Positions 1 through 52,572 of a stretch of DNA of 52,572 bases are shown in pieces (position 1 is the first letter of the stretch; each line of letters opens with the position of its first letter). Source of the stretch: Gracilibacteraceae bacterium (GTDB taxonomy: Bacteria > Bacillota > Desulfitobacteriia > Desulfitobacteriales > Syntrophobotulaceae); the NCBI GenBank assembly GCA_031266805.1, contig JAISAH010000070.1, forward strand, positions 1 to 52,572, read 5' to 3'. A model generated the notes under the pieces. That model worked only from the letters and a program-made list of their open reading frames with translations, made no database searches and was not told the DNA's origin. A program made the position numbers and the translations under genes.

Positions 1-689
1 CTCTGCAGACGCTCGGCCATATCGTTGAACGCGGCGCACACGGGACCGAACTCGTCTTTCCCCGAATAGTCCAGCCGAAACGTCAGATTGCCCTCGCGGA
101 TTTGCGCCACGCCGTAGGAAAGCGCGTCGATGGGCGTCATAATGCTTCTTACCATGACGCGCGTCAGTATCCTGTTCGTAATGACGATAATCAATATAAT
201 CAGGATGAGCATTCCGAAACCCATCGCGACATAGGAACGATAGAACGCATCGTCACTCAAATAGTAGTTGGTATCCGTCAGAACAATGTGATATTCGCCC
301 ATCTTTCGCACGAATAATGCCGTATGGTCGAAAATCAGGGTATGCGTTCCGTTTTGCCCGAGCGCGGTCGCAAGCAGCGGCGTGTCCGGCGTCGGCACAC
401 CGATAAGCCGACCGTCTCTGTAAACGGAAACCGCGATATGCTCGTTCTCATTGCTTTCGGCGATGCCGCCTGCGGCGCGAAGCAGATCATCCTCCCCGGC
501 CGCGACGTCAAGAGCCGTAATGCTTCTTTTGGCCTGATAGAACCGCTCGTCGTCGAGAGAGCGCCCGCCGAAGTTCCCGAAAATGCCCATCATCGCAAGG
601 CTCATCACAGCGGCGAACAGAACGCACAGGGCGACGGGTATGGCGATCATCAGATTGTTGGATATAAATAACCGGCGTTTTATCGTCAC
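1..689 (-). CDS. Sensor histidine kinase, N-terminal part (3' end outside window)
   Basis: Read on the minus strand from GTG at 689. The visible 229 residues hold a first membrane segment near residues 10-35, an extracytoplasmic sensing region, a second membrane segment near 165-190 (rich in I, L and V), and a HAMP linker ending in a DEFGPVCAAFNDMAERL stretch. HAMP after two membrane helices is typical of membrane sensor kinases or chemoreceptors; the F-N-x-M-A-E-R-L ending favours a kinase. The catalytic domain lies beyond position 1. The GTG overlaps the TGA of the upstream glycosyltransferase as GTGA (686-689), so the two are probably translationally coupled. Which signal it senses cannot be told. 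Confidence 0.75.
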   Translation of the reverse strand, partial: MTIKRRLFISNNLMIAIPVALCVLFAAVMSLAMMGIFGNFGGRSLDDERFYQAKRSITALDVAAGEDDLLRAAGGIAESNENEHIAVSVYRDGRLIGVPTPDTPLLATALGQNGTHTLIFDHTALFVRKMGEYHIVLTDTNYYLSDDAFYRSYVAMGFGMLILIILIIVITNRILTRVMVRSIMTPIDALSYGVAQIREGNLTFRLDYSGKDEFGPVCAAFNDMAERLQ

Positions 690-1738
690 GGACTTTTACC
701 TCGCTGCGGTAACAGTATGGCATTTCCGCGATCACCGGCAATGGCGCGGGCTTCCGTATACGCCGCCAGCAGGCGCTTGCCGACAAGCTCGATCGCTCTT
801 GCTTCCGCGACGGCATGACCGTCTTTGGTCAAATTCCGCCAGTCGCCGCTCATCATGCCGATAATTTTATGACAAAATTCCTCCGTGCTTCCGCCTTTAT
901 ACACATGGACGCCGTCCGTCAGCCAATCCCGGTAAACGGGTATATCCCGCAGCAATACGGGCGTATTCATCGCCAAAGCCTCCAAAACGACGATCCCTTC
1001 CGTTTCCTCATGGCTGGGAAACAGGAGCAGATCGCAGCCGCGGTAGGCGTCGCGCAGTTCTTCCCGCCCGACGTAGCCGGGAAAAATGAGATTCGGCCGC
1101 TCCGCGCGCACCGCTTTTCTCACCTTGGCCGGCACGGTTCTCAGATCCGCGTGACCAAACCAGATGAATTTGTATTCGGGCAGCCGCTCCGCGAGTTCCA
1201 CGAAGTCCAAAATCCCTTTTCGCTCGATCCACAGACCGACGGACAGGATCACCTTGTCGCCGTCCTTAAAACCGTATTTTTTGCGGAAAGCGTCCCGGCC
1301 GCCCCTTTGTCTGTCAAAAAATGTCAGGTCGATCCCGTTGGAAATGGCCCTGATCGGTGTTTTTAGGCCGTAACTTTCCAGGATCCCCTTGGCATAAGGC
1401 GTAGGCGTTATAATGAGGTCGGCGCGGCCGTAACAGCGCTTGAGCCACAGCCGGAACAGCGGCGAAGCCCAGTTGGAGCCGATAAAAGAATTCCGGAAAT
1501 CCTCCTCCGTGGAATGGGCGTGAAAGACCACCGTTTTCCTCAGCGCCCTGGCGCGCCCGCTCACACGCAGAGAGCCGGGAAACAGCGTGTTGATATGCGC
1601 GATGTCAAAATCGCCGGCCGCGTCGGTCGTAAACTCCACGCCGCTATGGGCCAGCGCTTTTTTCTGATGTTCCAGCGCGCGGCCCACGCCGCTTTTTCCA
1701 ATCAGCTTCTGATGCTCGAAAAACAGCAGCACTCGCAT
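686..1738 (-). CDS. GT4 family glycosyltransferase, LafB/CpoA-like (glycolipid synthesis)
   Basis: 350 residues, GT-B fold GT4 family. The N-terminus (MRVLLFFEHQKLIGKSGVGR), the HAHSTEEDFRNSF segment and the PTPYAKGILESYG segment resemble the LafB/CpoA group, which adds a second sugar to monoglucosyl-diacylglycerol at the cytoplasmic membrane face. The GT4 E-x7-E motif is visible around residues 244-253 (EETEGIVVLE). Start is ATG at 1738 behind a long G-rich purine tract. It lies 28 bp after the VTT membrane protein gene and overlaps the kinase gene by 4 bp, so the three form one minus-strand operon. Acceptor and sugar specificity are inferred from family likeness only. Confidence 0.8.
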   Translation of the reverse strand: MRVLLFFEHQKLIGKSGVGRALEHQKKALAHSGVEFTTDAAGDFDIAHINTLFPGSLRVSGRARALRKTVVFHAHSTEEDFRNSFIGSNWASPLFRLWLKRCYGRADLIITPTPYAKGILESYGLKTPIRAISNGIDLTFFDRQRGGRDAFRKKYGFKDGDKVILSVGLWIERKGILDFVELAERLPEYKFIWFGHADLRTVPAKVRKAVRAERPNLIFPGYVGREELRDAYRGCDLLLFPSHEETEGIVVLEALAMNTPVLLRDIPVYRDWLTDGVHVYKGGSTEEFCHKIIGMMSGDWRNLTKDGHAVAEARAIELVGKRLLAAYTEARAIAGDRGNAILLPQRGKSP

Positions 1739-1766
1739 AGATCCGTCATCCCCCTCCCCCTCTCCC

Positions 1767-2369
1767 CTAGCCGATCAGCCGCGCGGCCCAGCCGGACACG
1801 CAGGCGAGCCCCAGACTGTACGCTATGATGGCGCCCGGCTTGCCGAGCACAATGATCGTGATAAACTTTTTCAGCCGCATACGCGTCATGCCCGCCACCA
1901 GGCACAGATAGTCGTCGGGCGCGAGCGGCAGGAAGATCGCCAGCGCGAACCACCTGTCGAAGGCGCTTTCCCTGTCCAGCCAGCCGATGTACTTGTCGTA
2001 GATCCGCTCCGGGACGACGCTTCGCACAAACGATTTTCCGTATCTGCGCGCCAGCAGAAAATTGACGACGGAGCCCGCGACGATGCCGACATAATTGTAG
2101 ACGCAGCCCCAGACGGGGCCGAAGATCAGCACGCCGGCGAGACAGCCGAGACCTCCGGGGATGATGGGGACGACGACCTGAACGATCTGCAGGAAAATGA
2201 ACAGGGCGGGGGCCCATACGCCCGCCCGGGCCAGAAAATCCGCCAGAACGTCCGTCTGCGTGAACAAACCGATACGGTAGCCGAGAACGCACAGGACGAC
2301 CGCAGCGGCGATTCCCAGGACCGATACGATATTGATGATTTTCCCCGCCTGGCCCCGCGTGTTCGTCAT
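1767..2369 (-). CDS. VTT-domain (DedA/TVP38-like) membrane protein
   Basis: About 200 residues with several hydrophobic helices and the VTT-domain pattern: a P-x-x-P-G-G-L-G-C-L-A-G-type segment (VVPIIPGGLGCLAG) followed by a G-x-x-x-G-S-x-x-N-F-x-L-A-R-R-Y-G segment. DedA/TVP38/TMEM64 proteins are membrane proteins linked to lipid flipping or envelope homeostasis. The open frame reaches to 2408, but ATG at 2369 is preferred because GGAGGT sits 9 bp upstream of it. It is the first gene of the operon with the lipid glycosyltransferase and the sensor kinase, which fits an envelope-lipid role. Confidence 0.8.
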   Translation of the reverse strand: MTNTRGQAGKIINIVSVLGIAAAVVLCVLGYRIGLFTQTDVLADFLARAGVWAPALFIFLQIVQVVVPIIPGGLGCLAGVLIFGPVWGCVYNYVGIVAGSVVNFLLARRYGKSFVRSVVPERIYDKYIGWLDRESAFDRWFALAIFLPLAPDDYLCLVAGMTRMRLKKFITIIVLGKPGAIIAYSLGLACVSGWAARLIG

Positions 2370-2492
2370 GCCTGCCGCACCTCCGTCGCAATTATAGTAT
2401 AGTAGCACGCGCCGATTAAAGCGCCGCAGAACATAGATTAAGCCTCCGTTAAACCTGGATGAAAAAACTGAGACGGATTTTAATATTTCCTA

Positions 2493-3695
2493 CTACGCGA
2501 CGGTCCGCTTTTTCTGCCCCCAAAACATCCCAAAAGATGTGAGGCCGGCGACCAGAACCAAGAATACGATCAGCATGACATGATAGGGCACGACCATGCC
2601 GAACACGTTGTAGACCTTGTACTGCGTGAATACCGAGCCCACGAGCGCGAAGCTGGCGACGCCGAAATCCACGACGGGCTGTATCATATTTTGAATGGTC
2701 GTTCCGAGCGCGGCGATACCGATATTCAGGAGAAGCACGACGAGGGAGGCGCCGCAGACCGCGATCTGGCTTTTCAGCCGCGAGGAGATAAAGCTGACGA
2801 TCAGCGCGAAGACCGTGCCGGAGAGCAGCAGCCACAGCGCGGAGACGGCGGTGAACCCGGCGTTCGAGAAACCAAGCGGGGCGCGCACATAATCGGGGAC
2901 AGAGCGCAACGCGGCATTCGCGCCCTCCAGCGTGCCCACCGACAGGAATCCGAATACAAAGGTGGCGAGCAGATACATCGCGAGGATGGCGACGGCGGTG
3001 ACGACCACGGCGGCGATTTTCGCGGCCACGATCTTGCGCCGCCCGTTGCGGGAAGAGAGGATCAGATTGTCCATGCCGGTGGACGCTTCCATGGAAAACA
3101 CGGGCGAAATAATGAACAGCAGCGGGATGAACAGCAGAAACAGCGTGAGCGTATCGCCCCAATTCGCAAACAGGTTGCCCCATTCCAAAGTATTCGCGAA
3201 CTGCGGCTCACCGAGCGCCACCTCTCTGTTCAGCTGATCTCTGGTGCTTCTGTACTCAAAACCGCCCGTTTGTCCGCTTTGCTCCAGCTCGGTCAGCCGG
3301 GACTGCAGCACGTTGACGCCGTAAGGGGCGAACAAGCTGTCAAAAGGGGCGCCGTTGTAATATTCGTCCACATGCCCGACAAAATGGGCGTAATCCACGT
3401 CGAATTTCAGGACGGGATCGCCGGACGTGCCGTAGTAGATGGCTTCCTCATTGTTGCCGTAGCGCTCTTTGGCCGTCTCATAGCTCTCCATGGCCACGCC
3501 CGCGTATTCCGCATTGACGGGGCCGGCGAGCGGCCTGGCGAGATCGGCGTAGGTTTTATAGGCTTCGCCGTCGCCGACGATAAAATACGAGGTCCCGAAG
3601 CCGACGCCGGCGTACAGGATCAGCATGGCGCCCAGGATGATCAGCGTTTTTTTGTTCAGCATGAGCTTCCTGAGTTCAAACCTGAATAATGACAT
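2493..3695 (-). CDS. ABC-2 type transporter permease
   Basis: 400 residues. One membrane helix near the N-terminus (about 15-35), a large extracytoplasmic loop (about 40-170), then five or so hydrophobic helices from residue 180 to the end. This is the layout of ABC-2 permeases of the NatB/YhgE-like type. Start is ATG at 3695 with GGAGG a few bases upstream. It follows the ATPase gene with a 10-bp gap, so the two make an exporter. The substrate cannot be told; lantibiotic immunity, drug or sodium export are all known for this architecture. Confidence 0.8.
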   Translation of the reverse strand: MSLFRFELRKLMLNKKTLIILGAMLILYAGVGFGTSYFIVGDGEAYKTYADLARPLAGPVNAEYAGVAMESYETAKERYGNNEEAIYYGTSGDPVLKFDVDYAHFVGHVDEYYNGAPFDSLFAPYGVNVLQSRLTELEQSGQTGGFEYRSTRDQLNREVALGEPQFANTLEWGNLFANWGDTLTLFLLFIPLLFIISPVFSMEASTGMDNLILSSRNGRRKIVAAKIAAVVVTAVAILAMYLLATFVFGFLSVGTLEGANAALRSVPDYVRAPLGFSNAGFTAVSALWLLLSGTVFALIVSFISSRLKSQIAVCGASLVVLLLNIGIAALGTTIQNMIQPVVDFGVASFALVGSVFTQYKVYNVFGMVVPYHVMLIVFLVLVAGLTSFGMFWGQKKRTVA

Positions 3696-3705
3696 TTTTT
3701 TCCTC

Positions 3706-4587
3706 CTACGCCGCCGGTTTCAACGGCAGATAATTGAATATATAGAGATAGGCGTCCTCCAGATTGGGCGTGACCGGGACGGCGTCGGCGGAGGGCTTGT
3801 TTTCGCTGATGACCCGCACCTCCATCATATCGCCGTGCGGGACGACGTTGGAGATGACCGCGCTGTTCTGGAACTCGACCAATCTCTCGACGGGGATGCG
3901 CAGGCTCCACACGCAGTTCTCGATCTGCCGAACGTATTCCTCGCTGCTGCCAAGCCGCTCGACCTTGCCGTATTCCATCATCATGACCTGTTTGGCGATG
4001 CTGTCCACATCGGAGACGATATGCGTGGAAAGCAGGACGAGGCGGTCCTTGGAGTAGGCCGAGATGATGTTGCGGAATTTGATGCGCTCATGCGGGTCGA
4101 GCCCCGCCGTCGGCTCGTCGAGGATCAGGATCTCGGGGTTGTCGAGCAGGGCCTGTGCGATGCCGAGCCGCCTTTGCATACCGCCGGAATAGGTGACGCA
4201 GCGGCGGTGCAGGTCGCCTGATAGGCCGACATTGCGGGCGAGCGCCTCGATCTGTTCCCTCGCCTCCGCTGCCGGAACGCCCTTGAGCGCCGCGACGTAC
4301 TCCAGATAGTCGCGCCCCGTGAAGTCGGAGTAAAAACTCATGTCCTGCGGCAGATAGCCGATCTTGGCGCGATACTCGTCGCCGCAGGCGTTTTTATCCT
4401 GACCGTTTATCAGGATACGGCCCTTCGTCGGCTGCAGGATATCCGCCAGTATGCGGATCATGGTCGTCTTGCCCGCGCCGTTGGGGCCGAGCAGCCCGTA
4501 CACCCCGTTTTCCAGGCGCAAAGAGATGCCTTTCAAAACCTCCTTGTCCCTGAAATTTTTGACTATGCCCTCGAGTTGTAACTGCAT
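3706..4587 (-). CDS. ABC transporter ATP-binding protein (ABC-2 exporter)
   Basis: 293 residues. Walker A GPNGAGKTT at 34-42, Q-loop in YLPQDMSFY, signature YSGGMQRRL near 134, Walker B with catalytic Glu in LILDEPTAGLDP near 154-165, and the switch His in LLSTHIVSD. The C-terminal 80 residues form the extra domain common in drug/lantibiotic-type exporter ATPases. Start is ATG at 4587 behind an A/G-rich tract (AAGGGGAAGGGG). Partner of the permease just downstream. A possible -10 element (TATAAT, minus strand, 4641-4636) lies about 50 bp upstream with only a weak -35. Confidence 0.85.
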   Translation of the reverse strand: MQLQLEGIVKNFRDKEVLKGISLRLENGVYGLLGPNGAGKTTMIRILADILQPTKGRILINGQDKNACGDEYRAKIGYLPQDMSFYSDFTGRDYLEYVAALKGVPAAEAREQIEALARNVGLSGDLHRRCVTYSGGMQRRLGIAQALLDNPEILILDEPTAGLDPHERIKFRNIISAYSKDRLVLLSTHIVSDVDSIAKQVMMMEYGKVERLGSSEEYVRQIENCVWSLRIPVERLVEFQNSAVISNVVPHGDMMEVRVISENKPSADAVPVTPNLEDAYLYIFNYLPLKPAA

Positions 4588-4690
4588 GAGTTTTCCCCTT
4601 CCCCTTCCCTTTCAGATTCATTCCTGCCGTTGCTGATTATAGATTAGCGGATAAAGGTAAACAGAAAACCCTTAAAAGTTAAACAATTGG

Positions 4691-4760
4691 TAAACTCTCC
4701 CCTCTCTCCTCCAACTCTCCACTCTCCTCTCTCCACTCTCCACTCCTCGTCCCACTCCCC
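4691..4760. repeat. Polypyrimidine tract with repeated CTCTCCACT units
   Basis: The plus strand is almost pure C/T and built from imperfect repeats of CTCTCCACT and CTCTCTCC. A 16-base piece (4723-4738, TCTCCTCTCTCCACTC) recurs exactly at 29030-29045, where it sits at the start of the GNAT gene. It lies between divergent genes, just upstream of the YceG-like gene promoter. It may be a dispersed low-complexity repeat; no function is evident. Confidence 0.6.
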
Positions 4761-4789
4761 TTGCCCATCCCCGTTTTTTCCGCTATAAT
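4761..4789 (+). promoter_or_regulatory. Sigma-70-type promoter for the YceG-like gene
   Basis: TTGCCC at 4761-4766 and TATAAT at 4784-4789 with a 17-bp spacer. Transcription would start near 4796, giving a leader of about 20 bases before ATG 4815. Confidence 0.6.
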
Positions 4790-4814
4790 GATAATCTAAA
4801 GAAAGCTCTGCGGT

Positions 4815-7091
4815 ATGGGGGTGAAAATCACGTTAAATCATGAAGCGGTTTTTCTGGGTTTGAATGAGCGTCATCCTTCCCAGACCTTGTTTTTCCGCTT
4901 TATCGGCACGGACGAGGACGGGAAAACAGAGGCTTTTCTGACGCGCTTCCGCGATCTGGCCGCCGAGGGGGGGCTGCTGTTCACAGAGCCGATCCCGGAA
5001 CCGGGGGCGGGGGAGACGGCCCGTCTGGAGGAGGCGACCGGCGATTTCACTCGCGTCACGGAGCAAACGGTCGCCGCGCATGTGACCGCTTGGCTGAGCC
5101 AGTTATGGCAGTCGCAGCAGGCGGAAACAGCCAAAGCGGTCTGGTCGCTCGTTAAATTCCTCAAAGGACGCGGCACGCGCGAGGAAACGCTGCGCTCCGT
5201 GTATACCGGCCTGCTCTGCCGTCTCTCGGTCCCCTGCGGCCGCGCCCTGCGCGCGACGGGCAGCGGCGATCCGCCCAAAGTGATGTACGAGGGAGAGATC
5301 ACGGCCCGGGAACTCTATCTGCTTTATACGCTTTCGCTGGCCGGCTGCGACGTGGTATACGCGCATCATAACGAGGAAAGTTATTTGGCCGCCGACCCGA
5401 TCGCCCGTTTTTCCTCGCTCGTGCGCGGTTCGGTCTTCACGCCCCGGCCCGCCGCGCAAAACCGGCCCTCCGCGGGCTTGGAGCGGGAAACATCCGCCGG
5501 CTTGCCGGATTTGCCGCCACCGGCGGCGGACGCGGCGACGACGCGGGCGGACGCGGCGCGCACAGCAGGTCTCGTCTGCGTGAACTCCTGGCTCGAGGGC
5601 GGCGACGTTTGGAGCGCGGTCCTGGAAAACGCCGCCCGGCGCGGCGGCCGCGGCCCGGAACGGCGCAATATTTTTTCCCTTTGTTTCGGCGCCGACGAGC
5701 GGGATCTCTACCGCAACCGCCTTTTCTTCCTGCGGGAAAAATTGCGCGCTTCTGGAAGAAAATGGATGCTAATGACTTTGCGCACCCCTCCTCCGACCGA
5801 AAAAGAAGCGGCGGTTTTTCAGGGAGCAACCGCGCCGGAGGAATTGGCCGCGCGCCTGACCGCCGGCGACGAACTCACGACTCTTCTGGCTCGGCGGGCC
5901 CTGCTCACGCTGCTGGACGAACGGGCGGCGGCGGAAACGGACGCGGGCCGGGCGCCGCGGCTGGCCGCCTGGCTCGCGCGTTACGCGGCGGAACTGTTCG
6001 CCGGGGAACCGGCGGCGGACGCCCCGCCGATTTTCCTCTATTACGGCCCTATCACGGCGGATGAGACAGATTTGCTTTGGCTGCTGAAAGAAATCGGCGC
6101 CGACGTTCTGTATTTCTCGCCGGATAAGGCGGACAGCGAGGTGTTTCGCCGCCGCTCGGGGCCGCCGCTCGGGGCGCTGGAGACGGAACTGCCGGGCGAT
6201 TTGCCCTGGGAGCCTTTTCCAGAAGAAGAAATACGTCTGCGGGCGGAAACAACGGCCTATAACGCTTCCCGCGAATTGGACCGCGTTTTGTACAGCGGCT
6301 CCGGCCTTTACCGCCGCCGGCAATTCACCCGCAGCCGACCGGTGACTCTCAAGACCACCTATGACGAGATCCCCCTGCTCTGGCCGGTCGAGGCCAAGTA
6401 CCGCCCCAATTTCCAGGCGGAGGACGGCGTGGCGACGGTGCCGAATATTTTCGCGAAGATCTGCGGCGTGGAAAAAGGCCTGACCGAGATGTACTGGGAT
6501 CGGATCGCCGCCCTGACGACACAGCAGACCTATCTGGTCACGCGCCTGCCGTTTTTTGCCCGCGCGGGCGCGCCGGAGACGAAGGAGGCGCGGAATTTCT
6601 GGCAGGGCGATCAGCTTTCTCCGGACGTGAAAAAAAGTCCCTACTACCGTTACGAACATCTGTCGCCTGACACGCAGGAACTGTGGCTGGAAAAAACGCG
6701 GGAACTCCTGCGCGGGGATCTGCTGCGCCTGACGGAAGAGGAAAAATTTCAGGCCCTCGCGGTCCTCTTCGCCTTGGAACCGGAGATCCTGCGCTTGATC
6801 CAGAATTTTGACTACACGGGTGAAGTGCCCAAACTGCTCATAGTCTCGGCGACGGACGCCCTTTTCGCCTTGGAGGACTGTGTTCACGCCGCTTTTCTCA
6901 ATATGATCGGTTTTGACGTTGTGATATTCACGCCGACCGGCAACCGGGACATCGAAACTTATATCGACGCGCGGCATTTTGAGACCCATCAGATCGGCGA
7001 ATATATGCCCGGCCTGAGCCCGCCCGATTTGCGCCGGCGCCGGCTGGGTCTGAAGCCGCAGTCCTGGCTGGGCAAGTTGTTAGGGCGTTAG
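4815..7091 (+). CDS. YceG-like family protein (tellurite-resistance-associated family)
   Basis: 758 residues, no signal peptide or membrane helices. The C-terminal half resembles the Bacillus YceG family (YceG_bac): a YRPNFQAEDGVATVPNIFAKI-type segment near residue 530 and a C-terminal LNMIGFDVVIFTPTGNRDIE segment. In Bacillus, yceG sits in the yceCDEFGHI operon with TerD- and TelA-like genes, linked to tellurite and envelope stress. Here it stands alone before argF, with no ter genes in view. Residues 215-260 are a low-complexity A/P/R-rich stretch, probably a linker. The biochemical role is not known. Start ATG 4815 has only a weak ribosome site; GTG at 4821 is an alternative. Confidence 0.6.
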   Translation: MGVKITLNHEAVFLGLNERHPSQTLFFRFIGTDEDGKTEAFLTRFRDLAAEGGLLFTEPIPEPGAGETARLEEATGDFTRVTEQTVAAHVTAWLSQLWQSQQAETAKAVWSLVKFLKGRGTREETLRSVYTGLLCRLSVPCGRALRATGSGDPPKVMYEGEITARELYLLYTLSLAGCDVVYAHHNEESYLAADPIARFSSLVRGSVFTPRPAAQNRPSAGLERETSAGLPDLPPPAADAATTRADAARTAGLVCVNSWLEGGDVWSAVLENAARRGGRGPERRNIFSLCFGADERDLYRNRLFFLREKLRASGRKWMLMTLRTPPPTEKEAAVFQGATAPEELAARLTAGDELTTLLARRALLTLLDERAAAETDAGRAPRLAAWLARYAAELFAGEPAADAPPIFLYYGPITADETDLLWLLKEIGADVLYFSPDKADSEVFRRRSGPPLGALETELPGDLPWEPFPEEEIRLRAETTAYNASRELDRVLYSGSGLYRRRQFTRSRPVTLKTTYDEIPLLWPVEAKYRPNFQAEDGVATVPNIFAKICGVEKGLTEMYWDRIAALTTQQTYLVTRLPFFARAGAPETKEARNFWQGDQLSPDVKKSPYYRYEHLSPDTQELWLEKTRELLRGDLLRLTEEEKFQALAVLFALEPEILRLIQNFDYTGEVPKLLIVSATDALFALEDCVHAAFLNMIGFDVVIFTPTGNRDIETYIDARHFETHQIGEYMPGLSPPDLRRRRLGLKPQSWLGKLLGR

Positions 7092-7159
7092 GCCGTTAGG
7101 GCGGCGGGTGAACTAAAGCGGATCGAGTATATGGAATAATATGTAAAAAGGTGGTCGAA

Positions 7160-8113
7160 ATGGCGGATTTAAGCGCAAAACTGGCGGGGCGCGACTTTCT
7201 GACCTTGCAGGATTTCACGGCGGAGGAAATCAGCCTCTTTATCGCGACGGCCCGCGATCTCAAAGCCCGGCAGAAAGCCGGAACGCCGCATCATTTGCTC
7301 GCGGGCAAAACTTTGGCGATGATATTCACCAAATCGTCGACCCGGACGCGCGTCGCTTTTGAGGTGGGCATTTATCAGCTGGGCGGGACGGGTCTTTTTC
7401 TCAGCGAACGGGACATCCAGCTGGGACGGGGCGAATCCGTCGCCGACACGGCCCGCGTCCTCTCCCGCATGGTGGACGGCGTCATGATCCGCACATTCAG
7501 TCACGCGGAGGTGGAAGAACTGGCGCGGCACGCGGCGGTCCCCGTCATCAACGGTCTGACGGACTATCTGCACCCGACCCAGGTCCTAGCTGATCTGATG
7601 ACGATCGAGGAACATAAGGGCCGTCTGGCCGGCCTGAAACTGGCTTATATCGGCGACGGCGGTAATGTGGCCCACTCTTTGCTCCTCGGCTGCAGTAAAA
7701 TGGGTATGGATATCACTTTGGCCTGTCCGGCGGCGTATGAGCCGCGGGAGGAAATACTGCGGGCGGCGCTCGCCAACGGCGCGGAGAGCGGCAGCCGCGT
7801 GCGTCTGGTGCGCGAGCCGCTGGAGGCGGCGCGGGACGCCGACGCCCTTTACACCGACGTCTGGGCCAGCATGGGCCAGGAAGGCGAATCAGCGGAAAGG
7901 CGCGCCGCTTTTAAGGGTTACTGCCTGGACGACGCGGCGCTGGCGGCGGCGCGGCCGGACGCTATAGTTTTGCATTGCCTGCCCGCGCATAAAGGCGAGG
8001 AAATAACGGAAGCGGTTTTTGAAGGCCCGCGGTCCGTGGTGTTCGACGAGGCGGAAAACCGGCTGCACGCTCATAAAGCCGTCATGGCCCTTTTGATGGG
8101 AAACACTGATTAA
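7160..8113 (+). CDS. argF: Ornithine carbamoyltransferase
   Basis: 317 residues. Joins carbamoyl phosphate and ornithine to give citrulline in arginine synthesis (or the reverse in catabolism). The carbamoyl-phosphate loop STRTR is at 60-64, the HPTQ motif is in [14 protein letters not shown], and the ornithine-side motif HCLPAH is at about 271-276; the SMG loop is present as [12 protein letters not shown] at 7160 is chosen over GTG 7151 because AAAGGTGG lies just upstream at the right distance. argG follows after 25 bp, so the role is biosynthetic. Confidence 0.95.
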
Positions 8114-8138
8114 ATCAATAAAAACGAGGAGAGCGAAT

Positions 8139-9344
8139 ATGGGTAAAAAAGTCGTTTTGGCGTATTCCGGCGGTTTGGACACCTCCGTCATCATCCCCTG
8201 GCTGAAGGAAAATTATGGTTATGAAGTGATCGCCATGTCCGCCGATCTGGGACAGGGCGAGGAACTGGAGCCGCTGCGGGCCAAAGCTCTGCAAAGCGGC
8301 GCGGCCAAACTCTACATCGAGGACTTGCGCGAGGAATTTGTCGCCGATTATATTTTCCCGACAGTCAGAGCCGGCGCCGTCTATGAGGGGGAATACCTGC
8401 TCGGCACGGCTTTTGCCCGCCCGCTCATCGCCAAGCGGCTGGTGGACATCGCCCGCCGCGAGGGCGCGGTGGCGGTGGCGCACGGCGCGACCGGTAAAGG
8501 CAATGATCAGGTGCGTTTTGAACTCTCTATAAAAGCTCTGGATCCGGATCTGGAAATCATCGCCCCCTGGCGGTTGTGGGACATCCGCTCGCGTGAGGAC
8601 GCGATCGACTACGCGGCGGCGCGGGGCATCCCCGTGCCCGTGACCAAGGAAAGCCCCTACAGCCTGGACCGCAATATCTGGCACCTCAGCCACGAAGGCG
8701 GCGATCTGGAAAACCCGTGGAACGCGCCGCGCGACAGCATGTACGCTTTGACGACGCCGCCGCGCCAGGCGCCGGACGAACCGGCTTATGTGGAAATCGA
8801 ATTCACCCGGGGCGACCCGGTGGCCGTCAACGGCGAAAAAATGGCGCCTTTGGCCTTGCTGACCAAATTGAACGAAATAGGCGGCGCCCATGGCGTCGGC
8901 ATCGTGGACATCGTGGAAAACCGGCTGGTGGGCATGAAATCCCGCGGCGTATACGAAACGCCCGGCGGCGCGATCTTGGTCGCGGCTCACCGGGCGCTGG
9001 AGCGGCTGACGCTGGACCGGACCACGCAGCATTTCAAGGAACAGGCGGCCCTGCGCTACGCGGAACTGGTTTACGACGGCTTATGGTTTTCCCCGCTGCG
9101 CGAGGCGCTGGACGCTTTTGTCGCCGTGACGCAGCGTCAGGTCACCGGACTGGCGCGCCTGCAGCTATATAAGGGCAATTGCCGCCCGGCCGGAACGCGG
9201 TCGCCTTATTCTTTGTACAACGAGGAATTTGTCACCTTCGGCGCCGACGAGGTCTATAATCAGAAGGACGCGGAAGGATTCATCAATCTGTTCGGTTTGC
9301 CGCTCAAAGTGCGGGCCCTGATGGAAAAACAAAACCGCGGATGA
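8139..9344 (+). CDS. argG: Argininosuccinate synthase
   Basis: 401 residues, the usual length. Uses ATP to join citrulline and aspartate into argininosuccinate. The ATP-pyrophosphatase P-loop [10 protein letters not shown] is at 8-17; the [15 protein letters not shown] segment is characteristic. Start ATG 8139 has GAGGAGAG upstream. It forms an argFG pair; argH is not visible in the window. It ends only 8 bp from the end of the convergent ABC gene, with no obvious terminator between. Confidence 0.95.
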
Positions 9345-9352
9345 ACGCCTCA

Positions 9353-11212
9353 TCAGTCCGCGCCCTGATACAGCTGGTAATACCGCCCTTTGGCCGCCAG
9401 CAGCGACTCATGGTCGCCGCGCTCTATCACGCGGCCCTGCTCCATCACCATGATCGCTTTAGCGTTTTGCACGGTGGAGAGGCGGTGGGCGATCACAAAA
9501 ACCGTGCGCCCTTCCATCAGGCTGTCCATCCCTTTTTGCACGATGGCCTCCGTGCGCGTGTCGATGCTGGAGGTCGCCTCGTCTAAGATCATCACCGGCG
9601 GGCTCAGCACCGCGGCTCTGGCGATGGAGAGCAGCTGGCGCTGCCCCTGAGAAAGGCTGCCGCCGTCGCCGTCGATCACCGTGTCATAACCTTCCGGCAG
9701 GCGCTCGATAAAATCATGGGCGTTCGCCAGCCGCGCCGCCGCGATTACTTCCTCGTCCGTGGCGTCCAGCCGCCCGTAGCGGATGTTTTCCCAGACCGAT
9801 CCCGTAAAAAGGCGCGTGTCCTGCAGCACCACGCCCAGAGAGCGGCGGAGAGCGCTTTTGCTGATCTCGCCGATAGGCACTCCGTCAAACAGGACGACGC
9901 CTTCCGTTATTTCATAAAAACGGTTCAGCAAATTGGTGACCGTCGTTTTACCGGCCCCGGTCGCCCCGACGAAAGCTATCTTCTGGCCGGGTTTCGCGTA
10001 AAGGGAAATATCGCGCAGCACGGGTTTGTCCTCCGTATAGCCAAAATTGACCCCCCGAAGCTCCACCTGACCCCGCGCCTCGACATACTCCGCCGCGCCC
10101 CTCTCTCCCGACCGGCGCCAGGCCCAGCGCGTCGCGGCCGCCGCCTGACTGGGGACCAGCGCCCCGCCTGTTTCCTCCACTGCCGCCAGCGTCACGGCGC
10201 CGTCGTCCGTCTCCGCTTCTTCATCCAATAATTGGAAAATCCTCTCCGCCCCGGCCAGTGCCATGACGACGGAGTTGATCTGCATGGAGATCTGAGCGAT
10301 CGGCATGGCAAAACTGCGGGACAGGGAAAGAAACGCCCCGATCGCCCCCAGCGTCACCCCGCCGGCCCCGGCCGCGGCCAGCGCGCCGCCCAGCACCGCG
10401 ATCAGCACATATTGCAGATTGCCGATATTGGCCATGATGGGCATGAGGATATTGGCAAACCGGTTGGCCGACGTCGCCTGCCGGGCCAGAGCGTCGTTTT
10501 TGCCGTCGAAAACGGCCTTGACCTCCTCCTCCCGGCAGAAGACTTTCACCACTTTTTGCCCGTTGATCATCTCCTCGATATAACCGTTGACTTCGCCGAG
10601 CATTTTTTGCTGCGCCATAAAATGCCTGGCCGAACGGCCGCCCACCTGCCGCACCACGAGCAGCATCAGGCCCACGCAGGCAAAAACGAGCAGCGTCAGC
10701 GGCGGGTTAATCAGCAGCATGGCGCAAGTGACCGCCACGATCGTGATGGCGGAGGAAAAAGCTTGAGGGATACTCTGGGAGATCATCTGCTGCAAAGTGT
10801 CCACATCGTTGGTGTAGCGGCTCATCAGGTCGCCGAACGAGTTGCGGTCAAAAAAACGTACGGGCAAAGACTGCATATGGGCGAACATGTCGTCCCGGAC
10901 TTTTTTCAGCACGCCCTGCGTGATCGTGACCATCGCCCGGTTGTAAAACAAGGTCGCGGCGATCCCGGCGGCGTAAACCAAAGCCAGCCAGGCCACCGCT
11001 CTGGCCAGGGCGCTGAATTCCGGCCTCGCGCTCAAAAGCAGCGGCGTGATGTAGTCGTCCACCAGAGTTTCGATAAAACTGGAACCGGCCACGCCGGCCA
11101 CGGAACTGACGATGATGCAGAAGAAAACGACGGCCAGAAGCGCCCGGTAGCGGCCGATATAGCGCAAAAGGCGCAGCGCTGTTTTCAGGGGCTCAGAGTT
11201 CTTCTTCGTCAA
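9353..11212 (-). CDS. ABC exporter half-transporter, active ATPase site (B subunit of pair)
   Basis: 619 residues: six-helix exporter membrane domain (about 20-330) then an ATPase domain. Walker A GATGAGKTT near 414, signature LSQGQRQLL near 517, Walker B VMILDEATSS with its catalytic Glu near 538, switch His in VIAHRLSTV. Residues about 345-380 form a low-complexity linker insertion (many A, R, G). It overlaps the upstream exporter gene by 20 bp. Together they resemble heterodimeric multidrug exporters of the BmrCD/LmrCD type, where one subunit keeps the consensus catalytic site. Substrate unknown. Confidence 0.9.
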   Translation of the reverse strand: MTKKNSEPLKTALRLLRYIGRYRALLAVVFFCIIVSSVAGVAGSSFIETLVDDYITPLLLSARPEFSALARAVAWLALVYAAGIAATLFYNRAMVTITQGVLKKVRDDMFAHMQSLPVRFFDRNSFGDLMSRYTNDVDTLQQMISQSIPQAFSSAITIVAVTCAMLLINPPLTLLVFACVGLMLLVVRQVGGRSARHFMAQQKMLGEVNGYIEEMINGQKVVKVFCREEEVKAVFDGKNDALARQATSANRFANILMPIMANIGNLQYVLIAVLGGALAAAGAGGVTLGAIGAFLSLSRSFAMPIAQISMQINSVVMALAGAERIFQLLDEEAETDDGAVTLAAVEETGGALVPSQAAAATRWAWRRSGERGAAEYVEARGQVELRGVNFGYTEDKPVLRDISLYAKPGQKIAFVGATGAGKTTVTNLLNRFYEITEGVVLFDGVPIGEISKSALRRSLGVVLQDTRLFTGSVWENIRYGRLDATDEEVIAAARLANAHDFIERLPEGYDTVIDGDGGSLSQGQRQLLSIARAAVLSPPVMILDEATSSIDTRTEAIVQKGMDSLMEGRTVFVIAHRLSTVQNAKAIMVMEQGRVIERGDHESLLAAKGRYYQLYQGAD

Positions 11213-12941
11213 AATCGCCCCCTTTCCGCTGCGAATGATAAACTTCCCGGTAAAGCTCGCTGTCGCGCATGAGTTCGGCGTGGCCGCCGACCGCCTGTAC
11301 GCGGCCCCCGTCCAGCACGACGATCTTGTCGGCGTCCTGCACGGAAGCGACGCGCTGGGCGATGATCAGTTTGGTCATGGCCGGCAGCTCATCGCGGAGC
11401 GCCCGGCGCAAAGCGGCGTCCGTCCGCGTGTCCACGGCGCTGGTCGAATCGTCCAGGATCAGGATCTTCGGTTTTTTCAGCAGGGCGCGGGCGATGCACA
11501 GCCGCTGTTTCTGCCCGCCGGAAATATTGGTCCCGCCCTGCTCGATCACCGAGTCATAGCCGGCGGGCAGGGCGCGGATAAAAGCGTCGGCCTGGGCCAG
11601 ACGACAGGCGCGGACCATTTCCTCCTCGCCGGCGTCTTCATTGCCCCAGCGCAGATTATCTTTGACCGTACCGGAAAAAAGCTCGTTTTTCTGCAGCACC
11701 ACCGCGACCTCGTCGCGCAAGACCCGCAGATCGTACTCGCGCACGTCGCGGCCGCCCACTTCCACCGCGCCGCCCGTCACGTCATATAAGCGGGAAATAA
11801 GCTGGATCATGCTGGTCTTGCCGCTGCCGGTGCCGCCGAGTATGCCGACGGTCTCCCCCGGAGCCACGGACAGGTCGATCCCGTCCAGACACAGCTTGCC
11901 GCCCGCGCCGCCGTAACTGAAACTGGCGCCGCGAAAAACCAGAGAGCCATCCGGGACGACTGTCGCCGCCTCCGGTTCGCTGGTCAGGTCAGACTCCGCC
12001 GCCAGCACCTCCGCGATTCTTTCGGCGGAAGCGCGGGAGATGACGATCATGACAAAAACCATCGACAGCATCATCAGGCTGAACAGAATCTGCATGGCGT
12101 AGGTAAACATGCTCATAAGCTGGCCGGTGGTCATGGCGCCGCCCACGATCAGCCGCGCCCCGATCCAGGCGATCAGCAGCATGCAGAGGTACATGCAGAA
12201 TTGCATCAACGGCATGGCCAGGGCCATCCTTTTCCCGGCCTTGGACATATCGGCGAAAATAGACCCGGAGACGCGGCCAAATTTTTCCTTCTCATAATCT
12301 TCGCGCACGAAGGATTTGACCACCCGGATGCCGCGCACGTTTTCCCGCACGATCTTGTTCAGGCGGTCGTAAGTGGTGAAAACCCGCATAAATATAGGGT
12401 GGACATGCCGCAGGATCAAGTAGACGGCCAGCGCCAGCACCGGCACCGCCGCCAGAAAAACCAGCGAAAGGGTGGCCTGGACGCGAAAAGCCATGGCAAA
12501 AGCCAGCGCCAGCATCAAAGGGCTGCGCACCGCCATGCGCAGCAGCATCTGAAAGGCCATCTGCACATTCGTCACGTCGGAGGTCAGGCGCGTGACCAGG
12601 CTTTCTGTGGTAAATTTATCCAGTTGACGGAAGGAAAAAGTCTGGATATTATAAAACATTGTCCGCCGAAGGTTGCGGGCAAACCCGGCGGAGGCGGAAG
12701 CGGCAAAAGAACCGCTCAGCACCCCGCAGACCAGCGCCAGCGCCGCGCAGACAGTCAGAATCCCGCCCATTTTCCAGATATAATCGGTCTGTCCGCCGTC
12801 TATCCCGATGTCGATCAGACCCGCCATCAAAAAAGGGATGACGACCTCCATGACGACCTCGCCGCCCATGAACAGCGGCGAAAGCCAAGCGTCCCGCTTA
12901 TATTGCCCAATACAGCGGAGCAGACGTTTTATCAATCCCAT
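11193..12941 (-). CDS. ABC exporter half-transporter with degenerate ATPase site (A subunit of pair)
   Basis: 582 residues: six-helix exporter membrane domain and ATPase domain. Walker A GGTGSGKTS near 368, signature ISGGQKQRL, Walker B ILILDDSTSAVD near 492. The catalytic Glu is replaced by Asp, and the switch His is Gln (LIIAQRVASV). Those two changes mark the degenerate site of asymmetric heterodimeric exporters, completing a pair with the downstream subunit. Start ATG 12941. A 55-bp internal piece of this gene (12701-12755) is repeated beyond the BREX island at 27032-27086. Confidence 0.9.
   Translation of the reverse strand: MGLIKRLLRCIGQYKRDAWLSPLFMGGEVVMEVVIPFLMAGLIDIGIDGGQTDYIWKMGGILTVCAALALVCGVLSGSFAASASAGFARNLRRTMFYNIQTFSFRQLDKFTTESLVTRLTSDVTNVQMAFQMLLRMAVRSPLMLALAFAMAFRVQATLSLVFLAAVPVLALAVYLILRHVHPIFMRVFTTYDRLNKIVRENVRGIRVVKSFVREDYEKEKFGRVSGSIFADMSKAGKRMALAMPLMQFCMYLCMLLIAWIGARLIVGGAMTTGQLMSMFTYAMQILFSLMMLSMVFVMIVISRASAERIAEVLAAESDLTSEPEAATVVPDGSLVFRGASFSYGGAGGKLCLDGIDLSVAPGETVGILGGTGSGKTSMIQLISRLYDVTGGAVEVGGRDVREYDLRVLRDEVAVVLQKNELFSGTVKDNLRWGNEDAGEEEMVRACRLAQADAFIRALPAGYDSVIEQGGTNISGGQKQRLCIARALLKKPKILILDDSTSAVDTRTDAALRRALRDELPAMTKLIIAQRVASVQDADKIVVLDGGRVQAVGGHAELMRDSELYREVYHSQRKGGDFDEEEL
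12701..12755. repeat. Left copy of 55-bp imperfect direct repeat (inside ABC exporter gene)
   Basis: Matches 27032-27086 in the same orientation at about 50 of 55 positions by hand alignment. This copy is part of an intact gene; the other is an isolated fragment beyond the BREX island. The 14.3 kb between them includes the entire island. Confidence 0.8.
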
Positions 12942-13003
12942 GGCTCACCTCGCCGCTTTCTCGCTCTAAAGAAGCGCCTGCCCGGTCGGTCAGGCAACTT
13001 TAT

Positions 13004-13032
13004 ATTGTAGCCTGTTTTACCGGGGGAGTCAA
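13004..13032 (-). promoter_or_regulatory. Sigma-70-type promoter for the heterodimeric ABC exporter operon
   Basis: On the minus strand TTGACT (13032-13027) and TACAAT (13009-13004) with a 17-bp spacer, about 60 bp upstream of ATG 12941. The leader can form a GCCTG/CAGGC hairpin between about 12977 and 12996. Confidence 0.7.
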
Positions 13033-13153
13033 GCGATTTTTATAAAAGGGAGATTTAGTTAAAATTGGCTTATATTGCTAGCTGGCGTTGCCAGCGGGCC
13101 GCGGTATAAACGCGATAGGCGATCGAAAGTTGGGTTGACGGCCCTCGAAAAAT

Positions 13154-13182
13154 TTGACAAAAAAAATGCCGCCATGTATAAT
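13154..13182 (+). promoter_or_regulatory. Consensus sigma-70 promoter of the BREX operon
   Basis: TTGACA at 13154-13159 and TATAAT at 13177-13182 with exactly 17 bp between: both hexamers are perfect. It points into the defence operon, about 235 bp ahead of its first plausible start codon (13418). The gene-free stretch 12942-13417 otherwise holds the exporter promoter, a short GCTGGC/GCCAGC hairpin at 13081-13095 and the relic described separately. No second promoter this strong was seen inside the operon. Confidence 0.75.
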
Positions 13183-13195
13183 CGAGATGCAATAG

Positions 13196-13354
13196 CCATT
13201 TGACCTCGCCGCGAAATGCAACTTCGGTTTAACAAATCTTATCGTAATTGAATCTACACATACACAACAGCGGGCCATTGACCCTGAAAACATAATTGAT
13301 TGGCTGCTTACGCAACTAAATGCCAAAGACGTTTTATACTTGCGGATACATTGA
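13196..13354 (+). pseudogene. Relic of the N-terminus of a paralogue of the 594-aa BREX-associated protein
   Basis: An open stretch without a good start codon, ending in TGA at 13352-13354. Its segment IIDWLLTQLNAKDVLYL lines up without gaps with VVTWLVTQPNANGALYL near the N-terminus of the 594-aa protein encoded at 14941; both are preceded by a Pro two residues before the aligned block. The likeness stops at the TGA. I infer a broken duplicate left in the operon leader. A second frame (13320-13478) encodes a 52-residue charged peptide with no ribosome site, possibly further debris. Confidence 0.5.
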
Positions 13355-13417
13355 AAGCACAACCGCCAAGGTTGGTGAATTCATAGATGAGGCCAGAAGG
13401 CGTGAGGAGGATGAGCG

Positions 13418-13645
13418 ATGGGAGAAATTGACCTTGTTGGCGCCAATATTGCCATGTCTACGCTTGAATTTATATTAGATACTACTCGGTGGGATAGCTT
13501 TGATCCGGAAGTGTTGAGCATTATCTCACAGCCGCAATCCTGGGGCGAAGTAAAACTGCTTGATCCAGATGGAAAAAGAAATCCGCAGCTTCGTACGATC
13601 CCAAACGACAAAGGCGGTTACCATGTAAAGGGGTGTGAAATATGA
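13418..13645 (+). CDS. 75-residue leader ORF of the BREX operon, possibly a truncated gene
   Basis: Starts at ATG 13418 behind a good ribosome site (GAGGAGGATG) and ends in TGA overlapping the next gene's ATG (ATGA, 13642-13645), so it is probably translated. It has no membrane helix or known catalytic motif. The segment near the end, RTIPNDKGGYHV, resembles the entry to a GIY-YIG-like nuclease domain as I remember it, but the protein stops right there. It may be the surviving N-terminus of a longer protein, or simply a short coupling ORF for the DGQHR gene. Confidence 0.5.
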   Translation: MGEIDLVGANIAMSTLEFILDTTRWDSFDPEVLSIISQPQSWGEVKLLDPDGKRNPQLRTIPNDKGGYHVKGCEI

Positions 13646-14895
13646 AAATACCGGCCATACGCGCTAAAGTCGGAATATGGGTTTACTACGTTTCAACACT
13701 GACTTATGCGCAGGTTAAAGAACATGTTAAAATGGTAGACAAGGAACTCCATAAATCGACGGTTCTCAGCGAAATGCTTCAGCGGAGCATAACAGATAAC
13801 TATAAGCAAATTGCCGCCTATATCACGCAACAGGAGGAGCGGTTTTTCAATTCGCTGGTTCTGGCTGTATATGACGGCGATCCTCAATGGCATGAGATCC
13901 GCTTAGATTATGGCGACGACGAAGAATACTACGATATCGGGCTGCTGGAGCTAACGGGCGAAGAAAAAATCTTTCCTGTGGACGGGCAGCACCGCGTTGC
14001 GGGCATTAAAAAAGTTCTCAGCGAATCCGACCAGTTTAACGAGGAACGTATCCCGGTGATTTTTATCGGCCATAGAAACGACGACGACGGCATGAAACGC
14101 GCGAGAAGACTGTTCAGCACTTTGAACCGCTACGCAAAACCGGTTTCCCAAAGGGATATCATCGCCCTTGACGAAGACGACTCCGTAGCCATCGCTTCGC
14201 GCGAGTTGATCGAGAGTCATCCGTTATTTGAAAACGAGCGGATATTGGATTCTAGGAGCAAAGCTATTCCCGAAAACAATAAAAAAGCTTTTACAACGAT
14301 TATCACTTTTTATGAGTGCAATTATGAGTTGATGCATCTTTTCCTGGAATCCAAAGCAGCAAAGGATTCTGATGGAAAGATAATGCGCGTGTCCTCATCT
14401 AAGGTAAGAGAGCATATCCGATTCAGGCCGGATCAGCTGGAACTTGACGAATTTATCGACCTGTGCGTTGATTTTTGGAATGCCTTTTCCTCCGAAATTT
14501 CCTGTGTTCGCGACTACTTGGCTGCGACTCCCGCTGCCGAAAGCTTCCGTAACAAGGTTGACGGAGGCTTATTGCCGTTTCGGCCCGCCGCCTTGATTCC
14601 GCTTGTCAGGGCGGCTATCCATATACACAAAAAAACCGGAGATTCATTTATCAAGGTGCTTCGCAAAATAAACGCGCTGCCCATGGAAATATCTGACGAT
14701 ATTTGGGCCGGAGTCCTTTGGGATAAAAATAACAAGAAAATGATCATGAACCACCCAGAGGTTGTTGAACTTCGTCTTGTTCACCTATACGATCCTGCAT
14801 TATTGTCAGAAAAAGAAAAACAGAATTTGGTGGATAAATATGCTTCCGCAACTCAAACGCGTAAAGAAGAGGCTAAAAGCGCGTTGGGTATCTGA
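13642..14895 (+). CDS. DGQHR-domain protein, DndB-like
   Basis: 417 residues. The signature DGQHR is at about residues 114-118 (FPVDGQHRVAGI), and the downstream FSTLNRYAKPVSQRDIIALDEDD segment is typical of this domain. DGQHR proteins include DndB, which regulates or tunes DNA phosphorothioation in Dnd systems; others occur in mobile defence loci. Here it precedes a BrxP-type sulfurtransferase gene in one operon, which supports a role tied to sulfur modification of DNA, either as regulator or as a modification-linked enzyme. It is somewhat longer than classical DndB. Its start overlaps the 75-aa ORF by 4 bp. Confidence 0.8.
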   Translation: MKIPAIRAKVGIWVYYVSTLTYAQVKEHVKMVDKELHKSTVLSEMLQRSITDNYKQIAAYITQQEERFFNSLVLAVYDGDPQWHEIRLDYGDDEEYYDIGLLELTGEEKIFPVDGQHRVAGIKKVLSESDQFNEERIPVIFIGHRNDDDGMKRARRLFSTLNRYAKPVSQRDIIALDEDDSVAIASRELIESHPLFENERILDSRSKAIPENNKKAFTTIITFYECNYELMHLFLESKAAKDSDGKIMRVSSSKVREHIRFRPDQLELDEFIDLCVDFWNAFSSEISCVRDYLAATPAAESFRNKVDGGLLPFRPAALIPLVRAAIHIHKKTGDSFIKVLRKINALPMEISDDIWAGVLWDKNNKKMIMNHPEVVELRLVHLYDPALLSEKEKQNLVDKYASATQTRKEEAKSALGI

Positions 14896-14940
14896 GCAAC
14901 GAAGCATATTGCCAAAAGAAAACAAAGCTGGGGCACAGAG

Positions 14941-16725
14941 ATGTCAACAAATGATAACTGCATGACAAGCCAATCGGTCACTCCTGTTAACCCGAATGAT
15001 GTTGTGACATGGTTGGTAACTCAGCCAAACGCAAATGGCGCCTTGTATTTAAAAAATGTGGTACGGACATATATGAGCGCTTTACGCAACGCACCAGATA
15101 AGCTGACACTTTCTCTGGAAGGCAGAGATGTGTTTTCCTGTCATACGGTCGATGAATTGGATTCGCTTTGGAATACATTTAAGTCCGCTCCAAATTATGT
15201 CGAGGTGAACCGTACTCCTTGGCATGGACAACTTTCTGCGGGATTAGCTGTCTACAGGCGTTACTTGGAACATATCGAACTGGTTGGTAATGCAGCATTT
15301 TCGGGTACTCATTCTATTCAGAATATTGAAAACAATCTCAGAATAAGTAAAGCAGTAATGGCAGCAGTAATGGAGGTGCTGGAAAACTGCTTTCCTAACG
15401 GAATAAGGCCAAACTCAGTCATTGATTCACACAAATTTAAAAATTACTATGCGGACGCAACAGGCAGAGATATTTTTGATGATGTTCCAGACATTCCGTT
15501 TGTTTTGGAAGCAGTGGGTATTAAGCACGGTGAAAAGATATACGCCGTTTCTGCAACTGGCAAACAAGAATTATCTGCATTATTTAACCGACTGTTATCC
15601 GAAAACAATCGCCTGTTTTACTATGATGAATTATACGATTCTCACGCCGATTTTTTGCAAAGAATACACATATTCTCCGCCGGATTGCTTAGAACAGTCC
15701 TTTCAAGCATATGCACAACTTTATTTTATTACAATAACTACTGTCAGACGGACAGAAACGTAACTGTGGAATCCGAAATTCTGCGTTGTTTCGAATCGGC
15801 GATATGCCTGTCTTACGACCAACTGAAGGATAAGCTTCCCTATGTGCCTGCTACAAGCATTCGTCAGGCGCTGGTTCAGAACAGTGATTTTATATGGGTG
15901 TACACAGGCGTGTATACCTATATTCGGAGAATTGATTTCGACAAAGCGGAGTGCGATAAAATTTGCTCACATATAGCCAATGCTGTATCATCTCATGGAT
16001 TTGCATCCCTTGCAACCGTAAAGGTTCGAGCAAGCGCCGAATTAAATCCAGAACTCTCTGAGACTGCAATCAGAAATGGGTTATATCAGACTTTTCTCTC
16101 CAATAATTACAAAAAACGCGGCAATATCATAGCAAAAAAGGGCTCAATTCTTAATTCTGCAACTATATTTGAGGATTTTTGCCGTTCTCATGATCGCTTG
16201 TCTGTGAGTGAGCTGCTTGACTACGAGAAGGAAATCAACGGCGATGTTCACAGTCAATCGCTATTCGTCGCTTATGACAATATGGTTCGCATCAACCGTG
16301 ATACATTTGTGGCGGACAGTGAAATCTACTTCGATGTGGATTCCGCAGACGATGCCCTTGCGCGGTTTGTCTATGGGGATGTGGTTCCTCTTCGTTCGGT
16401 AACAAGCTTTACGTCGTTTCCGTTTATTGACACTTATCCCTGGAACTGGTTTATGCTCGAAAGTTACTGCCGCCGATTCAGTAAACAGTTCCGTTTTCAA
16501 TGCCTATCGGTCAGCAGCCGAAATGTCGGAGCAATTTATAAAAAGGCCGCCGGATTTGCCGATTACGCAGGAGTACTTGCTGTTGCTGTTGCAGCAGAAC
16601 CTATTAAACTAAATCAAAAAGAAGTCGGCGATTTTCTTTTCGAGAGCGGTTATGTCGCTCGGCGAACAAATTTTATCGCGGACGTTGTGGCACAAGCGCG
16701 CCCATTAAGAGAAAGGATGGTTTAG
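14941..16725 (+). CDS. Unrecognised 594-residue protein of the BREX operon
   Basis: I do not recognise the family. The first 110 residues (a WLVTQ..YLKNVVRTYMSALR helix and HGQLSAGLAVYRRYLEHIE) resemble the small helical N-terminal domain found on various restriction-type proteins, with an integrase-core-like pattern. Two later stretches (about 280-345 and 345-450) read like winged-helix units: a run of helix, S-x-R-Q-A-L, then F-I-W-V-Y-T-G-V-Y-T-Y-I. No nuclease, ATPase or methylase motif is evident. It sits 45 bp after the DGQHR gene and 4 bp before brxP. A DNA-reading or specificity role is a guess. Confidence 0.75.
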   Translation: MSTNDNCMTSQSVTPVNPNDVVTWLVTQPNANGALYLKNVVRTYMSALRNAPDKLTLSLEGRDVFSCHTVDELDSLWNTFKSAPNYVEVNRTPWHGQLSAGLAVYRRYLEHIELVGNAAFSGTHSIQNIENNLRISKAVMAAVMEVLENCFPNGIRPNSVIDSHKFKNYYADATGRDIFDDVPDIPFVLEAVGIKHGEKIYAVSATGKQELSALFNRLLSENNRLFYYDELYDSHADFLQRIHIFSAGLLRTVLSSICTTLFYYNNYCQTDRNVTVESEILRCFESAICLSYDQLKDKLPYVPATSIRQALVQNSDFIWVYTGVYTYIRRIDFDKAECDKICSHIANAVSSHGFASLATVKVRASAELNPELSETAIRNGLYQTFLSNNYKKRGNIIAKKGSILNSATIFEDFCRSHDRLSVSELLDYEKEINGDVHSQSLFVAYDNMVRINRDTFVADSEIYFDVDSADDALARFVYGDVVPLRSVTSFTSFPFIDTYPWNWFMLESYCRRFSKQFRFQCLSVSSRNVGAIYKKAAGFADYAGVLAVAVAAEPIKLNQKEVGDFLFESGYVARRTNFIADVVAQARPLRERMV

Positions 16726-16729
16726 GGCA

Positions 16730-19018
16730 ATGTACGCATATACCCATGATGCCCAAACGGGCGGGCTATTACTAAATGACAGTACGCCGCTATTCTCAAA
16801 AGAACCTCGCCCTGTATATTGCCGTGAACTTGACATTCTCGGTTTTGATGCACATTTTAATTACGCCAAACAAGACAAAATTCCTTATATGTGGGCGGAG
16901 GCAAACTGCTATTGGTATCGTGGTCAGATAGTCGCAAAAACAAAAGGCGGCGCCCTGTACACCGCGCCTGAACTTGAGTTTGTAAACGATACTGACGGAA
17001 ATAGAGTTTTGCCGGATGATGAAACTCTACAGCCTGTCGATGTCGCCGTTATGGTAGAAAAAAACCGTGAACTGCTCGAAGTCATAGAGCAAGTCACGGT
17101 AAAGAAAATTTTTGATGTTTACAAACGTTACCGCAAGAAGCTGGACTGCTTCCATGTAGCTTTTTCGGGCGGCAAGGATAGCGTCGTCCTGCTTGACCTC
17201 GTTAAGAAAGCCTTGCCAAAAAGCGGTTTTATCGTCGTGTTCGGCGATACGGGTATGGAGTTCCCCGACACTTACGAAGTTATAGATAAGGTTGAATTGC
17301 AATGCCATATTGAGGAAATAGAATTTTATCGCGCCGTCTCGCATCTAAAGCCGGAGGAAAGTTGGAGGCTTTTTGGTCCACCATCGCGTGTCCTGCGATG
17401 GTGTTGCTCCGTGCATAAGTCTGCTCCGCAAACGCTTAAGTTGCGCGAAGTATTAGGTAAAAATCACTATGTTGGAATGGATTATGTCGGCGTTCGCGCT
17501 TATGAAAGTGCAACCCGTGCAGATTACGATTACGAGAACTACGGGAAAAAGCAAAAGGGACAATATTCTCATAATTCAATCTTGGAATGGTCTTCTGCAG
17601 AGATTTGGATGTACATTTACGCGCACAACCTTGCGATTAATAAAGCATATATAAAAGGAAATTCCCGTGCTGGTTGCTTGTTCTGCCCTATGGGTGGCGG
17701 CAAAGGTGATGCTATGCAACGACTATGTTATCAGGCGGAAATTGATGGCTTTATTGATATTATCAAGAGTACCAATGCCCGCGACTTGGGACACGCGAAT
17801 GCTCTGGAATCATACATTACCAATGGTGGATGGAACGCGAGGAAAAATGGACGTGACCTAAACATTAGCACACTCCATTATCAAGACGAGATTAAAGATG
17901 GAAAACTCCGAATTACTGTAACAAATCCTACGACTGATTGGCAGGAGTGGATAAAAACGCTCAAGGAAACACCGTTTGAATATAAACTTACAAAAACAAA
18001 GAGCGGATACACCGTAGATATTGCTGAATTTCTGCTTAAAGAACAGCCAGTTTTCATGAAAAAGTTCAAGCAAGTATTCAAAAAGGCGGCGTGCTGTGTC
18101 GGTTGCAGGGTTTGCGAAACCAACTGTCGTAATGGATGTATATCGTTCAAGCAAGGTCTGAAAATCGAAGGTTGCATGCATTGCGGACAATGCCATGACA
18201 TTGACGATGGCTGTTTAGTATATCACTCACTGAGACTACCGCAGGGAGGAGGAAAGAATATGAAGAGCATTAACTCATTTGCGAATCACGCGCCTAAACT
18301 TGATTGGGTAAAAGAATTCTTCGAAAAAAAGAACAATTATTGGGCGGACAATAATCTGGGACCCAATCAGGTGCCTATGTTCAAACGCTTTCTCAGAGAA
18401 GCCGGATTGCTTGAAAATAACGAGGCAACTCTCGTTGTTGATTTAATTGATACCGTAGGGTGGGAAAGCGAAGCAACATGGGGTATCATACTCTCAAATT
18501 TTGCCTATAACACTCAGTGTGAATGGTATATCCGACACCTTGAAAAAGGAAGAACTTTTCCTAGAGAAATGGTGTCGGATATGCTTATCGCTGTCGGTGT
18601 TAGTAAAAACGATGCAACATCAATAATAAACGCCTTTAAACGCCTTTGCGAACTTCCTCTCGGCACAAAGTTAAATTTTGGCACAGTCACCGAAAAAGGC
18701 AAACAAATTAAAACACTCACGCGTAACAAATCTACGCTTGAGGACAACCGCGTGGTGCTATACTCTCTATACAAGTTTGCCGAAGCCTGCGAGGGGTATT
18801 ACCAGTTCACGCTTACCCGCCTGCTTGACCACACAATAAAATCGGTCGGCATCAGTCCGACGCAGATTTTCGGTTTCGACCGTGATGACATGGAGAGTTT
18901 CCTAAACGGGCTGTCGGCGCGATACCCTGAATTCATCAATGCCACGTTCACGCACGATCTCAATAAGATTACTCTCCGTGAAGATAAAACATCAACTGAC
19001 GTGTTAAGTCTGTTTTAA
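16730..19018 (+). CDS. brxP: BrxP-like PAPS-reductase-family sulfurtransferase with Fe-S-type cysteines
   Basis: 762 residues. The PP-loop SGGKDS is at about 146-151 within FHVAFSGGKDSVVLLDL, the adenylation motif of PAPS reductases and of DndC. Conserved cysteines follow: LRWCCSVHK (about 225) and AGCLFCPMGGGKGD (about 315), a DndC-like set. Residues about 450-495 carry a ferredoxin-like cluster (CCVGCRVCETNC, then CMHCGQC). The last 250 residues are helical and may be a DUF4007-like domain. In BREX type 4 this protein stands where other BREX types have the methylase PglX. I infer that it installs sulfur on DNA with a cysteine desulfurase encoded elsewhere. Confidence 0.8.
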   Translation: MYAYTHDAQTGGLLLNDSTPLFSKEPRPVYCRELDILGFDAHFNYAKQDKIPYMWAEANCYWYRGQIVAKTKGGALYTAPELEFVNDTDGNRVLPDDETLQPVDVAVMVEKNRELLEVIEQVTVKKIFDVYKRYRKKLDCFHVAFSGGKDSVVLLDLVKKALPKSGFIVVFGDTGMEFPDTYEVIDKVELQCHIEEIEFYRAVSHLKPEESWRLFGPPSRVLRWCCSVHKSAPQTLKLREVLGKNHYVGMDYVGVRAYESATRADYDYENYGKKQKGQYSHNSILEWSSAEIWMYIYAHNLAINKAYIKGNSRAGCLFCPMGGGKGDAMQRLCYQAEIDGFIDIIKSTNARDLGHANALESYITNGGWNARKNGRDLNISTLHYQDEIKDGKLRITVTNPTTDWQEWIKTLKETPFEYKLTKTKSGYTVDIAEFLLKEQPVFMKKFKQVFKKAACCVGCRVCETNCRNGCISFKQGLKIEGCMHCGQCHDIDDGCLVYHSLRLPQGGGKNMKSINSFANHAPKLDWVKEFFEKKNNYWADNNLGPNQVPMFKRFLREAGLLENNEATLVVDLIDTVGWESEATWGIILSNFAYNTQCEWYIRHLEKGRTFPREMVSDMLIAVGVSKNDATSIINAFKRLCELPLGTKLNFGTVTEKGKQIKTLTRNKSTLEDNRVVLYSLYKFAEACEGYYQFTLTRLLDHTIKSVGISPTQIFGFDRDDMESFLNGLSARYPEFINATFTHDLNKITLREDKTSTDVLSLF

Positions 19019-19030
19019 GGGGGAGATACC

Positions 19031-22000
19031 ATGAACAAGTATAATGAGTATTTTGATATCGACGAGGGCTATTGGCCGGAGATAAACCCCAGTTCTATCA
19101 AAGATCCGTCAAACAAATGGGAAAAGACATTCCCGCATAAAACCTTTGTTGATCTCCTTAAGGCGACCGAGCGTATGCTTGCGCGCGGTACAAACAGCGA
19201 CAAAAAAGGCATCTGGATTGAGGGCGCCTATGGCACGGGCAAATCACGGGTGGCTTGGACGTTAAAAAACCTTCTGGACTGTTCTGACGCGGCTCTCGAA
19301 AACTACTTTGCCGAATATCCGGCTTTACAGGATGAGCCTGATTTGCGAGATAAATTACTCGGTCACAAGCAGGGCAAAATCATAACGGCTTACCGATATG
19401 CTTCCGGCGGCATCGGCAGTGATCGCGCGCTTATTATGGCCGTTTATGAAAGCGTTACCAGAGCTCTGCGTGACGCGGGCATATCATACAAAGGCGAAAA
19501 CAGTCTTCGTGGAGGCGTGGCTTTATGGCTTTCCGATGATGCAAACAAGGCGTTCTTCAACACGCTTATCGCCTTGCCTGAATATAGAGGGCTGGGCAGC
19601 TTTGCCGGTAAATCCGCCGACGACATTATCAGTTTGCTGAAGAATTTGAATGCCAATACTGATGCTTTAATGGAAGATATTTTTTCTCTCGCAGAAAGCC
19701 GTGGAATCACCGCTCTCACCACCAATATGGACGAACTGATAGCATGGCTTACAGATATCATTGACCAGAATAGCCTCAAGGCTATTGTTCTTGTTTGGGA
19801 TGAATTTTCGGCTTATTTCAAGAAAAATCGTACAACACTCGACGAATTCCAAAAACTCGCTGAACTTTCAAACATCAAGCCGTTTTACCTGATGATAGTT
19901 ACCCATATGTCGGGATCAATTTTCAGCGAAACCGACCAAACTGGCAAAATCGTTCGTGATCGTTTTGTGCGCAAAGAGATTGAACTGCCCGATTCTATTG
20001 CTTTCGAATTAATCAAGCATGCCCTCAAGGTTAAAGATCATCAAAAGGATATTTGGGATACTCTTGCCGATGAGATTAACAGCCGCATTCCGTTTTCACG
20101 CGAAGCTGTTCGTCAAGCGGTGTGGAAAGACTCCAGTTTTGGTGATGATGTGCTGAAAGGCTTGCTTCCGCTCCATCCGCTTGCCGCTTTGCTTCTCAAG
20201 AATATTTCAAATGCATTTGCCTCTAACCAGCGAAGCATGTTTAACTTCATCAAAAATGCTGAGACCGAGAATCTCCAAGCATTCCAATGGTTTATTGACA
20301 CTCATAGCCCTGACAATACGGATATACTGAGCATTGACTTTCTTTGGAATTTTTTCTACGAGAAAGGCACGGACGACTATAGCTCTGGTGAAGGCAGAAG
20401 TAATCTTGATTCCATAATTCGCACTATTCTTGACACATATCTTATAAATGAAGAACGTCTAAATAGCGAGCAGAGACGTATTCTAAAAACAGTTCTGATG
20501 ATGCAGGCTATCAGCCAGAAACTCGGCGATAGTGTAGATTTGTTACTGCCTACAGAGAAAAATATCAACCATGCCTTTGAAGGCACTGATTTTGAGGAAA
20601 ACAGAGCCGTTACTATTATCAAGAACCAGTTGGTGAAAGGATATGGCATCCTTTACGCCAAGCCGATGGGCAATGGTAAGGTTCAATATGCCGCCGCCGC
20701 CGTATCCGGCGACCAAGCACAGATCGATAATATTAAAAACCGTATTGTCAGCGAAACGAAGACAGCATCTCTGGTATCAAGCGGCGACCTTTCTTCCGCT
20801 CTTTCTTTAAGCGCGGCCTTGCGTTTCCGCTATGATGTCACTCCGGTCACAATTGAGAACTTCACAGTGACCATAAATAAAATTACAAACGAACATACCA
20901 CATATAAACTTATGGCGGTTCTGTCATTTGCTCGTAATGATGAAGAACAAAATAAAATTCGTGAACTCATCAAAAACGCAATAAAAAACGACCGCTATAA
21001 AGACCTTGTTTTTATAGACGCATCTTCTGCCGTTTTAGGGGGAGAGCGCTTTGGACAATGGGTGGAGTGCGCCGCCAATGAGGAATATTGGAGAGCTAAG
21101 GACAGTAAACTTGCGGATGAAATGTCCCGTAAGGCAAAAAGCATTCTTGACGACTGGAAAACCGATGTCGCCAACGGCTCATTTACTGTGTATTCGGCGT
21201 TTATGAAATCCGGCGAGCAGTATAGCAGCGCGTCGTCTGCCCTTGGAACTCTTTCGAATATAGTTATTCGCAAATATCCGCTATCATTTGACAATGTCAA
21301 GGTCAGCGACAATTTTTTCCTCGTATCCAGTTTGCCGTCGGGTGCGAAATATGGCATTACCCAGACCTGCGGAGGCCTTTTCCAGCAAGCGTCCGTAGCG
21401 GCTATGATGCAAGGAGCATGGCAAATTCCCAGTTATTGGGAAAAGCGGCCGTCATTGCCTCTCTCAAAGCTTAAATTAAAAATAGATGAGTTGATCAACA
21501 AGACGTTTATAGGTGAGGAACGCCGCATAGCAGTCGGAGACATCTTTGATTTTTTGATAGAACAAGGCTTCATGCCCTGTAATCTCTATGCCCTTTTAAC
21601 GGGTTTCTTGCTTAAGGAATACGCAACCGACACCTATCGTTATAGCGATGGTGAAACCGGAGATAAAATGAGTGCAGATAAACTTGCCGAAATTGTTGGC
21701 GAGTACATCAAGCATAAAAACACGCCGATTGCTCGTTACAAAGAAAAATACATCGCTGTAATGAGCAAAGAACAGATTGCTTTTATCGAGTTCGCAAAAG
21801 TCGTGTTTGGCATACCTGATAATATTTCTATAGAGCAAACCGCCGCGCGTATCCGCTCAAAACTGAAAGACTTAGGGTATCCCATCTGGTGTTTCAAAGA
21901 GATAGAGACAAACGAGCTTGAAGACTTCCTTGAAAAACTTGCAGCCATAGCTAATTCAAGCAGCAGTGGTGAAAGTGTTTCAAAGATAGCTTCATCCATT

Positions 22001-23221
22001 GGCTATATGTCTTTACAAACACCCACAGCCGCAGGTAATCTCTCTATTCTTTTAACAAAAGAGAATGCGCTTAAAGCAATTAACGAATTTTTGACGATGT
22101 TTGAAAACGGCGATATTCTCAGGCTGGCAAAGGAAATTAAGGCCCCGGATCTCCTTCTTGACGTGAAACGGCAAGTCGGCTCAGGCGAGGCTTTGTGGTT
22201 GTGGGATCAGGAAACCGGCGAAGATGAACTTCACAAGTTACTTGCCGATTATAAAATTGTTGCCGCGAGTAATCAAATCAATGCTAAAACATCATCTCTT
22301 TCCACTTGTCTTGGCGAATGGCGTGAGAAGGCGAAGTCAATTAGAATTCCCTGTTCAGCCCTTATTGCAGAGGTTCCAGATCTTAAGGCGATACTTGGAT
22401 GCTTGCGTGACATCTTGACGTCAGGTGAACTGGCTTATGAAAAACGCGAGACATTTCTGACAAAACTTGAAACTAACGGCACGGCGTTTAAAGAATTTTT
22501 TTCAACAACTACATCTGTGTTCAAAAATATATACTCATCTCATCTGACTGGATTTAGTGAGAGTGAAATCAACATCTTATACTCCAAATTGCCCGTGACC
22601 TCGTTTACTTCTGACAAATCGGACTTTGAAAAACTTGTCGCGTCTGAGGCTGAAAAAATCAGAGGCGAACAAGCGAAGTATAAATTACATCAACTTTGGG
22701 AAGAAAAAACAGGTTCTATGACGCCGAGGGATTGGTCCGCCAAGAACAGAACTCCTATTCTTTCTCTTGTCCCAATCTCATTGCACGGAGATGCACGACG
22801 GGCGTTTGGCGCCATTAACAGAAATAATCCTGAAGATGGCGAAGTGAAGTTTGCGCTGGAGTTTTTGCAACGTAAAGCCTCATTCCTAAATGACCTGGGC
22901 GACAAATCGAAAATTGATGCTGTATTTATCCGTGATATCATCGGACGTTTCTTGGTGATTTTGCCTGATGCCGATGCGGTCAGGTCAAAGCTTGAAGCCG
23001 TTGTTACAACCCTCCCGTATGATTGGTATGGCGACCCGATTGTAAGGTGTGAAGTAGAGAAGTTCGCCCAAGCAAGATATAACCAAGGAGGCAATGAAAG
23101 AGTTCTCGATCGTATTGAAAAAATGGATGCCGATAAGGCGAAAGAGTATCTTAAGCGGCTTATCAAAGACAATATGAATGTCGGTATTGAAATTATCTCG
23201 GAAGGAGGAGATGAAGCGTGA
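19031..23221 (+). CDS. brxC: BrxC-like large P-loop ATPase
   Basis: 1396 residues. Walker A GAYGTGKS at 65-72; Walker B in AIVLVWDEFSAYF near 255. The N-terminus and the FYLMIVTHMSG segment fit the BrxC/PglY (DUF6079-type) ATPases of BREX systems, which are very large and needed for both modification and phage exclusion. Start ATG 19031 has a strong ribosome site (GGGGGAG), 12 bp after brxP. Its stop overlaps the GTG of pglZ (GTGA). The remaining 1000 residues are mostly helical, with no further motif I can name. Confidence 0.85.
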   Translation: MNKYNEYFDIDEGYWPEINPSSIKDPSNKWEKTFPHKTFVDLLKATERMLARGTNSDKKGIWIEGAYGTGKSRVAWTLKNLLDCSDAALENYFAEYPALQDEPDLRDKLLGHKQGKIITAYRYASGGIGSDRALIMAVYESVTRALRDAGISYKGENSLRGGVALWLSDDANKAFFNTLIALPEYRGLGSFAGKSADDIISLLKNLNANTDALMEDIFSLAESRGITALTTNMDELIAWLTDIIDQNSLKAIVLVWDEFSAYFKKNRTTLDEFQKLAELSNIKPFYLMIVTHMSGSIFSETDQTGKIVRDRFVRKEIELPDSIAFELIKHALKVKDHQKDIWDTLADEINSRIPFSREAVRQAVWKDSSFGDDVLKGLLPLHPLAALLLKNISNAFASNQRSMFNFIKNAETENLQAFQWFIDTHSPDNTDILSIDFLWNFFYEKGTDDYSSGEGRSNLDSIIRTILDTYLINEERLNSEQRRILKTVLMMQAISQKLGDSVDLLLPTEKNINHAFEGTDFEENRAVTIIKNQLVKGYGILYAKPMGNGKVQYAAAAVSGDQAQIDNIKNRIVSETKTASLVSSGDLSSALSLSAALRFRYDVTPVTIENFTVTINKITNEHTTYKLMAVLSFARNDEEQNKIRELIKNAIKNDRYKDLVFIDASSAVLGGERFGQWVECAANEEYWRAKDSKLADEMSRKAKSILDDWKTDVANGSFTVYSAFMKSGEQYSSASSALGTLSNIVIRKYPLSFDNVKVSDNFFLVSSLPSGAKYGITQTCGGLFQQASVAAMMQGAWQIPSYWEKRPSLPLSKLKLKIDELINKTFIGEERRIAVGDIFDFLIEQGFMPCNLYALLTGFLLKEYATDTYRYSDGETGDKMSADKLAEIVGEYIKHKNTPIARYKEKYIAVMSKEQIAFIEFAKVVFGIPDNISIEQTAARIRSKLKDLGYPIWCFKEIETNELEDFLEKLAAIANSSSSGESVSKIASSIGYMSLQTPTAAGNLSILLTKENALKAINEFLTMFENGDILRLAKEIKAPDLLLDVKRQVGSGEALWLWDQETGEDELHKLLADYKIVAASNQINAKTSSLSTCLGEWREKAKSIRIPCSALIAEVPDLKAILGCLRDILTSGELAYEKRETFLTKLETNGTAFKEFFSTTTSVFKNIYSSHLTGFSESEINILYSKLPVTSFTSDKSDFEKLVASEAEKIRGEQAKYKLHQLWEEKTGSMTPRDWSAKNRTPILSLVPISLHGDARRAFGAINRNNPEDGEVKFALEFLQRKASFLNDLGDKSKIDAVFIRDIIGRFLVILPDADAVRSKLEAVVTTLPYDWYGDPIVRCEVEKFAQARYNQGGNERVLDRIEKMDADKAKEYLKRLIKDNMNVGIEIISEGGDEA

Positions 23222-25356
23222 AAACGGTTACAGTGGAAAGCGCTCTCGTCAGCATTGGGAAATACTTGACGAGCGATGTCGCTACCTCATATATCGTCGT
23301 GGTAGATGATGCCATAGAATATGCCGACATTGTTTATAATCTCAGCACACTTAGGCAAATGCGTGTTAGCGATTATTGCGCAACTGAAGATGCATTTCCT
23401 GATTACGATGCTCTTTGCGTGGCACTTTCCACTGTTACTCAAAATACACTGCTTCTTGGATTCGGAGAAAGCGTTCACTTAAGCGGGAATGCGAATGTTC
23501 TTGGCCGGTTAAAAGATTTGTCCCTTGCGGCAAAGGCGGTTGTTTTGTGCCGCGGCATCAGGGAAGTGGTGAAGTCTCTTTGCGCGGACGACAACAAGTT
23601 TAATGCAGCGCGAAGAGTTTGTTTTCTAAGGGCGGGACGGACTTATGACATCATAAATTTCCCGGCGATATTAAATGTTCCCGCAGAAGCGGGGGTGAAG
23701 GCCCTTTTACAGCGGTTGGAAGGCGGGGGGGCAAGTTCTGTATTTGTAAAAACAACTTTACCCCTAATACATGTTAGAGAGGTAACTACGGCATATGGAG
23801 CGATTCAGCAAACAGAGCCTGCTTTTGCAATTCCGGCGACTTGCCTGACGGATTCGCTTTGGGAAGAATACCTTGCTGACACCAACCTTGAGGGATATGG
23901 ATTGTTTCATTGGCGTTATTTTTTGAAGATGAAATCCGAACCGCCTAAAGATGAGTATTTAAAATATGTAGTTGAGAAAGCTGATAGTTATGACTGCTAC
24001 AAAAAACTGATTTTTATGGCGTTATTGGATTTTTCACCGAGACATAAAAAGTTTTCCGCCATGTACAAGGCGCGTAAAGCACTATTAAAAAACATTAAAG
24101 ACAATGAAATTGCTGAATATGTGGCCGAGACAAAATCAAAGGACGACGATAGAGTTTATTACCTAACTGATAACACAAGTTTGGAAAGACAAGCGATTAT
24201 AGAATCGCTGGATGGTACATCCGCCATGCTCAATTCATTAGAAACCATATACCCCGCATTGGCAGAGTATCTCCATGACTATGTTTTTAACGGGGATAAG
24301 GCCGAACTTTTAACAGGCTACTTCGCTGACTATAAACGACAAAAATTAACGAACCGTCTCTCCCCTGAATTTCATCAAAGGGTTATTGATTTAGCTGCGG
24401 CCGGAAACCGTCCGTACAACACCCTTAAAACAAGGGGTGAAGTCCTCGACAGCCTTAGCAAAAAAAACACCACCTTATACTGGATTGATGCGCTTGGCTC
24501 AGAATACGCCGGGTATATTCAGAGCCGCGCAAAAACTCTTGGATTAAAAATATCTATTAATATCGTTCGCGCCAATCTTCCAACCATTACTTCGCTAAAC
24601 AAAGATTTTTATGATACATGGAATGGCCGTAAAGTAAAAAGGAATGAACTGGATGAAGTCAAGCATAAAGGCGAACAGGACTTCAACTACGAAACTACCA
24701 AATTCCCGATTCACCTTGCGTCTGAACTGGCAATAATAGATGATTTTTTAGAATGGGCAGTTTCTCAATTGACAGGCAAGAAAACTGACAAGATTTTGCT
24801 TGTATCCGACCATGGCGCAAGCAGGCTTGCTGTTATCAACGAGCAGGAATGCAAATGGGAAATGGCTTCTAAAGGACAGCATTCCGGTCGCTGTTGTCCG
24901 TGCAGCGAAGCTGATGTCAAGTCAAAATACGCAACACAGGAAAACGGATTCTGGGTACTCGCTAATTATGACCGGTTTAAAGGCGGACGTAAAGCTAGTG
25001 TAGAAGTTCACGGCGGGGCCACCCTTGAAGAAGTTGTCATTCCGTTGATTGAAATAGAACTATTTGACAATAAAATAACCGTGAGCAATACTACGCCGTC
25101 AATAACTACAAGTTTCAAAAAGAATGCGGAAATTGTGTTGTTCAGTATCAGTAATTTGAAGGCTGTTTGGGTGCGAGTAAATGGCAAACAGTACACCGCT
25201 GAAGCTGAAGGCCAGAAACATAAGATAGTCTTTGCGGACATCAAGAAAACTGGAAAGTACAGTGCTGATGTATTTGAAGGCGATAACTTGATTGGGCAAG
25301 TTGAATTTGAAGTCCAGCGCGAGAGCGGCAGAACAAACGATAAAGACTGGTTTTAA
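23218..25356 (+). CDS. pglZ: PglZ-domain protein (alkaline-phosphatase fold)
   Basis: 712 residues. The PglZ core is seen as LYWIDALGSEYAGYI (about 419), IVRANLPTITSLNKDFY, ILLVSDHGASRL (about 526) and EVHGGATLEEVVIPLIEIE near 600. These correspond to the metal-binding Asp and Asp-His sets of the alkaline phosphatase superfamily, as in PglZ of all BREX types. The N-terminal 200 residues look like a separate alpha/beta domain. GTG start at 23218 with GGAGGA upstream, coupled to brxC by GTGA. It is the hallmark gene that makes this a BREX locus rather than a Dnd locus. Confidence 0.9.
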   Translation: MKTVTVESALVSIGKYLTSDVATSYIVVVDDAIEYADIVYNLSTLRQMRVSDYCATEDAFPDYDALCVALSTVTQNTLLLGFGESVHLSGNANVLGRLKDLSLAAKAVVLCRGIREVVKSLCADDNKFNAARRVCFLRAGRTYDIINFPAILNVPAEAGVKALLQRLEGGGASSVFVKTTLPLIHVREVTTAYGAIQQTEPAFAIPATCLTDSLWEEYLADTNLEGYGLFHWRYFLKMKSEPPKDEYLKYVVEKADSYDCYKKLIFMALLDFSPRHKKFSAMYKARKALLKNIKDNEIAEYVAETKSKDDDRVYYLTDNTSLERQAIIESLDGTSAMLNSLETIYPALAEYLHDYVFNGDKAELLTGYFADYKRQKLTNRLSPEFHQRVIDLAAAGNRPYNTLKTRGEVLDSLSKKNTTLYWIDALGSEYAGYIQSRAKTLGLKISINIVRANLPTITSLNKDFYDTWNGRKVKRNELDEVKHKGEQDFNYETTKFPIHLASELAIIDDFLEWAVSQLTGKKTDKILLVSDHGASRLAVINEQECKWEMASKGQHSGRCCPCSEADVKSKYATQENGFWVLANYDRFKGGRKASVEVHGGATLEEVVIPLIEIELFDNKITVSNTTPSITTSFKKNAEIVLFSISNLKAVWVRVNGKQYTAEAEGQKHKIVFADIKKTGKYSADVFEGDNLIGQVEFEVQRESGRTNDKDWF

Positions 25357-25373
25357 TGGAGGGAGCATCCAGA

Positions 25374-26837
25374 ATGATTGATAAACTAAAAAACTGTTTT
25401 GACGAGATGGTCGTTTACAAAGATCTGAAAGCGAGCAATTTCTTCTCAGCGTTGAGTCTGCCATCATTTATGCGCGATTGGCTCCTTCGCAGATTTGAGG
25501 ATGAGAGCGGTGTATTCAGTGAGGATGAGCTTATTGAGTTTGTAAGGGAATTCATACCTCGCAAAGAAGACTGGACGGCAATTAAGAATCGTATCATCAA
25601 GGAAAATGAGCGGGTCAAATTCCTTGCTAAAATTTCAGTTGATATTGACATCCGTACTGGCGAAGTATCGTTTGCTTTGCTGGACTTTGGTTTGACTTCG
25701 AAGCAGACGATCATAGAAGATATGGTATGGGATTCGTGCAAAAAAGAACTTGTCAAGGGACGCGAGTCATGGGGAATGCTTGAACTTGCCTACCGTCCTC
25801 CTAACGACAGCGGTACGCCCAAATTACCCGGAAAAATCCGCCTTGTTAACTTCAAGAACTTTTGCCCCTACTCAATTGAACTTGATTATTATAAAGATGT
25901 CCGTAGCGAGTTTCAAATTTCCGAGTGGATCGACGTCTTACTTGGCGCCGTCGACTACAACGCCGGCGGTTATAAGAGCGAGGAAGAAAAGTTGACCATG
26001 CTTACAAGACTGCTTCCTTTCACAGAAAAACGCCTTAATCTCATTGAACTCGCGCCAAAAGGCACAGGTAAATCCTATCTGTTTGGTCGTGTTAGTCGCT
26101 TCGGTTGGCTTTCGAGCGGCGGTGTTATGAGCCGTGCGAAAATGTTCTACGATATTTCAAAGCGCACGGAAGGGCTAGTTTCTGGTAATGACTTCATAAC
26201 CCTTGATGAGGTTCAGACTATCTCTTTTACTGATGTAGACGAAATGAGGGCTGTGTTAAAGGGATATCTCGAATCGGGTGTATATACAGTAGCTAACTAC
26301 GAGGGTGTGGCCGACGCCGGTGTAATTCTTTGTGGGAATATTTCCAAAGAAACTATGGATAATGATGGCACAACAAATATGTTCGAAGAATTACCTGCCG
26401 TTTTCCATGAATCTGCCCTTATTGAGCGTTTCCACGGCTTCATTAAAGGTTGGCATATTCCGAGGATGAACGATGACCTTAAAATATCAGGTTGGGCATT
26501 GAACTCCGAATATTTCTGTGCAATACTGCATGAACTCAGGAGTGATACTATGTATAGAGCAGTTGTTGACAGATTGGTGAATGTGCCGGAAGCGGCTGAT
26601 ACCCGTGACACAGAAGCTGTCAAACGCATAGCTACAGCATATTTGAAGTTGTTATTCCCGAATGTCAGGAAAACGGCAGATATAACCGCTCGTGAGTTCA
26701 CCCGTTACTGCCTGCGACGCGCTTGTGCTATGCGCGCTACCATTAAGAATCAGTTGGGAATATTGGATTCCGAGTATAGAGGTAAAGATATCCCACGGTT
26801 TTCAGTAAATGAGGAAATTTGCAAGAATGAAAGATAG
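25374..26837 (+). CDS. brxL: BrxL-like AAA+ protein, short form without a Lon-like C-terminus
   Basis: 487 residues from ATG 25374, preferred over ATG 25356 because GGAGGGAG lies 8-11 bp upstream. Walker A is in LIELAPKGTGKSYLFG (about 226-233), followed by SSGGVMSRAKMFYD and Walker B in DFITLDEVQ (about 272-280), all BrxL hallmarks. In BREX type 1, BrxL is near 680 residues with a Lon-like C-terminal domain. Here the protein ends soon after the ATPase lid (IKNQLGILDSEYRG), so that domain seems absent. No frameshifted continuation was seen downstream. Likely role: DNA-encircling motor for exclusion. Confidence 0.85.
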   Translation: MIDKLKNCFDEMVVYKDLKASNFFSALSLPSFMRDWLLRRFEDESGVFSEDELIEFVREFIPRKEDWTAIKNRIIKENERVKFLAKISVDIDIRTGEVSFALLDFGLTSKQTIIEDMVWDSCKKELVKGRESWGMLELAYRPPNDSGTPKLPGKIRLVNFKNFCPYSIELDYYKDVRSEFQISEWIDVLLGAVDYNAGGYKSEEEKLTMLTRLLPFTEKRLNLIELAPKGTGKSYLFGRVSRFGWLSSGGVMSRAKMFYDISKRTEGLVSGNDFITLDEVQTISFTDVDEMRAVLKGYLESGVYTVANYEGVADAGVILCGNISKETMDNDGTTNMFEELPAVFHESALIERFHGFIKGWHIPRMNDDLKISGWALNSEYFCAILHELRSDTMYRAVVDRLVNVPEAADTRDTEAVKRIATAYLKLLFPNVRKTADITAREFTRYCLRRACAMRATIKNQLGILDSEYRGKDIPRFSVNEEICKNER

Positions 26838-27027
26838 CAGTTCTTGCTTTGCCTGCGGTAAAGCAAGGCTTACAAAAGACGAAGTTGGCATAAACAAAAA
26901 AATGCTAGGCACTAAGATTAAACAGTTGTATTGTCTCGACTGTTTAGTCGATTATCTGGAAGTAACAGCTGATGAGTTGCTGGCAAAGATTGAGGAGTTC
27001 AAGGAGCAAGGCTGCAAACTATTCTAA
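26827..27027 (+). CDS. 66-residue zinc-ribbon protein at the end of the BREX operon
   Basis: The start ATG 26827 lies inside the last codons of brxL (11-bp overlap). The protein has two CxxC knuckles (CFACGK near 7 and YCLDCL near 39) separated by about 30 residues, followed by a charged helix. This fits a small zinc ribbon that could bind DNA or protein. An upstream in-frame ATG at 26809 is less likely. Family not recognised; its coupling to brxL suggests it works with that motor. Confidence 0.65.
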   Translation: MKDSSSCFACGKARLTKDEVGINKKMLGTKIKQLYCLDCLVDYLEVTADELLAKIEEFKEQGCKLF

Positions 27028-27031
27028 GCGC

Positions 27032-27086
27032 CGGCAAAAGAACCGCTCAACACGCCGCAAACCTGCGCCAGCGCCGCGCAGACTGT
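27032..27086 (-). pseudogene. Fragment of an ABC exporter gene (right copy of the 55-bp direct repeat)
   Basis: On the minus strand it still encodes VCAALAQVCGVLSGSF, matching the exporter segment AALALVCGVLSGSFAAS encoded near 12.7 kb. About 50 of 55 bases match 12701-12755 in the same orientation. It has no start or continuation on either side. It starts 4 bp after the last BREX gene, so it marks a junction of the island. It may come from this genome's exporter or from a close homologue in the donor. Confidence 0.7.
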
Positions 27087-27111
27087 AAAGTGGCTCGGAG
27101 GGGATCAATAA

Positions 27112-27663
27112 ATGGGAAACAAGATCACGCTTTATCATGGCACGATCTACGAGTTTGATAAAATCGACGTGACCAAGGGAAAAGGCCATAAGGATTTTGG
27201 GCGGGGGTTTTACACATCGCGGGATATTCATCACGCTGAACGTCTCGCCTCTCGGAACAGGAGCATTGAGGAAGAACGCCGCGCGCTGCGCGGAGTGAAA
27301 AAAAGTGTCACGTCCTGGCTTTACGCATTCGAATTCGACCTTGGCAACTTGGCGATACTTAACGTAAAAGAGTTTGCCGCAGCCGACATGGAGTGGATGC
27401 GATTCGTGGTCCAGGGCCGCGAAAGCAGGAACAACGCCCCGCAGCACGAATATGATATTGTAATAGGACCAACGGCCAACGACAACACTCGCGCGGCGAT
27501 ACAAACCGTTATACCGCTGGCCAGGGGACAGGTCCTGACGGATAAGGCCATTGAGGCGCTGATCGCGCTCATAGAACCGGGCAATCTGCCGCGGCAGTTT
27601 TTCTTCGGGACACAGCGCGCCGCCGACCTGCTCCGCTTGAGGGCGAGGAGGATGATCCGGTGA
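27112..27663 (+). CDS. DUF3990 protein, ADP-ribosyltransferase-like putative toxin
   Basis: 183 residues. The N-terminus LYHGTIYEFDKID followed by KDFGRGFYTSRDIHHAERLA is the DUF3990 pattern, thought to be an ADP-ribosyltransferase fold. Start ATG 27112 has GGAGGGG upstream. Its stop overlaps the GTG of the next small gene (GTGA, 27660-27663), and a DUF3791-like gene follows, an association seen in toxin-antitoxin-like loci. Target unknown. GC content lies between that of the BREX operon and the surrounding chromosome. Confidence 0.7.
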   Translation: MGNKITLYHGTIYEFDKIDVTKGKGHKDFGRGFYTSRDIHHAERLASRNRSIEEERRALRGVKKSVTSWLYAFEFDLGNLAILNVKEFAAADMEWMRFVVQGRESRNNAPQHEYDIVIGPTANDNTRAAIQTVIPLARGQVLTDKAIEALIALIEPGNLPRQFFFGTQRAADLLRLRARRMIR

Positions 27664-27905
27664 AAGAAATCAATGAAAATATCATCGAAATTTGCATAGG
27701 CTCCATCACGGCTCAGGTCGCCGACAGTTACGCTGAAAAACACGGCGTCTCTGTGACTGACGCCCTGCGGCTGTTCATGGCGGCGAAAACATATGAGCTG
27801 CTGGCGAATCCCAAGGCATATCTGTATCTTGAAGCGGCGCCCTATGTGGAAGATATGCTGGACGCGGAATTGTCCGGCGACTGGGAAAGCTGGATGGAGG
27901 TGTAG
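27660..27905 (+). CDS. 81-residue small protein, putative antitoxin component
   Basis: GTG start at 27660 with AGGAGG upstream, overlapping the DUF3990 gene by 4 bp. Acidic, mostly helical (QVADSYAEKHGVSVTDALRLF, then AAPYVEDML). No DNA-binding motif is evident. Position between a DUF3990 gene and a DUF3791-like gene suggests it is part of the same cassette. Family not firmly recognised. Confidence 0.6.
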   Translation: MKEINENIIEICIGSITAQVADSYAEKHGVSVTDALRLFMAAKTYELLANPKAYLYLEAAPYVEDMLDAELSGDWESWMEV

Positions 27906-27907
27906 AG

Positions 27908-28168
27908 GTGGAAACCCGGAAGTTCAATGAGGTCGCCTATTTTCAGGCGGGTATCGCGAGAAAATATATGCGGCGGCACGATCTCACGCCTCTGCAGTTC
28001 GTCGAGATGGACAAACGGTATCATATCCTGCGTCTGCTGGAAGTCGGATACGAGCCGTTTCACCTCACCGGCGACGAGGGCGTCCTTGACGAGATCGATG
28101 AAATAGTGGCGGAGCAGCAAGCGGCAATCTCCGATATGAGTGCAAGCTGTTCATCGCCAAAAGTCTGA
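27908..28168 (+). CDS. DUF3791-like small protein, putative antitoxin; 3' end runs into the GNAT gene
   Basis: 86 residues from GTG 27908, with GGAGGTG 5 bp upstream. The pattern FQAGIARKYMRRHDLTPLQF, then YHILRLLEVGYEPFHLTG and a DEIDEIVAE ending, fits DUF3791, a usual partner of DUF3990. The last dozen residues (after about ISDM) are antisense to conserved C-terminal codons of the convergent GNAT-DUF1801 gene, so they are probably read-through past the original stop. It overlaps that gene by 109 bp. Confidence 0.65.
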   Translation: METRKFNEVAYFQAGIARKYMRRHDLTPLQFVEMDKRYHILRLLEVGYEPFHLTGDEGVLDEIDEIVAEQQAAISDMSASCSSPKV

Positions 28169-29022
28169 TACGGAAACTGGATCGCTCCCTTGCTTGTCTT
28201 ATATTTCTCCAATCGCGACGCGAAGCGCGTCATGGCCTCCGTACCCGGATAAATGCCGAAGTGCTTTTTTTGCGCGGCGAAATGAATCAGGTTATGCCCG
28301 CGCCAAAACGTCGGCATTTGCCACGATATTTTCTCAATAGCTTCCGGCGCGGCGCTTTGGATCGCGCCGCGGACCCGTCGCAGGATCGGCTGAACAGCGA
28401 GCGGCTGCGCGTCAATATACTCGTCTATGTCCATCGGCTCGGCAAGCGTTGCGTTTAACGCGTCGGATTCCGCTTTATTAAGCGCAAAATAAACCTCATC
28501 GCAAATCAACCGGCCGCAAACGCCGTCCAGCGCGCCGTCATAAAGAGGCAGAGCCATAAACGCCGGAAAGTTTTCACCGTCGGCGGTCGTTATGCCAAAC
28601 TCCGAAGCGGGCCTGAAACCGAAGCGCGGATAGTAGCTCTCGTGGCCGAAAATCAGCACGGCGCGGTATCCAAGCTCGCGGGCGATTTCCAGCGTCTGGC
28701 GTATCAACGCGCTGCCAACACCGCCGCGCTGATACTTGGGTAAAACGCTGACGGGACCGAAGGTGAGAGTCTCCCATTCGCCGCCGTCGCCCGCAACTTT
28801 GCTCCGCGTGTACATGATGCTGCCAATAACGGAACCGTTCAACTCCGCGACATAATCAAGTTTCGGCACGAACGCGGCACAGCTTCGCAATTTGCGTGCG
28901 AGCAACGCCTCCATTCCGTCGTCGTTCGCGCCGGCAGGCGGGGCGTCGTGAAAAGCGCGATAGGTGATTTGCTCCACAGTTTTCCAATCGGACTTTTTCT
29001 CAAGACGAAGCGTTGTCTCCAC
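28060..29022 (-). CDS. GNAT acetyltransferase fused to a DUF1801 domain
   Basis: 320 residues from GTG 29022, chosen because GAGGAG lies 8 bp upstream. Residues 1-180 are a GNAT domain with the acetyl-CoA loop VLPKYQRGGVGSALI. After a linker (SDALNATLAEPMDID) comes a DUF1801/YdhG-like domain (EKISWQMPTFW, HFGIYPGTEAM, KGAIQFPYQ). The natural domain seems to end near EIAACCSA; the last 15 Ser/Arg-rich residues are antisense to the DUF3791 gene. It overlaps the 3' end of the upstream ABC gene by 23 bp. Substrate unknown. Confidence 0.8.
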   Translation of the reverse strand: METTLRLEKKSDWKTVEQITYRAFHDAPPAGANDDGMEALLARKLRSCAAFVPKLDYVAELNGSVIGSIMYTRSKVAGDGGEWETLTFGPVSVLPKYQRGGVGSALIRQTLEIARELGYRAVLIFGHESYYPRFGFRPASEFGITTADGENFPAFMALPLYDGALDGVCGRLICDEVYFALNKAESDALNATLAEPMDIDEYIDAQPLAVQPILRRVRGAIQSAAPEAIEKISWQMPTFWRGHNLIHFAAQKKHFGIYPGTEAMTRFASRLEKYKTSKGAIQFPYQTFGDEQLALISEIAACCSATISSISSRTPSSPVR

Positions 29023-30790
29023 TCCCAATTCTCCTCTCTCCACTCGCCCACATATCCGCGGACAGGCAGTACAGGCGGTAATAGACCCCGCGGCGCGCCA
29101 TCAGTTCCTCATGGCTGCCCTGCTCTTCAATGCCGTTTTCCGTGAGGACCAAAATGACCGTGGCGTTGCGGATCGTCGTCAGCCGGTGGGCGATGGTAAA
29201 AGTCGTACGCCCTTTGGCAAGTTTTTCCAGCGACTGCTGCACCAGACGCTCGCTCTCGTTGTCCAAAGCGGACGTGGCCTCGTCTAAAATGAGGATGGGC
29301 GGATTTTTCAAAAAAGCCCGGGCGATGCTGACCCGCTGTTTTTGCCCGCCGGACAGGCGCACCCCTCTTTCCCCGACATAGGTGTCGTAGCCGTCCGGCA
29401 GCGCGGCAATGAACTCATGCGCGCCGGCCTGCTCCGCGGCCGCCCGGATTTCCTCCGGGGAAGCGCCCGGTTTGCCGTAAGCGATGTTTTCCGCCACGGA
29501 ACCGGCGAACAGATACACATCCTGCTGCACCACCCCGATGTGCGAGCGCAGGGAATGAAGCGTATAGGCGCGGATATCCTCGCCGTCCAGACGGACGGCG
29601 CCGGCGCTGACGTCGTAAAAACGCGGGATGAGGCTGCAAAGCGTCGTCTTGCCGCTGCCGGAAGAGCCGACCAGCGCCACGTTTTCCCCGGGCGCGACGT
29701 GCAGATTGATATTCGATAGCACATCTCGCTCGTTTTCGTTATAGTGAAAACTCACCCGGTCAAAATCCACGCCGCCGCGTGTCTCCGTGAGCGGAACCGC
29801 GCCGGGTGCGTCCGTGATATCAGGCTCGGCGTCCATTATTTCAATGAAACGCTCCACCCCCGTCATGCCGCGCTGAAACTGCTCGGTGAACTCCACGATC
29901 CGCCGGATAGTCGTGAGCAAAGTCGTCACATAAAGCAGATACGCCACCAGATCGGCCGCCTCGATGCGACCATTGATCATAAAGAGAGAACCGGCCACCA
30001 CCACCGCTAGATACATCAGCCCGTCAAAGGCGCGGGTCATCGTCTGAAAACCGGCCATATAGCGGTATTGCTCCCGCTTGATATTCAGAAATTCCTCATT
30101 GCCTTCCTCGAACTTTTCTTCCTCCAGATGTTCGTTGGCAAAGGCTTTGACGACGCGGACTCCCAGCAGGCTGTCCTCGACGCGGGCGTTGATCTCCCCG
30201 ATCTGATTGCGCGATTTTTTGAAAGCGCGGCGCATCCGCCGGTTGAAGTAAAAAGCACCGGCGAACATGAGCGGCAGAATGAGGAAGATGATGAGCGTCA
30301 GGCCCCAGTCCATCGTGGAGAGGATGGCGAAGGCCGCCGTCAGTTTCAGGGCGGCGATGAAAAACTCCTCCGGGCAATGGTGCGAAAATTCTGTCACGTC
30401 AAAAAGATCGCTCGTCACCCTAGCCATGATCTGCCCGATTTTCATATTATCGAAAAACGAATAGTTCATCCGCTGCAAATGGGTGAAAAGGTCGCGGCGC
30501 ATATCCGTCTCGATGCGCGCCCCCATGACGTGCCCGATGTTGGCCATATAATAGTTGGCAAAAGCGTCGATCACGCGCAGCGCCAGATAAAGCCCGCCCA
30601 AGATCAGGATCGTGCGGGCCGTCAGCAGCGTCAGGTCGCGCATCCCCGCGTTGGTGATATAGCGGACGATCAGGGGGAGTATCAGCTCGCAAACCGTCGT
30701 CAGCGCGGCGCAAAAAAGATCCATCGCCAAAATAGCGCGGTATTTTTTGTAATACGGCAAAAAGCGCCGCAATAAAGTCGTCGTTTTCAT
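29000..30790 (-). CDS. ABC exporter (fused membrane and ATPase domains)
   Basis: 596 residues: six-helix exporter membrane domain (about 15-310), then an ATPase domain with Walker A GSSGSGKTT near 374, signature LSGGQKQRV, Walker B ILILDEATSALD with its Glu near 498, and His in TIAHRLTTI. All catalytic residues are present, so it may act as a homodimer, MsbA/LmrA-style. Start ATG 30790 is preferred over GTG 30811 but neither has a strong ribosome site. The last 14 residues (ASGERRIGSGDNASS region) are encoded beside and within a polypurine repeat and look non-native. Confidence 0.85.
   Translation of the reverse strand: MKTTTLLRRFLPYYKKYRAILAMDLFCAALTTVCELILPLIVRYITNAGMRDLTLLTARTILILGGLYLALRVIDAFANYYMANIGHVMGARIETDMRRDLFTHLQRMNYSFFDNMKIGQIMARVTSDLFDVTEFSHHCPEEFFIAALKLTAAFAILSTMDWGLTLIIFLILPLMFAGAFYFNRRMRRAFKKSRNQIGEINARVEDSLLGVRVVKAFANEHLEEEKFEEGNEEFLNIKREQYRYMAGFQTMTRAFDGLMYLAVVVAGSLFMINGRIEAADLVAYLLYVTTLLTTIRRIVEFTEQFQRGMTGVERFIEIMDAEPDITDAPGAVPLTETRGGVDFDRVSFHYNENERDVLSNINLHVAPGENVALVGSSGSGKTTLCSLIPRFYDVSAGAVRLDGEDIRAYTLHSLRSHIGVVQQDVYLFAGSVAENIAYGKPGASPEEIRAAAEQAGAHEFIAALPDGYDTYVGERGVRLSGGQKQRVSIARAFLKNPPILILDEATSALDNESERLVQQSLEKLAKGRTTFTIAHRLTTIRNATVILVLTENGIEEQGSHEELMARRGVYYRLYCLSADMWASGERRIGSGDNASS
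29030..29045. repeat. Second copy of the 16-base polypyrimidine repeat
   Basis: TCTCCTCTCTCCACTC, identical to 4723-4738. On the minus strand it supplies the purine-rich ribosome site of the GNAT gene and lies within the 3' coding end of the ABC exporter gene. Confidence 0.5.
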
Positions 30791-30841
30791 AGTCCAATGT
30801 TCACTCGTCACTGTGAGGCGGTAGCGCCGCGGCAGTCCAGT

Positions 30842-32848
30842 TTATATCAAAAATGGGGCGATAATCAGGGAAATCGTGCCCATGACCTTGATCAAAGCGT
30901 TCAGGGAGGGGCCGGAAGTGTCCTTGAACGGATCGCCGACCGTGTCGCCCACGACCGCCGCCTTATGGGCGTCCGAGCCTTTGCCGCCGTGATGGCCTTC
31001 CTCGATGTATTTTTTCGCGTTATCCCAGGCTCCGCCGGCGTTGGCCATAAAAACCGCCATGAGGAAACCGGCAAACGTGCCGCCGGCCAGCATGCCGCCC
31101 AGCGCTTCCCGTCCGAGCAGGAAACCGACGGCCAGCGGCGTCAGCACCGCCAAAAGGCCGGGAATAATCATCTCGCGGATGGCCGCCTTGGTGGAAATAT
31201 CGACGCAGGCCGCGTAATCCGGCTTGCCCGTACCCTCCATGATGCCGGGGATCTCCCGGAACTGGCGGCGCACTTCGCCGATCATGTCAAAAGCGGCTTT
31301 GCCCACGGCCTGCATGGCGTAGGCCGAGAAGAGAAACGGCAGAGCGGCGCCGAGGAAAAGGCCGATGATGGTCGTCGAGTTCAGGATGTCGATCCGTTCT
31401 ATATGGGCCAGTTCGGCGTAAGCGTGAAACAGGGCCAGAGCCGTCAGAGCCGCCGAACCGATGGCGAATCCTTTGGCCACGGCCGCCGTCGTATTGCCGA
31501 CCGCGTCGAGTTTATCCGTCGTCTTGCGCACGTTCGGCTCCAGCTCCGCCATTTCGGCGATGCCGCCCGCGTTGTCCGCCACCGGGCCGAAGGAGTCGAT
31601 AGCCACGATAATCCCAGCCGTCGAAAGCATGGCCATCGCCGCCATCGCGATGCCGAAAACGCCCGCCGCCTGGAAAGCCGCGTAAGTAGCGGCGCAAATG
31701 GTCAGCACCGGCAGGGCCGTGCTTTTGAGGCCGACGGCCAGACCGGAGATCAAAACCGTCGCCGCTCCCGTTTCCGCGGACGCGGCAATCGACTGAGCCG
31801 GTTTTTTCTGATTGGAGGTGAAATGCTCCGTGATCAGGCCGATGAGGATATTGACGATCAGGCCGCACATAATAGCGATGAAGACGCCGTTGGGCGTGAT
31901 GACCTGTCCGGAGGCCGTCACATGTTCCGGGGGCAGCATCAGATGCACGAGGGCAAAAGACCCGGCGGCCGTCAGGATGTTCGTCCCCCACAGCCCCTGA
32001 TTCAGAGCCATTTGCGGGTTGGCCTTCTCACCTGTGCGCACGAAAAAGCTGGCGATGATCGAGCTGAGGATGCCGACGGCGCCGATGGCGAGAAAAAGCC
32101 ACTCGCCGACGCCCGAGCCGCTGAAGACCGAATAGCCGATGAGCATGCCCGCGATGGTCGTCGCGGCGTAGGACTCAAAGAGGTCGGCCCCCATGCCGGC
32201 GGTGTCGCCGACGTTATCGCCGACGTTATCGGCGATGACAGCCGGGTTGCGCGGGTCGTCCTCCGGGATGCCGGCTTCGACCTTGCCCACGAGATCGGCG
32301 CCCACGTCGGCCGCTTTGGTGTAAATCCCGCCGCCCACGCGGGCAAAGAGGGCGATGGCGCTGGCCCCGAAGGCGAAGGAATTTATCGTTTCCGCGTTAT
32401 GAAAGATCATGAACAGCCCCGACACTCCCAAAAGCCCCAGCCCGGCCACGGAGAACCCCATGACGGAGCCGGCGCGGAACGAGACGCCGAGCGCTTTGTT
32501 CAAACTGGAGCGCGCGGCCTCGGTCGTACGCGCGTTCGCCCGCGTCGTGATGGACATGCCGACATAGCCGGCCAGAGCGGACGCGGCGGCGCCGGTCAAA
32601 AAAGAAACCGCCGCTTCCCAGCCTTTGGCGAAAAACAGGGCCAGAAAAATCACCGCGACAAAAGGGATCAGCGTTTTATACTGACGGTTCAGGTAAGCCA
32701 TAGCGCCTTCCTGGATCGCCTTGGAAATTTCTCTCATTTTATCGTTGCCGGCGCTCTCCTTCAGAACGCTGGCGGCAAAACCGGCCGCGACCGCCAAACC
32801 GACGACGCCGGCGGCGGCCGCTATTAAAGGCGTTGACTCGAACCCCAT
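30842..32848 (-). CDS. hppA: K+-dependent membrane-bound pyrophosphatase (H+ or Na+ pump)
   Basis: 668 residues, about 16 membrane helices. Hydrolyses pyrophosphate to pump H+ or Na+ across the membrane. The substrate site motifs are present: GGGIYTKAADVGADLVGKVE and DNVGDNVGD. The GNTTAAVAKG segment has Ala where K+-independent enzymes have Lys, so this is the K+-dependent class, which includes Na+ pumps. Start ATG 32848 with GGAGG upstream. It lies downstream of secG across a palindromic repeat. Ion specificity cannot be settled by reading alone. Confidence 0.93.
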   Translation of the reverse strand: MGFESTPLIAAAAGVVGLAVAAGFAASVLKESAGNDKMREISKAIQEGAMAYLNRQYKTLIPFVAVIFLALFFAKGWEAAVSFLTGAAASALAGYVGMSITTRANARTTEAARSSLNKALGVSFRAGSVMGFSVAGLGLLGVSGLFMIFHNAETINSFAFGASAIALFARVGGGIYTKAADVGADLVGKVEAGIPEDDPRNPAVIADNVGDNVGDTAGMGADLFESYAATTIAGMLIGYSVFSGSGVGEWLFLAIGAVGILSSIIASFFVRTGEKANPQMALNQGLWGTNILTAAGSFALVHLMLPPEHVTASGQVITPNGVFIAIMCGLIVNILIGLITEHFTSNQKKPAQSIAASAETGAATVLISGLAVGLKSTALPVLTICAATYAAFQAAGVFGIAMAAMAMLSTAGIIVAIDSFGPVADNAGGIAEMAELEPNVRKTTDKLDAVGNTTAAVAKGFAIGSAALTALALFHAYAELAHIERIDILNSTTIIGLFLGAALPFLFSAYAMQAVGKAAFDMIGEVRRQFREIPGIMEGTGKPDYAACVDISTKAAIREMIIPGLLAVLTPLAVGFLLGREALGGMLAGGTFAGFLMAVFMANAGGAWDNAKKYIEEGHHGGKGSDAHKAAVVGDTVGDPFKDTSGPSLNALIKVMGTISLIIAPFLI

Positions 32849-32881
32849 GATTTACCTCCAGAATTTAATTACACCTCAGCT

Positions 32882-32965
32882 CCCGTCATTCCGGACCCCG
32901 TCCGGAATCCAAACTGCGACAGGGAACGGGGATGGATTCCGGCATAACGCCGGAATGACGGCGGG
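32882..32965. repeat. Imperfect palindromic repeat between secG and hppA
   Basis: The outer arms are CCGTCATTCCGG (32883-32894) and CCGGAATGACGG (32950-32961); inner arms CCGGAATCC (32902-32910) and GGATTCCGG (32934-32942). The whole could fold into a long hairpin. It resembles REP/MITE-type dispersed intergenic palindromes. It could also act as a processing or attenuation site between secG and hppA. Confidence 0.7.
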
Positions 32966-32980
32966 GGCAGTAACGGTTTT

Positions 32981-33208
32981 TTACCCAAAAAGCGACAAGG
33001 CGAGCGAACTGGCCAGAAAGACGACCGCGAAAACAATACCCAGCTTGGATATGGCCCCTTCTTTGCTCTTGCCGGCTTTGCCAAAAAACTGCTCGCCCGC
33101 GCCGGCGATGGAGCCGGATAATCCGGCGCTTTTGCCGGATTGCAGCAAAACCGTGATGATGATCCCTATCGAACTGATGATGAGCAGTATGACGATAAAT
33201 AAATCCAT
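32981..33208 (-). CDS. secG: Preprotein translocase subunit SecG
   Basis: 75 residues with two membrane helices (about 3-22 and 53-72) separated by the conserved loop with VLLQSGKSAGLSGSI and GAGEQFFGK. SecG assists SecYE in protein export. ATG 33208 is chosen over GTG 33217 because AGAGGT lies 8 bp upstream. A good promoter lies just upstream; hppA follows beyond the palindromic repeat. Confidence 0.93.
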   Translation of the reverse strand: MDLFIVILLIISSIGIIITVLLQSGKSAGLSGSIAGAGEQFFGKAGKSKEGAISKLGIVFAVVFLASSLALSLFG

Positions 33209-33244
33209 TTGCGGCACCTCTCATAAAGAAATAATTCAACCTTA

Positions 33245-33273
33245 ATCGTAACACAATTTATAGTTTTAATCAA
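33245..33273 (-). promoter_or_regulatory. Sigma-70-type promoter for secG
   Basis: On the minus strand TTGATT (33273-33268), 17-bp spacer, TACGAT (33250-33245), about 40 bp before the secG start codon. The surrounding stretch is AT-rich. Confidence 0.6.
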
Positions 33274-33308
33274 ATCATTTTTGTTTTTTCTTTTCGGGCG
33301 ACTGTCGC

Positions 33309-34250
33309 TTACTTTTTTCGGGCCACTGCCGCCCGCGCCGCCGCGGCTACCGCCGCCGGCGTCAGGCCGTATTTGGCCAGCAGCGCGTCCGGCTGTCCCG
33401 ATTCGCCGAAACAGTCGCGCACCCCGACGCGCTCAAGCGGAACCGGGCAGCCCTCGCCCAACGCTTCCGCCACGGCGGAGCCCAGACCGCCGATGATGCT
33501 GTGTTCTTCCGCCGTCACCACCGCTCCGGCACGGGCGGCCCAAAAGAGCAAGGTTTCCGTGTCCAGGGGCTTGACGCTGGCGCCGTTCAGCACCGCGGCC
33601 TCTATCCCCTCCGCCGCCAATATCTCCGCCGCTTGGAGCGCCGCCGCCACCATCAGGCCGTTGGCGACGATGACCGCGTCCCGCCCTTCGCGCAGCACGT
33701 TCATCCGCCCGATCTCGAACCGGTAATCGGCGCCGAACAGCACCGGCACGGCCGGCCGGCCCAGACGGATGTACACCGGCCCCGCGCGGGCCGCCGCCGC
33801 CCGCACGACCAGCCGAGTTTCCACGGCGTCCGCCGGGGCCAGCACCGTCATATGCGGCACGGCCCGCAGCCAGGCGACGTCTTCCAGCGCCTGATGCGAA
33901 GCGCCGTCCTCGCCGACGGTCAATCCGGCGTGGGTGGCGGCGATCTTGACATTGAGCCGCGGGTAGGCGATCGAGTTGCGGATCGGCTCCAGCGCCCGCC
34001 CGGCGGCAAAAATCGCGAAGGTGCTGGCGAAGGGGATCAGGCCCCCGGCGGCCAAGCCGGCGGCAAAACCCATCATATCCTGTTCGGCGATCCCCATGTT
34101 AAAAAAACGCTCCGGATAAGCCCGCGCGAAAAGACTGGTCTTGGTCGAGCCGGACAGGTCGGCGTCTAGGGCGACGACGCGCGGATCCTCGGCGCCGAGA
34201 GCCAGAAGCTCCTGCCCGTAGGCGTCTCGTGTGGCAATATTTTCCGTCAT
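33309..34250 (-). CDS. Transketolase, C-terminal subunit
   Basis: 313 residues covering the pyrimidine-binding and C-terminal transketolase domains as a separate protein. Seen: the FNMGIAEQDMMGFAAGLA segment with the catalytic Glu that activates thiamine diphosphate, ATHAGLTVGEDGASHQ, and the C-terminal VTAEEHSIIGGLG. Start ATG 34250 overlaps the stop of the N-terminal subunit gene (ATGA). The split form is common in Clostridia and archaea; it acts in the non-oxidative pentose phosphate pathway. Confidence 0.92.
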   Translation of the reverse strand: MTENIATRDAYGQELLALGAEDPRVVALDADLSGSTKTSLFARAYPERFFNMGIAEQDMMGFAAGLAAGGLIPFASTFAIFAAGRALEPIRNSIAYPRLNVKIAATHAGLTVGEDGASHQALEDVAWLRAVPHMTVLAPADAVETRLVVRAAAARAGPVYIRLGRPAVPVLFGADYRFEIGRMNVLREGRDAVIVANGLMVAAALQAAEILAAEGIEAAVLNGASVKPLDTETLLFWAARAGAVVTAEEHSIIGGLGSAVAEALGEGCPVPLERVGVRDCFGESGQPDALLAKYGLTPAAVAAAARAAVARKK

Positions 34251-35080
34251 GCCGCCCCGCCTTCCAGTTCGGCCAGCGCCAAGGCGGTCTGCTCCGCGTT
34301 CGGCGCTTTGCCGTGCCATTCGGCCCGGTTTTCCATAAACGATACTCCTTTGCCTTTGACCGTATGCGCCAAGATCACCGTCGGCCCGCCCCGTGTCCGC
34401 ATCGCCACGGCCAGCGCCGCCAAAAGCGCCCCCGGGTCGTGCCCGTCCGTCTCGACGACCTGCCAGCCGAAGGCCTCCCATTTGGCGTCCAGCGGGGCCG
34501 GGTTCATCACGTCGGCCGTCCGCCCGTCGATCTGCAGACCGTTCACGTCCACGATAGCCGTCAGATTATCCAGACGGTAATGAGCGGCGGCCATCGCCGC
34601 TTCCCAAACCATACCCTCCGCGGTTTCGCCGTCGCCCAACAAAGTATAGACCTGGTAGTCCCGCCCCGTGACTCGGGCGGCCAGCGCCAGTCCGGCCGCG
34701 ATGGCCAGCCCCTGACCGAGAGAGCCGGTGGAAGCGTCCACCCCGGGTATTTTCCGCATATCCGGATGCCCCTGCAGCCTAGAGTTCACCCGGCGCAGCT
34801 CCAAGAGCTCCGATGGGGCGAAATAGCCCCGCTCCGCCAGCACGGCGTAAAGGGCCGGCGCGGCGTGGCCTTTGCTCAGGATGAAGCGATCCCGGTCCGG
34901 GTCGTCCGGCCGGGCCGGATCCACGCGCATCACCACGCTGTACAGCACGGCCAAGATATCCGCCGCCGAGAGGGAACCGCCCGGATGCCCCGAACCCGCC
35001 GCCGCCACCATGCGAATCACGTCCCGGCGCACCGCGCGGGCCAGCGCCTCGATTTCTGCCTCGGTCATCTGCGCGTCCAT
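34247..35080 (-). CDS. Transketolase, N-terminal subunit (thiamine diphosphate-binding)
   Basis: 277 residues. The thiamine diphosphate motif runs from LLGDGETAEG to the DVNGLQIDG segment; GSGHPGGSLSAADIL and SKGHAAPALYAVL are typical. Pairs with the C-terminal subunit encoded immediately downstream. The ATG at 35080 is directly preceded by AAGGGGG, too close for a good ribosome site; ATG 35068 (12 bp further) is the alternative start. Confidence 0.92.
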   Translation of the reverse strand: MDAQMTEAEIEALARAVRRDVIRMVAAAGSGHPGGSLSAADILAVLYSVVMRVDPARPDDPDRDRFILSKGHAAPALYAVLAERGYFAPSELLELRRVNSRLQGHPDMRKIPGVDASTGSLGQGLAIAAGLALAARVTGRDYQVYTLLGDGETAEGMVWEAAMAAAHYRLDNLTAIVDVNGLQIDGRTADVMNPAPLDAKWEAFGWQVVETDGHDPGALLAALAVAMRTRGGPTVILAHTVKGKGVSFMENRAEWHGKAPNAEQTALALAELEGGAA

Positions 35081-35117
35081 CCCCCTTATGTTCTATTAAC
35101 TTACTCCCGCGCCGCTT

Positions 35118-35146
35118 ATTTTAGCATATGATCGGATTTATGTCCA
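35118..35146 (-). promoter_or_regulatory. Sigma-70-type promoter for the transketolase genes
   Basis: On the minus strand TGGACA (35146-35141), 17-bp spacer, TAAAAT (35123-35118). The palindromic element begins immediately beyond the -35 box, so that element may have arrived next to an existing promoter. Confidence 0.55.
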
Positions 35147-35309
35147 GGGAAGTACTGATTTAATTCTGTTGCGGCTGCCGGCGAGGATTTTTTTCGTCAG
35201 GCAAGGCGGTAGGTTCCGCTAATACTGGCGGTATTCGCGGGTTCTGCCAACGAAGCCTGACGGAAAAAAGACCGACGACAGCCGTGACATGAATTAATCA
35301 GTGCTTCCC
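35147..35309. mobile_element. 163-bp palindromic MITE-like element
   Basis: The ends are near-perfect inverted repeats: GGGAAGTACTGATTTAATTC (35147-35166) and GAATTAATCAGTGCTTCCC (35291-35309). Inside, a second inverted pair CGTCAGGC / GCCTGACG (35195-35202 and 35255-35262) encloses further imperfect pairing, so the full element can fold as one long hairpin. No ORF. This is the build of a non-autonomous MITE or large intergenic palindrome. It separates the divergent promoters of the transketolase and cobalamin-uptake operons. Confidence 0.65.
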
Positions 35310-35315
35310 GAAGAC

Positions 35316-35344
35316 TTGACAGACGGAATGTGGTTTCCTATAAT
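35316..35344 (+). promoter_or_regulatory. Consensus sigma-70 promoter of the cobalamin-uptake operon
   Basis: TTGACA at 35316-35321 and TATAAT at 35339-35344 with a 17-bp spacer, both perfect. Transcription would start near 35351, at the beginning of the riboswitch-like leader. Confidence 0.75.
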
Positions 35345-35351
35345 GATATTG

Positions 35352-35510
35352 GCTCAGTTCGGAGAAGACGGGTGTGAGGCCCGGGCTATCCCAGTAACCG
35401 TGATATTCGCCGGGAACTATTCAGCTTTCCGCCGAAATAAGTCGGGTCGCCGAGCTGCCAGATACCGAGTCGCTCTGCTGCCGGACAGGGCGTAGGATGT
35501 AAATCTGTAC
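35352..35510 (+). promoter_or_regulatory. Cobalamin-type riboswitch (candidate)
   Basis: The leader matches the cobalamin aptamer in order: a GGAGAA then GGGTGTGAGGCCC element (GGUGnnAAuCC-like), GGGCTATCCCAGTAACCGTGAT (like GCnGnCCCGCnACUGUGA), and AAGTCGGGTCGCCGAGCTGCC (like AGCCAGGAGACCUGCC). It lies between a strong promoter and a clear terminator, upstream of a BtuFCD-like operon ending in an adenosyltransferase-like gene. The aptamer is somewhat off consensus, so ligand preference is open. Boundaries are approximate. Confidence 0.65.
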
Positions 35511-35517
35511 ATCTGCG

Positions 35518-35553
35518 TTTCCTCACGCTCCGGCGAGAGGAAATATTTTATTT
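35518..35553 (+). terminator. Intrinsic terminator serving as the riboswitch expression platform
   Basis: Stem TTTCCTC-A-CGC / GCG-A-GAGGAAA (35518-35528 with 35533-35543), loop TCCG, followed by TATTTTATTT. It lies before the first gene, so it should stop transcription when the riboswitch ligand is bound. Confidence 0.75.
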
Positions 35554-35579
35554 AGAGGTGTCCCTAAGGAGGCGCGCAC

Positions 35580-36533
35580 ATGAGTAAACTTCCATCCGTC
35601 CTGATCACGCTGGCTCTGGCGCTGACACTACTCGCCGGCTGTTCCCCGGGCGAAGCGCCGCCCAGCGCCCCGCCCGCCGCCGAGGCGACCGACCCTGCCG
35701 CCGCCCTGACGGCTGACCGCGCCGGGAATCCCATAGTACCGCCGGCGGAGGCGGAGCGGATCATCGCGCTCGCCCCCTCCGTCACCCAGACGCTCGTTCA
35801 TCTGGGTCTGGCGGACAAACTGGTCGCCGTCGATACAGGCTCCGCGACCGTTGAGGGGATCCCCGTCGGTCTGCCGCTGGTGGACATGCTTTCGCCCGAC
35901 GGGGAAATGCTGCTGACCTTGGACGCGGATCTGGCGCTGTGCTCGGCGATGACCGGGTATGACGGCAGCGACCCCCTGAAGCTGCTCGCCGGCGCGGGGA
36001 CCTGTGTCGCCGCCATACCGAGCAGCGTGAATATCGAAGGCATCCGCGCGGACCTGATGTTCATCGCCGACCTGGTCGGGCGGCATGACGAGGGAACGGC
36101 GATTGTCAGCGAGCTGGACGCGGGTATTCAGGAGGTGCGGGACGCCGTGAGCGGCGCCGCGAAAAAAACCGTGTATTTTGAGATAGCGTCCGCCCCCGCC
36201 GCCTACAGCTTCGGCGCCGAGACCTTTTTGAATGAAATGATCGAAACGGCGGGCGGCGAAAACATCTTCGCCGATATGACGGGCTGGCTGGCCGTGTCCG
36301 AGGAGCAAGTCGTCGCCCGCGACCCGGATGTCATATTTACCAACGTCACCTATATAGACGCGCCCGTGGACGAGATCCTGAGCCGGGAAGCGCTGCGCGG
36401 CGTGACGGCGGTCCGGGACGGTCAGGTTTTTTATGTGGATAATTTTTCCAGTTCACTCTCGAACGAATATATCCTCCAGGCGATCCGGGAGATGGCTGCC
36501 GCGATGCATCCTGATCTATGGCCAACCGAATAA
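35580..36533 (+). CDS. Substrate-binding lipoprotein of a cobalamin-type ABC importer (BtuF-like)
   Basis: 317 residues. Signal peptide with lipobox LLAGC, Cys at 21, then a Pro/Ala-rich linker and a periplasmic-binding fold of the BtuF/FhuD class (RIIALAPSVTQTLVHLGLADKLVAVD; GGENIFADMTGW). Start ATG 35580 with AAGGAGG upstream. The riboswitch-like leader and the adenosyltransferase-like gene in the operon favour corrinoid over siderophore uptake. The stop overlaps the start of the permease gene by 16 bp. Confidence 0.85.
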   Translation: MSKLPSVLITLALALTLLAGCSPGEAPPSAPPAAEATDPAAALTADRAGNPIVPPAEAERIIALAPSVTQTLVHLGLADKLVAVDTGSATVEGIPVGLPLVDMLSPDGEMLLTLDADLALCSAMTGYDGSDPLKLLAGAGTCVAAIPSSVNIEGIRADLMFIADLVGRHDEGTAIVSELDAGIQEVRDAVSGAAKKTVYFEIASAPAAYSFGAETFLNEMIETAGGENIFADMTGWLAVSEEQVVARDPDVIFTNVTYIDAPVDEILSREALRGVTAVRDGQVFYVDNFSSSLSNEYILQAIREMAAAMHPDLWPTE

Positions 36534-37567
36534 CCGGCGCCCGCGTCCGCCCGCTGGTCTTCGCCGCGCTGTTCATCGCCGCCGCGCTGGTCTCGATGAT
36601 CCTCGCGGTCTGCGCCGGGAGCGTAAAGATCCCCCTCGCGGACGTGCCGACGGTGCTGCTCTGCCATATATTCCGCCAGCCGCTCCCCGCGCATGTGGAC
36701 GGCGCGGTCGACACCATCCTCTGGACGCTGCGGGCCCCGAGGGTGCTGCTGGCTTTTACCGTCGGCGCCTCACTGGGGGCGAGCGGCGTGGTGATGCAGT
36801 CGGTTTTGCGCAATCCGCTGGCTTCCTCCTACACGATCGGCGTCTCCGCGGGGACTTCGCTGGGCGTCGGCACGCTCATGCTGTTCAACGTGACGTTTCC
36901 GGCGCTCGGTTTGTTCGGCTATCCGATAGTCGGCTGTATCTGCGGGATCGGCGCGATCACGCTGGCGATATTTTTCTCGTCCGCTCTGGACCGCGACCTG
37001 TCGAGCAATACGATCGTGCTGGTCGGAATGGTGTTTTCCCTGTTCATCTCGGCGCTGATCAGCCTGATCACCGCGCTGAGCGCCACCGTCCTCCAGCGTC
37101 TCACTTACTGGCAGATGGGCAGTTTCAGTATGCGCGAATGGACGCATACGCTGGCCGTCCTGCCTGTCGCCTGTCTCTTGCTGATCGCTCTGGGGCTGAG
37201 GACGCGGGAGCTGGACATCCTCACTTTCGGCGATGAGCAAGCCGCGCTGATCGGTATAAACGTCAGACGGGAAAAATGGCTGCTGCTGTACCTCGGCGCG
37301 GCTCTGACCGGCGCGTCCATCGCTTTTGTCGGCATCATCAGTTTTGTTGATCTGGTCGCGCCGCATATCGTGCGCCGCGTATTCGGGGCGAAGCACAAAG
37401 TCGTGCTGCCGATGACGGCGGTATGCGGCGGCACGCTGATGGTGGCCTCCGACCTGATAGCCCGGACGGCGATCCCCGCGTCCGAACTGCCCGTCGGCGT
37501 AGTGACCGCGCTGATTGGCGCGCCGTTTTTCGCGTTTGTGTTTTTCCGGCAAAGGAAGGTGAAATAA
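36518..37567 (+). CDS. Cobalamin-type ABC importer permease (BtuC/FecCD family)
   Basis: 349 residues, about ten membrane helices. FecCD family hallmarks: LRAPRVLLAFTVGASLGASG, QSVLRNPLASSYTIGVSAG and the C-terminal VDLVAPHIVRR segment with the ATPase-coupling loop. Start ATG 36518 lies within the end of the btuF-like gene. The ATPase gene starts right after its stop codon. Confidence 0.9.
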   Translation: MANRITGARVRPLVFAALFIAAALVSMILAVCAGSVKIPLADVPTVLLCHIFRQPLPAHVDGAVDTILWTLRAPRVLLAFTVGASLGASGVVMQSVLRNPLASSYTIGVSAGTSLGVGTLMLFNVTFPALGLFGYPIVGCICGIGAITLAIFFSSALDRDLSSNTIVLVGMVFSLFISALISLITALSATVLQRLTYWQMGSFSMREWTHTLAVLPVACLLLIALGLRTRELDILTFGDEQAALIGINVRREKWLLLYLGAALTGASIAFVGIISFVDLVAPHIVRRVFGAKHKVVLPMTAVCGGTLMVASDLIARTAIPASELPVGVVTALIGAPFFAFVFFRQRKVK

Positions 37568-38371
37568 ATGCCGCCTCTGGTGGAAGTGCGCGGCGCCAGC
37601 GCGGGCTACCGCGGCATCGAGGTCGTCCGCGCCGCCAACTTCGCCGTGGCCGCGGGTGAGCGCGTCAGCATCATCGGTCCCAACGGCTGCGGCAAGACGA
37701 CGCTGCTGAAAGCGATCTGCAAGCTGATCCCGCTGATGGGCGGCGATGTACGCATACTGGGCCGGAGCGTTTCGGCTCTGCAGCGGCGCGACCTGGCGGC
37801 GTCGATCTCCATGATGGCGCAGATCTCGGAGCAATGGTTTGATTTCAGCGTGCTGGACACGGTGATGATGGGGCGCTACGGCAAACGGCGCGGCGTGCTG
37901 GCGACCAGCTCCAGCGAAGATTGGCGCGTCGCCGAGGACTGCCTGCGGACCGTCGGCATGTTGGAGCAGGCCGGCGATTCCATAACGTGGCTGTCCGGCG
38001 GTCAGAGGCAGCGCGTCATGCTGGCGCGGGCTTTTGCCCAGGAACCGCGGATCATCGTGCTGGACGAACCCACGAACCATTTGGATCTAAAACATCAGGC
38101 CGAACTGTTCGGATATCTGCAGGAATGGGTGTCGCAGGGCGGGCGCGCTGTGATCCAGGTCATGCACGACCTCAGTTTCGCCCGGCTGTACTCCGACCGG
38201 ATCCTTTTGATGAGCGGCGGCGCGCTGGTGGCGGAGGGCCGGCCCGAGGAAATAATGAGCGGCACGGCTCTGGACGACGCCTATAACTTCGGGATCCGCG
38301 CTTTTATGAAACGATCTTTTGCGTTATGGGAGGAAAACACATCCAATGAGCGAGTTCAAACCGCGCTATAG
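37568..38371 (+). CDS. Cobalamin-type ABC importer ATPase (BtuD/FecE-like)
   Basis: 267 residues. Walker A GPNGCGKTT at 37-45, signature LSGGQRQRV near 143, Walker B VLDEPTNHLD near 163 and switch His in VMHDLSFA. Starts at the base after the permease stop. Its 3' end overlaps the next gene by 26 bp. Completes a BtuFCD-like importer. Confidence 0.9.
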   Translation: MPPLVEVRGASAGYRGIEVVRAANFAVAAGERVSIIGPNGCGKTTLLKAICKLIPLMGGDVRILGRSVSALQRRDLAASISMMAQISEQWFDFSVLDTVMMGRYGKRRGVLATSSSEDWRVAEDCLRTVGMLEQAGDSITWLSGGQRQRVMLARAFAQEPRIIVLDEPTNHLDLKHQAELFGYLQEWVSQGGRAVIQVMHDLSFARLYSDRILLMSGGALVAEGRPEEIMSGTALDDAYNFGIRAFMKRSFALWEENTSNERVQTAL

Positions 38372-38909
38372 AAGCCCCTATGAGGCCTACCCGTTTTTAT
38401 CCGCGCCGTCCGCCGATTTGCGCTGCGATTTTGAGATCTTAACGGACGAGTTCGCGAGCGAGACCGGGCTGCTGGCCGCCATGCTGCGCGGGCTCGGCGG
38501 CGGGGAACGCGCCGCGCTGGCGGACGACCTGATCAAGGCCGAGGAATTGGTTTATCACGCGAATCCCACGCTCCGCACCTTTTTCAGCCTCACAGGCGAT
38601 GAGCTGCAATGGCTGATTGGCCGCGCGGCGGATTTGCGGGCCCTGATCGCTAAGCAGGAAACGCTGTTCCAGCTGCCGTGCGGGAGCGAGGAAGCGTGCC
38701 GGGCGCATATTTTGCGCTCCAAGGCCAAAAAACTGACGCGGCTCGCCTATCGCGCGGAGGAGAGTGGGCTGACCGTGCCGGCGGGGCTGTTTGATTTTCT
38801 GAACGCGCTGTCCGGATTCTTCTATGGGCTGGCGCTGCGGCTGAATCAGCTGGCGAGCGTGGCGGAGACGCCGTATCTCAGCCGGAATTATAAAAACACG
38901 GGGGTTTAA
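38346..38909 (+). CDS. PduO-like cobalamin adenosyltransferase (candidate)
   Basis: 187 residues from ATG 38346 (AGGAGG upstream in the previous gene). All-helical. The TDEFASETGLLAAMLRG helix, FQLPCGSEEACRAHILRSKAK and the LFDFLNALSGFFYGLALRLNQ C-terminus follow the PduO-type ATP:cob(I)alamin adenosyltransferase plan, which has F-x-L-P-G-G and a Y-L-N-R-L-S-D-x-L-F helix. Several usual Arg residues are not obvious, so activity is uncertain. Being last in the riboswitch-led uptake operon supports the call: it would turn imported corrinoid into the coenzyme. Confidence 0.55.
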   Translation: MSEFKPRYRSPYEAYPFLSAPSADLRCDFEILTDEFASETGLLAAMLRGLGGGERAALADDLIKAEELVYHANPTLRTFFSLTGDELQWLIGRAADLRALIAKQETLFQLPCGSEEACRAHILRSKAKKLTRLAYRAEESGLTVPAGLFDFLNALSGFFYGLALRLNQLASVAETPYLSRNYKNTGV

Positions 38910-38977
38910 TGCTCTTGGGTGCTATGTTCTTCCAGTGCCAAAACGCGCCTATCTTCCGTTAAAAGGGATAATGGCGG

Positions 38978-39005
38978 TTGCTTTTCTCTCCGCTTTTGGT
39001 ATAAT
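38978..39005 (+). promoter_or_regulatory. Sigma-70-type promoter for def-polA-mutM
   Basis: TTGCTT at 38978-38983 and TATAAT at 39000-39005 with a 16-bp spacer, 50 bp before the def start codon. Confidence 0.55.
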
Positions 39006-39055
39006 AATATCATGGTAGCCGGTATGGAGCGCGGAAAAACGAAAGGCGGACAGCG

Positions 39056-39607
39056 ATGGCGGTTTATCGGATATTGGAGGAACACGAACCCTCTCTGCGG
39101 GAGAAAGCAAAACCTGTTCCCAAAATCACGCCGAATGTGCTTAAACTGTTGGACAATCTGGCGGAAACTATGTACAGCGCGGGTGGCGTCGGTCTGGCGG
39201 CGCCGCAGATCGGCGTGCCGAAACGCGTGTTTGTCGCGGATATCGGTGATCAGCTGTATGAGTTGATCAATCCCGTCTTCCTCAGATTGAGCGAAGAAGC
39301 GGCGAGCGAAAACGAAGGCTGTCTTAGTGTGCCGGAAAAATACGGCCTCGTGACCCGGCCTCTCTCCGTCGTCCTAGAGGGGCAAAACCGCCTCGGGGAA
39401 ACGGTGACCATCGCGACGGAAGGATATCTGGCCCGCGTTTTTCAGCATGAGTCGGATCATTTGAACGGTATTCTTTTTACCGATATCGCCGACGCCGTTT
39501 ACCTGCGCGACTATGAGGACGATGATGAGGACAATGAGGATGAGGACGATGATGACATGAGCGGCGGTGCGGACATGCCCGGGGACATAGGGGAAGACAG
39601 GCTGTAA
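39056..39607 (+). CDS. def: Peptide deformylase with an acidic C-terminal tail
   Basis: 183 residues. Removes the N-formyl group from new proteins. The three motifs are present: GVGLAAPQIG (44-53), EGCLS with the metal-binding Cys (87-91) and HESDH (131-135, an HExxH metal site). After residue 151 comes an Asp/Glu-rich tail (about 152-167) and a Gly/Asp-rich end, unusual for the family. polA starts one base after its stop. Confidence 0.93.
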   Translation: MAVYRILEEHEPSLREKAKPVPKITPNVLKLLDNLAETMYSAGGVGLAAPQIGVPKRVFVADIGDQLYELINPVFLRLSEEAASENEGCLSVPEKYGLVTRPLSVVLEGQNRLGETVTIATEGYLARVFQHESDHLNGILFTDIADAVYLRDYEDDDEDNEDEDDDDMSGGADMPGDIGEDRL

Positions 39608-39608
39608 G

Positions 39609-42281
39609 ATGGAAAGATTGCTGATTATCGACGGCAACAGCTTGGCTAACCGCGCCTTTTACGCGATGCCGGTCCTCACCTCGCCGGACGGTCTGCCGAC
39701 CAACGTCCTGCACGGATTTCTGACGACGCTTTTTCAGCTGGAAAAACAGCACCAGCCAACCCATCTGGCCGTGGCCTTCGACAAGACCAAGGCGCTGGTG
39801 CGGATCAAGATGTACGCGGAATACAAGGCCCAGCGCAAACCGACGCCGGAGGGACTGCGGCCCCAGTTCGGCTATCTGCGGGAAGTGCTGCGGGCGATGG
39901 AGATCCCGGCCCTGGAGCTGGAAGGCTATGAAGCGGACGATATCATCGCCTGCGTGACGCGGCGGGCGGAGCGGGCCGGCATGGAGGTGCGCGTCGTCAC
40001 CGGCGACAGGGACGCGCTGCAGCTGGTGGCCCCCGCCGTCAAGGTCTATCTGGCCCGGGGCAAGTCCGAGACGGAGCTGTACGATGAGGCCGCCGTTATG
40101 GAAAAATATGGGCTCACCCCGCCGCAGATCGTCGATCTCAAGGGCCTTATGGGCGACGCCTCCGATAATATCCCCGGCGTGCCGGGCGTAGGGGAAAAAA
40201 CCGCGCTGAAACTGCTGCACGCTTACGGCAGTCTCGAAAACGTGCTGGCCCACAGCCCGGAGGTCCAGGGGGCCAAACTGCGGGAATCGCTGACAGTCTA
40301 CGCGGAGCAGGCTCTCTTGAGCAAGAAACTGGCCGCGATGATCGACGATTTGCCGATCGATACCGCCCCGGAAGATCTGCGGACGCGCCGGCCCAATCCG
40401 GAAAACGTCCTGGCGGTTTTTCACCGCTACGGTCTTTATAAAATATCCCAATTATGGCAAAACAAAGAAAAATCTCTGGCTAAAACGGCCAAATCGCCGG
40501 CCGTCTCCGCCGCTCCGGCCCCGCCCCCGCCCGCCGCCCTGAGCGGGACGCCCGCCTGGATGAACCAAACCGCCCCGCCGCCGGCGCCGCTGGACGACTC
40601 CGGCTGGGCCGCGTGCCTGAGCGCGTGGCGCGCGGCCGGGACGCGCGTTTACCTCAGTTATCGCAGCTCCGGCCGCCGGGACGGCGAGCGCTGGGTGGCG
40701 CTGGGGGCCTGGGACGGCGCCGAGGTCCGCGCATACGAACGCCCGGCCCCGAGCCGGCCGGACGCGGCGGAAAAACTCTGGCTGGATTTTCTCGCCGACC
40801 CCGGGGCGCCGAAAGTGCTGGCCGACGCCAAACCGCTTTACTCCATGCTGCTGGCGGAAGGGCGCGAGCTGCGCGGCGTCGAGCTGGACGTCACCTTGGC
40901 CGCCTATCTCATCGACCCCGGCCGCGGCTCTTACGGCATCGCCGAGCTGTTGAGCGGCCCCGACCAAGGACTTTTTGGCCCAGGCGTCGGCGAGGAGGCC
41001 TGGCGGCTGGGCCAGTTCGCCCCCGATTACGCCGCTCGCGTGGAAGAGCTGGGTATGGGCGAGTTGCTGCGGCGGATAGAACAGCCGCTCACCCCGATCC
41101 TCGCGGCGATGGAAAAAGAAGGCGTCGGCGTCGACCGCCGGCAGCTGGAAATATGCGGCGCCGATCTGGAGGAGCGCCTGTCCGCTTTGGAAGAGGAAAT
41201 ATACGCTTTGGCCGGCGGGCCCCTCAATATCAACTCGCCGCAGCAGTTGGGCAAACTGCTGTTTGAGACTTTGGGCCTGCCCGGCAAAAAAAAGACGAAA
41301 ACCGGTTACGCCACCGACGCCGAGACCTTGGACGAGCTGCGGGACGAGCATCCCATCGTCGGCAATATCCTGCTCTACCGCCAGCTCAGCAAACTCTTAT
41401 CCACCTATGTGCGCGGTTTTCTGGCCGAACTGAAAGAAGGGCGCGTCCACACGACGTTTCAGCAGACGGCGACGGCGACCGGGCGTTTGTCCAGCACGGA
41501 GCCTAATCTGCAAAATATCCCCATCCGGCTGGAGGAAGGGCGCAAACTGCGCAAGGCTTTTCACCCGCCCGCCGAAGGCATGACGCTGTTTTCCGCCGAC
41601 TATTCCCAGATCGAACTGCGCGTGCTCGCCCATTATTCCGCCGACCCGCTTTTATGCGAATCGTTCCGTCTCGGCCAGGACGTGCACGCCCGCACGGCGG
41701 CGGAAGTATTCCAGACGGCTTTGGGCGACGTAACGCCGGAACAGCGCCGGCAGGCCAAGGCGGTCAATTTCGGTCTCATGTATGGTTTGACCGAATTCGG
41801 TCTGGCTCGCGACATCGGCATTTCCCGCGAAGAAGCGCGGCGTTATATGGAACGCTATTTTGTCCGCTACGGCGGCGTGAAGGACTATCTGGACGGCGTC
41901 GTGGAGGAAGCCCGCCGGACGGGGATCGTGCGCACTTTGCTGGGGAGGATGCGCCGCGTGCCGGAACTCACGCACGGCAATTACGCCGCCCGGCAGTTCG
42001 GGGCGCGCGTCGCCAAAAACACGCCAGTGCAGGGCACGGCGGCCGATATCATGAAGATCGCCATGCTGCGGACGGAGGCGGCTCTGGCCTCGCAGCCGGC
42101 CCGGATGCTGCTCCAGGTACACGACGAACTGCTCGTGCAGACGACGCCCGCGGCTCTGCCCCAAGTGGCCGCGCTGGTGCGGGAAGCCATGGAGGGCGCC
42201 TATGAGCTTCTGGTCCCGCTGGTCGTCGATATGAAAACAGGCCCGAACTGGTATGACATGGTCCCTCTGGAGGAATACTGA
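39609..42281 (+). CDS. polA: DNA polymerase I
   Basis: 890 residues. The N-terminal 290 are the 5'-3' exonuclease (flap) domain, with GYEADDIIA, VTGDRDALQLV and GDASDNIPGVPGVGEKTA. The middle (about 320-480) lacks the acidic residues of the 3'-5' proofreading site, as in many Bacillota enzymes, so proofreading is probably absent. The polymerase domain shows DYSQIELRVLAHY (about 662), RRQAKAVNFGLMYG (about 712) and QVHDELL (about 835). A Pro/Ala linker lies near 298-325. Its stop overlaps the ATG of mutM. Confidence 0.96.
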   Translation: MERLLIIDGNSLANRAFYAMPVLTSPDGLPTNVLHGFLTTLFQLEKQHQPTHLAVAFDKTKALVRIKMYAEYKAQRKPTPEGLRPQFGYLREVLRAMEIPALELEGYEADDIIACVTRRAERAGMEVRVVTGDRDALQLVAPAVKVYLARGKSETELYDEAAVMEKYGLTPPQIVDLKGLMGDASDNIPGVPGVGEKTALKLLHAYGSLENVLAHSPEVQGAKLRESLTVYAEQALLSKKLAAMIDDLPIDTAPEDLRTRRPNPENVLAVFHRYGLYKISQLWQNKEKSLAKTAKSPAVSAAPAPPPPAALSGTPAWMNQTAPPPAPLDDSGWAACLSAWRAAGTRVYLSYRSSGRRDGERWVALGAWDGAEVRAYERPAPSRPDAAEKLWLDFLADPGAPKVLADAKPLYSMLLAEGRELRGVELDVTLAAYLIDPGRGSYGIAELLSGPDQGLFGPGVGEEAWRLGQFAPDYAARVEELGMGELLRRIEQPLTPILAAMEKEGVGVDRRQLEICGADLEERLSALEEEIYALAGGPLNINSPQQLGKLLFETLGLPGKKKTKTGYATDAETLDELRDEHPIVGNILLYRQLSKLLSTYVRGFLAELKEGRVHTTFQQTATATGRLSSTEPNLQNIPIRLEEGRKLRKAFHPPAEGMTLFSADYSQIELRVLAHYSADPLLCESFRLGQDVHARTAAEVFQTALGDVTPEQRRQAKAVNFGLMYGLTEFGLARDIGISREEARRYMERYFVRYGGVKDYLDGVVEEARRTGIVRTLLGRMRRVPELTHGNYAARQFGARVAKNTPVQGTAADIMKIAMLRTEAALASQPARMLLQVHDELLVQTTPAALPQVAALVREAMEGAYELLVPLVVDMKTGPNWYDMVPLEEY

Positions 42282-43102
42282 TGCCGGAACTGCCGGAAGT
42301 GGAAACCATCAGGCGCACGCTCGCCCCCCATATCCTGGGGCAGACCATCAAGAAGATCCAGGTCCTCTGGCCGGGCGCTTTTCTCCTGCCGGCGGGGGTG
42401 ACGCCGGCCCGCGCCCTGCGCCGCCGCTCTGTCGCCTCTCTCGACCGCCGCGGCAAATACCTGCTGCTCGGTCTGGATAACGGCGCGACCGTAGTGACCC
42501 ATTTCCGCATGACCGGCTCCTTGGTCTATTATCCGCGGCCCGCGGTCCCCGGTCGGCACACCCATGTGATCATCGACCTGACCGCCGGCCAGCTCCATTA
42601 CGCCGACCAGCGCAAATTCGGCCGCCTGCAATTCGTTCCGCCGGGCGAGCTGGGAGCGCTGGCCTGTTTGAACAAACTGGGGCCGGAGCCGCTGGGGGAA
42701 AGCTTTTGGCTGGAAAATTTTGCCATAAGATTGAACGGCAAAAAAACTCCGGTCAAAGCGGCGCTGCTGGATCAGACCATAATATGCGGTCTGGGCAATA
42801 TTTACGCGGACGAGGCGCTTTTTCAGGCCGGGATCCTGCCTTTCCGGGAAGCCGGCGGCCTCAAACTCTCCGAGCTGTTTTTGCTTTACGACGCGGTGCG
42901 CCTGACGCTGCGGCAGGGCATAGAAGCCGGGGGCACGACTTTTCGCGATTACCGGGACGCGGACGGCAACAGCGGTTCTTTTCAAAACCGGCTCCGGGTC
43001 TACGGGCGCGGCGGCCAGCCCTGTCTGGTCTGCGGCCGCCCGCTGCAAAAAATCAAAATAGGCGGGCGCGCCAGCGTCTATTGCCCCGACTGTCAGCATT
43101 GA
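42281..43102 (+). CDS. mutM: Formamidopyrimidine-DNA glycosylase
   Basis: 273 residues. Removes oxidised purines such as 8-oxoguanine. Starts MPELPEVETIRRTL: the Pro after Met is the catalytic nucleophile and the Glu is required. LDRRGKYLLL carries the conserved Lys, and the C-terminal zinc finger has CLVCG and CPDC. The ATG overlaps the polA stop (TGATG). Pairing with polA is common in Bacillota. Confidence 0.96.
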   Translation: MPELPEVETIRRTLAPHILGQTIKKIQVLWPGAFLLPAGVTPARALRRRSVASLDRRGKYLLLGLDNGATVVTHFRMTGSLVYYPRPAVPGRHTHVIIDLTAGQLHYADQRKFGRLQFVPPGELGALACLNKLGPEPLGESFWLENFAIRLNGKKTPVKAALLDQTIICGLGNIYADEALFQAGILPFREAGGLKLSELFLLYDAVRLTLRQGIEAGGTTFRDYRDADGNSGSFQNRLRVYGRGGQPCLVCGRPLQKIKIGGRASVYCPDCQH

Positions 43103-43103
43103 C

Positions 43104-44954
43104 ATGAGTATTCTGGCGGCGAGCGGTCTGGACGTGGATGTGGCGGGCGGCTCCCTTTGGCGGGGGGTCTCGTTTCGGGTGGAGGCCGGGGAAAAAGTCG
43201 GGCTGGTCGGGCCGAACGGCGCGGGCAAAACCACTCTGCTGAAGGTGCTGCTGGGCGAGATCCGGCCCGAGCGCGGGGAAGTTTTTCTGGCGGAAAAACC
43301 GGGCTATCTGCCGCAGACGGCGGAGGCGGCGGCCGGCCTCTCCACGGTCTGGGAGGATCTCTTGGCCGAACGGCGGGACGTCATCGATTTACGCACGGCT
43401 TTACGGGCAGCGGAGGAAAAAATGGCCGCCGCCGGGGAAGACGTCTCGCTTTTGGCGCGGTATGCCGCCCTGACCCAGCAATACGAGGCGCTGGGCGGTT
43501 ACGCCCTAGAAGCGGACGCGCGGCGCATTCTCGCCGGATTGGGTCTGGCGGCGGCGCAGGCGGAAAAAAGCGCCTCGCTCTCCGGCGGGCAAAAAACCCG
43601 TCTGGCCTTGGCCCGCCTGCTGCTGGCCGCGCCGGAGCTGCTGCTTCTGGACGAGCCGACCAACCATTTGGATGTGGAGGCGCTGGAGTGGCTGGAGAAT
43701 TTTCTCACCTCTTACCGGGGGGCCGTGCTCGTCGTCTCGCATGACCGCTATTTTCTCGACCGGGTGGCGCGGCGGATCCTCTGGCTGGATCGCGGCGCCC
43801 TGCGCGTTTACGGCGGAAACTACTCCGCCGCGGAGCTGCAGCGGTCGCTGGAGCTGAAGACCCAGGCTAAAAACGCCGAGCAAACCGCGCGAAAGATCGC
43901 CGCCCTGGAGGAGTACATCCGCCGTTACGGCGCGGGGATCAAGGCCCGGCAGGCCCGGGGGCGGGAAAAACAGCTGGCCCGTCTGACGCCGGTCGCCGCG
44001 CCGGAAAAGGAAAAAGCCCTGCGCCTTGATCTGGCGAGCGGCGGCCGGACGGGACTGGCGGTGCTCACCGTCAGTGATTTGACCGTCGCTTACGGCGCGC
44101 GCGTCATTTTACGCGATATAAGTTTCACTTTGCGCCGCGGGGAAAAAACGGCTCTGCTCGGGGCGAACGGAGTCGGGAAAACGACTTTGCTGCGCGCCGT
44201 CCTGGGAAAAATTCCCTCGGGCGGCCGGGTGGCTCTCGGCGCGGGCGTCCGCGCGGCCTATTACGCACAGGAGTACGAGGATCTGGGCGCGGACGGCGCC
44301 GTGCTGGACGCCTTGCGCGCCGTCTCGCGGGCGGAGGACGGCGAATTGCGCTCTCGGCTCGCCCGTTTCGGCTTTCGCGGCCCGGACGTCCTGAAACCGG
44401 TGCGGGGGCTGTCCGGCGGCGAAAAGAGCCGCTTGGCCCTTTGCCGCCTTTTCCTGGCCGCCGGCAATCTCCTGCTGCTGGACGAACCGACCAACCATAT
44501 AGACGCCCCGACGCGCGAAGCCTTGGAGGAAGCCCTGATCGCCTATGAGGGCACGGCCCTGCTCGTTTCGCATGACCGCTATTTTCTGGACCGGGTGGCG
44601 AACCGGGTGGCTCTGCTCACCCCGGAGAGTTTTCGTCTCTGGGAAGGGGATTATTCGGCTTACCGCCGCCTCCGGCAGGAGGAAACGGCAGCGGCAGCGG
44701 AAACGCCGCCGCCGACCGCCGGCCGGGAAGAGTGGGAGCGGCAGCGGCTTCGCCGCCGGCGGAGCGTCCGAGATGAGAACCGGCGAGCCGGGTTGGAGCG
44801 CGAAGTGGCGGAGCGGGAAGCGGCCCTGGCCGCGGCGGAGCAGGCGGCGGCGGACGCGGGCGGCGACTATGAGCAGGCGGCGGCTTGGCATGAAAAGGCG
44901 GAGGCCCTGCGGGCGGAGATAGACGGCCTGCTGACGCGGTGGGTCGAGGCGTAG
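43104..44954 (+). CDS. ABC-F family ATPase
   Basis: 616 residues, no membrane helices, two ATPase domains. First: GPNGAGKTT, LSGGQKTRL, LLLDEPTNHLD; second: GANGVGKTT, LSGGEKSRL, LLLDEPTNHID. Both are followed by SHDRYFLDRV, and a charged linker lies between them (about 245-300). The last 90 residues form an Arg/Glu-rich coiled coil, as in Uup/YdiF-type members. ABC-F proteins act on the ribosome or in antibiotic protection; subgroup not assigned. Confidence 0.92.
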   Translation: MSILAASGLDVDVAGGSLWRGVSFRVEAGEKVGLVGPNGAGKTTLLKVLLGEIRPERGEVFLAEKPGYLPQTAEAAAGLSTVWEDLLAERRDVIDLRTALRAAEEKMAAAGEDVSLLARYAALTQQYEALGGYALEADARRILAGLGLAAAQAEKSASLSGGQKTRLALARLLLAAPELLLLDEPTNHLDVEALEWLENFLTSYRGAVLVVSHDRYFLDRVARRILWLDRGALRVYGGNYSAAELQRSLELKTQAKNAEQTARKIAALEEYIRRYGAGIKARQARGREKQLARLTPVAAPEKEKALRLDLASGGRTGLAVLTVSDLTVAYGARVILRDISFTLRRGEKTALLGANGVGKTTLLRAVLGKIPSGGRVALGAGVRAAYYAQEYEDLGADGAVLDALRAVSRAEDGELRSRLARFGFRGPDVLKPVRGLSGGEKSRLALCRLFLAAGNLLLLDEPTNHIDAPTREALEEALIAYEGTALLVSHDRYFLDRVANRVALLTPESFRLWEGDYSAYRRLRQEETAAAAETPPPTAGREEWERQRLRRRRSVRDENRRAGLEREVAEREAALAAAEQAAADAGGDYEQAAAWHEKAEALRAEIDGLLTRWVEA

Positions 44955-44970
44955 GTTTAACGGAGGGTTT

Positions 44971-45369
44971 ATGGCGAATGATCATATGACGCAGCTTAAC
45001 AGAAAAGGGCGGGCGGAGACCACGGTCACGGCCGCGAACACGGCGGCGGCGCTGGGGAGCGGCTCGCTGCCGGTTTTTGCCACCCCGGCTCTCGCCGCCC
45101 TGATGGAGCAAGCGGCGGTGGACGCCCTCGCCCTGGCCGAGGGCGAAACAAGCGTCGGCGTCCGTCTGGATCTCGCCCATACGGCGCCGACGCCGGTCGG
45201 CCTCAAAGTGTGGGCGGAGGCGGAAGTGACCGGCGGCGAAGGCCGCAGTTTGACTTTTCGCGTCAGCGCGGCGGACGAACGCGGGCCTGTCGCTGCGGGC
45301 CGGCATGAGCGCGTCGTCGTCCGCGCCGCCGATTTTTTGGCGAAGGCGCGGGCGAGAGCGGAGGCCTGA
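44971..45369 (+). CDS. Hotdog-fold thioesterase, FlK-like
   Basis: 132 residues. The pattern ATPALAALMEQAAVDAL, then LAHTAPTPVG and RSLTFRVSAADERGPVAAGRHER, fits the thioesterase family related to fluoroacetyl-CoA thioesterase FlK. That family is widespread in Bacillota and mostly hydrolyses unknown acyl-CoA substrates. Start ATG 44971 has CGGAGGG upstream. The yigZ-like gene starts right after its stop. Confidence 0.75.
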   Translation: MANDHMTQLNRKGRAETTVTAANTAAALGSGSLPVFATPALAALMEQAAVDALALAEGETSVGVRLDLAHTAPTPVGLKVWAEAEVTGGEGRSLTFRVSAADERGPVAAGRHERVVVRAADFLAKARARAEA

Positions 45370-45975
45370 GTGCCGCGGGCTTTGCTCCGGGAGGCGCGGG
45401 CGGAGCAGACCATAGACAAGTCGCGCTTCATCGCTCGGCTGACGCCGGTCGCGGATCAGGCGAGCGCGGAGGCCGGCCTGCGCGAGACTCGCCTCTTGTG
45501 GCCGGACGCCCGCCATTATGTTTATGCCTGGCGTCTGGGCGCCGGCGAGCGGGAAAAATGCTCGGACGACGGCGAACCGCGCGGCACGGGCGGGCGGCCT
45601 CTGCTGAATCTGCTGCAGCGGGCGGAGCTCTGGGACGCGCTGGCGGTGGTCACCCGCTATTTCGGCGGCGTGCTCCTGGGCACGGGCGGTCTGACCAGAG
45701 CTTACGCCGGCACGGCCCAACTGGCTTTGGCTCAGGCGGAAACAGTCCTCCTCCGCCCCCATATCCTTTACACGCTCGATTTGCCCTATACCTCGTATGA
45801 AAAAACGAAGCGCTTTTTGACCGCCTTGGACGCGATCATCGAAAAGGAAGAATTCGCCGCCGGCGTGACCGTCGCCTTCGCTCTGCCGGCGGAAAAGGCG
45901 GACGCCTGGGAAAAACAGGCGGCGGAGTGGGGCGGCTGGGCCAAAAGCGCACGCGGCGAGGAAGTAATGAAATGA
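45370..45975 (+). CDS. YigZ/IMPACT family protein
   Basis: 201 residues. Family hallmarks: HYVYAWRLG, SDDGEPRGTGGRPLL and VTRYFGGVLLGTGGLTRAY. The C-terminal part is the YigZ alpha/beta extension. Start is GTG immediately after the thioesterase stop. YigZ proteins are relatives of IMPACT, linked to translation control; exact function unknown. Confidence 0.88.
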   Translation: MPRALLREARAEQTIDKSRFIARLTPVADQASAEAGLRETRLLWPDARHYVYAWRLGAGEREKCSDDGEPRGTGGRPLLNLLQRAELWDALAVVTRYFGGVLLGTGGLTRAYAGTAQLALAQAETVLLRPHILYTLDLPYTSYEKTKRFLTALDAIIEKEEFAAGVTVAFALPAEKADAWEKQAAEWGGWAKSARGEEVMK

Positions 45976-46018
45976 AACAATCAATTGTAACAAAAAATCA
46001 CCCATGGAGCTAAAAAAT

Positions 46019-46885
46019 ATGCAAAGTATGACCGGTTTTGGCGCCGGCCGGAGCGAAGGTGAAGGCTGGCTGGCGGAAGCGGAATTGCGCTCGGTGAATC
46101 ACCGGTTTCTGGATATAGTGATCCGCGGCCCGCGCGTGGCGCCGGCCTTAGAAGAAGAAGCGCGGAAACAGATCCGCGGCGTGATTTTCCGGGGCCATGT
46201 CACAGTCAGTCTCAATTGCCGGGAAATCTCCGGGAAAAGGAATTTGATTGCCCTTGACAAAGATTTGGCGCTGGCGTATGATAAATGCCTGAGAGATCTG
46301 GCGCAGGAGCTGCGCGTGGTATACCAGCCGGATCTTTGGCGGCTGGTCTCCCTGCCGGATGTTTGGCGCGCGGAAGAAACCGCGGATGCCCAGCCGCCGC
46401 CGGCTTTGGTGGCGGAAGCTCTGACTCAGGCCCTGGCCGCGCTGGTCGCTGCCCGGGCCGCCGAAGGCGCGAGTATCGCCCGTGATTTGCGCGCCCGTCT
46501 GGCTTTGATCAGGAATTACGCGCTGAGCGTGAGGGAGAGGGCGCCCGCGGTCGCGGAAGCTTATCGCGCCCGGCTCGGGGAGCGGATGACCGAACTCATG
46601 GGCGGCGGCGCGGATCAGCGTCTGGCGGCGGAAGCGGCTTTATTCGCGGATAAGGCCGATATCACCGAGGAAACAGTCCGCCTTTTGAGTCACGCCGACC
46701 AGTTTGAAACGGCGCTCGCCGCGGCGGAGCCGGTGGGGCGCCGGTTGGATTTTCTTTTGCAGGAAATAGGGCGGGAAGTGAACACCATTGGCTCCAAGGC
46801 GAATGACGCCCTGATTACGCGCGTCGTGGTGGACGGCAAATGCGAATTGGAAAAAATGAGGGAACAAGTACAAAATTTGGAATAG
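46019..46885 (+). CDS. yicC: YicC family endoribonuclease-like protein
   Basis: 288 residues from ATG 46019, chosen because GGAG lies 9 bp upstream (ATG 46004 is the alternative). Hallmarks: MQSMTGFGAG at the N-terminus, ELRSVNHRFLDI, and the C-terminal GRRLDFLLQEIGREVNTIGSK. YicC proteins cut RNA in E. coli. It heads the yicC-remA-gmk-rpoZ-coaBC gene order typical of Bacillota. Confidence 0.92.
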   Translation: MQSMTGFGAGRSEGEGWLAEAELRSVNHRFLDIVIRGPRVAPALEEEARKQIRGVIFRGHVTVSLNCREISGKRNLIALDKDLALAYDKCLRDLAQELRVVYQPDLWRLVSLPDVWRAEETADAQPPPALVAEALTQALAALVAARAAEGASIARDLRARLALIRNYALSVRERAPAVAEAYRARLGERMTELMGGGADQRLAAEAALFADKADITEETVRLLSHADQFETALAAAEPVGRRLDFLLQEIGREVNTIGSKANDALITRVVVDGKCELEKMREQVQNLE

Positions 46886-46936
46886 GATCCGAGGGCGCCT
46901 TTAGTGGTGGCCAGTAACGGTTCCTGAGGGGCGGGA

Positions 46937-47233
46937 ATGGAAGTCAGGGTAGTTAATATAGGCTTTGGCAACACCGTTTTGACCGGGAGAGTGGTCGCCG
47001 TCGTCAGCCCGGAGTCGGCGCCGGTCAAACGGGTGATCCAGGAGGCCCGGGAAGGCAAATGCCTAATCGACGCGACGCAGGGCCGCCGCACGAAGGCGGT
47101 CGTTATCTGCGACAGCGGGCATATATTTCTTTCCGCCTTGCAGACGGACACGCTGGTCAACCGGCTGACCGCAAAATTTCCCCCCGCGGAAAGCGCGACG
47201 GCGGCGGAGCCGGATTCGGAGGCGGAAAAATGA
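46937..47233 (+). CDS. remA: RemA/DUF370 family regulator
   Basis: 98 residues. RemA is a DNA-binding activator of matrix and osmoprotection genes in Bacillus. Hallmarks: [47 protein letters not shown] and SGHIFLSAL. The last 15 residues are an acidic tail. Its stop overlaps the gmk ATG (ATGA, 47230-47233). Confidence 0.9.
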
Positions 47234-47814
47234 AGGATCCCGCGACCACGACCGGGCTGCTCGTCGTGATCTCCGGCCCCGGCGGCGTCGGCAAGGGGAC
47301 TGTCTGTCAGGAGCTGCTGAAGGACGGCGATCTGGCGGTCTCGGTTTCCGTCACGACCCGCGCTCCGCGCCCGGATGAAAAAGAGGGCCGGCATTATTAC
47401 TTCCGCACGCGGGCAGAATTTGAGCGTCTCCGGGCGGAAGGCCGCCTGCTCGAATCGGCGGAAGTTTCCGGCAACCTGTACGGCACGCCGCGGGCGGAAG
47501 TAGAAAAACTGCTGGCCGCGGGCAAAACCGTCATTTTGGAGATCGACGTGCAAGGCGGCAGGCAGGTGAAGTCCGTCCTGCCGTGTCTGACTATATTTCT
47601 CATGCCTCCGTCGCGGGAGGAACTGGAGGCGCGTTTTTGCCGGCGGGGCGCGGACAGCGCTCAGGTGATGGCGGCCCGGATGGCGCTGGCGGTCGAGGAA
47701 ATAGCGGCGGCCGCCGATTACGATTTTGTGGTGGTCAACGACGAACTGGCGCGGACGGTGACGGAAGTCCGCCAAATTATCAAAACGGCGCGGGAAAAGG
47801 GGGATGGAATTTGA
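47230..47814 (+). CDS. gmk: Guanylate kinase
   Basis: 194 residues. Phosphorylates GMP to GDP. P-loop [10 protein letters not shown] (about 15-24; the usual Ser after GP is Gly here), the GMP-binding segment [19 protein letters not shown] and ILEIDVQGG. Start ATG 47230, coupled to remA. Stop overlaps the TTG of rpoZ. Confidence 0.94.
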
Positions 47815-47999
47815 GACAGCCATCGCTGGATGAACTGATGCGGAATGTGGACAGCAAATACACGCTGGTCGTGGCCGTAGCCAAGCGGGCCAGATACATC
47901 ATGGCGCACAGCACGATCGCGGAAAGCAACGAGATAAAACCGGTGAGCACGGCGCTGCTGGAGATGGAGCGCGGCGAACTCATCGTTGAAGCGGAATGA
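47811..47999 (+). CDS. rpoZ: RNA polymerase omega subunit
   Basis: 62 residues from TTG 47811, which overlaps the gmk stop as TTGA. Short omega typical of Bacillota: PSLDELMRNVDSKYTLVVAVAKRAR, then KPVSTALLEMERGEL. GGGGGATGG lies upstream as the ribosome site. Omega helps RNA polymerase assembly. No ATG gives a fitting N-terminus, which supports the rare start. Confidence 0.9.
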   Translation: MRQPSLDELMRNVDSKYTLVVAVAKRARYIMAHSTIAESNEIKPVSTALLEMERGELIVEAE

Positions 48000-48020
48000 T
48001 TTGAGGTTGGGTGACAGGCG

Positions 48021-49244
48021 ATGCTCACAGGCAAAAAAATAATCCTCGGGGTGACGGGCGGCATTGCCGCTTATAAGGCCGTTGAACTGGCCAGCCGCCT
48101 GAAAAAAGACGGGGCGGAGCTGCGCGTCGTCATGACGGAAGCCGCGGCGGCTTTTGTGCGGCCGCTCACTTTTCAGGCCGTCTCCGGCAATCCGGTCCAT
48201 TTGCGCCAGTTTGAGGAACCGCGCGTCTGGAACATCGAGCATGTGGCTCTGGCGGAACAGGCTGACCTCATCGTCGTCGCCCCGGCGACCGCCCATACTC
48301 TAGCCTGCATGGCCCTGGGCCTCGCCCCGGACCTGCTCACCTCCACTTTGCTCGCCGCCCGCTCGCCCATCCTTGCCGCTCCGGCCATGAATACGGCCAT
48401 GTATTTTCATCCGGCCACCCAGGAGCATCTTGCTTGCCTGCGGGCGCGCGGCGTCGCGTTGATTGGCCCGGATGAAGGAGCGCTGGCCTGCGGGGAAAGC
48501 GGCGCGGGGCGCATGAGCGAACCGGAGGCGATCGCGGCCGCCGCCCGGCGCCTGCTGACCGCCGGGCCGCTCGCGGGCCGGCGCGCTCTCGTCACGGCCG
48601 GCGGCACCCGGGAACGCCTGGATCCCGTCCGCTATATCGGCAATTTCAGTTCCGGGAAAATGGGTTACGCCGCCGCGGCTTCTCTGGCGGCGGCCGGCGC
48701 GGAGGTGACGCTGATCAGCGCCCCGACCGCCCTGCCCCGGCCGGCCGGCGTCCGCCGCATAGAGACGGAAAGCGCGCTGGCCATGCGGGACGCCGTGCTG
48801 GAGCTTTTCCCGGCCAGCGACATCGCGGTCATGGCGGCGGCGGTGGCTGACTACCGGCCGGCGGCCCCCGCCGAGCAGAAGATCAAGAAAAAAGGCGGCG
48901 ACCTCACGCTGACGCTGACGGAAACCCCGGATATCCTCGCGGAATTGGGCCGGCAGAAACAGGGCAAAGTCCTCGTGGGTTTCGCGGCGGAGACAGAGGA
49001 CGCGCGCGCCCGGGGCGCGGAAAAACTCCGGCGCAAGAACGCTGATTTCCTCGTCTTGAACGATGTGACGCGAGCCGGGGCGGGCTTTGGCGCGGACACC
49101 AATATCGTCAGTTTTCTCTATCCCGGCGGCGGGTTTCGGGATTTTCCCCTGATGAGCAAAAGGGAAGTCGCGGATCTGATAACGGAAGAAATCATTCGGC
49201 TTTTACCGCGTGATAATAAACCTGTAAAGGAGAACGAAAAATGA
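48021..49244 (+). CDS. coaBC: Bifunctional phosphopantothenoylcysteine decarboxylase / synthetase
   Basis: 407 residues. Two steps of coenzyme A synthesis. CoaC half: [18 protein letters not shown], an active-site His in NIEHVALAE, and the PAMNTAMY motif near 120. CoaB half from about 185: [32 protein letters not shown] and the LVLNDV segment. Its stop overlaps metK (ATGA). Confidence 0.95.
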
Positions 49245-50419
49245 GTGAGTGCCTGTTGACATCCGAGTCGGTGACGGAAGGCCATCCGGACAAATTATGC
49301 GATCAGGTCTCCGATGCCATCCTCGACGCGATTTTGAGCGAGGACAAAGACGCGCGCGTGGCCTGCGAAACTTTTGCCGCCACCGGCCTCATCCTTGTAG
49401 GCGGGGAGATCACCACCAGCTGTTACGCGGACATCCCGCGCGTGGTGCGCGAAACGGTGCGCGGCATCGGCTACACGGACGCGGCTTTGTGTTTTGACGC
49501 CAACACCTGCTCCGTCATGACCTGTATCAACGAGCAGTCAAAAGATATAGCCCAGGGAGTAAACAACGCGCTGGAGACCCGCGGCGCCGGCGAAGAGGCG
49601 GATATCGGCGCCGGGGATCAGGGGATGATGTTCGGTTACGCGACCAATGAAACGGAAACTTTCATGCCCGCGCCGATCTATTTTGCCCACGGCCTGGCCC
49701 GCCGGCTGGCGGAGGCGCGTAAAACCGGGGAACTGCCCTGGCTGCGTCCGGACGGCAAAACCCAGGTGACGGTGGCCTATCGGGACGGGAAGCCGGCCTG
49801 GATCGACACCATCGTGGTTTCGGCCCAACATTCCCCGGACGTCTCGCCGGAGCGGATCCGCAAGGACATCATGAGTCAGGTGGTGGAAGCGGCGCTGCCC
49901 GCCGCCATGCTGACGGGGGCCACGAAATATTTTGTCAACCCGACCGGGCGCTTTGTCATCGGCGGACCTCAGGGCGACACCGGCCTCACGGGGCGGAAGA
50001 TCATCGTCGACACCTACGGCGGGCTGGCCCGGCACGGCGGCGGCTGTTTTTCCGGCAAAGACCCGACAAAAGTCGATCGCTCCGGCGCCTATGCCGCCCG
50101 CTACGCGGCCAAGAATATCGTGGCGGCGGGACTGGCGGAAAAATGCGAGTTGCAGATCGCTTACGCCATAGGCGTGGCCCAGCCGGTCTCCGTCAACGCT
50201 AACACCTTTGGCACGGGCCGGGCGCCGGACAGCGTCATCGAGGCTCTGGTGCGCAAGAATTTTGACCTCCGCCCCCGCGCCATCATCGACATGCTGGATC
50301 TGCGCCGCCCCATCTATAAACAGACGGCGGCTTACGGCCATTTTGGCCGCCCGGACATCGACCTGCCGTGGGAGCGGACGGACCGGGCCGCGGAACTCAA
50401 GGCTCAGGCCGGGATATAG
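49241..50419 (+). CDS. metK: S-adenosylmethionine synthetase
   Basis: 392 residues. Makes SAM from methionine and ATP. Hallmarks: [30 protein letters not shown] and [19 protein letters not shown]. Start ATG 49241 overlaps the coaBC stop. Confidence 0.96.
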
Positions 50420-50468
50420 AAAAAACGCTGATCGAGCCGCGATTCAGCAAAACCAAGGAGTGAGGATC

Positions 50469-50879
50469 ATGAGACAAATCTCCATATTTCTCGAAAACGC
50501 CAAAGGACGGCTGGCCCAGGTCCTGGACAAAATGGCCGAACTCGGGGTGAATATCCGGGCGCTCTCTTTGGCGGACACCAGAGATTTCGGCGTTTTGCGC
50601 GTTATCGTCGACGATCCGGAATCCGTGGCGGCCAAACTGCAGGAAAATCATTATGTGGTCAAGATAACGCCGGTTTGGATCCTCCGGGTCCCGGACCGGC
50701 CCGGCGGGTTGGCCGGGATGCTCGGCAAGCTGGTGGCGGAGGGCGTGGTGGTGGAATATATGTACGCTTTTGTGGAGACTGACGGCCTGACCGCCCAGGT
50801 GGTGCTGCGGCCCCGCGACCGGGAGATCATGGAGCGGGCGGTGCTGAAACACGGATTGAGCGAGGAAATCGCCGGGTGA
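50469..50879 (+). CDS. Tandem ACT-domain protein
   Basis: 136 residues from ATG 50469 (AAGGAGTGAGG upstream). Two ACT units: QISIFLENAKGRLAQVLDKMAELGVNI-type repeat one, and ILRVPDRPGGLAGMLGKLVAEGV-type repeat two. ACT domains bind amino acids; stand-alone pairs like this are common beside amino acid or aryl-acid metabolism genes. The stop overlaps the GTG of the aminotransferase gene, so it may regulate that pathway. Each repeat label here is a pattern, and ligand is unknown. Confidence 0.85.
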   Translation: MRQISIFLENAKGRLAQVLDKMAELGVNIRALSLADTRDFGVLRVIVDDPESVAAKLQENHYVVKITPVWILRVPDRPGGLAGMLGKLVAEGVVVEYMYAFVETDGLTAQVVLRPRDREIMERAVLKHGLSEEIAG

Positions 50880-52060
50880 TACGTTTCGCTAAACGAATGG
50901 ACCAATTCGCGCCGGGGGTCTTCACCCGGCTGGCCGTCGCCAAACAGGAGATCCTGAAGGCGGGAAGACCCGTCGTCGATTTCAGCGTCGGCGCCCCCAA
51001 TATCCCTCCCGCGCCCCATGTGCTGGAGGCACTGACCCGCGCGGCGGCGGCGGGGGAAAACTATACCTACGCCCTGAGCGATCTGCCGGAGCTGACGGCG
51101 GCGGCGGCGGCCTGGTACGGGCGCCGTTTTGGCGTGGATATCGACCCGGAAACGGAAGTCACCTCGCTGTTGGGTTCCCAGGACGGGCTGGCCCATCTGT
51201 GCCTGACGCTGGCCGATCCCGGCGACACAGTCCTCGTGCCCGAGCCCTGCTACCCGGTTTTCGCGGACGGGGCGCGCCTGGCCGGGGCGGAAGTCGTTTT
51301 TATGCCCCAGCGGCCGGAAAACAACTGGCTGATCGACCTGGACGCCATACCGGATGAGGCGGCGCGGCGGGCGAAACTGATGATCGTCTGCTATCCGAAC
51401 AACCCGACCACCGCCGCGGCTCCGCCCGCTTTTTACGAAAAACTGGCCGCCTTCGCCAAGGCGCGGGATATCGCTGTCTTGCATGACAACGCCTACAGCG
51501 AGCTCGTTTTTGACGGCGGCCGGGCCGGCAGTTTTCTCAGCGCGCCCGGAGCGCGGGACGTCGGGCTGGAGTTCAACTCGCTTTCCAAAACCTACGGACT
51601 GGCCGGGGCCCGGATCGGGTTTGCCCTAGGTAACCGGGAGATGATCGCCCGGCTTAACCTGCTAAAATCCAATATAGATTTTGGTGTTTTCCTGCCCGTG
51701 CAAAAAGCGGCCGTCGCCGCCCTGAGCGGGCCTCAGGACTATGTGGCCGCCGCCCGCGCCGCTTATGAGCGCCGGCGCGATTTGTTGACGGCGGAGTTTT
51801 CCCGCGTCGGCTGGCCGCTCAGGCCTTCCCCGGCGACGATGTTCGTCTGGGCGGCGCTGCCCCCCTCTTTCCGGGGCGGCTGTGAGGATTTTGCCGAAAA
51901 ACTCATGCGCCTCGCCGGCGTCGTCGTCATTCCGGGTACAGCTTTCGGCCCTTCCGGGGAGGGGTACGTCCGCATCGCTCTGGTGCGCTCCGAGGAGGAA
52001 ATAATCGCCGCCGCGGCCGCGATAGCGGAGAGCGGCATGTTGGAATCCGGCGGGGGTTGA
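50876..52060 (+). CDS. Class I/II PLP aminotransferase, LL-diaminopimelate aminotransferase-like
   Basis: 394 residues. Fold-type I aminotransferase: NYTYALSDLPEL, SLLGSQDGLAHL, CYPNNPT, HDNAYSEL, and the PLP lysine in SLSKTYGLAGARIGF; the C-terminal R in GYVRIAL binds the substrate carboxylate. Overall likeness is to DapL/aspartate-aminotransferase relatives, so lysine synthesis or another amino acid is possible. GTG start at 50876 overlaps the ACT gene (GTGA). Confidence 0.88.
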   Translation: MIRFAKRMDQFAPGVFTRLAVAKQEILKAGRPVVDFSVGAPNIPPAPHVLEALTRAAAAGENYTYALSDLPELTAAAAAWYGRRFGVDIDPETEVTSLLGSQDGLAHLCLTLADPGDTVLVPEPCYPVFADGARLAGAEVVFMPQRPENNWLIDLDAIPDEAARRAKLMIVCYPNNPTTAAAPPAFYEKLAAFAKARDIAVLHDNAYSELVFDGGRAGSFLSAPGARDVGLEFNSLSKTYGLAGARIGFALGNREMIARLNLLKSNIDFGVFLPVQKAAVAALSGPQDYVAAARAAYERRRDLLTAEFSRVGWPLRPSPATMFVWAALPPSFRGGCEDFAEKLMRLAGVVVIPGTAFGPSGEGYVRIALVRSEEEIIAAAAAIAESGMLESGGG

Positions 52061-52070
52061 GAGAGGCGGC

Positions 52071-52572
52071 ATGACGAAAAACAAGGCCAACGGCCGGCTG
52101 TGGCTGTACGACACGACTTTGCGGGACGGCGCCCAAGGCGAGGGCGTGCAGTTTTCGCTGGAAAATAAACTGGATTACATCCGGGCCATGCAGGAATGGG
52201 GCGCTCCTTATATTGAGGCGGGGTGGCCGGGCGCGAGCCCTAAAGACGACGAGCTGTTCGCGGCCTTACGGGCGGAGGGCCTTTTCCGGCGGCCGGAGCG
52301 GATCGTGGCTTTTGGCAGTACCTGCAAGGCGGGGACCAGGGCCGATCAAAGCCCGGTGCTGCGCGAACTGGCCGCTTCCGGCGCTAAGACAGTGACCATT
52401 TTTGGAAAATCATGGGAACTACATGTGCGCGAGGTCTTGCGCACGGATGAAGGGGAAAATCTGCGCCTGATCCGCGCGTCGATCGAGTTTTTGACCCAAA
52501 GCGGGGTCGAGGTGTTTTTCGACGCGGAGCATTTTTTTGACGGCTGGAAGGAAAACCGCGATTTTGCCTGGC
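52071..52572 (+). CDS. cimA: Citramalate synthase / isopropylmalate synthase family, N-terminal part
   Basis: 167 residues are visible before the window ends. Hallmarks: YDTTLRDGAQGEGVQFS near 13-29 and YIEAGWPGASPKDDELF, which matches the CimA-type (R-citramalate synthase) branch more than LeuA. Citramalate synthase condenses acetyl-CoA and pyruvate for isoleucine synthesis. Start ATG 52071 with GAGAGGCGG upstream, 10 bp after the aminotransferase gene. Confidence 0.85.
   Translation, partial: MTKNKANGRLWLYDTTLRDGAQGEGVQFSLENKLDYIRAMQEWGAPYIEAGWPGASPKDDELFAALRAEGLFRRPERIVAFGSTCKAGTRADQSPVLRELAASGAKTVTIFGKSWELHVREVLRTDEGENLRLIRASIEFLTQSGVEVFFDAEHFFDGWKENRDFAW

Follow-up and report, generated by a model that had tools for sequence, protein, structure and literature searches.

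A complete BREX type 4 operon has probably replaced an Ssp phosphorothioate operon downstream of a retained promoter and DGQHR gene

Why does a BREX type 4 operon begin with a gene resembling dndB and with a 594-residue gene, and do these two genes belong to the defence system that they precede? BREX type 4 is the BREX type that writes phosphorothioate (PT) into DNA, using BrxP, a protein of the PAPS-reductase class (PMC12839542; PMC11931770). The window analyzed here, a stretch of 52,572 nucleotides, makes up the whole of contig G000:C106; the genome it comes from totals 3.38 Mb and is split into 152 contigs. The initial annotation had described positions 13154-27027 as a BREX type 4 operon fused with Dnd-type parts. 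Position 13154 opens a perfect TTGACA-17-TATAAT sequence and 27027 closes the stop codon of a zinc-ribbon gene; between them, the operon genes are tightly packed, all on the plus strand. The G+C content is 41-46% across 13.0-27.03 kb vs. 54-67% in the flanks. All genes claimed for this region (DGQHR, 594 residues, PAPS-reductase class, BrxC, PglZ, BrxL, zinc ribbon) were present as intact open reading frames at the positions given for them, and two features had gone unmentioned, namely a GIY-YIG-like gene in truncated form at 13418-13645 and, at 13277-13345, a fossil fragment of a P2 N-terminus; P2 is our name for the 594-residue protein. The features are as follows.

13154-13182, plus strand: sigma-70 promoter TTGACA-17-TATAAT at the operon head (12/12 match), aligning with locus L159 and kept in this Ssp locus of the same genus.
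13277-13345, plus strand: fossil of the N-terminal module of an older P2 gene (IDPENIIDWLLTQLNAKDVLYLR; tblastn E 7e-5; HMM 25.4 bits, best of 300 shuffles 8.3).
13418-13645, plus strand: GIY-YIG-like nuclease gene truncated to 75 of about 172 residues, overlapping with the start of DGQHR as ATGA (tblastn E 1e-12 against the G206 gene; DNA alignment to the intact L159 gene).
13642-14895, plus strand: DGQHR protein (ParB/Srx superfamily), 417 residues, by profiles and close relatives an accessory associated with Ssp, Dnd and BREX type 4, not DndB.
14903-14941, no strand: exchange junction in the DNA alignment, where L159 homology stops 8 bp past the DGQHR stop codon, shortly before the P2-BREX4 genes.
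14941-16725, plus strand: P2, 594 residues, a conserved BREX type 4 gene with a tandem winged-helix fold (locus survey, AlphaFold and Foldseek).
16730-19018, plus strand: BrxP, a PP-loop/PAPS-reductase class sulfurtransferase with a ferredoxin-like Cys cluster and a C-terminal DUF4007-like region (PADLOC 839 bits; invariant SGGKDS and Cys residues).
19031-23221, plus strand: BrxC AAA+ ATPase, SspC-related (PADLOC 1136 bits; Walker A GAYGTGKS).
23218-25356, plus strand: PglZ of the BREX-4 type, GTG start (NF033445, NCBIfam BREX_PglZ_4, 392 bits, cut-off 140; PADLOC 448).
25356-26837, plus strand: BrxL AAA+ protein (TIGR02688 389 bits, cut-off 329; PADLOC 746).
26827-27027, plus strand: zinc-ribbon protein, 66 residues, usual after brxL in BREX type 4 (homologue 3' of brxL in most complete loci).
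27032-27083, plus strand: right-edge scar, a 52-bp copy of a piece of the upstream ABC-transporter gene (12701-12752; 92% identity), with the G+C step at the same place.

The region 13154-27027 contains a complete BREX operon of type 4, preceded by the DGQHR and P2 genes. Searches with BREX and Dnd profiles, which the initial annotation had proposed as a check, bore out its BREX type 4 call, as BrxP, BrxC, PglZ and BrxL were all matched by PADLOC or NCBIfam models, PglZ far above and BrxL above the curated cut-offs. The BrxP model was matched over 761/762 residues, and the diagnostic motifs lie at SGGKDS146 in BrxP and GAYGTGKS65 in BrxC. The brxC, BREX-4 pglZ and brxL genes form one operon whose members overlap or sit close together. 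No methylase gene lies between 13 and 27 kb; BrxP stands in place of PglX. The idea of a fusion with Dnd-type parts did not hold, since the DndC-class protein is an ordinary BrxP, the defining gene of BREX type 4 and a protein that lacks the DndC cysteine dyad (PMC12839542). Nor is the zinc ribbon an odd addition, being a usual BREX type 4 gene; a small zinc finger often co-occurs with the BREX type 4 desulfurase (PMC12839542). An operon-borne cysteine desulfurase is an optional feature, found in 56% of BREX type 4 taxa (PMC12839542). None lies beside the window operon, and the same genome encodes two strong class-V aminotransferases elsewhere. The link between BREX type 4 and PT that the annotation had mentioned exists in the literature, where PT modification is attributed to brxPCZL (PMC11931770; PMC12839542); the core finding is therefore known and not new, and we infer that this particular operon would mark DNA with sulfur and exclude phages. 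Beyond the low-G+C region, a DUF3990 gene (ADP-ribosyltransferase-like), a short uncharacterized open reading frame and a DUF3791 gene follow at 27112-28168, possibly a toxin-antitoxin-like set.

We found no usable model of P2 in Pfam, NCBIfam or PADLOC. A direct nucleotide-pattern search with the single sequence returned no relatives, tblastn of P2 and BrxP against plasmids gave no match, and searches based on alignments or anchored on BrxP succeeded. With BrxP as the anchor and each species represented by a single genome, we obtained 80 named loci, 75 of which are testable in having at least 1 kb 5' of brxP. A P2-family gene resides directly 5' of brxP on the same strand in all 75 testable loci, a count that holds for the large clade of BrxP proteins closest to that of the window, from which the 80 loci come. 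The gap between P2 and brxP has a median of 4 bp, with a one-base overlap in nine of the 75 loci. By record title, the 80 loci belong to Bacillota, Bacteroidota, Planctomycetota, Synergistota, Spirochaetota, Desulfobacterota, Verrucomicrobiota-type lineages, Alphaproteobacteria and one archaeon, many being metagenome assemblies for which single assignments may be wrong. In a sample of 398 genomes spread evenly over the same phylum, strong P2 matches occurred only beside BrxP, and six divergent BrxP loci without P2 formed one clan (support 0.987), because of which P2 is not strictly essential to every BREX type 4 system. The 594-residue protein, previously taken for an extra gene, is thus a core gene of this BrxP clade, and its distribution supports its being a standard part of BREX type 4 defence rather than an oddity. 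It goes unnamed in the main text of PMC11931770 and PMC12839542, as far as these were searched. At two P2-less divergent BREX type 4 loci (L039 4991-6472 and L047 5028-6473, with brxP oriented forward), a sigma-70-type factor with an extra N-terminus lies directly 5' of brxP, and at L034 (5798-6514) an HNH-type gene separates a P2-like gene from brxP.

The constant part of P2 is its C-terminal portion of ~470 residues, and the N-terminus varies from nearly nothing to about 1000 residues; whole proteins of the family mostly comprise 460 to 1488 residues (median 719). Relatives or neighbours at the P2 position contain HARE-HTH or integrase-SAM-like modules, or else a sigma region-4-like helix that was spotted by eye. 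AlphaFold predicted a confident winged-helix chain (pLDDT 92) with a variable N-terminus. The best solved structures matched by Foldseek include the SelB winged helices (E 9e-4) and similar arrays, weak matches of modest significance, and a P2 profile search against PDB sequences gave chance-level matches only. P2 is acidic (pI 5.9; family median 5.8), atypical of a strong DNA binder, which counts mildly against strong DNA binding. A PADLOC Cas12a match (16.8 bits) was rejected as chance. We also rejected an assignment of P2 as DUF4007/SspB; no SspB model matched it, and the C-terminus of BrxP, where the literature places DUF4007, matches a separate C-terminal BrxP model. P2 may be a DNA-targeting subunit, for target recognition or loading, that serves BrxP, with a regulator of the operon as the main rival.

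The DGQHR protein had been called DGQHR/DndB-like. Its membership of the DGQHR family stands (TIGR03187 105.7 bits, cut-off 58.85), as does the match above cut-off to Pfam DndB (108 bits, 6e-31); the protein is not DndB itself, with 71.7 bits vs. a cut-off of 328 for the DndB equivalog TIGR03233 and its close relatives in Ssp operons. The DGQHR motif, at residues 114-118, is invariant in nine aligned sequences. The nearest relatives, from G411 of the same genus (89% amino acid identity), G206 (64%) and G447 (56%), all lie in Ssp operons with sspD, sspB (DUF4007) and sspC, each directly 3' of a gene for a protein of ~172 residues. Six relatives of this small protein share invariant G67, Y69, Y87, G89, R102 and E143, corresponding to the GIY, YIG, Arg and Glu positions, and profile matches came just below threshold (PF20815 21.5 bits vs. 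cut-off 22.4; UvrC 0.0019). The conserved motifs and these sub-threshold matches point to a GIY-YIG-like nuclease. Its AlphaFold model was poor, and Foldseek on that poor model matched no GIY-YIG structure; the GIY-YIG and DGQHR alignments, used as profiles against PDB sequences, each gave chance-level matches only.

More distant DGQHR family members likewise come after a small gene of this kind in Roseobacter (sspABCD), in Rhizobium K1/93 (sspABCD and sspFGH) and in Rhizobium NXC14 (dndBCDE), and Lacrimispora celerecrescens 152B carries the intact pair directly after a BREX type 4 operon and its desulfurase. This comparison shows an apparently portable GIY-YIG and DGQHR pair associated with three kinds of PT loci, Ssp, Dnd and BREX type 4; GIY-YIG/URI nucleases close to Dnd genes have been mentioned earlier (PMC10853773). 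At two further BREX type 4 loci, L103/L176 and L061, a more distant DGQHR gene lies beside the operon without the small GIY-YIG-like gene, in the latter divergent and directly upstream of P2. Near DGQHR in two Ssp loci (L145 1014-5476 from G206 and L161 10223-14647 from Roseobacter), we also observed a trio of a DEAD helicase, a GHKL-type ATPase and a PLD-family protein, perhaps another restriction partner of Ssp.

How the DGQHR gene came to precede a BREX type 4 operon can be read from the G411 locus (L159), which carries an intact GIY-YIG-like gene, then DGQHR and then sspDBC. The window and L159 are colinear and ~94% identical through two ABC-transporter genes and the common promoter, and the DNA identity of the DGQHR gene is 89.7% up to base 14903. 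Relative to L159, ~300 bp have been deleted from the GIY-YIG-like gene of the window, right after the first motif. At the right edge, the repeat pair 27032-27083/12701-12752 is an insertion or recombination scar. The alignment shows two sister species with, at one site and behind one promoter, two different predicted PT writers. The last exchange would have run from Ssp to BREX type 4 because the GIY-YIG gene is broken in the window. The P2 fossil recurs in L159 (15.2 bits; best of 300 shuffles 8.3), 5' of the GIY-YIG gene in both species, which suggests that an even older BREX type 4 system once occupied the site. In three further genomes of the genus (G410, G412 and G413), contigs end within about 1.2 kb of the site, as for a variable island. 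The best reading is that PT writers were exchanged at one site and that half of a PT-linked accessory module was left behind. We regard it as likely that a complete, PT-based BREX type 4 defence operon has replaced an Ssp PT operon behind the inherited promoter and DGQHR gene, the "Dnd-like" gene probably being a leftover from the earlier Ssp system.

The junction between DGQHR and BREX4 could also be an artefact of assembly, two defence islands having been joined into a chimera in a draft genome that may be metagenome-assembled. The fragmentation into 152 contigs, the draft state of the L159 genome, also in many contigs, and the contig breaks just beside the site in three genomes of the genus would fit a chimera; the low-G+C island nevertheless runs without a break between sharp edges, the right one marked by a scar repeat, the operon spacing is normal, and the same gene families are found together in the independent locus of Lacrimispora, so that we consider a chimera very improbable. 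The DGQHR and truncated GIY-YIG genes might be functionless today, inert leftovers of the Ssp island that was displaced. The destroyed nuclease partner speaks for this, as does the presence of DGQHR in only 4/45 BREX type 4 genomes, nearly all other BREX type 4 loci being without it. Yet its reading frame is intact, its dN/dS between the window and G411 is 0.135, close to the 0.09-0.10 of housekeeping neighbours (with a dS about twice as high), and an intact pair is attached to BREX type 4 in Lacrimispora. The ratio indicates past purifying constraint on the DGQHR gene, and since it spans the time before the exchange too, it is no proof that DGQHR still works. Inert leftovers are a serious possibility, although we give them clearly less than an even chance. 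A role of DGQHR as a transcriptional repressor of DndB type, now in control of the BREX type 4 operon, seems unlikely to us. DGQHR shares the DndB superfamily and is the first intact gene behind the promoter, and DndB regulates its own operon in Salmonella (PMC4507180); the score far below the DndB equivalog cut-off, the lack of the published DndB box TACGN10CGTA in the window, a DGQHR-clade member beside a separate true dndB in Rhizobium NXC14 and the pairing of every close relative with a GIY-YIG-like gene all argue against a repressor.

Similarly, P2 might be a dedicated transcription regulator of the BREX type 4 operon instead of a subunit of the DNA-marking complex. The winged-helix array would suit a regulator, as would the sigma-70 region-4-like helix in distant versions (L034 and L036), the real sigma-70-type gene at the P2 place in two P2-less loci (L039 and L047) and the frequent first position of P2 in the operon. 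However, P2 is a very large protein, is coupled to brxP within a few bases in nearly all loci, varies in its N-terminus far beyond the need of a promoter-bound regulator of one operon, and is expressed in the window from an Ssp promoter. We give a regulator a low but real chance. The most far-reaching interpretation compatible with these data, with chances that we put slightly below even, is that P2 is an overlooked core subunit of BREX type 4, fast-evolving, of winged-helix type and translationally coupled to BrxP, which would set the sulfur-marked sequence as HsdS does for methylation, and that the split GIY-YIG and DGQHR pair is a PT reader-nuclease plug-in common to Ssp, Dnd and BREX type 4.

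We envisage the following mechanism, all of its biochemistry being inferred. A housekeeping cysteine desulfurase encoded elsewhere in the genome would load sulfur, and BrxP, driven by BrxC and positioned by P2, would write PT at chosen host sequences. PglZ and BrxL, together with BrxC, would block or cut unmarked incoming DNA. The constant C-terminal core of P2, translationally coupled to BrxP, may dock on the complex, and the variable N-terminal modules may pick the DNA target. DGQHR would be the half that survives of a portable pair linked to PT, a GIY-YIG nuclease with a DGQHR NTPase. By analogy with SspE and DndI, PT-responsive DGQQR-type NTPases fused to HNH nickases (PMC11662687), it could hydrolyse NTP to read PT status. 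With the nuclease partner destroyed in the window, DGQHR would be idle here, or a regulator or sensor.

What is new in this locus is P2, an apparently unnamed standard gene of BREX type 4 within the main texts searched. In addition, the supposed DndB is re-identified as one member of a portable, PT-linked pair, and the locus adds a clear case in which one PT system took over the site of another. P2 offers a concrete candidate for how BREX type 4 chooses its marked sequences, for which we found no explanation in the literature. Roughly 84% of sspBCD loci lack SspE and SspFGH (PMC8092258), and the GIY-YIG and DGQHR pair could account for part of the restriction of unmarked DNA in such loci, for which we likewise found no published explanation. 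The locus amounts to a natural experiment in which two species of one genus carry different sulfur writers at a shared site and promoter and both retain the accessory gene.

Compared with BREX type 4 as described (PMC11931770; PMC12839542), the window operon has all core genes in the same order, a BREX-4 PglZ at the profile level and the zinc ribbon after brxL, but it lies behind a DGQHR gene of an Ssp island and has no adjoining desulfurase gene. It shares the site, promoter and DGQHR gene with the Ssp operon of the same genus, and its BrxP and BrxC are relatives of SspD and SspC, whereas its writer genes are those of BREX type 4, with sspB, sspC and sspD absent from the operon. DGQHR belongs to the DndB/ParB superfamily and BrxP to the PP-loop class together with DndC; unlike a Dnd system, the operon encodes no dnd writer proteins, neither DndD nor DndE among them, and unlike DndC, BrxP fits the BrxP model over its full length and DndC models weakly. 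In SspE and DndI, too, a DGQ(H/Q)R domain of the NTPase type is found together with a nuclease at PT loci (PMC11662687). The published proteins are DUF262-HNH fusions, in contrast to the two separate genes found here, whose nuclease is GIY-YIG-like instead of HNH and is broken in the window.
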